64,000 nt of DNA, from NCBI GenBank assembly GCA_020248265.1, contig JADCHX010000019.1, positions 1 to 64,000 of the forward strand, written 5' to 3'. The notes below the pieces were generated by a model. That model did no database searches and was not told where the DNA came from. It worked only from the letters and a program-made list of their open reading frames with translations. A program made the translations under genes and the position numbers. Positions 1 through 64,000 of the stretch are shown one piece after another. Each line of letters opens with the position of its first letter. Position 1 is the stretch's first letter. Origin of the DNA: Rhodocyclaceae bacterium (GTDB lineage: Bacteria > Pseudomonadota > Gammaproteobacteria > Burkholderiales > CAIKXV01).

Positions 1-257
1 CGCTCCTGCCAGAGGGATCGTCTGCGCGGCAGTTACGGGAAGGCAGAACCTATGTCCTTGCAATCGCATCGAACGGAAAAGCGCAGGCGCGGGTCGCCCT
101 GACGGGACCGGAAGCCTACAGGTTCACTGTGCTTTGTCTCAGGGAGATCACCCGTGCGGTCCTGGCGGGGAGGTGGTCCCCCGGCTTCCAGACTCCCGCG
201 CTATACGGGCGGGCGCTTCTTGAAGGAATCGAAGGAGTGAGATGGGACAAGGAATAG
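1..257 (+). CDS. Saccharopine dehydrogenase-like protein, C-terminal end (partial)
   Basis: The frame beginning at base 3 is open from the left edge to a TAG at 255-257, so about 84 C-terminal residues are visible and the start lies outside the window. The tail contains LTGPEAYRFT and, further on, a PGFQTPA motif followed by an acidic EGIEGVRW segment. I recognise this pattern from the C-terminal end of saccharopine-dehydrogenase-type oxidoreductases with an N-terminal Rossmann fold; that fold is not visible here. IS66 debris follows directly, so the gene sits at the edge of a disturbed region. Assignment is by recall of the family tail only, and substrate cannot be inferred. Confidence 0.5.
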   Translation, partial: LLPEGSSARQLREGRTYVLAIASNGKAQARVALTGPEAYRFTVLCLREITRAVLAGRWSPGFQTPALYGRALLEGIEGVRWDKE

Positions 258-296
258 TCGGCAGAGGGAAGGACGAAGCCGGTTCAGCAGGTCCGA

Positions 297-551
297 TCAG
301 CGCCGTATTGACTTGGCCGGCTGGGCTGATTGATCTCGCCAGCGCCGGGCGCCGAAGCCGGTGTCTACGCCGCCAGACGGGCTTCCAGAGCGGGTTCGAG
401 GGGGAACGCACCACGGCAGCAATTCCTCGAGGCGATTGATCGGGTGCAAGGCGAAGCCCCCGGCCACCCAGCCGGCGAGCGTCGAGCGCTCGAAGTCGAC
501 GCCTTCGCGCGCATAGATCTCCGACTGCCGGTGTTGTTCCAAGGCTGGCAT
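297..551 (-). pseudogene. IS66-family transposase remnant with internal deletion
   Basis: On the minus strand the first 47 residues (about 551-411) combine two signatures that are far apart in an intact IS66 TnpC. RQSEIYAREGVDFERSTLAGWV belongs to the middle of the protein, just before the catalytic domain. HPINRLEELLPW is typical of the extreme C-terminus. Here they are joined by only about five residues, so the DDE catalytic region is gone. The frame then runs on without homology to 297. No terminal inverted repeats or companion tnpA/tnpB genes are visible. This is a dead fragment, not a mobile element able to move. Confidence 0.7.
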
Positions 552-873
552 GGCCCCTCGGAGTTCCGGGCCCGATCAGATATTCATGCAGCCAGCCCCG
601 GTTGCCGCGTGCGTTGGGGTCGACGCCAGTCGATAGCCTAGAGCAGCATCGACAGCTGTGCACTGCTGAGCGATACCGGACCACTGCTCGCCTGCGGCCA
701 CACGAAGCGGCTGCGCTGGAGCCGCTTGGCTGCGCTGCGCGATCGCCCGGAGGGCAGGCACTCGCGCAACGACACCGGCGTGGAGGACTAGATGCGCGCG
801 GCGGGCGATATGGGCATCGCGGCGCAGCGCGGATCGCATGCGCCGGGCATCGAGGCCTTCGGCACGAAGGCGG
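552..873. other. Region without a recognisable gene
   Basis: Short frames exist on both strands, but none has a convincing start, ribosome-binding site or family motif. The position, between an IS66 fragment and the end of the hydrolase gene, suggests degraded insertion-sequence or rearranged DNA. This is inference from context only. Confidence 0.4.
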
Positions 874-1698
874 TCACCTGATCGCCTTGAGCCAACCCGT
901 CACCGCCGTAACCACTTCCCTGTCGATGCCGGCGAATCCGTGGTGGCCAGAGGCTTCACACGCGTCGCCCTTGTTGACCCCGCCGCGCAGCATCCGCACC
1001 TCGACTGTCGGAGCATGCGTGAGGAGCCTCGTGAACGGCTCGACATCGGCTGCCGGGGTATAGGAGCACTCGTCGCGTTCGTGGTGCACGAGCAGCGTGG
1101 GCACCGTCACCCGCTCCAGGGCACCGACCGACCGCTGCACGTTCGGCTGCCTTGGCGTACGTTCCATCAGCATGCCGGCCGTGACCACGATCGCATCGGG
1201 GCGCGCATCGCCGGAAAGACGCGCCGCCGCGTTGACCACCGACAGGGCCGCGCGGCTGGTGCCCACCAGATGCACCGGCGGCGCCACCTTGCGCAGATGC
1301 TGCACAAGCGCGCCGATGTCGGTGGCGTGCGCCTCGCTCCACCGATAACCGGCAACCGCAGTGCCTGGAAGCTTGTGGTCGGAGGCGATGTCCATCGTCG
1401 CCGTGACGTAGCCCGCGCGCACATACAGGCTGCGCGTGCGAACGAGCTGGTTCCCGGCACCCCAGCCGATGCGCCCTTCCTCGGACAGGTCGAGGTTGCC
1501 ATGGCCGCCAGCCACCAGGATGACGCTGCCCAAGGCCTTTGCCGGCACTTCCAGCAGCGAACGCATCGTCACGCCGGGCCGAGGCTCGATGGTGATCGTC
1601 GTCTCTTGCGCGAAGACCGGTCCGACCGTCGCGAAGGCGAACGCGATCGACTGCAGACCGAGCGTCATCGAAAGGCGACCGGCGACCGCACGCCGCAC
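874..1698 (-). CDS. Exported alpha/beta-hydrolase family protein
   Basis: About 274 residues if read from GTG at 1698, or 264 from ATG at 1668. I prefer the GTG because it adds two arginines ahead of the hydrophobic stretch, giving a normal signal peptide (RR, then FAFATVGPVFA, cleavage near AQ). The mature part resembles an alpha/beta hydrolase. HLVGTSRAA carries the nucleophile-elbow serine, with alanine where the usual GxSxG has its last glycine. GHHGFAG near the C-terminus fits the catalytic histidine. The start lies 8 bases after the stop of the TonB-dependent receptor, so the pair is very likely co-transcribed and may handle the same ligand in the periplasm. Ester or lactone hydrolysis is a guess from the fold. 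Confidence 0.7.
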   Translation of the reverse strand: MRRAVAGRLSMTLGLQSIAFAFATVGPVFAQETTITIEPRPGVTMRSLLEVPAKALGSVILVAGGHGNLDLSEEGRIGWGAGNQLVRTRSLYVRAGYVTATMDIASDHKLPGTAVAGYRWSEAHATDIGALVQHLRKVAPPVHLVGTSRAALSVVNAAARLSGDARPDAIVVTAGMLMERTPRQPNVQRSVGALERVTVPTLLVHHERDECSYTPAADVEPFTRLLTHAPTVEVRMLRGGVNKGDACEASGHHGFAGIDREVVTAVTGWLKAIR

Positions 1699-1706
1699 GC
1701 GGCTGC

Positions 1707-3830
1707 TCAACGACTCAACTCCAGCGTCACCCCGATCGTGGTGGTACGTCCGGGCGACGGCTCGTAGAAGCGTCCGTTCGCATCGGCCACGATCACCGAG
1801 CCGATGTAGCGCCGGTCGCTGATGTTGTCCACGCGCACGAACTCCGTAAGCCGCCAGCCCTTGCCCCGCTGCTGGAAGCCGCCGCGCAGGTTGCCAATGG
1901 TGTAGGCCGAGGCTGCTTCGCTGTTCTGGTCGTTGACGAACACCTTGCCGCTCTGGCGAACCTCGAGGCCGGCGTGGAAGCCGGTGCCGGCGTGGCGCCA
2001 GACCAGTTCCGCATACGCGAACCTCGAGGCGACGCCAGGCAACCGGCTGCCGGCGGCAACGGTGGTGGGCGGCGTGCCCGACGTGAACGGCTGCTGGAAG
2101 CGTGCATCGAGCGCGGTCCAGGCCACCGCTGTCTCGAAGCCCCCGGCGAGGCGCTGCCGCCAGGCGAGTTCCAGGCCTTCGCGCCGGGTCTCGGACGCAT
2201 TGCGGAAATCGGTACGCCCGCCCGAGGCGCTGTTGACCACGATCTCGTCCTTCACGTCGACCTGGAACAGCGCGATGTTCAGGTGGCCGTCGTCGCCGGT
2301 CAGCGCCTTCACGCCGACCTCGCGGTGCAGGCTGCTGGAAGGCCTGAGCGCGAAGTTCAGGCCGGTGGCCCCGCCCGGCCTGTACGCCAGTTCGGCGAAG
2401 GTCGGCGTCTCGAAGCCGCGTCCTACGTTGGCATAGGCATTGACCAGCGGCGTCATCTTCCACAGCAGCCCGGCCGCCGGCGTCGTGCGCGAGAACGACA
2501 GTCCACCGCTGTCGTCCGGGTTCCCGGGTGCGATGAAGCGATCGCGCGAATCGAAGCGCACCCGGCTGTGGCGCAGGCCAGCCAGCACGTTCAACCGCGG
2601 CAGCGCCTGCCAGTCGGCCTGCGCGTAGAGGTCGGTGTTGGTCACCGTGTCGTCCTGGTCGCGCTTGAGCGCGCCGGCGACGCCATTGTTGTTGATGAAG
2701 CCGCGCCGGTTCTCGCTCATCCGGTCGTGGTCGACGCCGACGCTGGCACTGAAGGCGCGTCCGGCCACCTTCGTGTTGCGCGTCCAGCGCAGGCCCATGC
2801 CGGCGAAGCCGCGGTCGAGGTCGACCACGCCGCCGGCACTGGTCGCTGCGGCCTGTGCCGCCAGCGGCGTCGCAAGGTACTGGGTGACCTGCCGGTCCCC
2901 GGCGTAGAGCCGCGTGTGCAGCGTGTCGCCGCCGGACAGCGGCAGGTCCCAGGTGAGACCGCCCTGGGCCTGCGAGGTACTCTTGCGCGTGCCGAACTGG
3001 TAGGCCGCCGCCACCGCCTGACGCGGGTTCAGCGCCGCCTGCGCGGCCGTGAGACCGAGCGGATCGCGCGTCTCGGGCTGGTCGAGCGTGTTGGCCACCA
3101 GCGTCAGCACGCCTGCGTTGCCCAGGTCGAACTTCACCTTCGCATTCGCCTGGTCGCGCCGGGTCCAGCTGTTGGCGCGATAGCCATCGGTCTCGAAGCG
3201 CGAGACGTCGACGATGCCGTTCAGCGCCCCCTGCTGCCCGCCCGCCTGGAAACCGATGCGCGAGGTGCCATAGGACGAACCCAGCAGGCTGCCGGACAGG
3301 GTGGGACGCTCCGGTCCGTCGGCGGTGAACACCTGCACCACGCCGCCTGCCGCATTGCCGTAAAGGCTCGAGAACGGTCCGCGCATGACTTCGATACGCT
3401 GCGCCGAAGACAGGTTGAACGAGGCTGCCTGTCCCTGTCCGTCGGGCATCGTCGCCGGGATACCGTCGGCGATCAGCCGGATGCCGCGTACGCCGAAGGC
3501 CGCGCGCGCACCGAAGCCGCGCGAGGAGATCTGGAGGTCCTGGGCGTAGTTCTGGCGGTTCTGCACGGCAATGCCCGGCACCCGGCCGAGCACTTCGGAC
3601 AGGTTCACCTGTGGGTTCGCTTCACGAATGGTCTGGCGGTCGACGCTGTCGATGGACACTGGCAGGTCCATCGGGTCGCGTTCCGTGCGGGTCGCACTGA
3701 CGGTGACTTCGGGCAGCACCACGCTCGGGGCGACCGCAGCCGCTGGCGCGGCCGCCTGCACCGACTGGGCCCGGGCATCGTGCGTGGCTGCAAACGCAGC
3801 AGACACCACCATCCACGGCAATATGCGCAT
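1707..3830 (-). CDS. TonB-dependent outer-membrane receptor
   Basis: A 707-residue protein with a signal peptide of about 21 residues ending near ARA-Q. A TonB-box-like stretch (LPEVTVSATR, about 39-48) is followed by a plug domain of about 100 residues (RVPGIAVQNR, RGFGARAAFGVRGI, RIEVMRGPFSSLYGNAAGG). The rest has the alternating aromatic pattern of a 22-strand barrel and ends in a C-terminal strand. It imports a scarce ligand, most often a ferric siderophore, across the outer membrane using TonB energy. The ligand cannot be read from sequence. A GGGAGA ribosome-binding site lies just upstream of the ATG. I saw no Fur box or cobalamin riboswitch in the 91 bases before the gene. The exported hydrolase follows in the same transcript. 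Confidence 0.93.
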   Translation of the reverse strand: MRILPWMVVSAAFAATHDARAQSVQAAAPAAAVAPSVVLPEVTVSATRTERDPMDLPVSIDSVDRQTIREANPQVNLSEVLGRVPGIAVQNRQNYAQDLQISSRGFGARAAFGVRGIRLIADGIPATMPDGQGQAASFNLSSAQRIEVMRGPFSSLYGNAAGGVVQVFTADGPERPTLSGSLLGSSYGTSRIGFQAGGQQGALNGIVDVSRFETDGYRANSWTRRDQANAKVKFDLGNAGVLTLVANTLDQPETRDPLGLTAAQAALNPRQAVAAAYQFGTRKSTSQAQGGLTWDLPLSGGDTLHTRLYAGDRQVTQYLATPLAAQAAATSAGGVVDLDRGFAGMGLRWTRNTKVAGRAFSASVGVDHDRMSENRRGFINNNGVAGALKRDQDDTVTNTDLYAQADWQALPRLNVLAGLRHSRVRFDSRDRFIAPGNPDDSGGLSFSRTTPAAGLLWKMTPLVNAYANVGRGFETPTFAELAYRPGGATGLNFALRPSSSLHREVGVKALTGDDGHLNIALFQVDVKDEIVVNSASGGRTDFRNASETRREGLELAWRQRLAGGFETAVAWTALDARFQQPFTSGTPPTTVAAGSRLPGVASRFAYAELVWRHAGTGFHAGLEVRQSGKVFVNDQNSEAASAYTIGNLRGGFQQRGKGWRLTEFVRVDNISDRRYIGSVIVADANGRFYEPSPGRTTTIGVTLELSR

Positions 3831-3921
3831 TGTTCTCCCGTCTGTCGACCCAGTGTCCCCGGGTCGGGCAGGGCCCGCCGCAGGCTGTGGCGCGATTGTG
3901 CCTGCGCTGGGCGGCCCGGCG

Positions 3922-4446
3922 CTAGCCGCGCGCGATCGACGCCACGGCCTGCGCCGCGATGCCTTCGCCGCGCCCGGTGAAGCCCAGCCGCTCGGTCGTG
4001 GTCGCCTTGACGTTCACGGCCCCCGGATCGGCATCGAGGTCGACCGCGAGATCCGCCGCGATGTTCGCGACCATCGAGGCGACGTGTGGCGCCATGCGCG
4101 GTGCCTGCGCGATGATCGTTGCATCGACGTTGCCGACCCGCCAGCCGCGCGCGGCCAGCAGCGAATGCACGTGGCGCAGCAGCGTGCGGCTGTCCGCGCC
4201 CTTCCAGCGCGGGTCGGTGTCGGGGAAATGGCGCCCGATGTCGCCTAGCCCGGCAGCACCGAGCAGTGCATCGCAGATCGCATGGAGCAGTACGTCCGCG
4301 TCGGAATGGCCGTCGAGCCCTCGCTCGAACGGGATCTCGACCCCGCCGATCACCAGGCGCCGCCCGGCGGCGAAAGCATGTACGTCGAAGCCGCTGCCGA
4401 TGCGCATCGGGAGGAGTGCTGCAGCCGCCTTGGGCGAGTCGATCAT
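3922..4446 (-). CDS. ispF: 2-C-methyl-D-erythritol 2,4-cyclodiphosphate synthase
   Basis: A 174-residue enzyme of the MEP isoprenoid pathway that cyclises CDP-ME 2-phosphate to MEcPP with release of [12 protein letters not shown] carries the metal-binding Asp and His. [11 protein letters not shown] and [10 protein letters not shown] are the other family signatures, and [16 protein letters not shown] closes the protein. The chosen ATG overlaps the ispD stop as ATGA (4443-4446), so translation is probably coupled to ispD. A second ATG 13 codons in (MRIGSGFD) would give the more usual length of about 160 residues and cannot be excluded. Confidence 0.95.
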
Positions 4447-5186
4447 CGCATGTCCGGAAAATGTTGCAGGAAGCCTTCGGCCAGCGCCACGTCGGCTGGC
4501 CAGGTGACTTTCAGGTTGCGCGGATCGCCGCGCACCAGGCGCGGACGCAGACCGCCGGCTTCGACCGCCTGCGCCTCGTCGGTAGCCGGCTGCCCACCCG
4601 GCCGGGCGGCGGCCTCGACGGCCGCATCGAGCGCGGTGAGCAGCGCTGCGTAACGGAACATCTGCGGCGTCTGCGCGGCCCACAGTCCTTCACGCGAGGG
4701 GGTATCGACGACGATTCCCTCCGCATTTCCGCGCTTGAGGGTGTCGGCCACCGGCATCGCCAGCAGCCCGCCGACCGGATCGTCGAGCAGGGTGTCGATC
4801 AGCCTCGCCAGCGCCGAAGGCGGCAGGCAGGGCCGTGCCGCGTCGTGGACGAGCATCCAGTCCTGCGCGCCGACGGCTCCGGCCAGCGCGCGAAGCCCGT
4901 TGCGCACGCTGGCGGCACGGGTGTCGCCACCGCAGCGGATGACGCGGACGCGCTCGCCGTGCCGCTGCAGGCTGCCGGCGCACCCGGATGCGTCGAAATC
5001 GCCATCATCGGGAGCGAGCACCACCGACACGCTGGAGAGCCGCCGCTCGGCGAGCAGCGCCTCGACCGTATGGACCAGCATGGGCCTGCCCGCCAGCGGC
5101 AGGTACTGCTTCGGCAGGCCCGAGGCCATCCGCGCCCCGCGTCCGGCGGCAGGGACCAGCGCATGCAGGCATCGGGGATTGGTCAA
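4443..5186 (-). CDS. ispD: 2-C-methyl-D-erythritol 4-phosphate cytidylyltransferase
   Basis: Transfers CMP from CTP to MEP, the third step of the MEP pathway; ispF follows in the same operon. The N-terminus [13 protein letters not shown] with [12 protein letters not shown] is the nucleotide-binding signature, and [10 protein letters not shown] and TDEAQAVE are conserved further on. No ATG exists near the expected N-terminus. I chose the TTG at 5186 (247 residues, [15 protein letters not shown]), which matches the usual IspD start. Another TTG at 5228 would add 14 residues. A TATACT on the minus strand at 5233-5228 would place transcription start just ahead of the shorter form. Confidence 0.92.
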
Positions 5187-5227
5187 GGCAGGCCGGGTGG
5201 TGGGTTGGAACCGTTCAATGCACGGCA

Positions 5228-5233
5228 AGTATA
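5228..5233 (-). promoter_or_regulatory. Candidate -10 element for ispD-ispF
   Basis: The minus strand reads TATACT here, about 40 bases ahead of the TTG start of ispD. No good -35 hexamer is visible, so support is weak. It would pair back to back with the TATAAT of mfd about 30 bases away. Confidence 0.3.
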
Positions 5234-5263
5234 CGACCCACCGGCCGGGCCGGTACGCGCCGC

Positions 5264-5269
5264 TATAAT
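5264..5269 (+). promoter_or_regulatory. Candidate -10 element for mfd-serB
   Basis: A perfect TATAAT in a very GC-rich intergenic region, 30 bases before the GTG start of mfd. The upstream -35 region is poor (GC-rich). Its position between divergent genes supports a promoter role. Confidence 0.5.
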
Positions 5270-5299
5270 CGCGCTCCTTCGAAGTGGCGACACCGAGCC

Positions 5300-8200
5300 G
5301 TGCCAGTTTTCCCCCCTGCCCCCCGTCCGAGTCCCGGCCGGCCGCTGCGTGCCGCGCCGCTGGCCTCGTCCGCGGACGCGCTCGCGATCGCGCGCTGGGC
5401 GACTGCGCTCGGGCCGATCGCGGTGTTCACCGCCGATGCACCGGACAGCCAGCGGCTGCTCGAGGAGATCGCCTGGTTCGAGCCGACGCTGCGCGTGCAC
5501 CAGTTGCCCGACTGGGAGACGCTGCCCTACGACGCGTTCTCCCCGCACCAGGACCTGATCTCCGAACGGCTGGAGACCCTCTGGCAGATCGGCCAGGGCG
5601 CCTTCGACGTGGTCACCATGCCGCTGACCACCGCACTCTACCGCCTCGCGCCACCCGAGTTCCTCGCCGGCTACACGTTCTTCTTCAAGTGCGGCGAGGC
5701 GCTCGACGTCGACCGCTTCCGGATGCGCCTGGCCTTCGCAGGCTACGCGCACGTGTCGCAGGTGGTGTCGCCCGGCGAGTTCAGCTTCCGCGGCGGCGTG
5801 ATCGATCTGTTCCCGATGGGCAGCCCCCTGCCATACCGGCTCGACCTGTTCGACGACACGATCGAGACGATACGCACCTTCGATGTCGACTCGCAGCGGA
5901 GCATCTATCCGGTGCAGGAGGTGCGACTGCTGCCCGCGCGCGAGTTCCCGCTCGACGATGCGGCGGTCACCCGTTTCCGGCAGAACTTCCGCGCGTCGAT
6001 CGAGGGCGATCCTTCGCGGCGCCGGCTCTACAAGGACGTGAGCAACCGGGTCGCACCGGCCGGCATCGAGTACTACCTGCCGCTGTTCTTCGACCACACG
6101 GCGACGGTGTTCGACTACCTCGGCACGCACACGACGCTGATGGTCCATGGCGACGCGCAGGCCGCGGCCACGCGTTTCTGGAACGACACCCGTTCGCGCC
6201 ACGAGTTGCTGCGCGGCGATCCCGATCGCCCGCTGCTGCCGCCCGAGCAGCTGTTCCTCGCGGCCGAGCAGTTCTTCGTCGCCACACGTGCCCATCCGCG
6301 CATCGACCTGCGCACCACCGCGGCGCCCGGCGACGTACGAAGCGACGGCACCGATACGCTCGCCGCCGGCATGAGTGCGCCGTTGCCGGTGCTGGCGATC
6401 GACCGCAAGGCCGACCTGCCACTCAACCGCCTGCTGGCTTTCTGCAGCGCGTTCGCCAGCGAGGGTGGCCGGGTGATGCTGGTGGCGGAGAGCCTGGGCC
6501 GGCGCGAGACGCTGCTGCAACTGCTTGCCGAACATTCGAGCGTGCCACGCACGCTCGACAGCCTGGCCGCCTTCGTCGACGACGATGCGCCGCTGGCGCT
6601 CGGCGTCGGGCCGCTGGCCAGCGGGTTCATCCTGCCGGCCGCGAAACTCGCTTTCGTCACCGAAGGCGAGATCTATGCGCTGACCGCGCGCAACCGGTCG
6701 ACGCGTGCAGGCCGCCGCGTCTCCACCGAGAACATGCTGCGCGACCTGTCCGAGGTCAAGGTCGGCGATCCGGTGGTGCATGAGCAGCACGGCATCGGAC
6801 GCTATGCCGGACTGGTCTCGCTCGACCAGGGCGAAGGCGTCACCGAATTCCTGCAGCTCGACTATGCGGCCGGCGACAAGCTCTACGTGCCGGTGGCGCA
6901 GCTTCATCTGATCAGCCGCTACACCGGCGGCTCGCCCGAGAACGCGGACCTGCATCGGCTCGGCAGCGGACAGTGGGAGAAGGCGAAGCGCCGCGCGGCG
7001 AAGAAGGCGCGCGACACGGCAGCCGAACTGCTCAACCTCTACGCACAGCGGGCCGCGCGCAAGGGGCACGCGTTCAAGCTGAAGGAGCACGACTACCAGG
7101 TGTTTGCCGACGGTTTCCCGTTCGAGGAGACGCCCGACCAGCAGGCGGCGATCGAGGCGGTGATCGCCGACCTGTCCCGCGGCAAGCCGATGGACCGGCT
7201 GGTCTGCGGCGACGTCGGCTTCGGCAAGACCGAGGTCGCACTGCGTGCCGCGTTCGTCGCGGTCAACGAGGGCAAGCAGGTGGCGGTGCTGGTGCCGACC
7301 ACGCTGCTCGCCGAGCAGCACCACCAGACATTCTCCGACCGGTTCGCGGAATGGCCCGTGAAGCTGGCCGAACTGTCGCGCTTCCGTTCGGCGAAAGAGC
7401 AGGCCGTGGCGCTGGCCGGCCTCGCGGAGGGAAAGATCGACATCGCGATCGGCACGCACCGGCTGATCCAGCCCGACGTGAAGTTCGCCAACCTCGGTCT
7501 GGTGATCATCGACGAGGAGCACCGCTTCGGCGTACGCCAGAAAGAGCGCCTGAAGGCGCTGCGCGCCGAGGTCGACGTGCTCACGCTCACCGCGACGCCG
7601 ATCCCGCGCTCGCTGGCGATGGCGATGGAAGGGCTGCGCGATTTCTCGGTGATCGCGACCGCTCCCGAGAAGCGGCTGGCGATCAAGACCTTCGTGTCGC
7701 GGACCTCCGACGGCCTGCTGCGCGAGGCCTGTCAGCGCGAACTGCGCCGCGGCGGCCAGATCTACTTCGTGCACAACGACATCGGCACCATCGCGAACCT
7801 GGAAGAGCGGCTGGTACGGCTGATCCCCGAGGCGCGCATCCGCATCGCCCATGGCCAGATGCGCGAGCGCGAGCTCGAGTACGTGATGCGCGACTTCTAC
7901 CAGCAGCGCTTCAACCTGCTGCTGTGCACGACCATCATCGAGACCGGCATCGACGTGCCGAGCGCCAACACGATCATCATCGACCGTGCCGACCGATTCG
8001 GCCTGGCCCAGCTGCACCAGTTGCGCGGCCGCGTCGGACGCTCGCACCACCAGGCCTATGCCTACCTGCTCACGCACGACGAGGCGCCGGTAAGCGCCGA
8101 CGCGCGCAAACGCCTGGACGCGATCCAGATGATGGAGGAGCTCGGCTCCGGCTTCTACCTGGCGATGCACGACCTGGAAATCCGGGGCGCGGGCGAGGTG

Positions 8201-8755
8201 CTCGGCGACAGCCAGTCCGGCGAGATGCAGGAGATCGGCTTCGGCATGTACACCGAGATGCTGTCCTCGGCCGTGCGCTCGCTGCGCGCCGGCAAGGAAC
8301 CCGACCTCGACGCGCCGCTGGCGATCACCACCGAGATCAACCTGCACGCGACCGCGGTACTACCCGAGAACTACTGCGCCGACGTGCACGAGCGGCTGGT
8401 GTTGTACAAGCGGCTCGCCAACTGCGAGTCGCTCGACGACCTCGATGCGCTGTCGGAAGAATTGGTCGACCGCTTCGGCCTGCTGCCGGAAGCGGCGCGC
8501 ACGCTGGTCGACACGCACCGGCTGCGTATCCTGTCGAAACCGCTCGGCGTGATGCGTATCGATGCCGGCGCGAACGCAGTCCAGATACAGTTCGTCCCCA
8601 ACCCGCCGGTCGACCCGCAACGGGTGATCGCGCTGGTCCGCAGTCGGCCGGGCCATCGCCTGACCGGTTCCGAAAAGCTGCGCATCGACGTCCCGCTTGC
8701 CACCACGGGGGAACGGGTAGAGCTGCTGCGCAAGACCCTGCAGGCGCTGCAATGA
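5300..8755 (+). CDS. mfd: Transcription-repair coupling factor Mfd
   Basis: A 1151-residue protein, close to the 1148 of E. coli Mfd. It displaces RNA polymerase stalled at lesions and recruits UvrA. The UvrB-like N-terminal half includes LPDWETLPYDAFSPHQD near residue 65. The CarD-like RNA-polymerase interaction domain follows at about 483-560 (VGDPVVHEQHGIGRYAG). The translocase has Walker A GDVGFGKTE at about 635, DEEH at about 737, and motif VI QLRGRVGRS. The C-terminal domain ends at LQALQ. The GTG at 5300 gives the right length; a longer open frame upstream has no homology. The stop overlaps the serB start as ATGA. Confidence 0.97.
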   Translation: MPVFPPAPRPSPGRPLRAAPLASSADALAIARWATALGPIAVFTADAPDSQRLLEEIAWFEPTLRVHQLPDWETLPYDAFSPHQDLISERLETLWQIGQGAFDVVTMPLTTALYRLAPPEFLAGYTFFFKCGEALDVDRFRMRLAFAGYAHVSQVVSPGEFSFRGGVIDLFPMGSPLPYRLDLFDDTIETIRTFDVDSQRSIYPVQEVRLLPAREFPLDDAAVTRFRQNFRASIEGDPSRRRLYKDVSNRVAPAGIEYYLPLFFDHTATVFDYLGTHTTLMVHGDAQAAATRFWNDTRSRHELLRGDPDRPLLPPEQLFLAAEQFFVATRAHPRIDLRTTAAPGDVRSDGTDTLAAGMSAPLPVLAIDRKADLPLNRLLAFCSAFASEGGRVMLVAESLGRRETLLQLLAEHSSVPRTLDSLAAFVDDDAPLALGVGPLASGFILPAAKLAFVTEGEIYALTARNRSTRAGRRVSTENMLRDLSEVKVGDPVVHEQHGIGRYAGLVSLDQGEGVTEFLQLDYAAGDKLYVPVAQLHLISRYTGGSPENADLHRLGSGQWEKAKRRAAKKARDTAAELLNLYAQRAARKGHAFKLKEHDYQVFADGFPFEETPDQQAAIEAVIADLSRGKPMDRLVCGDVGFGKTEVALRAAFVAVNEGKQVAVLVPTTLLAEQHHQTFSDRFAEWPVKLAELSRFRSAKEQAVALAGLAEGKIDIAIGTHRLIQPDVKFANLGLVIIDEEHRFGVRQKERLKALRAEVDVLTLTATPIPRSLAMAMEGLRDFSVIATAPEKRLAIKTFVSRTSDGLLREACQRELRRGGQIYFVHNDIGTIANLEERLVRLIPEARIRIAHGQMRERELEYVMRDFYQQRFNLLLCTTIIETGIDVPSANTIIIDRADRFGLAQLHQLRGRVGRSHHQAYAYLLTHDEAPVSADARKRLDAIQMMEELGSGFYLAMHDLEIRGAGEVLGDSQSGEMQEIGFGMYTEMLSSAVRSLRAGKEPDLDAPLAITTEINLHATAVLPENYCADVHERLVLYKRLANCESLDDLDALSEELVDRFGLLPEAARTLVDTHRLRILSKPLGVMRIDAGANAVQIQFVPNPPVDPQRVIALVRSRPGHRLTGSEKLRIDVPLATTGERVELLRKTLQALQ

Positions 8756-9615
8756 CACCGACCGAAACGCCCGCCGCACTGATCGTGCAGGGAATCGATG
8801 TAGAGACCCGTGCACTCAAGATGCTCGCTACCTTGACCGGCGCGCGGTCGATCGCCGGCCTCGGCAACGGCGCCTTCCGCCTGGTCGAAGCCCGGCCGCA
8901 CGAGCACATCGCTGGCTTCTGCGCGAACGAGAAGCTCGATTGGGCCTGGGTACCCGCCGCGCGCGGGCTCGACACGCTCAGGCTGGCGGTGTTCGACATG
9001 GATTCGACTCTGATCACCATCGAGTGCATCGACGAGCTGGCGGACTTTGCAGGCTGCAAGGACAAGGTATCGGAGATCACCGCGGCGGCGATGCGCGGCG
9101 AACTGGACTACCCGTCGAGCCTGCGCCGGCGCGTGAAGCTGCTCGCCGGCATCGATGCCGCATCGCTTGAATCGGTCTTCATCGAGCGCCTGAGGTATTC
9201 GCCCGGAGCCGAGTCGCTCCTGCGCCGGCTCCGCTCGCTCGGCGTGCGGACGCTGCTGGTATCCGGCGGCTTCACCTACTTTACCGACCGGGTACGCGAT
9301 CACCTCCAGATCGATTACACCCGCTCGAACACGCTGGTGGTCGAGGACGGCAGGCTGACCGGCGAGCTCGACGGCAACGTGGTCGATGCCGATGCCAAGG
9401 CCGCCGAACTCGCCAGCCATGCACGCGATCTGGGCATCGGCGTGTCGGGGGTGCTGGCCGTCGGCGACGGCGCGAACGACCTGAAGATGATGGCGCTCGC
9501 GGGCACCAGCGTCGCGTGGCGCGCGAAACCCGCCGTGCAGGCGGCCGCGACCCACGCACTGAACCATGCCGGCCTCGACGGCGTGCTGAACCTGTTCAAC
9601 CCGCTCGAGGCATAG
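8752..9615 (+). CDS. serB: Phosphoserine phosphatase
   Basis: A 287-residue HAD-superfamily enzyme that makes L-serine from O-phosphoserine. Motif I is FDMDSTLITIECIDEL (catalytic Asp pair near residue 83). SGGFTYF is motif II, and VGDGANDLKMM near residue 240 is the Mg-binding motif. The N-terminal 75 residues are the shorter ACT-like region of SerB proteins. The ATG overlaps the mfd stop by four bases (ATGA), so it is translated from the mfd transcript. This mfd-serB pairing is common in betaproteobacteria. Confidence 0.96.
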   Translation: MTPTETPAALIVQGIDVETRALKMLATLTGARSIAGLGNGAFRLVEARPHEHIAGFCANEKLDWAWVPAARGLDTLRLAVFDMDSTLITIECIDELADFAGCKDKVSEITAAAMRGELDYPSSLRRRVKLLAGIDAASLESVFIERLRYSPGAESLLRRLRSLGVRTLLVSGGFTYFTDRVRDHLQIDYTRSNTLVVEDGRLTGELDGNVVDADAKAAELASHARDLGIGVSGVLAVGDGANDLKMMALAGTSVAWRAKPAVQAAATHALNHAGLDGVLNLFNPLEA

Positions 9616-9631
9616 GCGCGCGGAGGCACCG

Positions 9632-11236
9632 GTGGCGGAAGCAATGCTCGATGCACTGATCATCGGCGGTGGGCACAACGGCCTGACCTGTGCCTGCTAC
9701 CTCGCCGCTGCCGGCCTGAAGGTCCGGGTGCTGGAACGCCGCCCGGTCCTCGGCGGCGCCGCGGTGACCGAGACCTTCCATCCGGGGTTCCGTAACTCGG
9801 CGCTTTCCTACACGGTCAGCCTGCTCAACCCGACGGTGATCCGCGACCTGCGCCTGGCGGAACACGGCCTGCGCGTGCTCGAACGGCCGCTGGCGAACTT
9901 CCTTCCGCTGTCGGACTCGTCGTTCCTCAAGATGGGCGGGGGACTGGCAGCCACGCAGGCCGAGGTGGCGAAATTCTCGACACGCGATGCGCAGCGGCTG
10001 CCGGAGTACTACGAGCGGCTGGAACGGGTCGCCGACGTGCTGCGCGGGATCGTGCTCGAGACGCCGCCAAACGTCGGCGGCGGCTTCGGGGAGATGCTGC
10101 GCGCATTGTCTGCCGGCAACCGGGTGCGCCGGCTGTCGATGCCGGAGCGCCGCGACCTGCTCGACCTCGTCGCGAAGAGTGCCGGCGACCTGCTCGACGG
10201 ATGGTTCGAGTCCGACCCGATCAAGGCGGTGCTAGGCTTCGACGCGGTGGTGGGCCACTATGCCAGCCCGTACACCCCGGGCAGCGGCTACGTGCTGCTG
10301 CATCACTGCTTCGGCGAAGTGAACGGACGGCGCGGGGCGTGGGGCCATGCGGTCGGCGGCATGGGCTCGATCACGCAGGCGATGGCCGCCGAGGCGCGTC
10401 GGCGCGGCGTCGAACTGGTGACCGATGCCGCAGTGGCCAGCGTACTCGTGCGCGCCGGCCGGGCCTGCGGGGTGGTGCTGGCCGATGGCAGCGAGATCAG
10501 CGCGCGCAGCGTGGTCTCGAACCTGAACCCGAAGCTGCTCTACCGGGACCTCGTGCCGCAGGAAAGCCTGGACCCGGAGTTCAGGCAGCGCGTGGCCGGC
10601 CATCGCAACGGTTCCGGCACGGTACGCATCAACGTCGCGCTGTCCGAACTGCCCGCGTTCACCTGCCTGCCCGGCACCGGCGTGCACCACCAGTCGGGCA
10701 TCATCTGCGCACCGTCGCTCGCCTACATGGAGCGTGCGTTCTTCGACGCCCGTACCGAAGGCCTCGCGCGAGAACCGATCGTCGAGGTGCTGATCCCGAG
10801 CACGGTCGACGATTCGCTTGCCCCGCCCGGCCAGCACGTGGCCAGCCTGTTCTGCCAGCAGTTCGCGCCGGAGTTGCCGGGCGGCCGGACCTGGGACGAC
10901 GCGCGCGACGAGGCCGTACGGCGCGCGTTCGCGGTCGTCGACCGCTTCGCGCCGAACTTCAGCCGTTCGGTGATCGCGTACAAGGCGAACACGCCGCTCG
11001 ACCTGGAGCGCGAGTACGGCCTGGTCGGTGGGGACATCTTCCACGGCGCGCTGACACCGGACCAGCTCTACAGCGCCCGGCCTTTCCTGGGCCATGCCGA
11101 CTACCGGGGCGCGCTGCCCGGCCTGTACCTGTGCGGCTCAGGAACCCATCCGGGCGGTGGCGTCACCGGCGCCCCGGGACACAACGCGGCGCGCGAGATC
11201 GTCAAGGACTGGAAGCGCGGGCGCCTGCGCCACTGA
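9632..11236 (+). CDS. FAD-dependent oxidoreductase of the CrtI/PYROXD2 family
   Basis: A 534-residue protein. The N-terminus DALIIGGGHNGLTCACYLAAAG is a dinucleotide-binding fold, followed by VLERRPVLGGAAVTE. The C-terminus has the phytoene-desaturase-type FAD signature LYLCGSGTHPGGGVTGAPGHNAA. I chose GTG at 9632 because GGAGG at 9622-9626 sits five bases ahead of it; an ATG four codons later (9644) is too far from that site. Closest in character to PYROXD2-like proteins of unknown substrate rather than true carotenoid desaturases, as no crtB-type neighbour is present. It follows serB by 16 bases on the same strand. Confidence 0.85.
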   Translation: MAEAMLDALIIGGGHNGLTCACYLAAAGLKVRVLERRPVLGGAAVTETFHPGFRNSALSYTVSLLNPTVIRDLRLAEHGLRVLERPLANFLPLSDSSFLKMGGGLAATQAEVAKFSTRDAQRLPEYYERLERVADVLRGIVLETPPNVGGGFGEMLRALSAGNRVRRLSMPERRDLLDLVAKSAGDLLDGWFESDPIKAVLGFDAVVGHYASPYTPGSGYVLLHHCFGEVNGRRGAWGHAVGGMGSITQAMAAEARRRGVELVTDAAVASVLVRAGRACGVVLADGSEISARSVVSNLNPKLLYRDLVPQESLDPEFRQRVAGHRNGSGTVRINVALSELPAFTCLPGTGVHHQSGIICAPSLAYMERAFFDARTEGLAREPIVEVLIPSTVDDSLAPPGQHVASLFCQQFAPELPGGRTWDDARDEAVRRAFAVVDRFAPNFSRSVIAYKANTPLDLEREYGLVGGDIFHGALTPDQLYSARPFLGHADYRGALPGLYLCGSGTHPGGGVTGAPGHNAAREIVKDWKRGRLRH

Positions 11237-11357
11237 GCCGCATGGCTGCCGGTTCGTATGCAGGGCAGCGCCAGGATTTCGACCACCGCGCGGTTCAGCG
11301 CGCCGACGAGCGGCCATGGTAATGGCGGTGTCAACAAGCCAGAGGTATCCTTCCCGC

Positions 11358-12335
11358 ATGGACCATCGCTCACAGTCTCGCCTCAACGGTCTCTGCGGCT
11401 ATGTCGTGGACCGCGTCACCCATCTGCGTGGCGACACCGACTGGCTCGCCGCCCGGCTGGCCGATCCCTCGAGCCGCGTCGTGCCGGTATGGCGCAGCCG
11501 CAACCTGATACGGCCGGGTACCGACCTGTCGGCGGTGTTGCTCGATCGCGAAACGGCTGCAGAACTGATCTCGACGACCGAAACGCTGGTGCTGCTGGGC
11601 GAAGACGAGGGCGTCGCCTACTTCGCCGTGGGCCTGCCCGGCCGCGAAGACGAACTGCACGGGCGGCTGAGCAACCTGGGCGAGTTCCGCGACCTGCGCG
11701 ATACCGCCGCACTGCTGCCCGCGCGCGAGGGTGCGCTGCTGGCGCATGCACGCGCCATGGTGTTCTGGCACCAGACCCACCGCCACTGCGGCAGTTGCGG
11801 GTCGCCGACGCGCAGCGCGGAAGCGGGTCACTCCCGCATCTGCCTGAACGAGGCCTGCAAACGTTCCTGTTACCCTCGCACCGATCCGGCGGTGATCGTC
11901 GCGGTCAGCCGCGGCGAGCGTATCCTGCTCGGGCGCAAGCCCGAATGGCCGCCCGGCCGCTTCTCGACCGTCGCCGGCTTCGTCGAGCCCGGCGAGACGC
12001 TCGAAGAAGCCGTCGCCCGCGAAGTGAAGGAAGAGACCGGCATCGTCTGCAGCGAGGTGATGTACCACTCGTCCCAGCCCTGGCCGTTCCCGAGTTCGAT
12101 CATGCTCGGCTTCCATGCATTCGCGGCGAGCGAGGCGATCACCGTCGACACCACCGAACTGGACGATGCGCGCTGGTTCACCCGTGAAGAGATGGTCGCA
12201 GGCCTGCTTTCGGGCAGCTTCCTGCTGCCGCGCAGCCTGTCGATATCGTTCCGACTGATCGAGGACTGGTTCAACGCCGGACGCGCCGAGGGCATGCCGA
12301 CGCTGCGCGAACTGGGCGCGGGCAGAACCTGGTAG
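11358..12335 (+). CDS. nudC: NADH pyrophosphatase (NADH/NAD-capped RNA decapping)
   Basis: A 325-residue Nudix hydrolase with NudC architecture: an N-terminal domain of about 140 residues, a four-cysteine zinc ribbon (CGSC, then CLNEAC, about 142-165), and the Nudix box at about 206-229 (GFVEPGETLEEA then REVKEETG). SQPWPFPSSIM is the NudC-specific SQPWPFPxS motif after the box, which distinguishes it from other Nudix enzymes. It cleaves NADH to NMNH and AMP and can remove NAD caps from RNA. It is longer than the 257-residue E. coli protein because of the larger N-terminal domain. The ATG at 11358 was chosen because the open frame upstream lies partly in the previous gene. Confidence 0.93.
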   Translation: MDHRSQSRLNGLCGYVVDRVTHLRGDTDWLAARLADPSSRVVPVWRSRNLIRPGTDLSAVLLDRETAAELISTTETLVLLGEDEGVAYFAVGLPGREDELHGRLSNLGEFRDLRDTAALLPAREGALLAHARAMVFWHQTHRHCGSCGSPTRSAEAGHSRICLNEACKRSCYPRTDPAVIVAVSRGERILLGRKPEWPPGRFSTVAGFVEPGETLEEAVAREVKEETGIVCSEVMYHSSQPWPFPSSIMLGFHAFAASEAITVDTTELDDARWFTREEMVAGLLSGSFLLPRSLSISFRLIEDWFNAGRAEGMPTLRELGAGRTW

Positions 12336-12337
12336 GC

Positions 12338-12353
12338 CGGCGCTCGCGCGCCG
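12338..12353. terminator. Possible bidirectional stem-loop between nudC and flgL
   Basis: CGGCGC and GCGCCG form a perfect 6-bp stem with loop TCGC in the 18 bases between the convergent nudC and flgL stops. There is no T-tract on either side, so intrinsic termination is uncertain. Confidence 0.25.
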
Positions 12354-13655
12354 TCACAGCAGGTTGAACAGGCTCAGGTTCTGCGTCTGCACGAACGACT
12401 TCTGCGCCGCCTCGAGCAGGGTCTTCTGCAGCGTGAGGTCACTGATGGCCTGCGCGTAGTCGACGTCTCTGAGTTCGCTCACGCTGGCATCGAACTGCAC
12501 CGCGAGGTCGCTGTTGGTCGCGACGGTAACTTCCACTTCCTTCATGCGCGCGCCGATCGCGGTCTGCACGTCCAGCGTGCGATTGATCGCCTGGTCGATG
12601 TTGGCGAGTGCAGTACCCAGGTCGTTGGTGAGCTTCGCGCTCTGCGCCGGCGTGCTTATGGTCGTGGTCAGGGCATTGATCAGGGCGTTCACCGTGGTGA
12701 ACATGCTCTGCGTCGGGCTCTGGCGCAGCGTGAAGGTATCGGCGTCCCCGGGGCTGCCGTTGATCGTGACCGTCGCTCCGTAGTCGAACGCGGGTTCTGT
12801 CCCCTGGCTGCGCAGGTTGATCGCGCTGCCGGCCGTGAAGGTGCGCAGGTAGGGCCCGGTGGCAGACGCGGCTGCCCCGGTCAGCAGCGAATTGCCACTG
12901 ACGTTGTCGACCAGGTCGTAGGTCGTCGTGGCCGGGTTGGTCGCGCTGTTGACGTCGAAGCGGATGGTGAAGTCCGACGGGTTGCCAGCCGCGTTCCAGG
13001 TGGCCGGATCGGTCACCGCGCCGATGCCTATCGTGCCCGTACCCGTATTGGCGGTGGCCGCTGCAGCCGCGAAATCGCCGTTGCCGGTACGGATCCGCTG
13101 GAAGATTTCCGAGCCGGCATCGCTGATCGGCACATAGCGCGATGGGCTGATCTGCAACAGGCGCTGGCCCTGGTCGCCGGAGTACTGCACCGTTCCCGGT
13201 GCAGTCTCGGAGAACGGTTGCGTCTGTCCGCGGTAGCCGGAGAACAGGTAGCCGCCCTGCCCGTCGGTCGCATTCGCGAGCGACAGCAGTTCCTGGTAGT
13301 TGCCGCGCAGTTCGCGCGCAAGGATCGCCCGGCCGCTGTCGCCGAGCGTGCCATTGCCGGCGCTGACGATCGTGCTGCGCACGTCCTGGAGGGAACGGAT
13401 CACGCTCTGCAACGACTGCTCGCCCAATGCAAGCGACGAACTGGCTGCGCCTGCGTTCTCCACGAACTGCTGGGTGGCAGACTTCGCCTGCGACAGGTCG
13501 AGGATACGGCCGGCCGCGATCGGGTCGTCCGAAGGCGTGCCGACCCGGCGTCCGGTCGAGACCTGCTGCTGCACCTCGAGCAGGGAGCGCTGCCGGTCGA
13601 TGATCGTCCCGATCCCTTGTTCGAAGAGGGTATTGGTGCTGATGCGGATGCCCAT
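12354..13655 (-). CDS. flgL: Flagellar hook-filament junction protein FlgL (HAP3)
   Basis: A 433-residue flagellin-fold protein that, with FlgK, joins hook to filament. The N-terminus MGIRISTNTLFEQG and the stretch VSTGRRVGTPSDDP are the D0/D1 signature shared with flagellin. The C-terminal D0 helix (RDVDYAQAISDLTLQKTLLE, ending in LSLFNLL) closes it. The variable centre is longer than in E. coli (317 residues) and Thr/Ala-rich. Last gene of the flgB operon, 19 bases after flgK. Confidence 0.95.
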   Translation of the reverse strand: MGIRISTNTLFEQGIGTIIDRQRSLLEVQQQVSTGRRVGTPSDDPIAAGRILDLSQAKSATQQFVENAGAASSSLALGEQSLQSVIRSLQDVRSTIVSAGNGTLGDSGRAILARELRGNYQELLSLANATDGQGGYLFSGYRGQTQPFSETAPGTVQYSGDQGQRLLQISPSRYVPISDAGSEIFQRIRTGNGDFAAAAATANTGTGTIGIGAVTDPATWNAAGNPSDFTIRFDVNSATNPATTTYDLVDNVSGNSLLTGAAASATGPYLRTFTAGSAINLRSQGTEPAFDYGATVTINGSPGDADTFTLRQSPTQSMFTTVNALINALTTTISTPAQSAKLTNDLGTALANIDQAINRTLDVQTAIGARMKEVEVTVATNSDLAVQFDASVSELRDVDYAQAISDLTLQKTLLEAAQKSFVQTQNLSLFNLL

Positions 13656-13674
13656 GGTGGAGGTGTGACTCCAG

Positions 13675-15585
13675 TCAGTTCATTTGCAGGATCGAATCGA
13701 ACAGCTTCGCCGAAACGGAAATCAGCTTGCTGGCCGCCTGGTAGGCCTGCTGGAAACGGATCAGGTTCGCCGCTTCCTCCTCCAGGTTCACGCCAGACAG
13801 CGACTGCTGTGCCGCCTTCGTCTCCTTCAGGATTCCGGTCAATGCGGTCCCGGTCACCTTCACCTCGCTGGCGATCGCCCCGATGCTGCCGACCATCGCG
13901 CTGTAGGCCGTCTGGTAGGTGCTCGCGCCACCGTCGAGGCCGGGTACCGACTGCAGACCGGCGAGCAGCAGCGCATTCCGGTTGTCCGTCCGCCCGCCGG
14001 TGTTGGCCTGCACCACCAGCGTATCGGCAGCCTTCGGCTGGCCAGCCAGCCGCGTGGACCAGCCGTTGTAGCTGATCGTCATGCCGGCGGTGAAGGTGAC
14101 GTTGCTCGCCAGCGTTGTCGCGGCGGTGTTGTCCACCACGTTGAACGTGGTGGGCGGCGAGTTGAACGTGATGGTGACGGTATTCGAAAGCGCGGCGTTG
14201 AGCGGTGGCTGGCTGCTCGCATCGACCACTGGCGCCTCGATGGTGGCCGATCCCAGGTTGGATACCGTCGCCTGGCTGCGCACCGGTGCGGCCGCGGCGA
14301 TCAGTGAAGGGTCGCCGAACGCCAGGGCGAGGTCGCGTGCGCCGAAACGGGTCGGCTGCACCAGCCAGCTGTTGCCGGCCGCCGGAGTACCGGCACCCGC
14401 CGCCAGCGTGACACCGTCGACCGTCTGCGGCAGGGTCGCGAACGGCCCGCTCGAAACGTCGTCCGACAATCTCGTCACCGTATAGGCCGTGCCACTGAAG
14501 GAGACACGGTAATCGCTGAGCGTGAGGGCGGACACGTCGACGATCGATGCACCGATGGTCGCGGTGGTGCCGCTGGCGGGGGTCACGGCTGGCGAGCCCA
14601 CCGCGAAGAAATCGCCGCCGGCAGCGCCATTCAGGTCCTGGCCCAGGCGATGCTGGGCGTTGAAGGTTTCGCCCAGGCCGATCGCGATCCGCCCCAGCGC
14701 ATTCTGTGCTGCGTCCAGCGACTCGCTGCGGAACTGCAGCAGCGCACCCAGGCTGCCGCCGGTGATGCTGCGACTGTCGATCGGCACCGGCGCGCCGGTG
14801 AACTGGTAGCCGACGTCGAGCCTGCGCGGATCGTCCGGATTGGGTACCGCCGCCAGCGTCAGCGCAGCTTCGCCGACGACCAGCGCCTGCCCGGTGCCGA
14901 TGGTCACGTTGTAGCCGCCGTCGGACTGTCGAATGACCTGGGCGGACACCAGCTTGTTGAGCTCCATCACCAGGTTGTCGCGCTGGTCGAGCAGGTCGTT
15001 CGGCTGCTGCGCACTGGTCCCCGCTGCCGTGGCGATCTGGCCGTTCAGCTTGCCGATCTGGCTGGCGATCGTGTTGATGCTGCCGATCGTGCCGGACAGT
15101 TCGATGTTCACGCCCGAACGCAGGTCGGTGAGCCGCTGGTCGAGCGCAGCGAAGCGCGAGACCAGCGCTCCGCTGCCCGACAGAAGCGCTTGCCGAGAGG
15201 TGGTCGTACCCGGGCTGGCCGCGACATCCTGGACTGCACGGAAGAACTGCTGCATCGCAGGCGACAGGCCGGCGGCGGGATCGGCCACGAGGTTGTTGAT
15301 CTGGTTCACCTGCGCCGCATACTTGTCGTAGAACGACGCCTGGGTCTGCGCAAGCTGCGCCTGGCGGTCCAGCACCTCGCTGTAGGCGCGCCGCACGTTG
15401 TCGACGTTGACACCGCGCCCGAAGAAGCCTCCACCCGAGAACTGCGGGACCTGCGGTGACGAGTCGATCCGCTGGCGGTGGTACCCGGCAGTGCCTGCGT
15501 TGCTGATGTTGTGGCCGGTGGTGACCAGCCCGGCCTGCGCCGCGTTCAGGGCGGTCAGGCCAATGTTCAACACGCTACCGGACAT
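13675..15585 (-). CDS. flgK: Flagellar hook-associated protein 1 FlgK (HAP1)
   Basis: 636 residues. The N-terminus SVLNIGLTALNAAQAGL with TTGHNISNAGTAGYHRQ is the rod/hook-family D0 motif. The C-terminus VNLEEEAANLIRFQQAYQAASKLISV is the matching C-terminal helix. It assembles at the distal hook end before FlgL. The ATG lies inside the end of flgJ (11-base overlap), with an AGGGAG ribosome-binding site embedded in the flgJ coding sequence. In many bacteria flgK is FliA-dependent, but I see no sigma-28 site right upstream here. Confidence 0.96.
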   Translation of the reverse strand: MSGSVLNIGLTALNAAQAGLVTTGHNISNAGTAGYHRQRIDSSPQVPQFSGGGFFGRGVNVDNVRRAYSEVLDRQAQLAQTQASFYDKYAAQVNQINNLVADPAAGLSPAMQQFFRAVQDVAASPGTTTSRQALLSGSGALVSRFAALDQRLTDLRSGVNIELSGTIGSINTIASQIGKLNGQIATAAGTSAQQPNDLLDQRDNLVMELNKLVSAQVIRQSDGGYNVTIGTGQALVVGEAALTLAAVPNPDDPRRLDVGYQFTGAPVPIDSRSITGGSLGALLQFRSESLDAAQNALGRIAIGLGETFNAQHRLGQDLNGAAGGDFFAVGSPAVTPASGTTATIGASIVDVSALTLSDYRVSFSGTAYTVTRLSDDVSSGPFATLPQTVDGVTLAAGAGTPAAGNSWLVQPTRFGARDLALAFGDPSLIAAAAPVRSQATVSNLGSATIEAPVVDASSQPPLNAALSNTVTITFNSPPTTFNVVDNTAATTLASNVTFTAGMTISYNGWSTRLAGQPKAADTLVVQANTGGRTDNRNALLLAGLQSVPGLDGGASTYQTAYSAMVGSIGAIASEVKVTGTALTGILKETKAAQQSLSGVNLEEEAANLIRFQQAYQAASKLISVSAKLFDSILQMN

Positions 15586-15994
15586 TTCGATCTCCCTGAC
15601 GGATTATCGGCATCGCCTGTCCATTCTTGACGTCGCCCACCGCCGGGACCGTACCCGCAGCCTGCTCCGCCGCCCTGGCCATCGCGCGCGAACGGTCGAT
15701 CTGCGAGATCACCATGTCGGCCATGCCGATACCCGGACCGTTGGCGATCCGGTTCGCCAGCTGCTCGTCCAGCAGGCCCGTATACATCCGCGATTCGCTG
15801 CTGTCGAAGAGGCCTTCGCCATCGCCCTTCTGCGCATCGCGCATGCTCTTCAGGAGCTGGTTCAGGAACAGTGACTCGAACTGCTTGGCTGCCGCCTGGA
15901 TCGCCTTCGGGTCGTCTGCCCGGGCCTTCGAGCGCAGCGCGCCGAGCGCGTTCGGATCCAGGGAAGAGCTGGATGGGACGAACTTCGCATCCAT
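15575..15994 (-). CDS. flgJ: FlgJ rod-binding protein, single-domain form without muramidase
   Basis: Only 139 residues. Residues about 25-85 form the rod-binding domain (AAKQFESLFLNQLLKSMRDA, MYTGLLDEQLANRIA). The beta-N-acetylglucosaminidase half usual in beta- and gammaproteobacterial FlgJ (total about 310-330 residues) is absent. The protein stops shortly after the rod domain with a polar tail, and flgK begins inside its last codons. The ATG shares one base with the flgI stop (TGATG). It is still expected to cap the growing rod. Peptidoglycan would have to be opened by another enzyme. The single-domain form is known in other proteobacterial groups, so this is unlikely to be damage. Confidence 0.9.
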   Translation of the reverse strand: MDAKFVPSSSSLDPNALGALRSKARADDPKAIQAAAKQFESLFLNQLLKSMRDAQKGDGEGLFDSSESRMYTGLLDEQLANRIANGPGIGMADMVISQIDRSRAMARAAEQAAGTVPAVGDVKNGQAMPIIRQGDRNVR

Positions 15995-17145
15995 CAGATG
16001 ATCTCCAGCTCGGCCTGCAGCGCGCCGGCGGCCCGCATCGCCTGCAGGATCGACAGCAGGTCCTGCGGGCTGGCTCCGATCGCGTTCAGTGCACGCACCA
16101 CCTCTGCGAGGGACGGGCTCGCGGGGATCTGCACCAGCTGGCCACGGTCGGCCTTGACCTCGATGTTCGCGCTCTCGGTCACCACCGTCTGTCCCCCGGA
16201 AAGCGCGCCTGGCTGACTCACGGCAGGAGTGCTGCTGATCGTCACCGAAAGGCTGCCGTGGGCGACTGCACAAGGCAGCACCGTCACCAGCTGGTTCATC
16301 ACCACCGAGCCGGTGCGCGCATTGATGATCACCTTCGGCGAAGCGTCGGCGCGTGTCACTGGCAGATTCTCCATGGATGCGAGGAAGCCGACGCGCTGGT
16401 GCGGATCGACCGGCGCCTGCACCCGCACATGTCGCGCATCGAGCGCCTGCGCCACCCCGCCGCCGAAGCGGGTGTTGATCGCCTCGGCCAGCCGGTTCGC
16501 GGTGGTGAAGTCGGCCTCGCGCAGTTCCAGGTTGACGAACTCGCCCTGTCCGACCGGCGTGGACGGCGTGCGCTCGACCGTCGCGCCGTTCGGGATGCGG
16601 CCCGAGTTGAGCTGGTTGATCTGCACGCTCGAGCCACCGGCCGCAGCACCTGCGCCGCCGAGCAGGATGTTCCCCTGCGCAACCGCGTAGATCTGGCCGT
16701 CGGCACCTCGCAGCGGGGTCATAAGCAGGGCGCCACCGCGCAGGTTGCGCGCGTTGCCCATGGAGGAAACGGTGATGTCCAGCGTCTGGCCCGGGCGCGC
16801 GAAGGCCGGAAGCGTGGTCGTCACCATCACGGCCGCGACATTGCGAAGCTGCAGGTTGGTGCCGGGCGGCAGCTGCACGCCAAGCTGGCCGAGCATGCTG
16901 ACGATGCTCTGCACGGTGAACGGAGTCTGCGTGGTCTGGTCACCACTGCCGTCCAGCCCGACCACGATGCCGTAGCCGACGAGCTGGTTGGGGCGGGCAC
17001 CTTGCAGGGTGGCGAGGTCCTTGATGCGGTTCTGGCTCCACGCCGGCACTGAGCCGCTGCCGAGCACGGTGAACAACAGCGCGAGCAACAGCAGACGCGA
17101 ACGGCCGATGGCTGCGCGAGTGAAGAAGCAGGGTCGATGTGCCAT
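15994..17145 (-). CDS. flgI: Flagellar P-ring protein FlgI
   Basis: 383 residues with a Sec signal peptide (RSRLLLLALLF then PAWSQ, cleavage near residue 38). The mature protein begins RIKDLATLQGARPNQLVGYGIVVGLDGSGDQT, a nearly invariant P-ring motif. It assembles in the peptidoglycan layer around the rod, with FlgA as chaperone. It follows flgH by 14 bases and overlaps flgJ by one base. Upstream in-frame extension has no homology, so the ATG at 17145 is preferred. Confidence 0.96.
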   Translation of the reverse strand: MAHRPCFFTRAAIGRSRLLLLALLFTVLGSGSVPAWSQNRIKDLATLQGARPNQLVGYGIVVGLDGSGDQTTQTPFTVQSIVSMLGQLGVQLPPGTNLQLRNVAAVMVTTTLPAFARPGQTLDITVSSMGNARNLRGGALLMTPLRGADGQIYAVAQGNILLGGAGAAAGGSSVQINQLNSGRIPNGATVERTPSTPVGQGEFVNLELREADFTTANRLAEAINTRFGGGVAQALDARHVRVQAPVDPHQRVGFLASMENLPVTRADASPKVIINARTGSVVMNQLVTVLPCAVAHGSLSVTISSTPAVSQPGALSGGQTVVTESANIEVKADRGQLVQIPASPSLAEVVRALNAIGASPQDLLSILQAMRAAGALQAELEII

Positions 17146-17159
17146 GGTCGGTGCCCAGG

Positions 17160-17843
17160 TCAGAACGGCAGGAAGGTCAGGAACATGCGAGCCAGCCAGG
17201 CCATGCGCTGGGCCTCGCTGATGTATCCGGAGCCCCGGAACTCGATGCGTGCATCGGCCACCCGGGTCGAGGACACGCTGTTGGCCGCGGTCACGTTGTT
17301 CGGATTGACCACGCCGGAGAAGCGGATGTACTCGGTGTTGGTGCCGATCGAAACCTGCTTCTCGCCCGACACGAGCAGGTTGCCGTTCGGGTACACCTCG
17401 ATCACCGTCACCGCGATGCTGCCGGTGAGGATGTTGTTGGTCGACGCACCACCGCTGCCCGCGTGCGAGTTGCTGGATGAAGCCCTCACGTCCAGGCCCT
17501 GGAAGCTCTTGCCGAGCATGCCCGCGATCGACGGGACGCTGGCGGTGGTGTCGCCCTCGCGCTTGGCGCTGCTCGACGTCGTGTTGCTCGCCTGCAGGCG
17601 CTCCTCGATGGTGATCATGATGGTGTCGCCGACGAAGCGGGCCCGCCGGTCGTTGAACAGCAGCAGGCGCGCGGTGCCGTCCTGGAAGATGGCACCGTCG
17701 ACCGGCGCCGGGCGCGCCTGCTGCTCGGGACGCACGCTCATCGGCTGGTGGACATTGGTCGGCGGCACGGTGCTGCAACCGGCGGCAGCCAGCAGCAGGA
17801 GGAACGACGGAAGACGCAGCAGGGAGCGGAGGGCGGTGTTCAT
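17160..17843 (-). CDS. flgH: Flagellar L-ring lipoprotein FlgH
   Basis: 227 residues with a lipoprotein signal (LLLLAAAGC, acylated Cys near residue 23). Conserved FlgH segments are GDTIMITIEERLQASNTTS, LTGSIAVTVIEVYPNGNLLVSGEK and GYISEAQRMAWLARMF. It forms the outer-membrane ring of the basal body. Located between flgG and flgI in the usual order. Confidence 0.96.
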   Translation of the reverse strand: MNTALRSLLRLPSFLLLLAAAGCSTVPPTNVHQPMSVRPEQQARPAPVDGAIFQDGTARLLLFNDRRARFVGDTIMITIEERLQASNTTSSSAKREGDTTASVPSIAGMLGKSFQGLDVRASSSNSHAGSGGASTNNILTGSIAVTVIEVYPNGNLLVSGEKQVSIGTNTEYIRFSGVVNPNNVTAANSVSSTRVADARIEFRGSGYISEAQRMAWLARMFLTFLPF

Positions 17844-17896
17844 GATCGACTCGTTTCGGCGAGAGTTCTGGTCGGGGGCGCAATGCCGCTATCGGA

Positions 17897-18679
17897 TCAG
17901 AGCTGCGTCAGCTTCTGCAGCATCTGGTCGGAGGACTGGATCGAGCGCGAGTTGATCTCGAAAGCACGCTGTGCGGTGATCAGGTTCACGAGTTCCTCGG
18001 TGACGTTCACGTTCGAGGTCTCGACGAAGCCCTGGTTCAGGGCGCCAAGTCCGTTGGTGCCGGGCACGTTGGTCTGCGCGGTACCCGACGCGGCGGTCTC
18101 GAGGAACAGGTTCTCGCCGCGCGCCTGCAGGCCGGCGGGATTGATGAAGTTGGCCAGCTGGATCTGGCCGACCTGGGTGGGAGCGGCCGCGCCCGCGGCC
18201 AGCACGCTCACCGTGCCGTCGCTGCCGACCGTGATGCTCAGCGCGTTGGGCGGGATGGTGATGGTTGGCTGCAGCGGGTACCCGTTCGACGTGACCACCT
18301 GTCCCTGGTTGTCGAGCTGGAACGAGCCGTCGCGCGTGTAGGACACCGAACCGTCGGGCAGGGTGACCTGGAAGAAACCGTTGCCGTTCACCGCGAGGTC
18401 CAGCGGGTTGCCCGTGTTCTGCAGGTTGCCCGTGGTGAAGATCCGCGCGGTCGCGACCGGACGCACGCCGGTACCCATCTGCAGGCCGGAGGGTACCTGC
18501 GTCTGCTGGGTCGACTGCGCCCCGGGCTGGCGCAGCGTCTGGTACAGCAGGTCTTCGAACACCGGACGCTGGCGCTTGAAGCCGTTGGTGCTGACGTTGG
18601 CAAGGTTGTTCGAAATGACGTCGACGTTGGTCTGCTGCGCTTCGAGACCGGTCTTGGCAACCCACAGGGAGCGGATCAT
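17897..18679 (-). CDS. flgG: Flagellar distal rod protein FlgG
   Basis: 260 residues, the standard length. It starts [16 protein letters not shown] followed by [18 protein letters not shown], and ends with [26 protein letters not shown], the paired terminal helices of the rod family. GRTPVP-type distal rod features are in the centre. It builds the rod segment spanning the P and L rings. 17 bases after flgF. Confidence 0.96.
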
Positions 18680-18696
18680 TCTTGGCTTTCCGAGGA

Positions 18697-19440
18697 TCAG
18701 GCGTTGAGGTTGAGCAGCTGCGCCGCCGAGCGTGCGTTCTGGTCGGCGGTCTGCACCATGCGGATCTGCAGCTCGAACTGGCGCGCCTGCGAGATGATGT
18801 CGGTGATCGCAGATACCGCGTTCACGTTGCTGCGCTCGAGCGCGCCGGAGGCGAGCGCGACGTTCTCGGCCACCGGCGCCGGCTGCCCGTTCGAGAGCCG
18901 GAACAGGCCGTCGTCTCCGCGCACCAGGTCGCGCTCGTTCGGATCCACCAGCTTGATGCGGCCGACGGCGTTGGTGATGTTCGGGATGCCGGCCGTCGGG
19001 ATGGTCGATACGGTGCCGTCGCGGCCGATGCTGATCTGCGTATCCGGCGGAATCGCGATCGGTCCGCCGTCGCCCAGCACGTCGAGGCCGGTCTTGGTCT
19101 GCAGCTGGCCGTTGGCGTTGATCTCCAGCGCACCGGCGCGGGTGTAGGCCTCACGGCCATCCGGCGTCTGCACCGCAATCCAGCCACGCCCCTCGACCGC
19201 GACGTCCAGGGTGCGGCCGGTACGGTCGATCGGCCCGGGTGCGAAATTCGTGCCGACGGTCGAATCGACGACGAACGTACGGGTCGCCTGGCCCGGTCCG
19301 ATGACGGCGGCCGCGCGCGCGCTGTTGTACTGCGAGCGGAAGCCATCGGTGGAGACGTTCGCGAGGTTGTGCGAGGTCGAAGCCTGCCTGGACAGCGCAT
19401 GCTTCGCGCCGTTCATCGCAATGTAGATCAGGCGGTCCAT
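18697..19440 (-). CDS. flgF: Flagellar proximal rod protein FlgF
   Basis: 247 residues. N-terminus [19 protein letters not shown] and [15 protein letters not shown]-terminus [27 protein letters not shown]. This pattern, with the ALSRQA insertion after the start, separates FlgF from FlgG. It is the proximal rod component between FlgB/C and FlgG. 37 bases after flgE. Confidence 0.95.
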
Positions 19441-19477
19441 TCAGTTCTCGCGTCCGGGAGCGGCAGCAGTGGCGGGA

Positions 19478-20701
19478 TCAACGCAGGTTGACGAGGGTCT
19501 GCATCACCGCGTCGTTCGTCTTGATGGTCTGCGCGTTGGCCTGGTAGTTGCGCTGCGCGGTGATCAGGTCGACGAGTGCCTGGGTCAGATCGACGTTGCC
19601 TTCCTCGAGGGCGGCTGCCTTCAACGACCCCAGCGTGCCACTCCCGGGGGTGCCGGTGACCGGCAGTCCGGAGCGCGGCGTCTCGGCATACTGGCCTGCA
19701 CCCAGGGGGTTGAGGCCCTGCGCATTGACGAAGGTCGACAGGACGACCTGGCCGAGGTTGCGCGTCTGCCCGTTCGTGTAGCGTCCGCGGATGATGCCGT
19801 CGTCGGCGATGTTGAAGCCGGCCAGCTTGCCGGAGGTGAAGCCGTTCTGGCTCAGCGCCGTGACACCGAAATCGGACCCGTACTGGGTGGCGCCATTGAA
19901 ATTGAAGGACACGGTCAGCGGCGAAGCCGCGCCCCCGGTGACCGGGAACGTCACGCCGGTGATCGGCATGGTCGTGGTCAGCAGGCCGGTGTTCGAGAAG
20001 TTGAGGGCTGCGGGCAGCCCGGTCACGTTCGGGGTGGCGGAATTGTCCACCGTCCCGTACAGGTCCCACTGGCCGGCGGTCGCGCTGCGCACGAAGAACA
20101 ACTCGAGCACGTGCGGGTTGCCCAGCGAGTCATAGACGGTACTTGCCGTCGTGTTCGTGTATGTAGAGGGATCGTTCGCGTTGAACGGCACGGTGATCAC
20201 CGGCTTGCGCGAATCGAGGTTGAACACCGCGTCGAACTGGGAGGTCGGCGTCGGTGCCAGGTCCGATGTCGAGACGCGCAGCGGCGCCGGCTGGCTCGGC
20301 AGGATCACGCCGGAGACGTCGGCGGTGTACCCGGTCAGGTTGTAGTTTGCACCGTTGACTATGTAGCCGGCATTGTCGACCTGGAACTGGCCGTTCCGGC
20401 TGTAGGACACGGCTCCGTTCTGTTCCATCCGGAAGAAGCCGTTTCCCGAGATCGCCACGTCGAGCGGGTTGTTGGTGACGGTGATGGTGCCCTGGGTGAA
20501 GTCCTGGGCGACGCTGGTGACCTTGGTACCGATTCCGACCGGGCCGGAACCGCCACCGCTCAGGGACGAGGCCATCACGTCGGCAAACTGCGCACGCGAT
20601 CCCTTGAAGCCAATGACGTTCGCGTTGGCCACGTTGTTTCCGACGACATCGAGGTCGCGTGCGGCGCTGTTCAATCCACTCAAGCCGGTCTGGAAGCTCA
20701 T
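19478..20701 (-). CDS. flgE: Flagellar hook protein FlgE
   Basis: 407 residues, close to the 403 of Salmonella FlgE. N-terminus MSFQTGLSGLNSAARDLDVVGNNVANANVIGFK; C-terminus EGNVDLTQALVDLITAQRNYQANAQTIK. The Gly/Thr-rich centre forms the outer hook domains. It polymerises under the FlgD cap to form the universal joint. The gap to flgD is 76 bases, the largest within the operon. Confidence 0.96.
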   Translation of the reverse strand: MSFQTGLSGLNSAARDLDVVGNNVANANVIGFKGSRAQFADVMASSLSGGGSGPVGIGTKVTSVAQDFTQGTITVTNNPLDVAISGNGFFRMEQNGAVSYSRNGQFQVDNAGYIVNGANYNLTGYTADVSGVILPSQPAPLRVSTSDLAPTPTSQFDAVFNLDSRKPVITVPFNANDPSTYTNTTASTVYDSLGNPHVLELFFVRSATAGQWDLYGTVDNSATPNVTGLPAALNFSNTGLLTTTMPITGVTFPVTGGAASPLTVSFNFNGATQYGSDFGVTALSQNGFTSGKLAGFNIADDGIIRGRYTNGQTRNLGQVVLSTFVNAQGLNPLGAGQYAETPRSGLPVTGTPGSGTLGSLKAAALEEGNVDLTQALVDLITAQRNYQANAQTIKTNDAVMQTLVNLR

Positions 20702-20777
20702 CGGTTCTCTCCTGTGGTGCTGTCTGTGTGTGTGCGGTTTCGAAATCGGTGTGTTGCCGCGCCGCTGCCTGCCGGGC

Positions 20778-21446
20778 TCAGTCGATGCGCCTGACCTGCG
20801 ACACGTCGGCGGCGCCCATGCTGCGCAGGTTGAGCAGCGAGGAGCCGCCCTGCATGCTCACGCTGTCGACGTAACCGGCGACCAGGCCGGTGGCCGTCAC
20901 TGCCTTGGATGCGGCGGTCGCATTCAGGCGCAGCGAGTAATCCCCGGCCGCCACCGTCTCGCCGGCATTGTTGCGGCCGTTCCATTCGAAGGTCGACGTA
21001 CCCTGGGGCAGCGCACCGAAGGCCATGCTGCGCACGGTCCTGCCGGCGGCATCGACGATGCTCACGTCGACCTTGTCGGCGGCGGCGGCCAGTTCGACGC
21101 CGACCGTGACCGGGCTCGAGCCGCCGAATCGCACCAGATCGCTCGCCACCACCACCGTGCGGCCGATCAGGGAAGCGTTCTGCGTGGCAGACATCGCGCT
21201 GGACATCGCCGACAGCGAGCTGTTCAGCTTGTCGATGCCACCGACGGTGCTGATCTGCGCAAGCTGGGTAGTGACCTGTGCGTTGTCCATGGGGTTCATC
21301 GGATCCTGGTTACGCATCTGCGTGACGAGCAGCTTCAGGAAGCGGTCCTGGCTTTCGTCGGCGGTCGAACTGGTAAGGGTGCCGCCGACGGAGGACCGCG
21401 GCAGCACGCTGGCGGCGCTGTTGACGGCAGGCAGTACGGTGGACAT
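20778..21446 (-). CDS. flgD: Flagellar hook-capping protein FlgD
   Basis: 222 residues. The N-terminal part has the conserved DRFLKLLVTQMRNQDPMNPMDN motif split by FLKLLV, then QLAQISTVGGIDKLN. The C-terminal tudor/FN3-like part has the FEWNGRNNAGETVAAGDYSLR pattern, shared with FlgD structures. It caps the hook during FlgE assembly and is later replaced by FlgK. 29 bases after flgC. Confidence 0.95.
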   Translation of the reverse strand: MSTVLPAVNSAASVLPRSSVGGTLTSSTADESQDRFLKLLVTQMRNQDPMNPMDNAQVTTQLAQISTVGGIDKLNSSLSAMSSAMSATQNASLIGRTVVVASDLVRFGGSSPVTVGVELAAAADKVDVSIVDAAGRTVRSMAFGALPQGTSTFEWNGRNNAGETVAAGDYSLRLNATAASKAVTATGLVAGYVDSVSMQGGSSLLNLRSMGAADVSQVRRID

Positions 21447-21475
21447 GGCGCGACTCCTCGGGTCTGTACGGGCGA

Positions 21476-21886
21476 TCAGGTCTGCAGCAGCGACAGCGTG
21501 CGCAGGGTCATCGTCTTGGCCGCGTTCATCACGTCGGCATTGGTCTGGTAGGCGCGGGAGGCCGAGATCATGTTCACCATCTCCTCGACCGCATCGACGT
21601 TGGGCATCGTCACGTAGCCGCGCGCATCGGCCAGCGGATGGTTGGGATCGAACTGCAGCCGCGGCGGCGACGGGTCATCGATCACCCCGGCCACGCGCAC
21701 GCCGACGGCCGACTTGTCGCGGCCGACCGGCTGCGCGCTGAACACCACCTGCTTCGCCTTGTATGCGCCGCCGGTGGAGCTCGCGGCGCTGTCCACGTTG
21801 GCCAGGTTGCTGGCGACCACGTTGAGCCGCTTGGACTGCGCGGTCATCGCGGAACTGGCGATCTCGAATACGGCATTCATCGACAT
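21476..21886 (-). CDS. flgC: Flagellar basal-body rod protein FlgC
   Basis: 136 residues (E. coli 134). N-terminus MSMNAVFEIASSAMTAQSKRLN and VVASNLANVDSA; C-terminus YVTMPNVDAVEEMVNMISASRAYQTN is diagnostic for FlgC. The ATG at 21886 was chosen over an upstream extension that lacks homology. A second ATG two codons in is possible. Proximal rod protein, second gene of the operon. Confidence 0.95.
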   Translation of the reverse strand: MSMNAVFEIASSAMTAQSKRLNVVASNLANVDSAASSTGGAYKAKQVVFSAQPVGRDKSAVGVRVAGVIDDPSPPRLQFDPNHPLADARGYVTMPNVDAVEEMVNMISASRAYQTNADVMNAAKTMTLRTLSLLQT

Positions 21887-21938
21887 GGTGTGCTGGCGTC
21901 CCTGGTGGGTTGCGCGGATGCGGATCGGCTGGCTGCTG

Positions 21939-22343
21939 CTACTGGCCGGAGATCGCGCGCTGCAGGCCGCTGACGCGCGACTGCATGAACGCGACATCGG
22001 CCTGGTACTTGACCGAGTTCTCGGTGAATCGGGCCATCTCGAGGTTCATGTCGACGGTATTGCCGTCGATCGAGCCCTGGACCACTTCCCGGTACTTCGC
22101 GCCACCCGCGCCGGCCACGCCGGAGGAAGGAGCGAGGTGGGCGCCGTGGGTCTGCGCCATCGAGAAACCGCCCTGTCCGGCCTGTATGCGGCGCAGCTGG
22201 TCGCGGAAGTCGATGTCGCGTGCCTTGTAGTTCGGCGTGTCAGCGTTCGCGATGTTGGTGGCGAGCACCTGCTGGCGCGCCGCGCGCAGGTTCATCACCT
22301 GCAGGCGGTAATCGAAGTGCTGGTCGAGGCGGCTGGTCATCAT
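21939..22343 (-). CDS. flgB: Flagellar basal-body rod protein FlgB
   Basis: 134 residues from a double ATG (22343 or 22340). RLDQHFDYRLQVMNLRAARQ, then VLATNIANADTPNYKARDIDF, is the FlgB signature, and the C-terminus VDMNLEMARFTENSVKYQ completes it. It is the first rod protein next to the MS ring. It is the first gene of the flgBCDEFGHIJKL operon; a sigma-54-like promoter lies about 40 bases upstream. Confidence 0.95.
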   Translation of the reverse strand: MMTSRLDQHFDYRLQVMNLRAARQQVLATNIANADTPNYKARDIDFRDQLRRIQAGQGGFSMAQTHGAHLAPSSGVAGAGGAKYREVVQGSIDGNTVDMNLEMARFTENSVKYQADVAFMQSRVSGLQRAISGQ

Positions 22344-22381
22344 GGCAATGCGGCAAGCCCGGGGTGGCGACGCCTGCTGTA

Positions 22382-22399
22382 TTGCGATTACCGTGCCAG
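22382..22399 (-). promoter_or_regulatory. Sigma-54 (RpoN) -24/-12 promoter for the flgB operon
   Basis: The minus strand reads CTGGCACGGTAATCGCAA. It matches the -24 core TGGCACG exactly and has TCGCA where TTGCA is expected at -12. The GG-N10-GC spacing is exact. The predicted start near 22370 leaves a leader of about 27 bases before flgB. Sigma-54 control implies a FleQ/FlrC-type enhancer-binding protein outside the window, rather than FlhDC. Confidence 0.75.
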
Positions 22400-22535
22400 C
22401 ACACGGCTTCTCCAGAAAACGTAGCAGCTTCAACAACTTGCACCGATCCGCCAGTTTCGGCGGCTGTCACCGGACCGATTGCCGCCGTGGCATCCATTGC
22501 CGCAGGCGGCAATCGATGCCGCGGCGGCGACGGCG

Positions 22536-24152
22536 CTAGTCCTCGGCGACCACGCGGTTCTTGCCGGCCTCCTTGGCACGGTACATCGCCTGGTCGGCTC
22601 GCCTGACCACATCGGCTTCCGATTCCCCGCGACGCAGCTGCACCACGCCTGCGCTGAACGTGATCAGCAGCCTTTCGTTGTTGGCCAGGAAGAACTGCCT
22701 GGTCAGTTCGCGCTGCAACCGCTCGATCGCGACCCTGCCCGCATCGAGCGTTGTCTCCGGCAGCAGCACGACGAACTCCTCGCCGCCATAGCGTCCGATG
22801 GTGTCGCTCGGACGCAGCAGCGCCTTGGCGACCGTCACCAGGTGCACCAGGGCTTCGTCGCCAGCGCTGTGTCCGTGCGTATCGTTCAGCTTCTTGAAGT
22901 TGTCCAGGTCGATCACCGACACGCAGAGTGCGCTGCCGTAGCGCTCGGCCCGCGAGGCCTCCCGGGTCAGGGCTTCGTTCAGCCCGTGCCGGTTCAGGCT
23001 GCCGGTCAGCGCATCCTCGCGCACCTTCTCGCTGATCTCCTCCAGTTCGGTCTCGAGCTGTCGGATCTTCGATTCGGCCGCTTCCGCCTGGCGACGTGCG
23101 GCCGTGACCTCATCGTGCGAGCGAAGGGTATCTCGCTGCATGTCGCGCATGTCGCCCATCAACCCGTCGAGTACATCCTTCAGGCTGCCGATGTCCTCGA
23201 TACGCTCGATGCGCTCGGCATGGACGCCGATCTTCTCGTGGTACACGGCGGTGCTGTCGGACATCTCGCCGAGCCGCTCGATGAAGATGCTGAACATGTC
23301 CTTCAGCGTGCTCTTGGCATCGGCAATGCTGTGCTTGAGCGCGCCCTGGCGCAGGATGATCTCGCGGAAGCGGGCCTGCGCATCGGTCAGCAGTTCCGGG
23401 GTCGGAGGCCGCGCCATCAACTGGCGCATTACCTCCACCTGCCCGCCGATCCACTGGTCGTCATCGACCAGTTCACCGATGTTGTCGATGAGCAGCCGGA
23501 CCAGGCCCATCAGTTCCGGAACCATCCTGGCGTCGAGGCCGCGTGCGCCGGCCGTGCCCTTCCAGAATGCATCGAGGCGCGTCGCAAGCTGGGCGCACGC
23601 CTCGGTGGAATCGGCCGACGCGGCGAGATCGGCAAGAGCGACCAGTTCCGCATTGAGCGAAGGATCGATGACGAAACGGGGTGCGACGTCATTGCGCAAC
23701 ACCTCGGCGAGGAGGCGGCGCAGGGTCTCGACCGAGGACAGCGGTGTGCCAACCGCGTCCAGTCGAGCCAGCGCACCGGCCGCCAGCGGCATGGCCGGCG
23801 CGGCGGCGGGATCGCCGGCCGAGGCCTCTCGCAGCGCGAGGATTTCCGCCCCGAAAGCCTTCCAGTTCCGGCTGACCAGCGCGCGCTGCAGGCGGGCCAC
23901 AGGCTCCTTCAATGCCGGATCCGTGCGCGGCAGATCGCGCAACGCGCCAAGCATCGGCTCTAGTGTGCCGTCCGCGTGCTGATTGTCGGTGCCCGAAATT
24001 TCCTCGTAGACACGCTGGTAGTTGTCAGGTGTCGGCGCGAGTTTGCGCACCGCCAGCATGCGCAGCGTTTCGCGGGCGAAATCGGCGGGACTCTTGCCGG
24101 TGGGTGCCGCCGGGCCGACAGGCCCGGCGACCGCCGGGTTGACACTCTGCAT
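22536..24152 (-). CDS. Diguanylate cyclase (GGDEF domain)
   Basis: 538 residues, cytoplasmic, with no signal peptide or membrane segment. Residues 1-330 are a helical region of a type often fused to GGDEF in betaproteobacteria (LAPTPDNYQRVYEEISG near 37-55). A coiled coil (QAEAAESKIRQLETELEEISEKV) leads into the GGDEF domain at about 375-535. The active-site loop is GGEEF, so catalysis of c-di-GMP synthesis is expected. An RxxD inhibitory site (RPSD) stands five residues before it. There is no EAL domain. It lies between the flgB promoter and flgA, transcribed toward flgB. Control of the motile/sessile switch is the natural inference but is not shown by sequence. Confidence 0.92.
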   Translation of the reverse strand: MQSVNPAVAGPVGPAAPTGKSPADFARETLRMLAVRKLAPTPDNYQRVYEEISGTDNQHADGTLEPMLGALRDLPRTDPALKEPVARLQRALVSRNWKAFGAEILALREASAGDPAAAPAMPLAAGALARLDAVGTPLSSVETLRRLLAEVLRNDVAPRFVIDPSLNAELVALADLAASADSTEACAQLATRLDAFWKGTAGARGLDARMVPELMGLVRLLIDNIGELVDDDQWIGGQVEVMRQLMARPPTPELLTDAQARFREIILRQGALKHSIADAKSTLKDMFSIFIERLGEMSDSTAVYHEKIGVHAERIERIEDIGSLKDVLDGLMGDMRDMQRDTLRSHDEVTAARRQAEAAESKIRQLETELEEISEKVREDALTGSLNRHGLNEALTREASRAERYGSALCVSVIDLDNFKKLNDTHGHSAGDEALVHLVTVAKALLRPSDTIGRYGGEEFVVLLPETTLDAGRVAIERLQRELTRQFFLANNERLLITFSAGVVQLRRGESEADVVRRADQAMYRAKEAGKNRVVAED

Positions 24153-24244
24153 GCCTGATCCGTTCCAAGGCTGACAAGGGCGCGGTTAGTGCTGTAACGT
24201 CAACCCGGCACCAGATCTTTAGCTGTACCTGAAGGAAAAGCGCG

Positions 24245-25063
24245 ATGTCCGTGAATACGCTCCCGAAGCCCCTGTCCGACCGTCCGCCTGCGGACCCCGA
24301 CGAAGGCGCCGGCATGCCAGCTGCAACGCCCCGAATCCGGCAGATCGGCCGCGCACTCGCGCTGGCCTGTCTGCTGCTGCCTGCGTGGACCCTCGTTCCA
24401 CCGGCCATGGCGCAATCGGCGGCCGGCCAGGCAACCGTTTTTCCTGCACTGCATGAGCGGATCGTGCAGCAGGTACAGCGGCATCTGCAGGAGCAGACAT
24501 CCTCGCTGCCGGGCGAGGTCCGCATCACGGTGAACGCGCCGGACGAACGCACCCGCCTGGCCGGCTGCGACGAGTTGCAGGTGTCGCTCGCGCCGGGAGC
24601 CCGAGCCTGGGGACAGGTCCCGGTCGGGGTACGCTGCGTACGCCCGCAGGGATGGCAGATATACGTCCAGGCGACGGTACGAGTGTCGGCACCAGTGGTA
24701 GTTGCGGCACGTCCGTTGCTTGCGGGCAGCGTGGTCGACACGGCCGACCTGACTACGCGGATCGAAGAGCTGACCGCGCTGCCGGCGTCGGTCATCCAGG
24801 ATCCGAACCAGGCGGTCGGGCGCGTCGCGGCGTCCACCGTTTCAGCCGGCAGCGTGTTGCGCGCCGAGAACCTCAAGCAGGTCCTGGCGGTAGTCAATGG
24901 ACAGACCGTGCGCCTGGTTTACGAATCGGCGACACTCAGCGTATCGTATGACGGTCGTGCGCTGGGCAATGCTGCGGTCGGCCAGGGCGTAGACGTGCGC
25001 GTCGGGTCGGGCAAGGTCGTACGCGGCATCGTCCGGTCGAATGGCGTAGTTGTCGTACAGTGA
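24245..25063 (+). CDS. flgA: Flagellar P-ring assembly chaperone FlgA
   Basis: 272 residues. A signal peptide sits unusually far in (about 36-57, ALALACLLLPAW ... AMAQ), after a hydrophilic Pro/Asp-rich leader. A later ATG at 24314 (MPAATPRIR) could be the true start. The SAF domain (VVVAARPLLAGSVVDTADL) and the C-terminal AVGQGVDVRVGSGKVVRGIV are characteristic. It chaperones FlgI in the periplasm. AAGGA precedes the first ATG. It is divergent from the diguanylate cyclase and followed by flgM and flgN. Confidence 0.93.
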   Translation: MSVNTLPKPLSDRPPADPDEGAGMPAATPRIRQIGRALALACLLLPAWTLVPPAMAQSAAGQATVFPALHERIVQQVQRHLQEQTSSLPGEVRITVNAPDERTRLAGCDELQVSLAPGARAWGQVPVGVRCVRPQGWQIYVQATVRVSAPVVVAARPLLAGSVVDTADLTTRIEELTALPASVIQDPNQAVGRVAASTVSAGSVLRAENLKQVLAVVNGQTVRLVYESATLSVSYDGRALGNAAVGQGVDVRVGSGKVVRGIVRSNGVVVVQ

Positions 25064-25167
25064 CGTGCCGGGGCACGCAGCGTGCGCACCCGATCGGCAG
25101 TTCGCGCCGATCCGGCCTGGCTGCCGCAATCCTGCACGACACGAGACACTTTGTTGGCGGACATTCC

Positions 25168-25194
25168 TAAAGGTCCTGTTTCAGGAGCCGTAAA
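25168..25194 (+). promoter_or_regulatory. Sigma-28 (FliA)-type promoter for flgM-flgN
   Basis: TAAA at 25168-25171, 15 bases, then GCCGTAAA at 25187-25194, against the consensus TAAA-N15-GCCGATAA. The expected transcription start falls within a few bases of the flgM ATG at 25202, so a transcript from it would be almost leaderless. Confidence 0.55.
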
Positions 25195-25201
25195 CGGAAC
25201 C

Positions 25202-25519
25202 ATGAAGATGAAAATCGACAGCGGCATCCCCTCCTCCACCCCGGTCACCCGCGTCGCCGAGACACCGGGCCGTCAGAATACCGTCGCTCGCGCCACGACC
25301 TCGGGCTCGTCCGGGGACAGCGTCGAAATCACCAGTCTTTCGGCGAGGCTGAACCAGCTCGAGGGCGTGCTGGCAGGCGTGCCGGTGGTCGACAGCGCAC
25401 GGGTGCAGGCGATCAAGGACGCGATCAGCGAAGGCCGTTTCCAGGTCGACTCTGAAGTGGTAGCCGACCGTCTGCTCTCCAGCGTGAAGGAACTGCTGAT
25501 CCAGCGCGGCCCTGCCTGA
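25202..25519 (+). CDS. flgM: Anti-sigma-28 factor FlgM
   Basis: 105 residues. It is disordered and Ser/Thr-rich at first, then VEITSLSARLNQLE and ARVQAIKDAISEGRFQVDSEVVADRLLSSVKELL, the FliA-binding helices of FlgM. It holds FliA inactive until it is exported through the finished hook. MKMKIDS offers two starts; the second ATG (25208) gives the more usual MKIDS beginning. A sigma-28-like promoter ends eight bases before the ATG, which would give the known FliA-FlgM feedback loop. Confidence 0.93.
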   Translation: MKMKIDSGIPSSTPVTRVAETPGRQNTVARATTSGSSGDSVEITSLSARLNQLEGVLAGVPVVDSARVQAIKDAISEGRFQVDSEVVADRLLSSVKELLIQRGPA

Positions 25520-25523
25520 AGGC

Positions 25524-26033
25524 GTGAGTCCTCCCGCCGCGCCGCGGATCGCCCCGACGGATCCCCGCTCTCGCTTTACGGCCGACCTGCAGGCCGAAGC
25601 GGCGGCCTTTGCCGATTTCTTCGAACTCCTGCGCACCGAGCAGGCTGCGCTCGAGTCACGCGATATCGAGGCGCTGCTGCAGATCGCCCCGGCCAAGTCG
25701 GAACACATCCGCACGCTGAACGACCTCGCGCGCCGCCGCGCGGTCTACCTGACCGGGCAGTCGTTCACCCCCGACCGATCCGGCATGGCGCAATGGCTGA
25801 TCGTGCATGGCGGCGCCGACCAGGGGTCGTTGTCCGCCATCTGGCGCAACCTGATCGATACCGCCGCAAAGGCGCAGGCGCTCAATCGCGAGAACGGGGT
25901 GCTGATCGAAACCCGGCTGCAGCACAATCAGCGCCTGATGTCGGCGCTCGCGGCGGGTGTGCAGCCGTCGCTCTACGGCCCCGACGGGCAGACCCGCATC
26001 GGCAGTACCGGACGAAACCTCGGCAAGGTCTGA
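25524..26033 (+). CDS. flgN: Flagellar export chaperone FlgN
   Basis: 169 residues beginning at GTG 25524, four bases after the flgM stop. Largely helical: LQAEAAAFADFFELLRTEQAALESRDIEALL, then AKSEHIRTLNDLARRRAVYL, the FlgN coiled-coil pattern. The C-terminus NQRLMSALAAG ... LYGPDGQTR is typical. It escorts FlgK and FlgL to the export gate, which fits their presence in the neighbouring operon. Convergent with motD. Confidence 0.85.
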   Translation: MSPPAAPRIAPTDPRSRFTADLQAEAAAFADFFELLRTEQAALESRDIEALLQIAPAKSEHIRTLNDLARRRAVYLTGQSFTPDRSGMAQWLIVHGGADQGSLSAIWRNLIDTAAKAQALNRENGVLIETRLQHNQRLMSALAAGVQPSLYGPDGQTRIGSTGRNLGKV

Positions 26034-26072
26034 GCCCGATCGCCAGCGGCCTCGGGCACATGCCACGCAGAC

Positions 26073-26891
26073 CTAATTGCGTGGATCGCCACCGGACGCC
26101 GGCATGCCTGCCGGTCGAGGCTGCTGCGACTGACCGGGTTCGGGTTCCGCCTGGATGATCACCGCGACCCGACGATTGCGTGCCCGCGCCTCGGGCGTAT
26201 CGCCAGGTTCGATCGGCTGGTTGTCGGCATGGCCGATGGCGGTAAGCCTCGGCGCGGCGATGCCGGTCTCGACGAACAGCCTGACCACCACCGCCGCACG
26301 CGAGGCGGACAACTCCCAGTTCGACGCGAACGCCGGGGTGGAGATCGGCACGTTGTCGGTGTGCCCCTCGACTGCGATCGCACCGCCCGTGCGCGCGAGT
26401 ACGCGCGCCACTTCGGACAGCGTCTTCGTAGCAGCAGGTTCGAGCGAGGACTGGCCGGAACGGAACAGCACGCTGGCATTGATCTCGATCACCAGCCCGC
26501 GACGGGTCTCGCTGACCCGGACCAGGCCCTCCTTGACGAGCGGATCGAGCATCGTCGACAACTCGGCGCCGAGTTCGCGCATGCGCGCCATCATCGCCCG
26601 CATCGCAGCCTCGTCCCTGGGCGACCCCGGCGCCGGACCGATGATGCCGCCCTGCTCCTGCCCGACGATCGAGCGCGGCGAGTTGCTCGGGCTCTCGGCA
26701 TCCGGCAGGCGCGATGGATTCTGGAAGGCCTGCACCAGCGAGTCGCTGAGCACCCGGTACTTGCTCTCGTTCACCTGCGAGATTGCGTACATGACCACGA
26801 AGAACGCGAACAACAGCGTGATGAAGTCGGCGTACGACATCAGCCAGCGTTCGTGCGATTCCGGCTCCTCCGGCAGGCGCTTGCGCGGCAT
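26073..26891 (-). CDS. motD: Flagellar stator protein MotD (MotB family)
   Basis: 272 residues. A single transmembrane helix near the N-terminus, MSYADFITLLFAFFVVMYA, contains the proton-binding Asp (near residue 22) and is preceded by PESHERWL. The C-terminal OmpA-like domain has GHTDNVPI and ARNRRVAVII for peptidoglycan binding. The short plug region and pairing with a 246-residue MotA homologue directly downstream of fliA fit the MotC/MotD stator type known from Pseudomonas. A plain MotA/MotB naming would also be acceptable. Eight bases after motC. Confidence 0.9.
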   Translation of the reverse strand: MPRKRLPEEPESHERWLMSYADFITLLFAFFVVMYAISQVNESKYRVLSDSLVQAFQNPSRLPDAESPSNSPRSIVGQEQGGIIGPAPGSPRDEAAMRAMMARMRELGAELSTMLDPLVKEGLVRVSETRRGLVIEINASVLFRSGQSSLEPAATKTLSEVARVLARTGGAIAVEGHTDNVPISTPAFASNWELSASRAAVVVRLFVETGIAAPRLTAIGHADNQPIEPGDTPEARARNRRVAVIIQAEPEPGQSQQPRPAGMPASGGDPRN

Positions 26892-26899
26892 CGTGGCGG

Positions 26900-27640
26900 C
26901 TAGACCAGGTAACCCTGCAGGCGGATCTCGATCGACCGAGGGTTCTCGCCGTTGGCGATACCCACCAGCCCCTCGATCAGCATCTCGCGCGTGCTGACGT
27001 CGCGCGCGACCAGCGCCTTGATCTTGTTGGCAACGGGCAGGAACACGAGATTGGCGAGCCCGACACCGTAAATGGTTGCAACGAACGCAACCGCGATGCC
27101 GGCACCGAGCCTGGCCGGATCGGTGAGGTTTTCCATGACCTGGATCAGGCCCATCACCGCACCGAGGATGCCCACCGTCGGCGCGTAGCCGCCCGCCGAT
27201 TCCCAGACGCGGGCAGCGGCCCGGTAGCGCGCCTCGAACGCATTGATCTCCAGTTCGAGCGCTTCGCGCAGCACGTTCGGCTCGGCACCGTCGACCAGCA
27301 GCTGCAGGCCCTTGCGTTCGAACGGCTCACGCGAGGCTTCGATTGCAGTCTCGAGCGCGAGCAACCCCCCGCGGCGGGCCGTCTGGCTCCATCCGGTGAT
27401 CCGGCCGATCAACTTCTTCGGCTCGTGCGGAGGCGGCTTGAATACCCAGCCCGCGGTGCGCAGCGCGTCGGAAAACTGCTGCGCCGAGCTCTGCAGCATG
27501 ACGGCTCCGGCTGTGCCGCCGACCACGATCAGGAAGGCCGTGACCTGCAGCAGCGAGGCCGGATGCCCGCCTTCGAGCATCAGGCCACCGATGATCGCAG
27601 TCAGGCCCAGCAACAGGCCGGCTATGCTTATCCGGTCCAT
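26900..27640 (-). CDS. motC: Flagellar stator protein MotC (MotA family)
   Basis: 246 residues with four membrane helices: ISIAGLLLGLTAIIGGLML, an LLQVTAFLIVVGGTAGAV helix, then GYAPTVGILGAVMGLIQVM and GAGIAVAFVATIYGVGLANLVFLP. The cytoplasmic loop between helices 2 and 3 has the charged residues that contact FliG. It forms the proton channel with MotD. 43 bases after fliA, so probably on the flhBAFG-fliA transcript. Confidence 0.92.
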   Translation of the reverse strand: MDRISIAGLLLGLTAIIGGLMLEGGHPASLLQVTAFLIVVGGTAGAVMLQSSAQQFSDALRTAGWVFKPPPHEPKKLIGRITGWSQTARRGGLLALETAIEASREPFERKGLQLLVDGAEPNVLREALELEINAFEARYRAAARVWESAGGYAPTVGILGAVMGLIQVMENLTDPARLGAGIAVAFVATIYGVGLANLVFLPVANKIKALVARDVSTREMLIEGLVGIANGENPRSIEIRLQGYLV

Positions 27641-27683
27641 CAGGAGGTCACGCGCGCCGGGCTGTGCTGGGCCCCGGTCGCGC

Positions 27684-28406
27684 TCACGCGTTCTGCGTCC
27701 ACTCCTTCATCCGTGTACGCAGCCGGGCCACCGCCTGACTGTGGAGTTGACAGATGCGCGACTCACTGACGCCCAGGACCTGGCCGATCTCCTTCAGGTT
27801 CAGCTCTTTTTCGTAGTAGAGGCCCATCACCAGCTTCTCGCGCTCGGGGAGGTTGCTGATCGCGTTGACGAGCATCTGGCGGAAGCCCTTGTCCTCGATG
27901 ATCGCAAGCGGGTTGGACTGATTGTCTGCGAGGAAGAAGTCGAAGAAGTCATTGTCATCGGACTCCTGGAAATCCTCGTAGTGCAGCAACTGCGATCCAC
28001 GGGCGTCGCTCAGCATGTGCTGGTAGTCGGAGAGCGGCACGTTCATCTCGTCGGCCAGCTCGGTCTCGTTGGGCTGGCGACCGAACTTCTGCTCGAGCTT
28101 CGCTACCGCGGCCTCGATCTTGCGAAGGTTCTTGCGGACGTTGCGCGGCAGCCAGTCGGCATGGCGCAGCTCGTCGAGCATGGAGCCCCGGATGCGCTGC
28201 ACAGCATACGTTTCGAACTGCGCGCCCTGCGTGCTGTCGAAGTTGTCCGAGGCATCCAGCAGCCCTATCAGGCCAGCCTGGATGAGGTCGTCGACATCGA
28301 CGCTGGCTGGCAGCCGGGTCATGAAGTGGTAGGCGATCCGCTTAACCAGCGGTGCCATCTCCTTGACGATGGCATCCTTGTCGTCTATCGAGGCAATCGG
28401 GGGCAT
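27684..28406 (-). CDS. fliA: Flagellar sigma factor FliA (sigma-28)
   Basis: 240 residues. Region 2 (DVDDLIQAGLIGLLDASDNFD, FETYAVQRIRGSMLDELRHADWLPR), region 3 (QKFGRQPNETELADEM) and region 4 (LPEREKLVMGLYYEKELNLKEIGQVLGVSESRICQLHSQA) are all present. It directs RNA polymerase to late flagellar genes and is held by FlgM. Encoded between flhG and motC, the arrangement seen with polar flagella. Confidence 0.96.
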   Translation of the reverse strand: MPPIASIDDKDAIVKEMAPLVKRIAYHFMTRLPASVDVDDLIQAGLIGLLDASDNFDSTQGAQFETYAVQRIRGSMLDELRHADWLPRNVRKNLRKIEAAVAKLEQKFGRQPNETELADEMNVPLSDYQHMLSDARGSQLLHYEDFQESDDNDFFDFFLADNQSNPLAIIEDKGFRQMLVNAISNLPEREKLVMGLYYEKELNLKEIGQVLGVSESRICQLHSQAVARLRTRMKEWTQNA

Positions 28407-28430
28407 CTAAAGGGGCGATCCTGTACTGAA

Positions 28431-29444
28431 TTACCGCGATACTAGTGCGGTTCGGCCCGGCGCGCCGAACGGCGACAGTTTCTGGGACGGGCTGGGGGTC
28501 GAGTCGTACGACGGGTTGCGGGGCGTTTTGCGTTCTACGACAGCCCCCGCTTCTGCCCTCGCATTCTGCGCCGGATCAACGGCTCGCGCCGTCTCGCCGA
28601 CCAGCAGGGCCTGCCAGGCCTGTTCCGGTGCGCTTGGCAGCGGCACCGGGATGTCGATCCGTTCGGCCAGCATCGCACTGGCGGCGGCAGCGCAGCTTCC
28701 CGGGAAGACCTCGGCGAGCGGGCGATGGAGGCGTTCGGCGCGTGGCACCGTCGGATCGACCGGCACGGCGCCGGCATAGTCCACCTGCACCTGCAGGAAG
28801 CGGCGTGCGGTCTGTGCCACCTTCTGCCACGCCGCCTCCGCCGTACCGGCATCGTTGGCACGTGCCATCCACCACAGGTACCGCTGCTGCCCGACCTCGA
28901 GGGCCAGCATCTTCAGCGCGGCATAGGCCGCGGTCACCGAACGCTGGACCGTGGTGGATCCGAGCAGGACGGTACCGGCTTGCGCCGCGGCCGGCCACCA
29001 GCGCTCCACCCGGTCGGCAGGCACGTCGAGCAGTACGCAATCGAAGCGCACGGCAAGATCGGACAGGGTACGGGCGACGGCGGCCCCGGCTGCCGGGTCG
29101 ACCGCTGCGGGTAGGCGGGCAGGGCCGAGCCTGGCGGCCGGCACCCAGGTCACGCCGCCGGCAGCATGCAGCAGCACCTCGTCGAGTCGGCGCTGGCCGG
29201 ACAGCGCCTCGGCCAGGTCACCGCGCGGAAACAGCCCGAACCAGCCAGCGCCACTGCGTAACTGCGGCTGTGCGTCGACCACCAGCACGGCATGGCCGCG
29301 CCGCGCCATCGCGCCCGCCGTCGCGGCGACCAGCGCGGTCTGTCCGATCCCGGCATCGCCACCGATGAACAGCGCACTGCGCAGCGTCGATCCGCCCAGC
29401 AGGCGGCGCAGGCTCGAGGCCTGATCATCGCCCGGGCCGATCAT
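28431..29444 (-). CDS. flhG: FlhG/FleN-like MinD-family protein with degenerate P-loop
   Basis: 337 residues, located between flhF and fliA exactly where flhG (fleN/ylxH) belongs. The MinD-type deviant Walker A (GKGGxGKT) reads GDAGIGQT at residues 29-36: the signature lysine is Asp30 and the catalytic lysine is Gln35. VLVVDAQPQ (Asp57) and LLDVPAD keep the rest of the fold recognisable, the latter replacing DTxAG. The last 45 residues are low-complexity and Ser/Pro-rich. Normal FlhG restrains flagellar number through ATP-dependent dimerisation with FlhF and an enhancer-binding protein. This copy may not hydrolyse ATP. Identity rests mainly on position plus fold. Confidence 0.8.
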   Translation of the reverse strand: MIGPGDDQASSLRRLLGGSTLRSALFIGGDAGIGQTALVAATAGAMARRGHAVLVVDAQPQLRSGAGWFGLFPRGDLAEALSGQRRLDEVLLHAAGGVTWVPAARLGPARLPAAVDPAAGAAVARTLSDLAVRFDCVLLDVPADRVERWWPAAAQAGTVLLGSTTVQRSVTAAYAALKMLALEVGQQRYLWWMARANDAGTAEAAWQKVAQTARRFLQVQVDYAGAVPVDPTVPRAERLHRPLAEVFPGSCAAAASAMLAERIDIPVPLPSAPEQAWQALLVGETARAVDPAQNARAEAGAVVERKTPRNPSYDSTPSPSQKLSPFGAPGRTALVSR

Positions 29445-29498
29445 CGCGGGATCCTCCCCGGCTGCACGCGCGATGACGGAAGATCCTGGGGCAGCGGG

Positions 29499-30959
29499 TC
29501 ACGCACCGGAGCCTCCGCTGGCGGCAACCAGGGCGAACTCGTCGCTGGCCGGGGTAAACGGGTTGGCGGCCTCACGACCGCGCAGCGCGCGATCGATCAG
29601 GTAGAGCGGATTGGGCAGGTGCAGGTCTTCCGGCACGCGCTGGCCATTGGTCACGAAGCACACCGGCAGCCGGTGGCGCAGCACTACATCGAGCACGCCG
29701 CCCAGCGACACCGCCTCGTCGATCTTGGTCAGGATGCAACCGTCGAGCCCTCCCCCCGCATAGCGCGTCGCGACGTCCTCCAGCGTGCTGCCGGCGGAAG
29801 CGGCCGACAGCAGCAGCAGCCGCCGTACGCCGCGGCCCTCGCCGGACAGCAACGCAGCCTGCTCGGCAAGCCGGCGATCGCGCTGGCTCATGCCTACGGT
29901 ATCGATCAGCGTAAGGTGGCGCGCCGCCAGGTCGCCCAGCGTCATCTGCAGTTCGGGTTCGTCGCGCACCGCGATCACCGGGACACCGAGAATGCGCCCA
30001 TAGATGCGCAGTTGGTCGAGAGCGCCGATCCGGAAGCCGTCGGTGGTCAGCAGCGCGGCGCTGGACGCCCCACGCGCGAGCACGCAGCGCGCAGCCAGCT
30101 TGGCGACCGTCGTGGTCTTGCCGACACCGGTCGGTCCGACCAGCGCAAACACGCCGCCCTGTTCGCAGGGGTCGACCGGCTGCAGCAGCGTCTTCAGCCG
30201 GTCGAACAGCAGGGCGCGCACCTGCCGCCAGGCAGTGTCGACCGGCGTATCGGGTACCGGGACGCCGCGCACGGGCGTCCCGGCCGTGTCGGGTTCCGTG
30301 GCATGGTGTCGGCTGACCGCCTCGGCGAGGTCGCGCGCGAGCAGCGTGCTGAAGCCAGCCGCAAGCAGCCGCCGCATCACTTCGGTCTCGACCGGCGAAC
30401 GCCGTGACCGCTCGCCCCAGGCAAACCCGGCCAGCTGATGCTCGACCAGCGAGCGCAGCGAGCGGACCTCGGCGGCGATCTCGGTGATCGCACCGGGGTC
30501 TGCGGCGCTGCGCGCCGCGGCCGCCGGCCGCGCGACTGCCGGTGCCGGTGCCGGCTCGGGCGCAGGCGATGCCATCGGCACGGCTGGCGCTGCAGGCGCC
30601 GCAGCCGCCGGACCGGGCGCCACCGAGCCGCGCGCGCCGGCCGGCACCTGCAGCGGCGGCCACGGTGCCGCCGGCGGCGCGGCGCGGCGCACGACATCGG
30701 GGAGATCCGGATCGTCCGCGAGCGCGGCCTGGGTATAGGCATCGATCGCCGAACGCCGGAGCGGCTCGACCTCGGTCCGGGGCGGGAACGGTGCGGGCAG
30801 CATCGCCGGCTCGGCGCCGGATTCGATCATCGCCACCAGTTCGACGCCGCCCGAGGGCAGCCGCCGGTTGGACAGGATCAGCGCATCGGCGCCCAGCGCA
30901 TCGCGTACTTCGCGCAAGGCATCGCGGGTCGACTGGGCCTGGAAACGCCGGACGATCAT
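29499..30959 (-). CDS. flhF: Flagellar biosynthesis GTPase FlhF
   Basis: 486 residues. The N-terminal B domain starts MIVRRFQAQSTRDALREVRDALG. An Ala/Pro-rich linker (about 90-150) and the N domain follow, then the SRP-type G domain: P-loop GPTGVGKTTTVAKLA (about 285), TTDGFRIGA, DTVGMSQRD and LTKIDEA. Active-site residues look intact, unlike the neighbouring FlhG. It places the flagellum at the cell pole. The ATG overlaps the flhA stop (ATGA, 30956-30959), so translation is coupled. Confidence 0.95.
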   Translation of the reverse strand: MIVRRFQAQSTRDALREVRDALGADALILSNRRLPSGGVELVAMIESGAEPAMLPAPFPPRTEVEPLRRSAIDAYTQAALADDPDLPDVVRRAAPPAAPWPPLQVPAGARGSVAPGPAAAAPAAPAVPMASPAPEPAPAPAVARPAAAARSAADPGAITEIAAEVRSLRSLVEHQLAGFAWGERSRRSPVETEVMRRLLAAGFSTLLARDLAEAVSRHHATEPDTAGTPVRGVPVPDTPVDTAWRQVRALLFDRLKTLLQPVDPCEQGGVFALVGPTGVGKTTTVAKLAARCVLARGASSAALLTTDGFRIGALDQLRIYGRILGVPVIAVRDEPELQMTLGDLAARHLTLIDTVGMSQRDRRLAEQAALLSGEGRGVRRLLLLSAASAGSTLEDVATRYAGGGLDGCILTKIDEAVSLGGVLDVVLRHRLPVCFVTNGQRVPEDLHLPNPLYLIDRALRGREAANPFTPASDEFALVAASGGSGA

Positions 30960-33082
30960 CCCCGTCCTCCGAGCACGGCAACCACGCGGATGGTCTTGCT
31001 GTCAGGGATTTCCGAGTGCGAAATCACCTTGAGCTGGGGAACGGCACGCTTCAGGAACCGCATCAGCAGGGCTCGCAGCGCCGGCGCGACCAGCAGCACG
31101 GCCGGTTGTCCCGACTGTTCCTGGGTCTGGGCGAGTACCGCCGCCTGGCGCAGCAGGTTCTCGGCGAGCGAAGGCTCCAGGCCGGCGCCGTCGGCCTGCC
31201 GGTCGGCCTTGTCGCCGGCGCGTCCCTGGGTCATCTGGGTCAGCATCTGCTCGAGTGTGGGGTCGAGCGCGATTACCGGCAACTCCCCCGCGCCCGGGAA
31301 CACCGACTGCATGATCGCGCGCCCCAGCGCGATGCGCACATGGCTGGTAAGTTCCTCGGCATCCTGCGTCTTCGCGCCGTGTTCGGCCAGCGACTCGATG
31401 ATCGTGCGCATGTCGCGGATATGGACACCGTCGGACAGCAGGTTCTGCAGAACGCGCTGCACGACCGTGAGGTTCAGCACCCGTGGCACGAGGTCTTCCA
31501 CCAGCTTGGGGGAATCCTTTGCGATGTGGTCGAGCAGCGCCTGAGTCTCTTCACGGCCGAGCAGTTCGTGCGCATTCGACTGGATCATGTTCGACAGGTG
31601 GGTCGCCACCACCGTCCCGGCGTCGACCACCGTGTAGCCGAGGCTCTGCGCCTGGTCGCGCTGGCCGGCATCGATCCAGGTGGCTGGCAGACCGAATGCA
31701 GGATCCTTCGTGGCCGTGCCCTGCAGGTTGCCCAGTACCCGCCCGGGATTGATCGCCAGGAACATGCCGGGGAACACTTCGCCGGTACCGGCATCGACGC
31801 CCTTGAGAAGGATCCGGTAGGCATTGGGCCGCAGCTCGAGGTTGTCCCTGATGTGCACCGCGGGCACCAGGAAGCCGAGGTCCTGCGCGACCTTCTTGCG
31901 GATGCCGCGGATGCGCTTGAGCAGTTCACCGTCCTGGGAGCGGTCGACCAGCGGGATCAGCCGATAGCCGACTTCCAGGCCGAGCATGTCGACCGGCACC
32001 ACGTCGTTCCAGCCGACCTCGGCTGGCTCCGCCCTTGGCGGCGGCGGCGGGGGAGGCAACGCCGCCGCCTGCTGCTGCTTCTGCGCGGTGTACCAGCCGA
32101 TCCAGCCGAGACCCCCGGCGATCGCGAGAAAGGCCAGGTTGGGCATGCCAGGAATCAGGCCGACCAGCCCGATCATGCCGGCGGTGATGTACATCACCTG
32201 CGGCCGGTTGAACATCTGGCCGATGAACTGGTTGGACAGGTCCTGCTCGCTGCCGGCGCGGCTGACCACGATGCCGGCGGCCGTCGAGATCACCAGGGCC
32301 GGAATCTGCGCAACGAGGCCGTCGCCGATGGTCAGCAGCACGTAGGTCTCGGTCGCATCGCCGAAACCCATGCCATGCTGGAGCATGCCGATCAGGAGCC
32401 CGCCGACGATGTTGATCACGACGATCAGGATGCCGGCGATCGCATCGCCGCGGACGAACTTCGACGCACCGTCCATCGACCCGTAGAAATCGGCTTCGGC
32501 GGCGATCGCCTGGCGCCGCGCGCGCGCCTCGTCCTCGCGGATCAGCCCGGCATTCAGGTCGGCGTCGATCGCCATCTGCTTGCCCGGCATCGCATCGAGC
32601 GTGAAGCGTGCCGCAACCTCGGCGATGCGGCCTGCACCCTTGGTGATCACCACGAAATTGATCACGACCAGGATGATGAACACGATCAGGCCGACCGCGT
32701 AGTTGCCGCCGATCAGGAAGTGGCCGAAGGCCTCGATCACCTGGCCGGCGGCATCCGGGCCGGTGTGGCCTTCGAGCAGGATGACCCGGGTGGAGGCGAC
32801 GTTGAGCGACAGGCGCAGCAGCGTGGTGACCAGCAGGATGGTCGGGAACACCGAAAACTCGAGCGGCTTCAGCGTGTACAGCGCGACCAGCAGCACGATC
32901 ACCGACAGTGCGATGTTGAACGTGAACAGCAGGTCGAGCAGGAGCGTGGGCAGCGGCAGGACCATCATCGCGAGCACGAGGATGATCAGCATGGGCGCCG
33001 CGGCGCGCGTCCACTGCGAGCTTGCGGGCTGGCCGCCCGGCAGGGTCAAGGCCCCGCCCGGGCCTGGCGGCAGGGCGCTCAT
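30956..33082 (-). CDS. flhA: Flagellar export gate protein FlhA
   Basis: 708 residues. About eight membrane helices lie in the N-terminal half (LIILVLAMMVLPLPTLLLDLLFTFNIALSV onward), with the conserved FHIPEP segment GRIAEVAARFTLDAMPGKQMAIDADLNAGLI. A Pro-rich linker (PPPPPPPRAEP, about 345) leads to the cytoplasmic ring domain. It is the main export-gate subunit of the type III flagellar secretion system. It overlaps both neighbours by four bases (flhB upstream, flhF downstream). Confidence 0.97.
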   Translation of the reverse strand: MSALPPGPGGALTLPGGQPASSQWTRAAAPMLIILVLAMMVLPLPTLLLDLLFTFNIALSVIVLLVALYTLKPLEFSVFPTILLVTTLLRLSLNVASTRVILLEGHTGPDAAGQVIEAFGHFLIGGNYAVGLIVFIILVVINFVVITKGAGRIAEVAARFTLDAMPGKQMAIDADLNAGLIREDEARARRQAIAAEADFYGSMDGASKFVRGDAIAGILIVVINIVGGLLIGMLQHGMGFGDATETYVLLTIGDGLVAQIPALVISTAAGIVVSRAGSEQDLSNQFIGQMFNRPQVMYITAGMIGLVGLIPGMPNLAFLAIAGGLGWIGWYTAQKQQQAAALPPPPPPPRAEPAEVGWNDVVPVDMLGLEVGYRLIPLVDRSQDGELLKRIRGIRKKVAQDLGFLVPAVHIRDNLELRPNAYRILLKGVDAGTGEVFPGMFLAINPGRVLGNLQGTATKDPAFGLPATWIDAGQRDQAQSLGYTVVDAGTVVATHLSNMIQSNAHELLGREETQALLDHIAKDSPKLVEDLVPRVLNLTVVQRVLQNLLSDGVHIRDMRTIIESLAEHGAKTQDAEELTSHVRIALGRAIMQSVFPGAGELPVIALDPTLEQMLTQMTQGRAGDKADRQADGAGLEPSLAENLLRQAAVLAQTQEQSGQPAVLLVAPALRALLMRFLKRAVPQLKVISHSEIPDSKTIRVVAVLGGRG

Positions 33083-34299
33083 CGGTCAGCTCCCGAGGCA
33101 GGCAGCAGCCCTCCCCGCACCCGGGCCGGCTGCAGCGCCGGCACGGCCTCTGCTTCCGCGTCCGGCCCCGGGTCGAGGTCGGCAGGAACGTCCAGCAGCG
33201 TCGGCGCACCCGGCAGTACCGAGCCATAGCCGCGCGCGAGGCGAAGCTGGTACACCCAGGCCAGCACCTCGGCGACCGCGGCATAGAGCGCCGCCGGGAC
33301 ACCGTCGCCGACCTCGGCATGCCGATGCAGCGCACGCGCGAGCGGCGGCGCGCTCAGCACCGGCACGTTGTTCTCGCGCGCGAGGTCGATGATGCGGCTG
33401 GCGACCTCGCGCGAGCCCTTGGCCACCACCTGCGGCGCACGCATGCGGCCCTCGAGGTACTGCAGGGCCACCGCGTAATGCGTCGGGTTGGTGACTACCA
33501 CGTCCGCCTTGGGCACCGCCGACATCATCCGGCGGCGTGCCATCTCGCGCTGCATCGCCCGGATCCGCCCCTTGACCTCGGGGTTTCCCTCGGTCTCCTT
33601 GCCCTCCTGGCGCACCTCCTCCTTGGTCATTCGCAACTGCTGCACGTGATTCCAGATCTGGAACGGCACGTCGATCGCGACGATCAGCAGCATCGCCAGC
33701 ATCACCGCGACGAACGCATCGGTCATCATCGAGCCGACGTGCGCGAGCGCGGTCTCGATCGGCTCCAGCGCGAGCATCGCCATCGCGTCCTTCTGCTTCC
33801 AGAGCATCACCACCACGACCGCGCCCAGCACGACCATCTTCAGGATGGCCTTGATCAGTTCGACCGCGCCTTGCCAGGAAAACGTGCGGCCGAGGTAAGC
33901 AGTCGGCGACAGGCGGCTCAGCTTCGGCTGCAGCGCGTCCGCGCTGAACAGCCAGCCGGACAGCAGCATCGGCGCGAGCAGCGCGACCAGTAGCGAGGCG
34001 ACGAACAGGGGCGCCATCACCCATAGCGCGCCGACCATCGTTTCGTACAGCCGGGAGAGCGCTACGCCGACATCGAATGCGCTGGCACGGTCGAGTTGCA
34101 GCCCGCTGGCGAACAACGTGCGCATGCCGTCGATGAGCGTTGCGCCGGCGAAAAGCAGAAGGCCGCCGGACACCAGCAGCGACGAGAAGCTGTTGAGCTC
34201 GGTCGAACGGGCAACCTGTCCTTGCTCGCGCGCCTGTTCTATGCGGCGGGAGCTGGCTGGTTCTGTCTTTTCGAGATCGCTCTGCTGCGATTCCGCCAT
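33079..34299 (-). CDS. flhB: Flagellar export switch protein FlhB
   Basis: 406 residues. N-terminal EKTEPASSRRIEQAREQGQVARSTE, four membrane helices, then the cytoplasmic domain with the autocleavage motif NPTHYAVAL, where the peptide bond after Asn is cut to switch export from hook to filament substrates. The C-terminal tail after the domain is about 40 residues longer than in E. coli and Pro/Ala-rich. First gene of the flhB-flhA-flhF-flhG-fliA-motC-motD operon. Confidence 0.96.
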   Translation of the reverse strand: MAESQQSDLEKTEPASSRRIEQAREQGQVARSTELNSFSSLLVSGGLLLFAGATLIDGMRTLFASGLQLDRASAFDVGVALSRLYETMVGALWVMAPLFVASLLVALLAPMLLSGWLFSADALQPKLSRLSPTAYLGRTFSWQGAVELIKAILKMVVLGAVVVVMLWKQKDAMAMLALEPIETALAHVGSMMTDAFVAVMLAMLLIVAIDVPFQIWNHVQQLRMTKEEVRQEGKETEGNPEVKGRIRAMQREMARRRMMSAVPKADVVVTNPTHYAVALQYLEGRMRAPQVVAKGSREVASRIIDLARENNVPVLSAPPLARALHRHAEVGDGVPAALYAAVAEVLAWVYQLRLARGYGSVLPGAPTLLDVPADLDPGPDAEAEAVPALQPARVRGGLLPASGADR

Positions 34300-34320
34300 G
34301 GCTGGTCAAGTCGTTTCGCG

Positions 34321-34326
34321 ATAGTA
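34321..34326 (-). promoter_or_regulatory. Candidate -10 element for the flhB operon
   Basis: The minus strand has TACTAT preceded by TGC (extended -10 type), about 22 bases ahead of the flhB ATG. The -35 is poor. I found no sigma-54 site with correct spacing upstream of flhB. Confidence 0.3.
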
Positions 34327-34466
34327 GCATGCAACGAGTCCGCGAAAACCCCCACGCCCGACGCGCGGCACGCGTTCGTGCTAACTTCTTCAGGGGCTGC
34401 AGTGCCCACTGCAGCGCCTTTCTCGCCCCATTCCCCAGACAGGCCGGCAACCCCGGTGCAAACGCC

Positions 34467-35441
34467 ATGCCAGACCAGCGCGACCCGGTCCGCTCAGAAC
34501 TGTTCCCGCCGATCGAGCCCTTCTCCAGCGGCATGCTCGCGCTCGACGGCCGGCACCGGATGTACTGGGAGCAGTCGGGCAATCCCTCCGGCGTACCGGT
34601 CGTGTTCCTGCATGGCGGCCCGGGGGCGGGCAGTTCGCCGGAACACCGGCGGTTCTTCAATCCGGCGTTCTACCGGATCGTCGTCCTCGACCAGCGCGGT
34701 GCGGGCCGGTCGCTGCCGCACGGCGACCTGGTCGACAACACGACCCCTCTGCTCATCGCCGACCTGGAACAGCTGCGCGCGCACCTGAACATCGATCGCT
34801 GGCTGGTTTTCGGAGGGTCATGGGGAAGCACGCTGGCGCTGGCCTATGCCGAGGCGCACCCGGAGCGCTGTCACGGACTGATCCTGCGCGGCATCTTCCT
34901 GTGCCGCGATTCGGAGATCGAGTGGTTCCTCTACGGCCTGAAGGCGATCTTCCCGGAAGCCTGGCGCGCGTTCACCGCGCAGCTGAGCGCCGCCGAGCGG
35001 GAAGACATCCTCGTCTCCTACCATCGCCGGCTCATTGACCCGTCGCCCGCGGTGCACATGCCGGCCGCACGGGCGTGGAGCGTGTACGAAGGCAGCTGCT
35101 CTACGCTGCTGCCCAGCCCGGAGACGGTTTCGTACTTCTCCGGCGACAGCGTTGCACTCGGCCTCGCCCGGATCGAAGCGCACTACTTCATCAACCGCAT
35201 CTTCCTCTCCGACAACGCGCTTCTCGACAACATAGGTCGCATCCGGCATCTGCCGGGCGTGATCGTCCAGGGGCGGTATGATGCCGTCTGCCCGATCGTC
35301 AGCGCAGACGACCTGCACCAGGCGTGGCCGGAGGCCCAGTACGTCGTCGTTCCCGATGCCGGACACTCGGCGTGGGAAGCGGGCATCAGGGCGGAACTGG
35401 TCCGCGCGACCGAACGCTTCCGGCTGCGACTGGCCGGCTGA
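34467..35441 (+). CDS. pip: Prolyl aminopeptidase (proline iminopeptidase)
   Basis: 324 residues, alpha/beta hydrolase of peptidase family S33. It removes N-terminal proline from peptides in the cytoplasm. VVFLHGGPGAGSSPEHRRFFNP is the oxyanion-hole segment, DQRGAGRS is conserved, and the nucleophile elbow is GGSWGS. The catalytic Asp is in QGRYDAVCP and the His in DAGHSAWE. The ATG at 34467 matches the family start (MPDQRDPVRSELFPPI). Stands alone, divergent from flhB. Confidence 0.94.
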   Translation: MPDQRDPVRSELFPPIEPFSSGMLALDGRHRMYWEQSGNPSGVPVVFLHGGPGAGSSPEHRRFFNPAFYRIVVLDQRGAGRSLPHGDLVDNTTPLLIADLEQLRAHLNIDRWLVFGGSWGSTLALAYAEAHPERCHGLILRGIFLCRDSEIEWFLYGLKAIFPEAWRAFTAQLSAAEREDILVSYHRRLIDPSPAVHMPAARAWSVYEGSCSTLLPSPETVSYFSGDSVALGLARIEAHYFINRIFLSDNALLDNIGRIRHLPGVIVQGRYDAVCPIVSADDLHQAWPEAQYVVVPDAGHSAWEAGIRAELVRATERFRLRLAG

Positions 35442-35520
35442 CCGCGGATCCGGCAGTCGCGCCGGGTACGGCACCCCTGGCGCATCCGGGCGCAGGCCGC
35501 CCCCCGCAGACAGGACGGGC

Positions 35521-35590
35521 CTGACGCACCCTGACGCACCCTGATGCACCCCGACGCACCCTACGCACTTTACGCACCCCTACGCAGCCC
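35521..35590. repeat. Decanucleotide tandem repeat, seven units
   Basis: Seven head-to-tail 10-bp units run ctgacgcacc (twice), ctgatgcacc, ccgacgcacc, ctacgcactt, tacgcacccc, tacgcagccc. The first two are identical and later ones diverge progressively. It lies in the 218-base spacer between pip and the FAH-family gene, ending 69 bases before that start. No coding frame explains it. Confidence 0.85.
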
Positions 35591-35659
35591 TTCCCGGAAT
35601 CCAATCGCCAGAACGCACACCGTGCACCGAGACACCGAACAGATGGAGTCAAGTCAAGC

Positions 35660-36580
35660 ATGAAGCTCTACACCTACAAGGCCGCCGCTGGCGCGGCGTC
35701 CACCGTCGGCGTCCTCGACGCCGACGGCATGCACCTGGTCGACCTCGCGGCAACCGCCGCTACCGGGGGCGCGGCGCTGCCGTTCGACCCGACGAGCATG
35801 CAGTCGCTCATCGATGCCGGCGCGCCCGGCCTGGCCGCTGTGTCGGCGCTGGCTTCGCATGCGAAGGCGGTACGCATCGCGCTATCGACCGTCACGCTGT
35901 GCGCGCCGCTGCCGCGCCTGCTCCGCAACGTCTACTGCGTGGGCTGGAACTACCTCGACCACTTCAACGAGGGCGCAGCCCATCGCAAGACCGCCGTCGA
36001 ACTGCCCGACCACCCGGCGCTGTTCACCAAGGCATCGAACGCCCTGAACGGACCCTTCGACCCGATCCCGTACAACGCCGAGGTCAGCGAGAAGATCGAC
36101 TGGGAATGCGAGATGGGCATGATCATCGGCCGCCGCGGACGCAACATCCCGGAAGCCGACGCGATGTCCCATGTGTTCGGCTACACCGTCCTGAACGATG
36201 TCACCGCGCGCGACATGCAGCGCTACCACGGCGGGCAGTGGTTCAAGGGCAAGAGCCTGGACGGCAGCTGCCCGATCGGACCGTGCATCGTGACGGCCGA
36301 TTCGATACAGCCCGAGTCGCTCGACATCTTCACGCGCGTCAACGGCGTCGTGAAGCAGGAATCCAACACCCGCCACCTGTTCTTCAAGCTGCCGCGGCTG
36401 ATTGCCGAGCTGTCGCGAGGGCTTACGCTCGAACCCGGCGACCTGATCGCCACCGGTACGCCGCAGGGCGTGGGTTACGCCCGCACGCCACCGGAGTTCC
36501 TGAAGCCGGGTGATGTCCTCGAGACCGAGGTACAGGGCATCGGCGTGATCCGCAATCCGATCGTCGCAGTGAACGACTGA
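35660..36580 (+). CDS. Fumarylacetoacetate hydrolase (FAH) family protein
   Basis: 306 residues. The C-terminal FAH domain begins with NVYCVGWNYLDHFNE. The metal-binding acids are in IDWECEMGMIIGRRG (two Glu) and YTVLNDVTARDMQ (Asp). LIATGTPQGVGYAR is the family's closing motif. Related enzymes are acylpyruvases, oxaloacetate decarboxylases or ring-cleavage hydrolases; no pathway neighbour decides between them. Starts at ATG 35660 after a decanucleotide repeat. No clear Shine-Dalgarno is visible. Confidence 0.88.
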   Translation: MKLYTYKAAAGAASTVGVLDADGMHLVDLAATAATGGAALPFDPTSMQSLIDAGAPGLAAVSALASHAKAVRIALSTVTLCAPLPRLLRNVYCVGWNYLDHFNEGAAHRKTAVELPDHPALFTKASNALNGPFDPIPYNAEVSEKIDWECEMGMIIGRRGRNIPEADAMSHVFGYTVLNDVTARDMQRYHGGQWFKGKSLDGSCPIGPCIVTADSIQPESLDIFTRVNGVVKQESNTRHLFFKLPRLIAELSRGLTLEPGDLIATGTPQGVGYARTPPEFLKPGDVLETEVQGIGVIRNPIVAVND

Positions 36581-36644
36581 ACCACGGCAGCCGACCCCGG
36601 CTGCACCCAGGCATCAGTCGCGTTTTCGTCAGGAGTAATCGGAC

Positions 36645-37193
36645 ATGCGTACCGAAGTTCATGTGCACGGCACCGTGGTGCTGGTCGAAGGTGTTTCCAT
36701 CGGCCAGGTGGAGGGTGCCCTCCGCCCCTGGCTCGACTACCTCGACTGCGCTTCGATCAAGGAAGCCCGCAGCCTGGAGCAGGACGAGCCCGGCATCGTG
36801 TTCGACCGCAAGCGGTTCCTGCTCGAGATCTGCTGGACCGGGGACGTCGGCCGCAACTTCCAGGGCGTGCTGGGCGATGCACTCGCCGGCCTGGGCCCGC
36901 TGGCCGAAGAAGCCTCTACGGTCGAGATCACCTACTTCCACGACAAGGGCGACGAGGTGCAACTGATGTTCGTCGGTCCTACGCCGCAGGCGATCCACGA
37001 CATGCAGCGGCGCCTGATGGTCGAGGAAGTGTCCAACCTGCTCGGCCGGCAGTTCGGTGCCGAGGACGTCTCTCAGGTCGGGGCACTGATCAACAAGCTC
37101 TTCGCGGAAGACTGGACACGCAAGCAGGCGGCTGGCGAAAGCGGGCTCGCCAGCGCGACGCAACCGCATACGCGACCCAAGCAGTTGCACTGA
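36645..37193 (+). CDS. Conserved hypothetical protein, 182 residues
   Basis: No function recognised. Cytoplasmic, acidic, without signal or membrane segment. It begins MRTEVHVHGTVVLVEGVS. Notable segments are LEICWTGDVGRNFQGVLGDAL and EVQLMFVGPTPQAIHDMQRRL; the alternating pattern suggests an alpha/beta sandwich with two related halves. I believe similar proteins of unknown function occur in Burkholderiales. AGGAGT lies about 12 bases before the ATG. Same strand and 64 bases after the FAH-family gene, so possibly co-transcribed. Confidence 0.8.
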   Translation: MRTEVHVHGTVVLVEGVSIGQVEGALRPWLDYLDCASIKEARSLEQDEPGIVFDRKRFLLEICWTGDVGRNFQGVLGDALAGLGPLAEEASTVEITYFHDKGDEVQLMFVGPTPQAIHDMQRRLMVEEVSNLLGRQFGAEDVSQVGALINKLFAEDWTRKQAAGESGLASATQPHTRPKQLH

Positions 37194-37211
37194 CGGCGCG
37201 GGCGGGTACGC

Positions 37212-37526
37212 TCAGACCGCAGCGTTCACCCGGAACGGCGGCGGATCGTCCATGCGGCGGCGCTCGCCCCGGCGATCTCGGCCGCTGCGTGTGTCCAGCA
37301 TGACGGGCACCTGGAGCCGGCGCCTGTCGGGTCCTGCCCGACGTGAGCCCTGCCGACGCTCCGCTGGCGGCAGCCCGCCCTGAAGCGGCTGCGCGGCTGG
37401 TTGCGCCCGGAACAAGCCCGGGATCGCCGACTGGCCCGCGTCGGACGTACCGGCCGCAGCCACACCCGCGACGTCGCGGCGGGCGACTGCGGCGACTTTC
37501 TGGGAGGGTATCGTCGGAAACTGCAT
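37212..37526 (-). CDS. Small hypothetical protein with Asp-Arg-Arg motifs
   Basis: 104 residues from ATG 37526; a TTG at 37553 would add nine. The second half is very basic and contains RRQGSRRAGPDRRR, then LPVMLDTRSGRDRRGERRR-like text (VMLDTRSGRDRR). I have seen the LDTRSGxDRR pattern in small betaproteobacterial proteins of unknown function, which makes real coding likely. The first half is low-complexity. Downstream of the PhaM-like gene on the same strand, 60 bases away. No good ribosome-binding site. Confidence 0.5.
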   Translation of the reverse strand: MQFPTIPSQKVAAVARRDVAGVAAAGTSDAGQSAIPGLFRAQPAAQPLQGGLPPAERRQGSRRAGPDRRRLQVPVMLDTRSGRDRRGERRRMDDPPPFRVNAAV

Positions 37527-37586
37527 CGTCGAGTGCCGGGCTGGAATGGACAAGCAACCGGGCGCTGCATCGCCCCTGCGCGAAGG

Positions 37587-37907
37587 CTACCGCGGTTTCG
37601 ACCCCGCCGCAGCCGAACTGGCGATCGACTCGAGCGCCGACTTCTGCACCTCGAGCGTCTTCACCGTCATCTGGATGAAGCCGACGTTCATCTTCAGCCA
37701 GTTCTCGACCGCCTGCAGTTCATTGATCCGGCGCTCGATCTCCTTCGGGTCGGCGGTCGGAGTGAACATCGGCGGCATGCCCGGAAAGCCTGGCATCGGA
37801 GTCGTTGCGGACATCGCGGCCATGCCGGGCAGGCCATAAGCCTCGGGCGACCACATCTTGCGGACCCATTCGAAGAACTCGCTGGTCTGGTCGGTGGAAT
37901 CAGCCAT
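37587..37907 (-). CDS. PhaM-like polyhydroxyalkanoate granule-associated protein, short form
   Basis: 106 residues. It starts at ATG 37907, six bases after a strong AGGAGG. A Met/Pro-rich segment (GLPGMAAMSA, GFPGMPPMF) is followed by the conserved helix pair DPKEIERRINELQAVENWLKMNV and MTVKTLEVQKSALESIA. The latter matches the region of Cupriavidus PhaM that contacts PHA synthase. The lysine/alanine-rich DNA-binding tail of full PhaM is absent: the protein ends at GSKPR. It may tether or activate PHA synthase without nucleoid attachment. No phaC is in the window. Confidence 0.75.
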   Translation of the reverse strand: MADSTDQTSEFFEWVRKMWSPEAYGLPGMAAMSATTPMPGFPGMPPMFTPTADPKEIERRINELQAVENWLKMNVGFIQMTVKTLEVQKSALESIASSAAAGSKPR

Positions 37908-37993
37908 GCAGGCCTCCTGCGACGGTGGGAATGCGGATACGGACGAGAGTCGGATTGGGTACTCTACTCGCAACTAGGAATGCACCGGAACCC

Positions 37994-38599
37994 ATGGACG
38001 ACATTGTCGCGCAGGCGATGGCCCGATGGCCGGATGTTCCGGCGGTCTACGGCTGGCTGCGTCTCGACCGCCGGGGACGATGGCTGGTGAAGGGCGAGCC
38101 GATCGGCCATCGACCGACGGTAGAGTTCATCGGCCGCAATTACCACTGCGATGCGCAGGGACGGCACTTCTTCCAGAACGGCCCGCAGCGGGTCTTCGTC
38201 GACGTCGACCATTTTCCCCACGTGCTCTGGCTGGACGGCAGGGCCGGCAACCAGGCTGCCCTGGTCACGCACGCGGGTGCGCCGGTCGCTCGGCCGTACC
38301 GGGCCTGGATCGACCCTGCCGAGGGCGTGGTCGTCGAATTCGCATGGACCGGCTCGGCCATGCCCGCGCTCGGAAGCGTGCTCGACCGTGACCTGCCGGC
38401 GCTGGTCGACTGCTTCACCTGCGCGGATGGCCGTGCACTCGACGCGGATGGCTGGGAGCGCCTGCTGGAAGGACGCGCCTCGGGCACCCGTCTGGCGATC
38501 GGCGATACCCTCCTGCCGGTGGCAAGCCTGCCGGCGCTCGACTCGTTTCCATTCGTCCGCGCACCGCGCCCGGCAGCGGGCGAGGATGCCTGCACCTGA
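37994..38599 (+). CDS. Conserved hypothetical protein, 201 residues
   Basis: Function not recognised. Starts MDDIVAQAMARWPDVPAVYGWLRLDRRGRW, a pattern I recall from conserved betaproteobacterial proteins of unknown function. FFQNGPQRVFVDVDHFPHVLWLD and FAWTGSAMPALGSVLDRDLPALVDCF follow. Soluble, no signal peptide, many Trp and aromatic residues. ATG at 37994 is 87 bases from the divergent PhaM-like start, so the two may share a regulatory region. 46 bases ahead of the renalase-like gene on the same strand. Confidence 0.75.
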   Translation: MDDIVAQAMARWPDVPAVYGWLRLDRRGRWLVKGEPIGHRPTVEFIGRNYHCDAQGRHFFQNGPQRVFVDVDHFPHVLWLDGRAGNQAALVTHAGAPVARPYRAWIDPAEGVVVEFAWTGSAMPALGSVLDRDLPALVDCFTCADGRALDADGWERLLEGRASGTRLAIGDTLLPVASLPALDSFPFVRAPRPAAGEDACT

Positions 38600-38645
38600 T
38601 GCTGCCTCCCCGATCAACGCTCCCGATGCAAGAAGGATTGTGCGC

Positions 38646-39683
38646 ATGACCCAGACGAACCCGCCCTCCGTCGCCATCGTCGGTGCCGGCCTGTCAGGCC
38701 TCACCTGCGCACGCACCCTGCAGGACGCGGGGTTCCGCGTACAGGTGTTCGACAAGTCGCGCGGGGTCGGCGGCCGGCTCGCGACGCGGCGTACCGATCA
38801 TGGTTCGTTCGACCACGGGGCACAGTACTTTACCGCGCGGGATCCGCGTTTCCGCGAGCGGGTGGAGCAATGGGTGGCACAGGGGCTTGCGGCACCGTGG
38901 ACGCCCGCACTGTTGGCCATCGACATGGCGAGCGGAAGCCCCGTGCGTACCGCCGTCGGGGACGGGACGATACGCTACGTCGGCCTGCCGGCAATGAATC
39001 GCATCGGCCGCACGCTCGCCGATGGCCTCGAGGTACGTACCGACTGCACGGTCACCGCCGCGCGCCGCGTCGCAGGCGCCGGTCACCGGAAACAGTGGCA
39101 ACTCTCCGCCGCCGACGGCAAGGGTGCCGCCGTGGCACCGGAGGGCAGCTTCGACTGGCTGGTGGCTGCGATACCTTCCCCGCAGGCTGCCATGCTGCTC
39201 GGCGAAGCCGGCGGCCTGCAGGCGCAGGCCCGCGCGCTGCCGATGGTGCCGTGCTGGGCGGTGCTGGCCTCGTTCGATGCACCGGTCGAGGCCGGCTTCG
39301 ATGCGGCCTTCGTCAACGGCTCGGCCCTCACCTGGATCGCACGCAACAATGCCAAGCCGGGCCGCGACCCCGGCCCGGAATGCTGGGTCCTGCACGCTGC
39401 GCGCGACTGGAGCGAAACAGCCCTTGAAGATCCGGCCGAAGCAGTCTGCGCGCGCATGCTGGCGGAGTTCAGCCGCGTCACCGGATACAGCCGCGCGCCG
39501 CTGACCGCACGGGCGCATCGCTGGCGCTACGCCGGTCCTGGTGCCCGAACCGATCTCGCCTGCCTGTTCGATGCCACAAGCAGCGCGGGGGCGTGTGGCG
39601 ACTGGCTCGCCGGATCCAGGGTCGAGGGCGCATGCCTCAGCGGCCTGGACCTGGCCGGACGCATCCTCGACGCCACGCACTGA
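38646..39683 (+). CDS. Renalase-like NAD(P)/FAD-dependent oxidoreductase
   Basis: 345 residues. Rossmann FAD-binding motif SVAIVGAGLSGLTCARTL with VFDKSRGVGGRLATRR (about 10-45), then DHGAQYFTARDPRF, the signature of the bacterial renalase/amine-oxidase-like group. The C-terminal half carries APLTARAHRWRYAGP and a closing GSRVEGACLSGLDLAGRIL, in place of the usual GDW..G..VE.A. Bacterial renalases oxidise isomeric dihydro-NAD(P); that activity is only an analogy here. Probably co-transcribed with the hypothetical gene before it. Confidence 0.85.
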   Translation: MTQTNPPSVAIVGAGLSGLTCARTLQDAGFRVQVFDKSRGVGGRLATRRTDHGSFDHGAQYFTARDPRFRERVEQWVAQGLAAPWTPALLAIDMASGSPVRTAVGDGTIRYVGLPAMNRIGRTLADGLEVRTDCTVTAARRVAGAGHRKQWQLSAADGKGAAVAPEGSFDWLVAAIPSPQAAMLLGEAGGLQAQARALPMVPCWAVLASFDAPVEAGFDAAFVNGSALTWIARNNAKPGRDPGPECWVLHAARDWSETALEDPAEAVCARMLAEFSRVTGYSRAPLTARAHRWRYAGPGARTDLACLFDATSSAGACGDWLAGSRVEGACLSGLDLAGRILDATH

Positions 39684-39809
39684 TCGTCCATGGCAAGCGG
39701 CCATGCCCGTGCAGGCTGCACGACACCGGGCCGGTGCTGGTATGGCATAGTCACGCTGGTGAAGGGCGCAGCCATCCCGGCCCGCGCATTTGCCCCGAGG
39801 AGGTCCAGC

Positions 39810-40136
39810 ATGCTCGCCATGGTCAGGGCGGTATCCGCCGCTGCAGTGTTTTCGATCATATCCGTTGCGATGCCACTCGCGGCGCATGCCGCGGAAGACG
39901 CGCGCACGAAGCAGCAGGAACTGATGGGAACCTGCAACCGGATGGCTGCGCAGAAGGAAATGAAGGGCGACGACCGCAAGAAGTTCATGAGCGCCTGCCT
40001 GAAGGGCGAGGTACCGATGGCTCCAGCCCGCACGCCGCAGCAGGAACGCATGGCCAATTGCAACACCGAGGCCGGAAGCAAGGCGCTGAAGGGCGACGAC
40101 CGCAAGAAATTCATGAGCGATTGTCTCAAGGGGTAG
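39810..40136 (+). CDS. PsiF repeat-containing exported protein
   Basis: 108 residues. ATG 39810 lies seven bases after GAGGAGG. Signal peptide VRAVSAAAVFSIISVAMPLAAHA, cleavage before AED. The mature part is two PsiF repeats of about 32 residues, each with one Cys near the start and one near the end (GTCNRMAAQKEMKGDDRKK and ANCNTEAGSKALKGDDRKK, both then FMS.CLKG). PsiF of E. coli is phosphate-starvation induced. No Pho box is visible here. A periplasmic location is expected, and the function of the family is unknown. Confidence 0.9.
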   Translation: MLAMVRAVSAAAVFSIISVAMPLAAHAAEDARTKQQELMGTCNRMAAQKEMKGDDRKKFMSACLKGEVPMAPARTPQQERMANCNTEAGSKALKGDDRKKFMSDCLKG

Positions 40137-40170
40137 CCGACCCCTTCAGTCCGCAGGCCGATCGCTGAGC

Positions 40171-40203
40171 ATGGGGCTCGTCTGGCGGACGCTATCGCCC
40201 CAT
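40171..40203 (+). terminator. Imperfect hairpin downstream of the psiF-like gene
   Basis: ATGGGGC (40171-40177) pairs with GCCCCAT (40197-40203), and CGTC with GACG inside it. It begins 34 bases after the psiF-like stop. No T-run follows, so it could be a processing or stability element instead of a terminator. Confidence 0.35.
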
Positions 40204-40305
40204 AAACAAGCACTTCTCACGAAAACGCGAACGTATTCCCGACCGTCGCATAGGGTCAATGCAGAACCTGTCCGCACGCTCATCCCTGAAATTATTTTCT
40301 TTGAC

Positions 40306-40326
40306 AATCAATGCGTTACATTGATT
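40306..40326. promoter_or_regulatory. Perfect inverted repeat with TTGACA, possible operator/promoter
   Basis: AATCAATG, spacer CGTTA, CATTGATT: an exact 8-bp dyad. A perfect -35-type TTGACA at 40301-40306 touches its left arm, and the region is AT-rich. No good -10 at 17 bases and no downstream gene on the plus strand, so what it would drive is unclear. Confidence 0.4.
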
Positions 40327-40372
40327 TGCAGAGAAATCGGACGGTGACGATAGGCGCAGTTCGGTCGGTCTG

Positions 40373-40516
40373 CTATTCTTTTCTCGCAGCCCACAAGGCT
40401 GGCGGAAGCAACTCCAGACTGTCGAACCAGTGTTTCTCGATCAGGCGACAGCCGATGTGAAAGCCTCGGCGGTACGCCTGAAAGAAGGGTCGGCAGAGCT
40501 TCGAAATCGCAGCCGG
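40373..40516 (-). other. 47-codon open extension in frame behind the H1-like stop codon
   Basis: Directly after the TGA of the histone-like gene the same frame stays open for 47 codons to a TAG at 40375-40373. The encoded stretch is not low-complexity: SKLCRPFFQAYRRGFHIGC and EKHWFDSLELLPPALW. It has no ATG or GTG start. The base after the TGA is C, a context known to favour readthrough. It may equally be the remnant of another gene. Confidence 0.3.
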
Positions 40517-41176
40517 TCAACGCCCGAATATCGGGAAGGGCCAGGCACCCGGCACGGTAACCGGCCGGGGCGCTGCGAGTGATGAAGCAGGCGCTGTAAC
40601 CGGGTTGACCATAGTTGCCGTCGCGGGCTTCGCTATCGACTTCCCAACTGCAGGCTTTTCCGGAGTTCTGACGACCGCCGGTCCTGGGGCTGTCTTTTTT
40701 TGTGCGCTCTTCCTGGGCACCGCCTTCGCCATCGACTTCGCGACAGCCTTCGCCACCGCCTTCACCACCGCAGGCTGCGCGTGCGCACGCGAGGGAGCCC
40801 TGCCGGCTGCTTCCTTGCCGCCCTTGCCGGCCGCCTTGCCACCACCTTTCTTCGCAGCCTTCTTTGCGGCCTTCCGGGCAGCCTTCTTTGCCGCCTTGGC
40901 GGTAGATTTCTTCGCGACCTTCTTCGCGGTCTTGCCGACTGCTTTCTTCGCGCTCTTCGCAAGGGCCTTCTTCGGCGCCGCTTTCTTGGCTGGCGTGCGT
41001 GCGACCTTCGCCACCTTCTTGGCCGCCTTGCGGGTCGCTTTCTTCGCGACCTTCTTCGCCACCTTCTTGGCGGGTACGCGCCCCGGAGCCTTCCCCGTCG
41101 CCTTCTTGGCAACCGGTCGTGCCGTTTTCTTCGCCGTGGATTTCCGTGCAACCTTCTTCGCGACTTTCTTGGCCAT
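40517..41176 (-). CDS. Histone H1-like nucleoid protein
   Basis: 219 residues, almost entirely Lys, Ala, Arg, Val, Thr and Pro. Many KKVAKK, KKAARK and KKAAK blocks resemble the C-terminal tail of eukaryotic H1 and the AlgP/HctB-like proteins of proteobacteria. It binds DNA non-specifically through charge. The last 30 residues leave the Lys-rich pattern and end AWPFPIFGR, similar to the WPFP ending I know from betaproteobacterial members. GGGAGT precedes the ATG. 45 bases after nrdB on the same strand. Repeat number is likely to vary between strains. Confidence 0.9.
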   Translation of the reverse strand: MAKKVAKKVARKSTAKKTARPVAKKATGKAPGRVPAKKVAKKVAKKATRKAAKKVAKVARTPAKKAAPKKALAKSAKKAVGKTAKKVAKKSTAKAAKKAARKAAKKAAKKGGGKAAGKGGKEAAGRAPSRAHAQPAVVKAVAKAVAKSMAKAVPRKSAQKKTAPGPAVVRTPEKPAVGKSIAKPATATMVNPVTAPASSLAAPRPVTVPGAWPFPIFGR

Positions 41177-41221
41177 CAGTGACTCCCGCTGTGAGAACTG
41201 GGGTGGATTAACGAGCGCACT

Positions 41222-42364
41222 TCATTCCCAGGACAGTGCGCCGCCGGTCTGATACTCGATGACACGCGCCTCGAAGAAGTTGCGTTCCTTCTTGAGGTCG
41301 ATCATTTCGCTCATCCAGGGGAAGGGATTATTCGCACCGGGGAAGAGAGGCTCGAGCCCGATCTGCTGGCATCGACGATTGGAAATATACCGCAGATACT
41401 CCTTGAACATCGGCGCATTAAGGCCGAGAACGCCGCGCGGCATCGTGTCTTCCGCGTAGCGGTACTCGAGTTCGACAGCGGTGTTCATCAGTTGCCGCAT
41501 CTCTTCGCGGAACTCCGGCGTCCAGAGGTGCGGGTTCTCCGCCTTCACCGTGTTGATCAGGTCGATGCCGAAGTTGCAGTGCATCGACTCGTCGCGAAGG
41601 ATGTACTGGTACTGCTCCGCCGCGCCGGTCATCTTGTTCTGGCGGCCGAGCGCCAGGATCTGTACGAAGCCCACGTAGAAGAACAGGCCTTCCATGATGC
41701 AGGCGAAGACGATCAGGCTCTTGAGCAATTTCTGGTCGGCTTCCGGCGTGCCGGTGCGAAACGCCGGGTTGGTCAGCGTGTCGATGAAGGGAATCAGGAA
41801 CTCGTCCTTGGCCCGGATCGAAGCGACTTCATGGTAGGCGTTGAACACCTCGCTCTCGTCGAGGCCGAGCGACTCGACGATGTACTGGTAGGCGTGCGTA
41901 TGGATCGCCTCCTCGAACGCCTGGCGCAGCAGATACTGCCGGCACTCCGGCGCCGTGATGTGACGATAGGTACCAAGCACGATGTTGTTGGCTGCGAGCG
42001 AATCCGCGGTCACGAAGAATCCGAGGTTGCGCTTGACCAGCCTGCGCTCGTCCTCGGTCAGGCCGTTCGGATCCTTCCAGAGCGCGATATCGCGGCTCAT
42101 CTGGATCTCCTGCGGCATCCAGTGGTTCGCGCAGGCGTCGAGGTACTTCTTCCATGCCCATTCGTACTTGAACGGAACCAGCTGGTTCACGTCGGTCTGG
42201 CCGTTGATGATCCGCTTGTCGTCCGCGGATACACGGCGCGCCGCGGCGGCGACCGCCGGCGTGGCGGCCGCTGGTGCCTCCGCCGTGTCGAGGCTGCGCC
42301 CGATCGCCCGCTGGGCCAGCTGCGCCCCGGCTGTGGCGCCGAAATCTTCTTCGAATGAAAGCAT
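41222..42364 (-). CDS. nrdB: Ribonucleoside-diphosphate reductase class I, beta subunit
   Basis: 380 residues. It houses the di-metal/tyrosyl radical cofactor. [10 protein letters not shown] gives Glu and His metal ligands and the radical Tyr four residues after the His, equivalent to E115, H118 and Y122 of E. coli. The second cluster is in [14 protein letters not shown] and [12 protein letters not shown] (Glu and His ligands). The first 45 residues are Ala-rich and variable. The C-terminus [17 protein letters not shown] docks on NrdA. 37 bases after nrdA. Confidence 0.97.
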
Positions 42365-42401
42365 GAGTCTCTTTTCCTTGTGAATCAGTCGATAGCCAGG
42401 G

Positions 42402-45305
42402 TCACTGGCAGGCTTCGCAATCAGGATTGTCGATGGAGCAGAACTTCGCGTCGGTGGCCGGCAGCGGATCGGCGGACGCCGCCATCGCACCGCCCGCCGC
42501 GCCGCCGTTCACCGCGACCGCATTGAGCTGGCCGGCCTTGATCGTGGACTTCTCGGCGGACGTGGCACCGATCGTGCGCAGGTAGTAGGTGGTCTTCAGG
42601 CCGCGCAGCCACGCCAGCTTGTAAGTGTCGTCGAGCCGCTTGCCCGACGCGCCGGCCATGTAGATGTTCAGCGACTGCGACTGGTCGATCCACTTCTGGC
42701 GCCGGGCCGCGGCCTCGACCAGCCAGGACGGATCGACCTCGAACGCGGTCGCATACAGGCTGCGCACTTCGGCCGGGATGCGGTCGATCTTCGCCAGGCT
42801 GCCATCGAAGTACTTGAGGTCGGAGATCATCACCTCGTCCCACATGCCGAGCTTCTTCAGGTCGCGCACGAGGTACTCGTTGACCACGGTGAACTCGCCC
42901 GACAGGTTCGACTTCACATACAGGTTCTGGAAGGTCGGCTCGATGCACTGTGACACGCCGGTGATGTTGGCGATGGTGGCGGTCGGAGCGATCGCCATCG
43001 TGTTCGAGTTGCGCATGCCGTGGCGCGCTATCCGCGCGCGCAGCGCGTCCCAGTCCAGGGTAGCCGACTCGTCGCACTCGACGAAACCGCCCCGCTCCTC
43101 GCGCAGCAGGCGGATCGTGTCGATCGGCAGGATGCCGCGGTCCCAGAGGGAGCCCTTGAACGTCGCGTAACGGCCCCGCTCGGCGGCGAGCTCGGTCGAT
43201 GCCCAGATCGCGTAGTACGAAATGGCCTCCATCGAGCGATCGGCGAATTCGACCGCTTCCTGCGACGCGGTCGGGATGCGCAGTTCGTGCAGGCAGTCCT
43301 GGAAGCCCATCAGGCCGATGCCGACCGGACGATGCTTCATGTTCGAATTGCGCGCCTTGTTGACCGCGTAGTAGTTCAGGTCGATCACGTTGTCGAGCAT
43401 GCGCATCGCGACGTTGATCGTACGCTGCAGCTTCTCGTGGTCGATGACCTCCTTGCCGCCGTCGAGCTTGAGGTGCGCTTTCAGGTTCACCGAACCCAGG
43501 TTGCACACCGCGGTCTCTGCATCGCTCGTGTTCAGCGTGATCTCGGTGCAGAGGTTGGAGCTGTGCACCACGCCGACATGCTGCTGCGGCGAACGGATGT
43601 TGCACGGATCCTTGAAGGTGATCCAGGGATGTCCCGTCTCGAACAGCATCGAGAGCATCTTCCGCCACAGTTGCAGCGCCGGGATCTTCTTGAACAGCCG
43701 GATCTCGCCGGCGGCCGCCTTGTCTTCATAGCGAAGGTAGGCTTTCTCGAACGCTGCGCCGAACTTGTCATGCAGGTCGGGCACGTCGGCCGGCGAGAAC
43801 AGCGTCCACTCGCCAGCATTCATCACCCGCTTCATGAACAGGTCGGGAATCCAGTTCGCCGTATTCATGTCGTGCGTCCGGCGACGGTCATCGCCGGTGT
43901 TCTTGCGCAGTTCGAGGAACTCTTCGATGTCCAGGTGCCAGGTCTCGAGGTAGGAACACACCGCGCCCTTGCGCTTGCCGCCCTGGTTCACCGCGACGGC
44001 GGTGTCGTTGACTACCTTGAGAAACGGGACCACGCCCTGGCTCTTGCCGTTGGTGCCCTTGATGTGCGAGCCCAGGGCGCGCACCGGCGTCCAGTCGTTG
44101 CCGAGACCGCCGGCGAACTTCTGGAGCATCGCGTTCTCCTTGATGGCCTCGTAGATGCCATCGAGGTTGTCGGCGACGGTCGTCAGGTAGCAGGACGACA
44201 TCTGACTGTGCCGGGTACCCGAGTTGAACAGCGTGGGCGTCGAACTCATGTAGTCGAAAGACGACAGCACGTTGTAGAACTCGATCGCCCGCGCCTCGCG
44301 GTCGATCTCGCCCAGCGCGAGCCCCATCGCGACGCGCATGAAGAACGTCTGCGGCATCTCGATCCGCCGTTCGTCGATGTGCAGGAAGTACCGGTCGTAC
44401 AGGATCTGCAGCCCGAGGTAGTCGAACTTCAGGTCGTTGTCGGCGATCAGCGCGCGACCGAGGCGCTCGAGGTCGTACTGACCGAGGCGCTCGTCGAGCA
44501 GTTGTGCCGCGACCCCTTCGCGGATCAGGCGCGGAAAGGCCAGCGCGTAGCCCTCCTTCATCTGCGCATGGGTCTTCTCCTCGCCCAGTGTCTCGATGCG
44601 CAGATCGTTCAGCAGCAGGCGCGCGGTGACATAGCTGTACCCGGGTTCCTGCTCGATCAGCGCGCGGGCCGAAAGCACCGCCGACTTGCGTACTTCGCCG
44701 ATCGGCACGCCGTCGTACAGGTCGCGCAGGGTCGCGTCCATGATCGTGCCGGCGTTCGTCTCGGGCAGCCCCTGGCAGGCCTCCTCGATCAGGCCCTTCA
44801 GCCATGCGAAATCGAGCGGTACGAGTTCGCCGTCGACCTTCACCCGGATCGGTGCAGCGGCTGCCGGCGCGCCGGCAGCCGGTTGCGCCTTGCGCAGTTC
44901 CGCACGGGTGCGCGCGCGCTCTTCGCGGTAAAGGACGTACGAGCGTGCCACCTCGTGCAGGCCCGACCGCATCAGCGACAGTTCGACCTGGTCCTGAATG
45001 TCCTCGATATGAAAGGTGCCCCCGTGGGGCTGGCGCCGCAGCAATGCGTTGATTGCCATGTTCGTCAGCTGAGCGACCTGCTCGCGCACGCGTGCCGAAC
45101 CTGCTGCCTGCGAACCGTCGACAGCCAGGAATGCCTTGGTCATCGCGATGGCGATCTTGCCGGGCTCGAAGCCGACGACGGCCCCGTTGCGGCGGATGAC
45201 CTTGTACTGCGCGTAGCGTGCATCGGCCGGTGCGAGCGCCGCCTCGGTGACGGATACCGGCATCGCCGGCGTGGCCTGAGGCGGAAGTTCGCTCGCTGTC
45301 TGCAT
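42402..45305 (-). CDS. nrdA: Ribonucleoside-diphosphate reductase class I, alpha subunit
   Basis: 967 residues, longer than E. coli NrdA (761). An N-terminal ATP-cone ([22 protein letters not shown], about 35-125) is followed by a second cone-like stretch ([18 protein letters not shown], about 160-240), then the ten-stranded barrel. Catalytic cysteines lie in [25 protein letters not shown]. The C-terminus DNPDCEACQ supplies the reductant Cys pair. It reduces NDPs to dNDPs. ATG 45305 follows a leader of about 145 bases that contains NrdR-like boxes. Confidence 0.96.
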
Positions 45306-45421
45306 TGCTTGTCTCCAGTTCGATACATCAAAAGAACGGCGGTGCGCCGATGGGCTGGCGGGGATGGCACCGCCCGCCAGGCTCCACACCGTGGACCGCC
45401 GTTGCCGCGCAGAGCAGGGCG

Positions 45422-45490
45422 ACCCCACATCTTGTGTGCAAACCCGCCCCGCCTCACTATAGCTACCCTGTCACCCACAACATCTAGTGG
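45422..45490 (-). promoter_or_regulatory. nrdA promoter region with NrdR-like boxes
   Basis: Two 16-base sites match the NrdR consensus (acaCwAtATaTwGtGt) at about 12 of 16 positions: ACCCCACATCTTGTGT at 45422-45437 and CCACAACATCTAGTGG at 45475-45490. Their starts are 53 bases apart, five helical turns. A weaker site (10 of 16) at 45454-45469 is 32 bases from the first, the more usual NrdR spacing. A minus-strand TATAGT (45461-45456) is a fair -10. Confidence 0.6.
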
Positions 45491-45623
45491 ATGTACGTTG
45501 TTCTGTCTCTAATTCTAGGGGTTTCGACCGGATCGTCAAGCAAGTGACGGTGATTTTTTTCTCGTGCCGCAGCCTGCCCCGGCTTGCCAGCACCGATGCC
45601 GTGCTGCAGCAAACCCCGGGCAG

Positions 45624-46517
45624 TCAGCAACCGGCGGCGATTCGCACCGTTTGCAGGTGGATGTCGACTGTCTCGTCGATGTCGCGCGCATAGCCACCGG
45701 CCATGCAGGCAGCGATGGGCAGGCCTGCTCGCGCGCAACGGCCGAACACCAGGCGGTCTCGCGTGGCAAGGCCCTCGCGCGACAGCGACAGGCGCCCCAG
45801 CCGGTCGCCCGCGTAGGGGTCGGCTCCGGCCAGGAAGATCGCCAGCCCCGCGCGTGCCGCGGCAAACGCGTGGTCGAGGCCGCGATCCAGGCGCTCGAGG
45901 TATTCGGCATCATCGGTGCCGTCGTCGAGTTCGATGTCGAGGTCGCTCGATTGCTTGACGAAGGGGTAGTTGTTCCGGCCGTGGATGGAAAAGGTGAATA
46001 CCGACGCATCCCCTGCCAGGATGGACGCCGTGCCGTCCCCCTGGTGCACGTCGCAGTCGATGACGAGCACCTGTCGTGCATGGCGTGCGGCCTGCATCGC
46101 CGCCGCGGCGATGGCGGCATCGTTGAACACGCAGTATCCGGCGCCGCGGTCGCGAAAGGCGTGGTGCGTGCCGCCGGCCAGGTTGACGGCCGTGCCGTCG
46201 GCGAGCGCGGCGCGGCAGGCGGCGATCGTTGCACCGGCGGAACGACGCGAGCGCTCGACCATCTCCGGCGACCACGGGAAACCGATGTCCCGCTGCTGCC
46301 GCGCCGTCAGCGTACCGGTCGCCACCGCCTGCAGCCAGGCGGCATCGTGCGCCCGCAGGATCTCCTCGTCGCTGGCGGCAGGCGCCAGTTCAAGCCGGAC
46401 GGCGTCCGGCGGCAGTTCGGCGCTGACCCGCGCCCGCAGCCGGGCATACTTCTCCATCGGGAATCGGTGTCCCGGCGGCAGCGGCAGCACGAAGCTGTCG
46501 CTGTAATACGCGCGCAC
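45624..46517 (-). CDS. Histone deacetylase/acetoin-utilisation (AcuC) family deacetylase
   Basis: 297 residues from GTG 46517. Zinc-hydrolase signature residues: NLAGGTHHAFRDRGAGYCVFND (tandem His), DCDVHQGDGT (Asp and His ligands) and LAGADPYAGD (third ligand Asp). HRFPMEKYARLR near the start is typical of the bacterial group. It deacetylates small molecules or protein lysines; true substrate unknown. The histone-like gene 4.5 kb away is not a reason to link them. Five bases after ampD, so probably cotranscribed. Confidence 0.9.
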   Translation of the reverse strand: MRAYYSDSFVLPLPPGHRFPMEKYARLRARVSAELPPDAVRLELAPAASDEEILRAHDAAWLQAVATGTLTARQQRDIGFPWSPEMVERSRRSAGATIAACRAALADGTAVNLAGGTHHAFRDRGAGYCVFNDAAIAAAAMQAARHARQVLVIDCDVHQGDGTASILAGDASVFTFSIHGRNNYPFVKQSSDLDIELDDGTDDAEYLERLDRGLDHAFAAARAGLAIFLAGADPYAGDRLGRLSLSREGLATRDRLVFGRCARAGLPIAACMAGGYARDIDETVDIHLQTVRIAAGC

Positions 46518-46522
46518 GTGCG

Positions 46523-47074
46523 TCAGCCCGCCATCGCAGCGTGCAGGCGCTGCCAGTCGAAGTACGGGCCCGGATCGGTCTTCCGGCCGGGGGCAATGTC
46601 GCTGTGGCCGGCAACATCGCCGAGCGGATACCGCATGCGCAGCGTCCGCACCAGACGCCCGAGTACGTCGTACTGTGCGGGTTCGAAAGGGTCCTCGTCG
46701 CTGCCTTCGAGTTCGACACCGATCGAGTAGTCGTTGCACCGGGCACGTCCCTGGAAGCTCGACACGCCAGCGTGCCAGGCGCGCTTGCCGCACGCAACGA
46801 ACTGGATCAGTTCGCCGTCTCGTCGCACCAGGAAATGGGCGGACACGCGCAGGCCGCGCAAGGGTCCGAAATACGGATGCGCATCGGAGTCAAGCCGGTT
46901 CAGGAACAGGTCGACGATCGCGTCGCCGCCGTAGACCCGCGGCGGCAGGCTGATGTTGTGCACCACCAGCAGGTCCAGCGTCGTACCCCGAGGACGGGCG
47001 TCAAAATTGGGCGAAGGCACCTGGCGCGCGGCGCGCACCCGCCCGGCGCGGTCGATCGCGGCTGGCGCTGTCAC
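46523..47074 (-). CDS. ampD: 1,6-anhydro-N-acetylmuramyl-L-alanine amidase AmpD
   Basis: 183 residues from GTG 47074. Amidase_2 fold with zinc ligands His in VVHNISLPP, His in AGHSDIAPGRKTDPGPYFDW, and the Asp of KTDPG. AWHAGVSSFQGR and NDYSIGVELEG are family motifs. It cleaves the stem peptide from anhydro-muropeptides in the cytoplasm during cell-wall recycling. No signal peptide, as expected. Placed 19 bases after pilR, a common betaproteobacterial arrangement. Confidence 0.95.
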   Translation of the reverse strand: MTAPAAIDRAGRVRAARQVPSPNFDARPRGTTLDLLVVHNISLPPRVYGGDAIVDLFLNRLDSDAHPYFGPLRGLRVSAHFLVRRDGELIQFVACGKRAWHAGVSSFQGRARCNDYSIGVELEGSDEDPFEPAQYDVLGRLVRTLRMRYPLGDVAGHSDIAPGRKTDPGPYFDWQRLHAAMAG

Positions 47075-47093
47075 CCTTGTCCTGCGCTCGCCG

Positions 47094-48452
47094 TCATTCG
47101 ATGCCAAGCCGCTCCATCCGATAGCGAAGCTGGCGGAACGAGATGCCGAGGATCCTGGCCGCCGCCGTCCGGTTGTAGCGGGTCTTCTCGAGGGCTTCCA
47201 GGATCGCCTGCCTCTCGAGGGTGGCAAGGTAGTCTTCCAGTGGCAGGCCGCGGATGTCGGCAACATCGACCGCCACGGGCTTCAGCTGCAGATCGTCGCG
47301 GGTGATCTCGCTGCCCGAGCACAGGGCGAGCGCCCGCTCGAGGACGTTCTCGAGTTCACGCACGTTTCCAGGGAATGGATAGTCCTCGAGCGCGCGCAGC
47401 GCCGCACCCGACAGTGTCGGGGCGCGGGTGCCATCCTGCGCGCCGCGCCGCCGGAGGAACTCCCCGGCCAGCAGGCCGATGTCCTCCTGCATGTCGCGCA
47501 GCGCGGGCATCTTCAGTTCGATCACGTTCAGCCGGTAGAACAGATCCTGCCGGAAGCGCCCGGCCTTCACTTCCTCGGAGAGATCCTTGTGCGTGGCCGA
47601 GATCACCCGGACATCGACCGGATCTTCCTGCGGCGAGCCGACCTTGCGCACGCGCTTTTCCTGGATCGCGCGCAGCAGCTTGACCTGCATCAGCAACGGC
47701 AGCTCGGCCACTTCGTCGAGGAACAGCGTACCGCCATCCGCGGCCTGGAAGAATCCGCCGCGTTCGCTGTCGGCGCCCGTGAACGCGCCCTTTCGATAGC
47801 CGAAGAACTCGCTCTCGACCAGGTTCTCCGGGAGCGCACCACAGTTGACCGGCACGAACGGACGCTCATGGCGCACGCTCTTCTGGTGGATCAGCTTGGC
47901 CGCGAGTTCCTTGCCGCAACCGGACTCCCCCGAGATGTGGATCGGCGCCTGGCTGCGCGCGAGGCGATCGATCATCTGCCGCGCCTGGCGCATCGAGGCG
48001 CTCTCGCCAAGCAGCGCATGCGCGACGGGCGCGCCAATGACCGACGCGCCAATGACCGGCGCGCCACCGGCCACCGCATCCTTGTCTTCGGAAAGTTTCA
48101 GCGCCGACTTGACCAGCGCCCGCAGCTGATTCACCTGCACTGGCTTGGGCAGGTAGTCGAAGGCACCGGCCTTGAGCGAGGCCACGGCGTTCTCGGCGCT
48201 GCCGAAGGCGGTGATCACTGCCACCGGCATCTGCGGCCAGAAGCGCGAGGTGTACTCGAGCAGCGCAAGCCCGTCGCCGTCGGGCAGCCGCATGTCGGTA
48301 AGGCAAAGGTCGTAATGATGCTTCTGCAGCAACCGGCGCGCCTCGAATTCACTCTCGGCCGAGTCGGTGGCGAGGCCCATCCGGTTGAGCGTGAGGCTCA
48401 GCAGTTCGCGGATGTCGGCCTCATCATCGACGATCAGGGCGCGCGCGTTCAT
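47094..48452 (-). CDS. pilR: Sigma-54-dependent response regulator PilR
   Basis: 452 residues. Receiver domain 1-120 (ALIVDDEAD; phospho-Asp in [13 protein letters not shown]). The linker near 129-141 contains a VIGA repeat. AAA+ domain: Walker A GESGCGKE (about 176), sigma-54 contact loop GAFTGA (about 221) and Walker [11 protein letters not shown]-terminal Fis-type helix-turn-helix ([23 protein letters not shown]). It activates pilA transcription with RNA polymerase sigma-54 in known systems. ATG 48452 gives a normal receiver start; an ATG nine codons upstream (48479) is possible. Confidence 0.93.
48031..48065. repeat. 15-bp tandem repeat inside pilR
   Basis: The unit gcgccaatgaccgac at 48031-48045 is repeated at 48046-48060 with one change, and gcgcc starts a third copy. 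It encodes [14 protein letters not shown] in the linker between receiver and AAA+ domains. Being a multiple of three, copy-number change would lengthen the linker without a frameshift. Confidence 0.85.
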
Positions 48453-48521
48453 CGGTGCCGGTTCGTCCGCGCCAGGCATTCGTGCTGCCCTGCCGGATAT
48501 ACGGAATCCACGGAATGGACT

Positions 48522-50144
48522 TCATGCATGATTCGACTCTGAGGCAGCCTGGCATTGCAGGGTGAACCGGGTCGGTAGCGGCCCGGCAGCGAACTCGAGC
48601 GTACCGCCATTGGCATCGGCCAATTCGCGCGCCAAGTATAGACCGAGCCCGGTGCCGCTACTGGCCGTGGTGAAGAACGGTTCGAACATGTGCTGCTGCA
48701 CGGCCGGCGGGATGCCCGGGCCATCGTCGAGCACGTCGATGAACACGCTCGCCGGCCCGGCGCAGCGCACCGCTATGCGGATGCTGCCGGCCGACTGGCT
48801 GCCGTGGCGCAGCGCATTGCGGCAGAGGTTCCACATCACCTGATTCAGGTGGCTGCGATCGAACTGCACGCCGAGCGGTCCTTCGGCCTCGACCACCAGC
48901 ACCGACCGATCGATGCGTTCGTTGTCGCAGAACTCGATCGCGAAGGTGCCGAGGTAGCTGCCCAACTCGACGCTCTCGCGATGAACGCGGTCGCGCCGGT
49001 TCAGCTTCAGCACCTCCTGCACCATGCCGTCGATCCGGTGCGTGTTGTCATGGATGATCTGCAACAGGCGCGCATCGGTGGCGCTGGCCGACTCCGCTTC
49101 CTGCAGCAATTCGGTCGCATGGTTGATCGCCGAGAGCGGGTTGCGGATCTCGTGCGCGATGTTCGCGGTAAGCCTGCCCAGGGCCGCCAGCTTCAGCTGT
49201 TGCGCTTCGGCCTGAATGCGCGACAGATCCTCCAGGAACAGTACCGACCGCCCGACCGCGCCGCCGCCGACCGGAACCACGCGCAGGCCGACTTCGCGCA
49301 GGGCGGGCTTGCCGGGCTGCGGCAGCCGCAGCGCCTTCGCCAGCGGCACCCGATCGTGCTGCCAGCGCGCATGGGCCTCGGCCACCTGCGGCGAATACTC
49401 GCTCAGCGTGGCATGGCGTTCCGGCAGGCCGCGCCCGCCGAGCAGTTCGACCGCCCGGCTGTTGATCTGGCGGATGATCCCTCGCTCGTCGACCACCACT
49501 ACGCCGTCCTGCATGTCCTGGATGATCAGCTTGTTGACCTCGGCCAGGTTCGCGAGATCGACGCCCCGCTGCGCCGCCAGGCGCTCGCTCGCGACTGCGT
49601 AACCCGCCAGGGAGCGTGCCAGGAACGCAGTGGCGAAGTAGCAGATGCTGAGCAGCCCGGCCTGCACGAACTGCGCGGGCCGGTCCGGATCCGACAGGAC
49701 ACTCCATGCCTGCTCGCCGAGCACGGAGAGCGATCCCACCGCCGCGTAGAACAGCATCATCCGGCCCCGGCTGATCAGCGCAGCGCCCGCCTGCGACGCC
49801 AGCAGCAGCAGCCCCAGCCCGCTGGAGAGGCCGCCGCTTGCGTGCATCGCCAGCACGACGAACAGCGCGTCGGCCACGGCGTGCGTGGTGAGCTGGGTCT
49901 CGAAGTCGGGCTTGCGCGCGAGGATCCCCACGAGGGCACTGGCCGAAAAGACGGCATAGAGGCCCATCGCCCACAGGAACAGTTGCGGCTGGCTGCGCCC
50001 GAACAACTGCTGCTGGTCGAGCAGCCAGATCGCGAGCATCACCACCGGCACCAGGCAGCGGTAGACGTTGAAGTACAGCAGCGACCGCCAGTAGTCGTCG
50101 CGGGAGGCACGACCCGCGCTCGCCACCGCCACGGCGCCCGCCAT
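48522..50144 (-). CDS. pilS: Sensor histidine kinase PilS
   Basis: 540 residues. Six predicted membrane helices in the first 190 (LLYFNVYRCLVPVVMLAIWLL onward), a PAS domain (QDGVVVVDERGIIRQINSRAVELLGG, about 225-320), HisKA with the phospho-accepting His in NIAHEIRNPLSAI (near 333), and HATPase_c with NALRHG, DDGPGIP and GTGLGL boxes. It senses pilin levels in Pseudomonas and phosphorylates PilR. The pilR gene follows after 69 bases. It starts two bases after the PP0621-type gene. Confidence 0.94.
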   Translation of the reverse strand: MAGAVAVASAGRASRDDYWRSLLYFNVYRCLVPVVMLAIWLLDQQQLFGRSQPQLFLWAMGLYAVFSASALVGILARKPDFETQLTTHAVADALFVVLAMHASGGLSSGLGLLLLASQAGAALISRGRMMLFYAAVGSLSVLGEQAWSVLSDPDRPAQFVQAGLLSICYFATAFLARSLAGYAVASERLAAQRGVDLANLAEVNKLIIQDMQDGVVVVDERGIIRQINSRAVELLGGRGLPERHATLSEYSPQVAEAHARWQHDRVPLAKALRLPQPGKPALREVGLRVVPVGGGAVGRSVLFLEDLSRIQAEAQQLKLAALGRLTANIAHEIRNPLSAINHATELLQEAESASATDARLLQIIHDNTHRIDGMVQEVLKLNRRDRVHRESVELGSYLGTFAIEFCDNERIDRSVLVVEAEGPLGVQFDRSHLNQVMWNLCRNALRHGSQSAGSIRIAVRCAGPASVFIDVLDDGPGIPPAVQQHMFEPFFTTASSGTGLGLYLARELADANGGTLEFAAGPLPTRFTLQCQAASESNHA

Positions 50145-50146
50145 GC

Positions 50147-50365
50147 TCAGTGCAACCGCTCGTGTTCCCGGCTGCAGAACCGCGCGCCGCGCGCCTCCAC
50201 GCTCTCAGCCTTGGGCAGGAACACACCGCAGTGCGCGCAACGGACCATATCCTCGACCGGCCGGCCAGTCTGCCGCCGGTCACGACGGGCCGCGGCACGT
50301 GCCTTCCCGGTGACCATCCAGACGATCACCGCGATCACCGCGATCAGCACCAGGTACTTGATCAA
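50147..50365 (-). CDS. PP0621-family membrane-anchored zinc-ribbon protein
   Basis: 72 residues from a TTG at 50365. One N-terminal membrane helix (KYLVLIAVIAVIVWMV), a basic linker (RAAARRDRRQ), then a four-ligand zinc-ribbon-like end (MVRCAHCGVFLP and FCSREHERL). This family typically stands directly before pilS in betaproteobacteria, as here. Function unknown. The start is inferred from the position of the helix; no ATG is available. Confidence 0.8.
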   Translation of the reverse strand: MIKYLVLIAVIAVIVWMVTGKARAAARRDRRQTGRPVEDMVRCAHCGVFLPKAESVEARGARFCSREHERLH

Positions 50366-50387
50366 GGTGGCCCGTTTCGCGGGTGCG

Positions 50388-50927
50388 TCACTGTCCCGGC
50401 GCCTCGGGATCCATGTGCAGTGCTTCCAGGAAGCGCGAGACCATGTTGTAGGCACCTACGGTGGCGGTCAGTTCGACCATCTGGCGCGGGTCGAAGAACC
50501 GTGCAGTCGCGTCGAACACGGCGTCGGGCACGTGGATCTCGCGCGTCATCGAATCGGCATAGGCGATCACCGCCCGCGCACGGTCGTCGAACAGGTCCGC
50601 CGGCGGCAGCGCCAGTGCCGGAAGCGTGCGCAAGGCCTCGAGTTGCGTGTCGGACATGCCTTCCTTGCGCGCGAACGGAAGGTGCGCGGCGAATTCATAA
50701 GGCGCATCGTTGATGACGGCCACGCGCATGATCGCGAGTTCGGTGTACAGCGCCGGAACCAGACACTGCTGCCGGATCGCCGTCAGCAGATGCAACCATC
50801 CCTCCGCCACCGGCGGGCTGTTCATCAGCATCCGGTAGAGATTGAGCATCTTGCCCCCGCGCTGTTCGCGGATACGACGGGCAAGGTCCGGATGGTCTGA
50901 CTCTTCGGCGTAGGCCACACGGGCCAT
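50388..50927 (-). CDS. Carboxymuconolactone decarboxylase-like (AhpD fold) protein
   Basis: 179 residues. ATG 50927 has GAGGT seven bases ahead; an in-frame GTG four codons upstream is less likely. GKMLNLYRMLMNSPPVAEGW and ELAIMRVAVINDAPYEFAAHLPFARKEGMSD match the AhpD-like family. The CxxC redox pair of true AhpD is not visible: the helix reads RVAVINDAPYEFAAH. A peroxidase role is therefore doubtful, and decarboxylase-like or unknown activity is more prudent. Downstream of the tRNA gene on the same strand. Confidence 0.85.
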   Translation of the reverse strand: MARVAYAEESDHPDLARRIREQRGGKMLNLYRMLMNSPPVAEGWLHLLTAIRQQCLVPALYTELAIMRVAVINDAPYEFAAHLPFARKEGMSDTQLEALRTLPALALPPADLFDDRARAVIAYADSMTREIHVPDAVFDATARFFDPRQMVELTATVGAYNMVSRFLEALHMDPEAPGQ

Positions 50928-50953
50928 GGGACACCTCACGGGATCAAGGCGCC

Positions 50954-51030
<77 letters not shown>

Positions 51031-51111
51031 AATTTGCGCAACGACAACAAAACGACAACTGCACTGATCTGACAACCCTGCCGACCCGGGCATCGGTGGC
51101 CGGTTACCCGG

Positions 51112-52074
51112 TCAGACGTCTCGCGCCACAGCAAAGGCGGCGAAGTCTATCAGAGAATCGCGGAACTTCGAATCGGGAAATGAACGAATTGCATCCTGGG
51201 CACACTGTGCCTCGCGCACCGCCTGGTCGCGCGCATAGGCGAGCGACCCGCATTGCTCGAGTGCGGCCAGCACTTCGCCGAACCGCTCGACGGTGCCCTC
51301 CTCGATCACCTCGCGCAACATGACGCGCTGCGCACCAGGTGCGTTGGCGAGTGCATGGATCAGCGGCAGCGTCGACTTGCCTTCGGCGAGGTCGTCGCCG
51401 AGGTTCTTGCCGATCGAAGTCCGGTCACCCGAATAGTCCAGCACGTCGTCGATCAGCTGGAATGCGGTACCGAGGTGCATCCCGTACGCGGCGAGCGCCT
51501 GTTCTCGTGCCGGCGACTGGCGTGCAAGCACCGAGCCGAGCCGGGCGGACGCCTCGAACAGCTTCGCGGTCTTCGACCGCACCACCCGCAGGTATTCGGC
51601 CTCGGTCAGGTCGGCGTTGTGCACGCCGAGCAGTTGCAGCACTTCGCCCTCGGCGATCACGTTCGTTGCGTCGGCCAGCACCTCGAGCACCCGGAGGTCG
51701 CCGATCCCGACCATCATCTGGAAGGCGCGCGAATAGATGAAATCGCCGACCAGTACGCTGGCGGCATTGCCGAAGCTGGCATTGGCGGTCGGCCGCCCGC
51801 GGCGCAGCGACGACTCGTCGACGACGTCGTCATGCAGCAGCGTGGCCGTATGTATGAACTCGACCACCGCCGCGATCTCGAGATGGGCCCGGCCGTGGTA
51901 GCCGGAGGCGCCCGCAGCCAGCACCACAAGCGCCGGTCGCAACCGCTTGCCGCCGCTGGAGACGAGATACTCGGCGACCTGCCGGATCAGCGGCACCTCG
52001 GAGGCCAGCCTGTCGCGGATGATCTGCTCGACCGCGTCGAGGTCGGCCTTGATAAGGGTGCGGAACACTTCCAT
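51112..52074 (-). CDS. ispB: Octaprenyl diphosphate synthase
   Basis: 320 residues, trans-prenyltransferase. SSGGKRLRPALVVL, first Asp-rich motif LLHDDVVDES (about 80), GDFIYSRAFQ, and second Asp-rich motif QLIDDVLDYSG (about 210). It lengthens the side chain of ubiquinone from IPP supplied by the MEP pathway. ATG 52074 matches the family N-terminus; the open frame upstream lacks homology. Divergent from rplU. Confidence 0.95.
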   Translation of the reverse strand: MEVFRTLIKADLDAVEQIIRDRLASEVPLIRQVAEYLVSSGGKRLRPALVVLAAGASGYHGRAHLEIAAVVEFIHTATLLHDDVVDESSLRRGRPTANASFGNAASVLVGDFIYSRAFQMMVGIGDLRVLEVLADATNVIAEGEVLQLLGVHNADLTEAEYLRVVRSKTAKLFEASARLGSVLARQSPAREQALAAYGMHLGTAFQLIDDVLDYSGDRTSIGKNLGDDLAEGKSTLPLIHALANAPGAQRVMLREVIEEGTVERFGEVLAALEQCGSLAYARDQAVREAQCAQDAIRSFPDSKFRDSLIDFAAFAVARDV

Positions 52075-52236
52075 CGGGGCTCGGCGCGGGGCGCGATCGT
52101 GAGCGTCGAATTTCTTCGGCAAGCCCGATAGGATAGCAGGAGCCACTGCGGGCAGGCGTCCAGGCTGCAATGCACGCCGCAGGGATGGCCCGGGAGGCGG
52201 CGCGGCTCGTCTGCACGCCGATCGCCATCCTTTCCT

Positions 52237-52265
52237 TTGACTGCGGCCGATCGCGTGGGTATCAT
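52237..52265 (+). promoter_or_regulatory. Sigma-70 promoter for rplU-rpmA
   Basis: TTGACT at 52237-52242, spacer of exactly 17 bases, TATCAT at 52260-52265. The expected start is near 52272, leaving about 55 bases of leader before rplU. Confidence 0.7.
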
Positions 52266-52326
52266 TGCGGGTTCCGTAGTTTCCGGTGTGCCGGATGCGC
52301 CGGCCAGTCTTCCCAGGAGCGTTCCC

Positions 52327-52638
52327 ATGTATGCGGTCATCCAGACCGGTGGCAAGCAGTACCGCGTTGCCGTCGGCGATCAACTGAACATCGAGAAGCT
52401 GGCGGTTGCCGTCGGCGACGAAATCGCGCTGGACAAGGTCCTGATGGTGTCCGATGGCGAGACACTGTCCGTCGGCAAGCCGCTGCTCGAGAACGCGACG
52501 GTGAAGGCTACCGTGATCGGCGAAGGACGCGGCGACAAGGTCCATATCTTCAAGATGCGTCGGCGCAAGCATTATCGCCGCAGCCAGGGTCATCGCCAGT
52601 CGTACACCATGGTCCGCATCGACACCATCCAGGCCTGA
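52327..52638 (+). CDS. rplU: 50S ribosomal protein L21
   Basis: 103 residues, the exact E. coli length. [14 protein letters not shown] at the start and [23 protein letters not shown] at the end are diagnostic. It binds 23S rRNA domain V. AGGAG lies about six bases before the ATG. First gene of the conserved rplU-rpmA pair. Confidence 0.98.
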
Positions 52639-52669
52639 GCCAGCGCCGGCCAGAACACAGGAGTCAGAG

Positions 52670-52927
52670 ATGGCACACAAGAAAGCAGGCGGCAGTTCAC
52701 GCAACGGCCGCGATTCACAGGCCAAACGTCTCGGCGTGAAGCGCTACGGCGGCGAAGCCGTCACCGCAGGTTCGATCATCGTCCGTCAGCGCGGCACCCG
52801 CATGCGCGCCGGCGACAACGTCGGCATCGGCCGCGACCACACCCTCTTCGCACTGGTGCAGGGGCTGGTCAAGTTCGAGCTCAAGGGCGAGCAACTGCGC
52901 ACGACGGTCAGCATCGTTCCTGCCTGA
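52670..52927 (+). CDS. rpmA: 50S ribosomal protein L27
   Basis: 85 residues. [20 protein letters not shown] then [11 protein letters not shown] is the universal L27 start, whose flexible tail reaches the peptidyl transferase centre. No N-terminal extension of the kind cleaved in Firmicutes. AGGAG precedes the ATG. A strong hairpin follows the stop. Confidence 0.98.
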
Positions 52928-52952
52928 GCAGGAGACCGCCCACGCGGTGACG

Positions 52953-52986
52953 GAGCCCTGCCGGCGACGGCAGGGCTTCTTCGTTT
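52953..52986 (+). terminator. Rho-independent terminator after rpmA
   Basis: GCCCTGCC (52955-52962) and GGCAGGGC (52969-52976) form an exact 8-bp stem, extended by an A-T pair, with loop GGCGAC, then TTCTTCGTTT. It separates rplU-rpmA from obgE, at least partly. Confidence 0.75.
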
Positions 52987-53007
52987 CCGCGCCCCGGCAT
53001 CCTCCAG

Positions 53008-54051
53008 ATGAAATTCGTCGACGAAGCGATCATCGATGTCCTGGCCGGAAACGGCGGGGACGGCGCGGCCAGCTTCCGCCGCGAGAAGTACATCCCGCGT
53101 GGCGGCCCCGACGGCGGCGACGGTGGCCGCGGCGGCAACATACACGCGGTCGCCGACCGCAACATCAACACGCTGGTCGACTTCCGTTTCGCGCGTACCC
53201 ACCGCGCCGGCCATGGCGAACGCGGGATGGGTTCCGACTGCTACGGCGCGGCAGGCAAGGACATCCTGCTGCGCATGCCGGTCGGTACGCTGGTGTACGA
53301 CGCCGAGACCGGCAGCCCGATCGCCGATCTGGCCAGGGACGGCGACACCGCCCTGCTCGCCCACGGCGGCAAGGGCGGGCTCGGAAACCTGCATTTCAAG
53401 TCGAGCATCAACCGGGCGCCGCGACAGTCGACGCCGGGAGAACACGGGGAGGTTCGCAAACTGCGGCTGGAACTGCGCGTGCTGGCCGACGTCGGGCTGC
53501 TGGGCATGCCCAACGCCGGAAAGTCGACGCTGATCCGCGCGGTCTCGGCAGCGCGGCCCAAGGTCGCCGATTACCCGTTCACCACGCTGCATCCCAACCT
53601 GGGCGTGGTACGGGTCGACATCGACAACAGCTTCGTGATCGCGGACATTCCCGGGCTCATCGAGGGCGCCGCCGAAGGGGCCGGCCTCGGCCACCAGTTC
53701 CTGCGCCACCTGCAGCGCACGCACCTGCTGCTGCACCTGGTCGACGTGGTGGACGATGCACAGGACCCGGTGGACGCAGTACGCAAGATCGCGCGCGAAC
53801 TCGTGAAATACGATCCTGCGCTCGGCGACAAGCCACGCTGGCTCATCCTGAACAAGATCGATGCGCTGCCCGACGGAGATGCGACGAAGCTGCAGAAAGA
53901 CATCGTGCGCCGACTGCGCTGGAAGGCGCCGGTGTTCTCGATCTCCGCCGTATCCGGCGAAGGCTGCCAGCCGCTGATCCGTGCGATCAGCGACCACCTC
54001 GCTGCGGCACGTGCCGCCATCGACTCCGGAACACCCTCCCCGGACGCCTGA
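53008..54051 (+). CDS. obgE: GTPase ObgE/CgtA
   Basis: 347 residues. The glycine-rich Obg fold at 1-158 ([28 protein letters not shown]) is followed by the G domain: P-loop GMPNAGKST (about 168), DIPGLIEGA (G3) and LNKID (G4). The C-terminus is short. It acts in late 50S assembly and stress response. Immediately behind rplU-rpmA, as in most proteobacteria, with proB following after 27 bases. Confidence 0.97.
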
Positions 54052-54078
54052 ACCACGCCCGCTTCACCCCTGCAAGCC

Positions 54079-55257
54079 ATGACCACAGCGAACGCCGCCG
54101 CCACCGCCAGTACCACGCCGGACAGCACGGCGCTGCCGGCGTTCAGCAGCGCCCGTCGCATCGTCGTCAAGGTCGGCAGCAGCCTGGTCACGAACCGCGG
54201 CCAGGGCCTCGACCGCGAGGCACTCGCGCGCTGGGCGTCGCAGATCGCACGCCTGCGCGCCGGCGGACGCGAGATCGTGCTGGTGTCCAGCGGTGCGATC
54301 GCCGAAGGCATGCAGCGGCTGGGCTGGTCGAAGCGGCCGAGCGCGCTGCACGAACTGCAGGCGGCTGCGGCGGTCGGCCAGATGGGGCTCGCCCAGGTCT
54401 ACGAAAGCTGCTTCCGTGAACACGGCCTGCTGACGTCGCAGATCCTGCTCACCCACGAAGACCTTGCCGACCGCCGCCGCTACCTCAACGCACGCAGCAC
54501 GCTGGTCACCCTGCTCGGTCTGGGCGTGATCCCGATCATCAACGAGAACGATACGGTCACCACCGAGGAGATCAAGCTCGGCGACAACGACACGCTGGCA
54601 TCCCTGGTCACCAACCTCATCGAGGCCGAGGCACTGGTGATACTGACCGACCAGACCGGCATCTTCACCGGCGACCCGAGGCTGGATCCCTCGGCAACCC
54701 TGCTCGCCACGGCAAGGGCTGGCGATCCGCACCTGGAGTCGATCGCCGGCGGCGTCGGCAGCGCAATCGCGCGCGGCGGCATGCTGACCAAGGTGCTCGC
54801 CGCGAAGCGGGCGGCGCGCAGCGGTGCCTACACCATCGTGGCCAGTGGCGAGGAGCCGGAAGTACTGGTGCGGCTGGCTGAAGGCGAGGCGATCGGTACG
54901 CTGCTGGTGCCCGACACCGCCCCGATGGCCGCGCGCAAGCAATGGCTTGCCGACCAGTTGCAGGTGCGCGGGCAGGTCACCGTCGATGCCGGTGCGGTGC
55001 GCGCACTGCTGGTCGAAGGCAAGAGCCTGTTGTCCATCGGCGCCACCGCGGTCAGCGGCGACTTCGACCGGGGCGAACTCGTACGCTGCATAGGCCCGGA
55101 CGGCACCGAAATCGCGCGTGGGCTTGCCAACTATCCGTCTTCAGAGGTCGCGCGCATCCTCGGCGTGCGTTCCGGCGACATCGAGGTACGGCTCGGCTAC
55201 GTGGTCGAGCCCGAACTGATCCATCGCGACAACCTGGTGGTGACGGCACGGCGGTAG
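54079..55257 (+). CDS. proB: Glutamate 5-kinase
   Basis: 392 residues: the amino-acid kinase domain ([47 protein letters not shown], then GTGG-type loop [12 protein letters not shown]) and a C-terminal PUA domain from about 295 ([14 protein letters not shown] ... GDIEVRLGY). First step of proline synthesis. A 25-residue Ala/Thr-rich leader before the kinase fold is longer than usual; a start further in is possible but no better ATG is seen. proA is not in the window. Confidence 0.96.
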
Positions 55258-55288
55258 ACGCGCGCGGGCGACGGCGCGCAGCGCCCGA

Positions 55289-55933
55289 CTAATCCCTCAC
55301 GGCGCGCGGGTGGATGCCCGCCTTCAGCGCCGAGCGCAGTTCCTGCAACGAGGCCACCGGCAGCCTGGCCGGGCAGAAGATATCCCTGTGCAGGACCTCG
55401 CGCATGCCCGTCGGGTCCTGGCGATCGATCGGATTCCAGCCTGGCGCGCGCACCGGCACCCATCGACCATCGACGCTGCCGGTTGCCAGGATGATGCGCT
55501 CCCGGGATCCGCAGCGCATGGCTTCGAAGGTGACCGACCGCGCGCCGCTGGCGCTGCGTGCCACGAACGTGTAGCGGACTTCCCCCCCCGCAACGAGTTC
55601 GAGCGAACGCTGGTCGACCCAGAACCGGAGGTCCGCGCGAACCCCCTGCTGCAGCAGGATCAGGTCACGCTCTTCCGGCCAGGCCGGCAGCGCGATCGCA
55701 AGGTCCCCGCCATTGTCGCCCGCGCCCGGCAGCAGCACCTGCGGCCTGCCGTCGACGGACGCCTGCTTCGCGTCGCTGGCGGCCGGCGGGACCGCGGGGG
55801 CAACGCCAGGCCCTGCGGTACCACACCCCGTCGCCAGAAGGGCTGCGGCGATCATCACGGCCGGCAGCATGCCGGCACACAGGCGCGAGGAACAACGGAC
55901 AAGCAGGACGGGGACTGGCGAATCGATGCGCAT
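55289..55933 (-). CDS. CNP1-like family lipoprotein
   Basis: 214 residues from ATG 55933; another ATG at 55954 would add seven. A lipoprotein-type signal has a long n-region and LAALLATGC-like lipobox (ALLATGCGT, Cys near 37). The CNP1 domain then shows ALPAWPEERDLI, FWVDQRSLELVAGGEVRYTFVA, and near the end APGWNPIDRQD and HRDIFCP. The family is confined mostly to betaproteobacteria and has no known function. It stands between proB and rppH in the conserved order, convergent with proB. Confidence 0.88.
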   Translation of the reverse strand: MRIDSPVPVLLVRCSSRLCAGMLPAVMIAAALLATGCGTAGPGVAPAVPPAASDAKQASVDGRPQVLLPGAGDNGGDLAIALPAWPEERDLILLQQGVRADLRFWVDQRSLELVAGGEVRYTFVARSASGARSVTFEAMRCGSRERIILATGSVDGRWVPVRAPGWNPIDRQDPTGMREVLHRDIFCPARLPVASLQELRSALKAGIHPRAVRD

Positions 55934-56044
55934 CTGGAGTCTCGGGCGGGGCAAGGTCTACGATTGTAGGCTGCGGCATGCTCCGCGATGCATCGACTGG
56001 GCCGCCCCCGCCGCGAGCCCGGCGCACGCAGGCCCAGGACGCGT

Positions 56045-56632
56045 TCAGGCTGCCCGGGTCTGGTCCTGCCCGGCGTCAGCCAGCGCGATCGGACGCTGGG
56101 CATCGATCTCGGCAGGGTTCAGGCCCGCATCCGGACGCAGACCCGCCGATCGCGCACCCGTGCGCGGAAGGTATCGCGCGAGTTCCGCCAGCGCGTTGTG
56201 GTAGACCTCGCGCTTGAATTCGACGACCGATTCGACCGGGATCCAGTAGTCGCTCCACCGCCATGCGTCGAATTCAGGCCGTTCGTTGGCGCGCAGGCGC
56301 ACGTCGCAGTCGCGCCCGGTCAGCCGCAACAGGAACCAGATCTGTTTCTGGCCACGGTAGAGACCGCGCGAATCGCGCCGGGTCCATTGCTCGGGCACGT
56401 CGTAGCGCAGCCACTCGCGGGTACGGCCGAGGATGCGCACATGGCACGACTGCAGGCCGACCTCTTCCTCGAGTTCGCGGTACATGGCCTGTTCCGGCGT
56501 CTCGCCGCGCTTCATGCCGCCTTGCGGGAACTGCCAGGCGTCCTCGCGCACGCGCTTGCCCCAGAACACCTGGTTGCGGGTGTTGCTCAGGATGATGCCC
56601 ACATTCAGGCGATAGCCATCGCGATCGATCAC
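56045..56632 (-). CDS. rppH: RNA 5'-pyrophosphohydrolase RppH
   Basis: 195 residues. [17 protein letters not shown] and [12 protein letters not shown], with the Nudix box [23 protein letters not shown] (about 38-60) including the three Glu of [23 protein letters not shown] is specific to RppH. It converts 5'-triphosphate RNA ends to monophosphate and so starts RNase E decay. The last 35 residues are variable. Divergent neighbour proS is separated here by a spermidine-synthase-like gene. Confidence 0.96.
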
Positions 56633-56735
56633 CGCATGCCCCCGGATCCGGCGTCACGTGAGAACTTTACGGACGTGACGGAATTTTTTCACATTTCTTG
56701 CGTTGTGGGTAGCTGCCCTTGCGGCAAAGCGATAC

Positions 56736-57527
56736 TCAGATCAGCAGGCGATTCTCGCTGTAGGGGTTGGCCTGGCGAAGGGCTTCGACGAAAGTGCCGA
56801 ATTCCAGTCCGTACACCTGCTCGAGCCGGCGGGCGCGGTCGCGCAGGTGCTGCCAGCGCCAGTCGCCGTCAGCCGTTGCGAACCCGAAGGCGATCATGTT
56901 GCCCGGCCGCGCGACCGGCAGCAGCAGCACCCGCCCGGAAAAAGCGTCGAGGAAACGGTCACGATAGACCGGATACTCCGGCGCGTTGCTCCAGAGATTC
57001 ACCGCACACACACCCTCCCGGCTGAGGGCTGCTGCAGTGGCAGCGAAGAAATCCGCGGTCGCACAGGCGGCTACCTGCCGATGCTCGTCGTACACATCGA
57101 CCAGCAGCAGGTCGACCGCACCGGCGACGCCGCTGGCCAGGCAGGCCACCGCATCCCCGAGCGTCACGGTGAGCCGCTCATCGTCCGGCGGCAGTGCGAA
57201 ATGCGACCGGGCCACCGCAATCACGTCGGGATTCGCATCGACGGCCTGCAGTCTGCATCCGGGCAGCCGATGATGGATGTACTTGGCGAGTGACCCGCCG
57301 CCCAGTCCGAGCAGCAGTGCGCGCTTCGGATCGGGCCGCAACAGCAGGCTGCACAGCATGGCCCGGGTGTACGCGAGTTCGAGGCGTACCGGGTCCGACA
57401 GGCGCATCGCGCTCTGGATGGTCTCGCTGCCGCCAAGGTACAGCCGCCGCACGCCTGCCTCGTCGCGGTAACGTACCGCGTCCGTCCCGCCGGCTCTGCG
57501 TCCCGCCCGGTCACGCCACCAGTCCAC
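56736..57527 (-). CDS. Spermidine synthase-like (aminopropyltransferase-fold) protein
   Basis: 263 residues from GTG 57527, with GGAGGT five bases ahead. SAM-binding Rossmann fold: [21 protein letters not shown], then the acidic strand [14 protein letters not shown], and [11 protein letters not shown]. The N-terminal beta-domain is short ([15 protein letters not shown]). The gatekeeper segment and catalytic Asp pattern of genuine SpeE (DSSDP-like) reads DVYDE, so polyamine synthesis is not assured. Such genes commonly flank proS in betaproteobacteria. An open frame upstream of the GTG has no homology. Confidence 0.85.
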
Positions 57528-57678
57528 TGCACCTCCCCGAACACTCGACGATCGCCGAAAGGATCGGCACGGCACGCCAACGGCACGACGGAACACCCGT
57601 AAAATCAGGGGGCTTGCACGGCCGGGACAATTCACGGCCGCACCGTTCCACCTTCGACCACGGATTGCCACCCGACCC

Positions 57679-59391
57679 ATGCGCACCTCAGGTTTCTATC
57701 TTGCCACGCTCAAGGAGGCCCCGAGCGAGGCCGAACTCGTCAGCCACAAGCTGATGCTGCGCGCAGGGCTGATCAAGTCGCTCGCACGCGGGCTGTACAC
57801 GTGGATGCCGCTCGGCCTGCGGGTGCTGCGCAAGGTCGAGCGCATCGTGCGCGAGGAGATGGACGCAGCCGGCGCGGTCGAGCTGCTGATGCCTGCCGTG
57901 CAGCCGGCGGAACTCTGGCAGGAATCCGGACGCTGGCAGAAGTACGGTCCGGAACTGCTGCGCATCCGCGACCGGCACCAGCGCGACTACTGCTTCGGGC
58001 CCACGCACGAGGAAGTGATCTCCGACACGGTGCGCCGCGACATCAAGAGTTACCGGCAGCTGCCGGTCAACCTGTACCAGATACAGACCAAGTTCCGCGA
58101 CGAGATCCGTCCGCGCTTCGGCGTGATGCGCGCGCGCGAGTTCCTGATGAAGGACGCGTACTCGTTCCACGCCGATGCGGCCTGCCTGCAGCGCACCTAC
58201 GACGCGATGTACCAGGCCTACAGCCGGATCTTCGAACGCCTCGGCCTGAAGTTCCGTGCGGTGGCGGCCGACACCGGACAGATCGGCGGTACCGGGTCCC
58301 ACGAATTCCACGTCCTGGCCGATTCCGGCGAGGACGGCATCGCGTACTGCCCGGCGTCGGCCTATGCGGCAAACGTCGAACTGGCCGAAGCGCTGGCACC
58401 GGCCACCACCCGCCCCGCTGCGGCCGCAGCGATGCAGAAAGTCGCCACGCCCGGCCTCAAGACCTGCGAAGCGGTGGCTGCAAGCCTGTCGCTGCCGATC
58501 CAACGGATGGTGAAGTCGATCGCGGTCGTCGCCGATGGCCGCTTCCAGTTGCTTCTGCTGCGCGGGGACCACAAGCTGAACGAAGTGAAGGCGGGCAAGC
58601 TGCCGGGCTTCGCCGACTTCCGCTTCGCCAGCGACGGCGAGATCGTCGCCGCCCTCGGCTGCGAACCCGGCTACATCGGCCCGGTCGGCATCGATGCCTC
58701 GATCCCGGTGCATGCCGACCGCAGCGTGGCGGTGCTGGCGGACTTTGCCTGCGGCGCGAACGAGGCAGGCTTCCACCTGACCGGCACCAACTTCGGCCGC
58801 GACCTGCCGGACACGGCTTCGGTGCACGACCTGCGCAACGTGGTCGAGGGCGATCCGAGCCCGGACGGTGCCGGCACGCTCGAGCTGTGCCGCGGCATCG
58901 AGGTCGGCCACATCTTCCAGCTGCGCACCCGCTACTCGCAGGCGATGAAGGTCGAGTTCATCGACGAGGCGGGCCAGCCGAAGCCGATGGAAATGGGCTG
59001 CTACGGTATCGGCGTGTCGCGCATCGTCGGTGCCGCCATCGAACAGGGCTTCGACGAGCGCGGCATCGTGTTCCCGGCGGCGATCGCACCGTTCCAGGTC
59101 GCCATCGCACCGATCGGACTGCACAAGAGCGAGGCGGTGCGCACGGCCGCCGAGTCGCTCTACGCGGCACTGCAGGCGGCTGGCATCGACGTGCTGCTCG
59201 ATGACCGCGACGAGCGCCCCGGCGCGATGTTCGCCGACATGGAGCTGATCGGCGTGCCGCACCGGATCGTGATCGGCGAGCGCGGGCTGGCAAAGGGTGA
59301 ATGCGAGTACAAGGGCCGCCGCGACAGTCAGCCCTCGATGATCCCGATCGAAGGTGCCGTCGCCCTGATCGCCGGAAAGCTCGGCCGGTGA
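57679..59391 (+). CDS. proS: Prolyl-tRNA synthetase (bacterial type with editing domain)
   Basis: 570 residues. Class II motifs: motif 1 [17 protein letters not shown], motif 2 [21 protein letters not shown], motif 3 [16 protein letters not shown]. The INS editing domain lies between motifs 2 and 3 (about 230-400), so mischarged Ala-tRNA-Pro can be cleared. The C-terminal anticodon-binding domain ends with [10 protein letters not shown]. The stop overlaps the GTG of the lytic transglycosylase (GTGA). Confidence 0.97.
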
Positions 59392-60116
59392 ACGCCGCGC
59401 GGCGTCGCCTGCTGCGTGCCCTGCCGGGCTTTTCCACCCGGGTGGCCGGGCTCGCCACGGCCTCTGCCGCAGCCGGACTGCTGCCGGCCGGCGGCGCTCT
59501 GGCCGGTGCGCAGCTCTACGAGCCGCTGCAGGCGACGGTTCGGGCTTCGCTGTCGCGCGCGATCAGCGACCAGGTCGTATCGTTCCATGCGTTCGACACC
59601 GATGGCGAGGCGAAGCTGTGGCTGGCCGACATGGGACGCCGGCTGGAGCGCCGCATGCCCGATGTGCAGCTTCGCAACGAGTTCCTGATGACGCTGCACT
59701 ACGAGGCCACGCGCGCCGGGCTGGATGCGCAGCTGGTGCTGGGCCTGATCCAGGTCGAGAGTGCGTTCCGGAAGTACGCGGTGTCGAGCGCGGGCGCACG
59801 CGGTTTCATGCAGGTGATGCCCTTCTGGGTCGATACGATCGGCCAGAAAGACCACAACCTGTTCCACCTGCGCACCAACCTGCGCTACGGATGCGTGATC
59901 CTCCGGCACTATGTCGACATCGAACAGGGCAACCTGTTCCGCGCGCTCGGCCGCTACAACGGCAGCCTCGGCAAGCCCGATTATCCGAACCTGGTGGTAA
60001 GGGCTTGGATCAACCACTGGAAGTTCGATGCCCGCGCGGCGACCCGGCTGGCCGCCGGCTCGCCGGAGTTGCAGGCGCGCGCCGATCAGCCCCCGCCGCC
60101 GCCGCGCCCGCGCTGA
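59388..60116 (+). CDS. Lytic transglycosylase with SLT domain
   Basis: 242 residues from GTG 59388, overlapping the proS stop by four bases. The N-terminus is [13 protein letters not shown], with a twin-arginine-like RRR and a hydrophobic stretch to GGALAG. The SLT catalytic domain (about 105-210) has [32 protein letters not shown], with the catalytic Glu in VESAF, and NLRYGCVIL and [10 protein letters not shown]. It cleaves peptidoglycan to anhydro-muropeptides in the periplasm; ampD in this window recycles such products. The C-terminus QPPPPPRPR is antisense to the Gly-rich end of the BrkB-like gene. Confidence 0.92.
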
Positions 60117-61093
60117 TCGGCCAGGTTCGCGCGCATCGCCGGCATCACCGCGACCAGGACCGCGCCCATCAGCACCACCAGCCAGGACAGATAGACCCAC
60201 ATCAGGAAGATCGGTACCGTGGCGAACGCCCCGTAGATCGCGTGGTATCCACCGATGTGCGTGACGTAGAATCCGAACGCGCGCTTGGTCAGTTCGAACA
60301 GCACACCCGCGACCAGTCCACCGATGGCGGCATCGCCGAAGCGCACCGGCTGGTTGGGCAGCGCGCGGTAGAGCAGCCCGAAAGCGACGATGGTGAGCGC
60401 GAACGGCACCAGGCCCAGCGCGATCAGGACGAGTTCGTCGAGGTAACTGAACCAGCCCATCGACCACGACACGAGCAGCGAGGTGAGCCAGAGCCCGGCG
60501 CCGATCAGCATCGGTCCGACCGTCACCAGCATGCCGTACACCGCCAGCCGCGGCGCCCGGCGTCCGACGTTGCCGGTGCGCCAGATGTCATGGAAGGCGC
60601 TCTCGATCGTCAGCACCAGCACCATCGCCGTCACGACCAGCACGATCAGGCCGATCGCCGACACCCGTGCCGCGTTCGCGGCGAACTCGCTGATGTAGAC
60701 GCTGACCACCCGGTCTGCCGCCTCGGGCAGCAACGTGCCGGTGGCGAACGCTCGCAACTGCTCGGTGAATTCGCCGAACACCGGGAACACGCTGACGATC
60801 GCGAAGCCGATGGCCAGCAGCGGCACGATCGCGATCAGGGTCGTGAACGCCAGGTTGGATGCCGCGTCGACGCAGCGCGCCTCGCGGAACCGCGCCATCG
60901 CGAGCAGGACGACCTGCCAGCAGTCGGCGAGCGGGCGGCCGAGGGAATCCGGTAATCGATTGGCGGACAAGGCGGCAGCAGGTCGGCGCTCGGGCGCCGA
61001 TCGTCGAGGGGATGGGAACGGGATGAGGACGGGAATGGAGATGGGGCCCGGGATCACGGTCGGACAGGCGGCAGCGCCCGGGACCATCGACAT
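60086..61093 (-). CDS. YihY/BrkB family inner-membrane protein
   Basis: 335 residues as read from ATG 61093. The first 45 are Pro/Ala-rich without family similarity, and a TTG at 60970 (294 residues) may be the true start. Six membrane helices, with DAASNLAFTTLIAIVPLLAIGFAI, ALNTIES-type VLTIESAFHDIW and YGAFATVPIFLMWVYLSW as family segments. The family was once annotated as RNase BN; that role belongs elsewhere and its function is unknown. The last ten codons, ending RGRGGGGG, overlap the end of the transglycosylase by 31 bases on the other strand. Confidence 0.9.
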   Translation of the reverse strand: MSMVPGAAACPTVIPGPISIPVLIPFPSPRRSAPERRPAAALSANRLPDSLGRPLADCWQVVLLAMARFREARCVDAASNLAFTTLIAIVPLLAIGFAIVSVFPVFGEFTEQLRAFATGTLLPEAADRVVSVYISEFAANAARVSAIGLIVLVVTAMVLVLTIESAFHDIWRTGNVGRRAPRLAVYGMLVTVGPMLIGAGLWLTSLLVSWSMGWFSYLDELVLIALGLVPFALTIVAFGLLYRALPNQPVRFGDAAIGGLVAGVLFELTKRAFGFYVTHIGGYHAIYGAFATVPIFLMWVYLSWLVVLMGAVLVAVMPAMRANLADQRGRGGGGG

Positions 61094-61138
61094 CAGAGCC
61101 TATTGTCGCCGTTCCCGCGCATGCCGGGCGCGCGTTCC

Positions 61139-62141
<1,003 letters not shown>

Positions 62142-62186
62142 CCCCGGCGGTCCCCGCCCTGGCCAGCGCGCCGGCGGAATCCGGCA

Positions 62187-63725
<1,539 letters not shown>

Positions 63726-63821
63726 GATGTCTCCTTGCCGCAGGATATGCGGTTCGTGGCTTCGATCGCCGGCTTCAGGTCATGAGCCGGCGCGGGGTAA
63801 CGCAACAGGGGTCGTGGAAGG

Positions 63822-63908
63822 CTAGCGCGCGGGGCGCAGCAGCCAGCTGGCGAGTAGGGTGCTGGTCAGCAGGGCAAAGATCACGACGCGTTGGGTTACC
63901 GAGGACAT
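63822..63908 (-). CDS. Possible 28-residue membrane peptide
   Basis: ATG 63908 to TAG 63822. The peptide is one hydrophobic helix with charged ends (QRVVIFALLTSTLLASWLLRP). It lies 96 bases upstream of leuA on the same strand. It has no good ribosome-binding site and no leucine-codon run beyond what a membrane helix has (six Leu), so both a small membrane protein and chance are possible. Confidence 0.3.
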   Translation of the reverse strand: MSSVTQRVVIFALLTSTLLASWLLRPAR

Positions 63909-64000
63909 GGCCGAAGTCTAGGACCTGGCGCGCCCGAGCGCAAGCACTGCCCGCCCGACGGGGACGGCCCATGCGCCGGTCAGCGCCTGGACTCGTCGGA
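63909..64000. other. Right-edge region without a gene
   Basis: The last 92 bases show no start, motif or RNA structure that I can support. A gene may begin beyond the window. Confidence 0.4.

Follow-up and report, generated by a model that had tools for sequence, protein, structure and literature searches.

Current models of flagellar number control center on the ATP-dependent dimerization of FlhG, and hyperflagellation results when the Walker A motif of Vibrio FlhG is mutated (PMC7226244). A study of Shewanella FlhG (PMC11236974) describes a single site shared by the C-ring protein FliM, which is bound without nucleotide, and the regulator FlrA, which is bound only by the ATP dimer. In Geobacillus FlhG (GtFlhG), binding of the C-ring protein FliY depends critically on Lys177, on Phe215, and on an arginine whose number is given both as 277 and as 207; this binding is independent of nucleotide, and its site overlaps that of GpsB (PMC12327844). 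According to a 2025 review (PMC12826062), the FlhF GTPase is activated by a glutamine of the "enhancer helix," which serves as a co-catalytic residue, and virtually nothing is known of the action of FlhG on master regulators outside the FlrA/FleQ systems. No published account of an ATPase-dead FlhG was found in the open-licence literature.

The window, that is, the whole 64,000-nucleotide stretch of DNA analyzed here, encodes a protein that is, as judged from its sequence, an FlhG without a recognizable ATP site. With the gammaproteobacterial FlhG/FleN proteins (Pseudomonas aeruginosa FleN, 5j1j, 7ejw, and 8p53; Shewanella and Vibrio FlhG) it has in common the place of its gene after flhF, the SIMIBI/MinD fold, the DQAxxLR enhancer helix, and the DAYAxxK helix. 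Unlike them, it has neither the Walker A lysines nor the acidic set of switches I and II, the C-terminal membrane helix region appears to be replaced in its genus, and a search with PF06490 gave no match to FleQ in its genome. With the Geobacillus/Bacillus FlhG (4rz2) it shares the enhancer helix and the Lys177/Phe215 surface, and that protein binds FliY without nucleotide. Bacillus FlhG, however, retains ATP-dependent dimerization and binds GpsB with ATP, which would be impossible for the window FlhG if its site is dead. The C-ring partner in the present system is assumed, as Shewanella-type FlhG binds FliM and Bacillus-type FlhG binds FliY.

The flhG gene of the window and its product

The gene lies directly downstream of flhF, between it and fliA, in a flhBAFG-fliA run (Table 1). 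A sequence-only reading of this DNA had described a deviant Walker A motif, GDAGIGQT, from which both lysines were lost, a DVPAD sequence in place of the DTxAG of switch II, and an adjoining FlhF with an intact G domain, all of which hold at the positions listed. The deviant Walker A pattern xKGGxGK[ST] is absent from the protein, with Asp30 at the place of the signature lysine and Gln35 at that of the P-loop lysine, and the second aspartate of switch I is replaced by Gln59. ATP binding, ATP hydrolysis, and the ATP-dependent dimer are predicted to be absent, and weak phosphate binding is conceivable given that G29, G32, G34, and T36 of the loop are retained. The DQASSLR sequence at residues 7–13 matches the DQAxxLR pattern of the enhancer helix.

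Table 1. Positions in the window of flhG, its neighbors, and the sequence elements of FlhG
Feature	Position	Strand	Remarks
flhG	28431..29444	(-)	337 aa, ATG start; FlhG/FleN homologue without nucleotide site, as judged from sequence
flhF	29499..30959	(-)	486 aa; PF00448 1.2e-32, TIGR03499 above cut-off; GTPase site GPTGVGKTTT intact
fliA (sigma-28)	27684..28406	(-)	
flhA	30956..33082	(-)	PF00771 2.1e-276
Enhancer helix DQASSLRRL, residues 7-15	29400..29426	(-)	FlhF GTPase-activating element by homology; Gln8 = co-catalytic residue
Degenerate deviant Walker A GGDAGIGQT, residues 28-36	29337..29363	(-)	
Switch I remnant D57-A58-Q59	29268..29276	(-)	DAD in nearly all controls
Switch II / Walker B remnant DVPAD, residues 140-144	29013..29027	(-)	Controls D[TSN]xAG
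Helix QRSVTAAYAALKMLALEV with Y174 and K178, residues 167-184	28893..28946	(-)	K178 = GtFlhG Lys177 equivalent
R214-R215-F216-L217	28794..28805	(-)	F216 = GtFlhG Phe215 equivalent, same FliY/GpsB-binding site
Tail, mostly disordered by prediction, residues 285-337	28434..28592	(-)	Apparently replaces C-terminal membrane-targeting helix region

Among proteins of solved structure, those most closely related to it are Geobacillus FlhG and P. aeruginosa FleN, with FleN 5j1j the nearest (E 1.2e-25). An AlphaFold2 model built from 51 sequences (mean pLDDT 84.5, pTM 0.81) retains the SIMIBI fold, with a helix at residues 8–16 and lower certainty at residues 1–20 and in the tail beyond 285, and the top Foldseek matches to this model are FleN-AMPPNP (5j1j) and GtFlhG (4rz2), at a target TM-score of about 0.8. 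The fold is thus predicted by the model to persist despite loss of the ATP site. Residue equivalences were taken from a profile alignment to 4rz2, with a tag offset of 8 subtracted, in which Lys178, Phe216, and Lys208 of the window protein correspond to Lys177, Phe215, and Arg207 of GtFlhG, respectively. At the C terminus, where a membrane-targeting amphipathic helix would lie, control proteins have helices of the FFVERLI type; the window protein has a tail that is modeled mostly with low confidence. The last FlhG residues, RTALVSR (window 28434–28480), are kept in congeners behind a variable linker; their conservation could reflect a short functional peptide or an overlap with a fliA signal.

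Congeners from separate assemblies carry GDAGIGQT, GDAGVGQT, or GDSGIGQT, encoded by codons that differ synonymously at many places, and the most distant of them (L009) carries SASSALGQT. Identical residues encoded by differing synonymous codons in separately assembled genomes dispose of a read error and, more generally, of a sequencing or assembly artifact, the probability of which is negligible. Close relatives likewise offer no normal P-loop, as the congeners share the motif or have another broken one. A normal FlhG copy elsewhere in the genome was also ruled out, as the other matches are MinD/ParA-like and score no more than 54 bits, compared with 317 bits for the window gene.

The ATP site in Burkholderiales and beyond

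How far the erosion of the ATP site extends was surveyed in the order Burkholderiales, in the broad GTDB sense. Because selection by FlhG similarity was to be avoided, 300 genomes of the order were screened for FlhF, and 80 loci that encode it, about one per genus, were pooled with relatives found earlier and with a later FlhF-anchored set. Most of the 126 aligned FlhG sequences were thus picked by position beside flhF. FlhG is present in 108 of the first 110 loci and was not recognized after an intact flhF in the other two (L046 and L095). The canonical KGGxGK[ST] occurs in none of the 126 sequences. GK[ST] survives in about 17 (a count from which four matches outside the P-loop were excluded), often as SGRxGVGKT with arginine at the place of the signature lysine, and some of these members may still bind nucleotide. 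Other variants are very diverse, including GQT, GTT, GVT, GAT, GRS, GCS, and loops without any glycine. The sequence-only reading had confined the change to "this lineage," a restriction that does not survive this order-wide pattern.

GKGGxGKT is intact in all 30 FlhG proteins sampled elsewhere in the class, outside this order, together with a D.D switch I and a switch II of the D[TSN]xAG type. In a scan of named genomes, the canonical motif is absent from Sterolibacterium, Methylovorus, Tepidiphilus, Sulfuritalea, Nitrosomonas, Propionivibrio, Roseateles, and Comamonas and is kept by nearly all Vibrionales, Alteromonadales, Chromatiales, Bacillota, Spirochaetota, Myxococcota, and Campylobacterota. 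The named genomes also show that the order belongs with the betaproteobacteria. The exceptions outside the order are the Halomonadaceae, one planctomycete, and one metagenome-assembled genome (MAG) labeled Moraxellaceae that is perhaps mis-binned. In the planctomycete, an Isosphaeraceae MAG (L247), FlhG reads GAKGGVGTST and has the enhancer helix; this may be a further independent loss of the P-loop lysine.

When the other orders are used to root an FlhF tree, the GK[ST] state must have changed at least 11 times. Barring any regain of the lysine, the tree contains 19 clades in which it is lost throughout, and the window genus belongs to a clade of this kind with 15 sampled members. The tree was built by a quick method and many of its branches are weak, so these counts of changes and clades are approximate. 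As reconstructed from these sequences, loss of the ATP site is a mosaic, repeated many times across the order. One congener of the window organism (L175, G004:C137) has a second flhF-flhG-fliA set in mirror image, in which FlhG has an intact GKGGVGKTT without the enhancer helix and the adjoining FlhF has GPSGAGKTLAA; ownership of this set is unsure, the MAG having 4% contamination.

Docking elements and natural minimal forms

Other parts of the protein are strongly constrained. Among the 126 FlhG proteins of the order, Gln8 and Leu12 of the enhancer helix are invariant, Ala9 and Arg13 are each found in 123, and Asp7 is found in 121. The next best conserved residues are those at the Lys178 position (lysine in 121 and arginine in 5) and Tyr174 (121/126), both kept at levels far above the rest of the domain. 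Because the position of GtFlhG Arg207 is occupied by Lys208 in the window protein and mostly by asparagine in the order, the C-ring site is only partly conserved. The FliM of the window genome retains LSQDEVDALL.

The same elements recur in naturally shortened forms. Two species of one genus, g20 (L068 and L149, the genome of one being a single contig), carry an open frame of 133 residues after flhF. Its matches to the FlhG profile cover positions 10–28 and then 170–234; it consists of the enhancer helix and a DAYARIKRI module, and about 140 positions of the nucleotide-binding domain are absent. In the gammaproteobacterium Vreelandella (L213), a 190-residue frame combines DQAAGLRKW with a Y..LLK helix module, and in Kushneria (L215) a frame of 155 residues has DQASGLRQW and no clear K-helix. 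The reduction in Halomonadaceae is apparently separate from that in Burkholderiales. The window protein resembles the mini-FlhG of g20 and the Vreelandella protein in pairing an enhancer helix with a C-terminal K-helix module without a P-loop; these delete most of the nucleotide-binding domain, whereas the window protein is predicted to retain the whole fold.

Master regulators and the role of FlhG

FleQ was sought with PF06490, for which the positive controls Aliivibrio, Thiodiazotropha, Neptuniibacter, and Marinobacterium score 55–113 bits. Frames of about 500 codons reach at least 38 bits in 26 of the 30 genomes of the class with an intact P-loop, an imperfect threshold in that the other four score lower; none of 80 genomes of the order reaches it, the best scoring 34 bits. 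By the same search, no convincing FleQ turned up in Vreelandella, Kushneria, or Halomonas, in which FlhC scores about 290 bits. FlhDC as a common cause was rejected: FlhC is strong in 38 of the 80 genomes of the order and absent or weak in the others, including the window genus, although a broken or altered motif is found throughout. A missing FleQ therefore fits better than FlhDC as the common factor. The window genome (G000) yielded no FleQ and no strong FlhC, its only FlhC-like match being one of 45 bits.

The sequence-only reading had offered a nucleotide-free FlhG as either a fixed partner of FlhF or an anti-activator. The invariant helix and the intact FlhF favor the fixed partner; the anti-activator is unsupported, as the window genome and the 79 other genomes of the order that were searched have no FleQ above the threshold. 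The preferred interpretation, to which we give a probability of roughly two in three, is that the window FlhG acts as a nucleotide-independent adaptor coupling C-ring binding to activation of the FlhF GTPase, with the ATP-gated FleQ arm lost. FlhG would bind FliM/FliN via the K178 helix and then present the enhancer helix to FlhF, which would hydrolyze GTP and release FliG, allowing completion of the C-ring; the whole sequence would run without an ATP-driven cycle of monomer-dimer exchange and membrane association. In the published partner switch, one arm is ATP-gated and consists of the binding of FlrA/FleQ by the ATP dimer; this arm is proposed to have decayed because that partner is absent, and any limit on flagellar number would come from FliM/FlhF stoichiometry or from transcription, not from ATP-gated anti-activation. 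Extended to Burkholderiales and, apparently separately, to Halomonadaceae, with decay of the ATP cycle after loss of FleQ/FlrA and flagellar placement achieved without the ATP switch, the proposal is favored only slightly. As no FlhG was recognized after flhF in two loci, the adaptor would not be universal.

The best-kept part of the protein, the enhancer helix, is also what would be expected if FlhG served only as the activator of the FlhF GTPase, the remaining domain being a passive carrier or solubility scaffold with no role at the C-ring, and Kushneria and some others do retain the helix without a clear K-helix. This is nevertheless an unlikely account of the window protein, as lysine or arginine at position 178 in every sequence of the order and the near constancy of Tyr174 would be difficult to reconcile with a passive domain, and the 133-residue proteins kept the K-helix module when the nucleotide half was deleted. 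Less probable still is an FlhG in which other residues stand in for the lysines and which continues to bind nucleotide and to run through a modified cycle. The persistence of the glycine-rich loop and T36, the near constancy of GDAGIGQT within the genus despite many synonymous changes, and the presence of SGRxGVGKT in a basal group agree with such binding, but the aspartates and glycines of switches I and II are lost as well, the loop glycines are missing from many relatives, the region is deleted in two species, and Vibrio FlhG loses function when its Walker A motif is mutated (PMC7226244).

That flhG is decaying and functionless, with number control handed to something else as the sequence-only reading had also entertained, would fit the two loci without a recognizable FlhG and its rate of change, about twice that of FlhF or more (pairwise dN/dS of 0.20–0.36 for FlhG compared with 0.08–0.17 for the FlhF NG domain). 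These ratios and the intact frames rule out a pseudogene and indicate that flhG is under purifying selection, yet faster evolving than flhF; together with the invariant helix and the retention of frame and place beside flhF in nearly all loci, they make functionless decay very improbable.

Burkholderiales include polar, tufted, and peritrichous members. If FlhG persists without an ATP site throughout the order, the part of its function that concerns FlhF and the C-ring would not need the ATP cycle, and the order would represent a natural experiment separating the two roles of FlhG, with the 133-residue protein as a ready-made minimal form. These flhG genes should also, as a caution, not be annotated as ATPases. 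Elsewhere in the flagellar cluster of the window, between flgB and flgA, a gene at 22536–24152 encodes a protein with a GGDEF-like C-terminal sequence (GGEEF).
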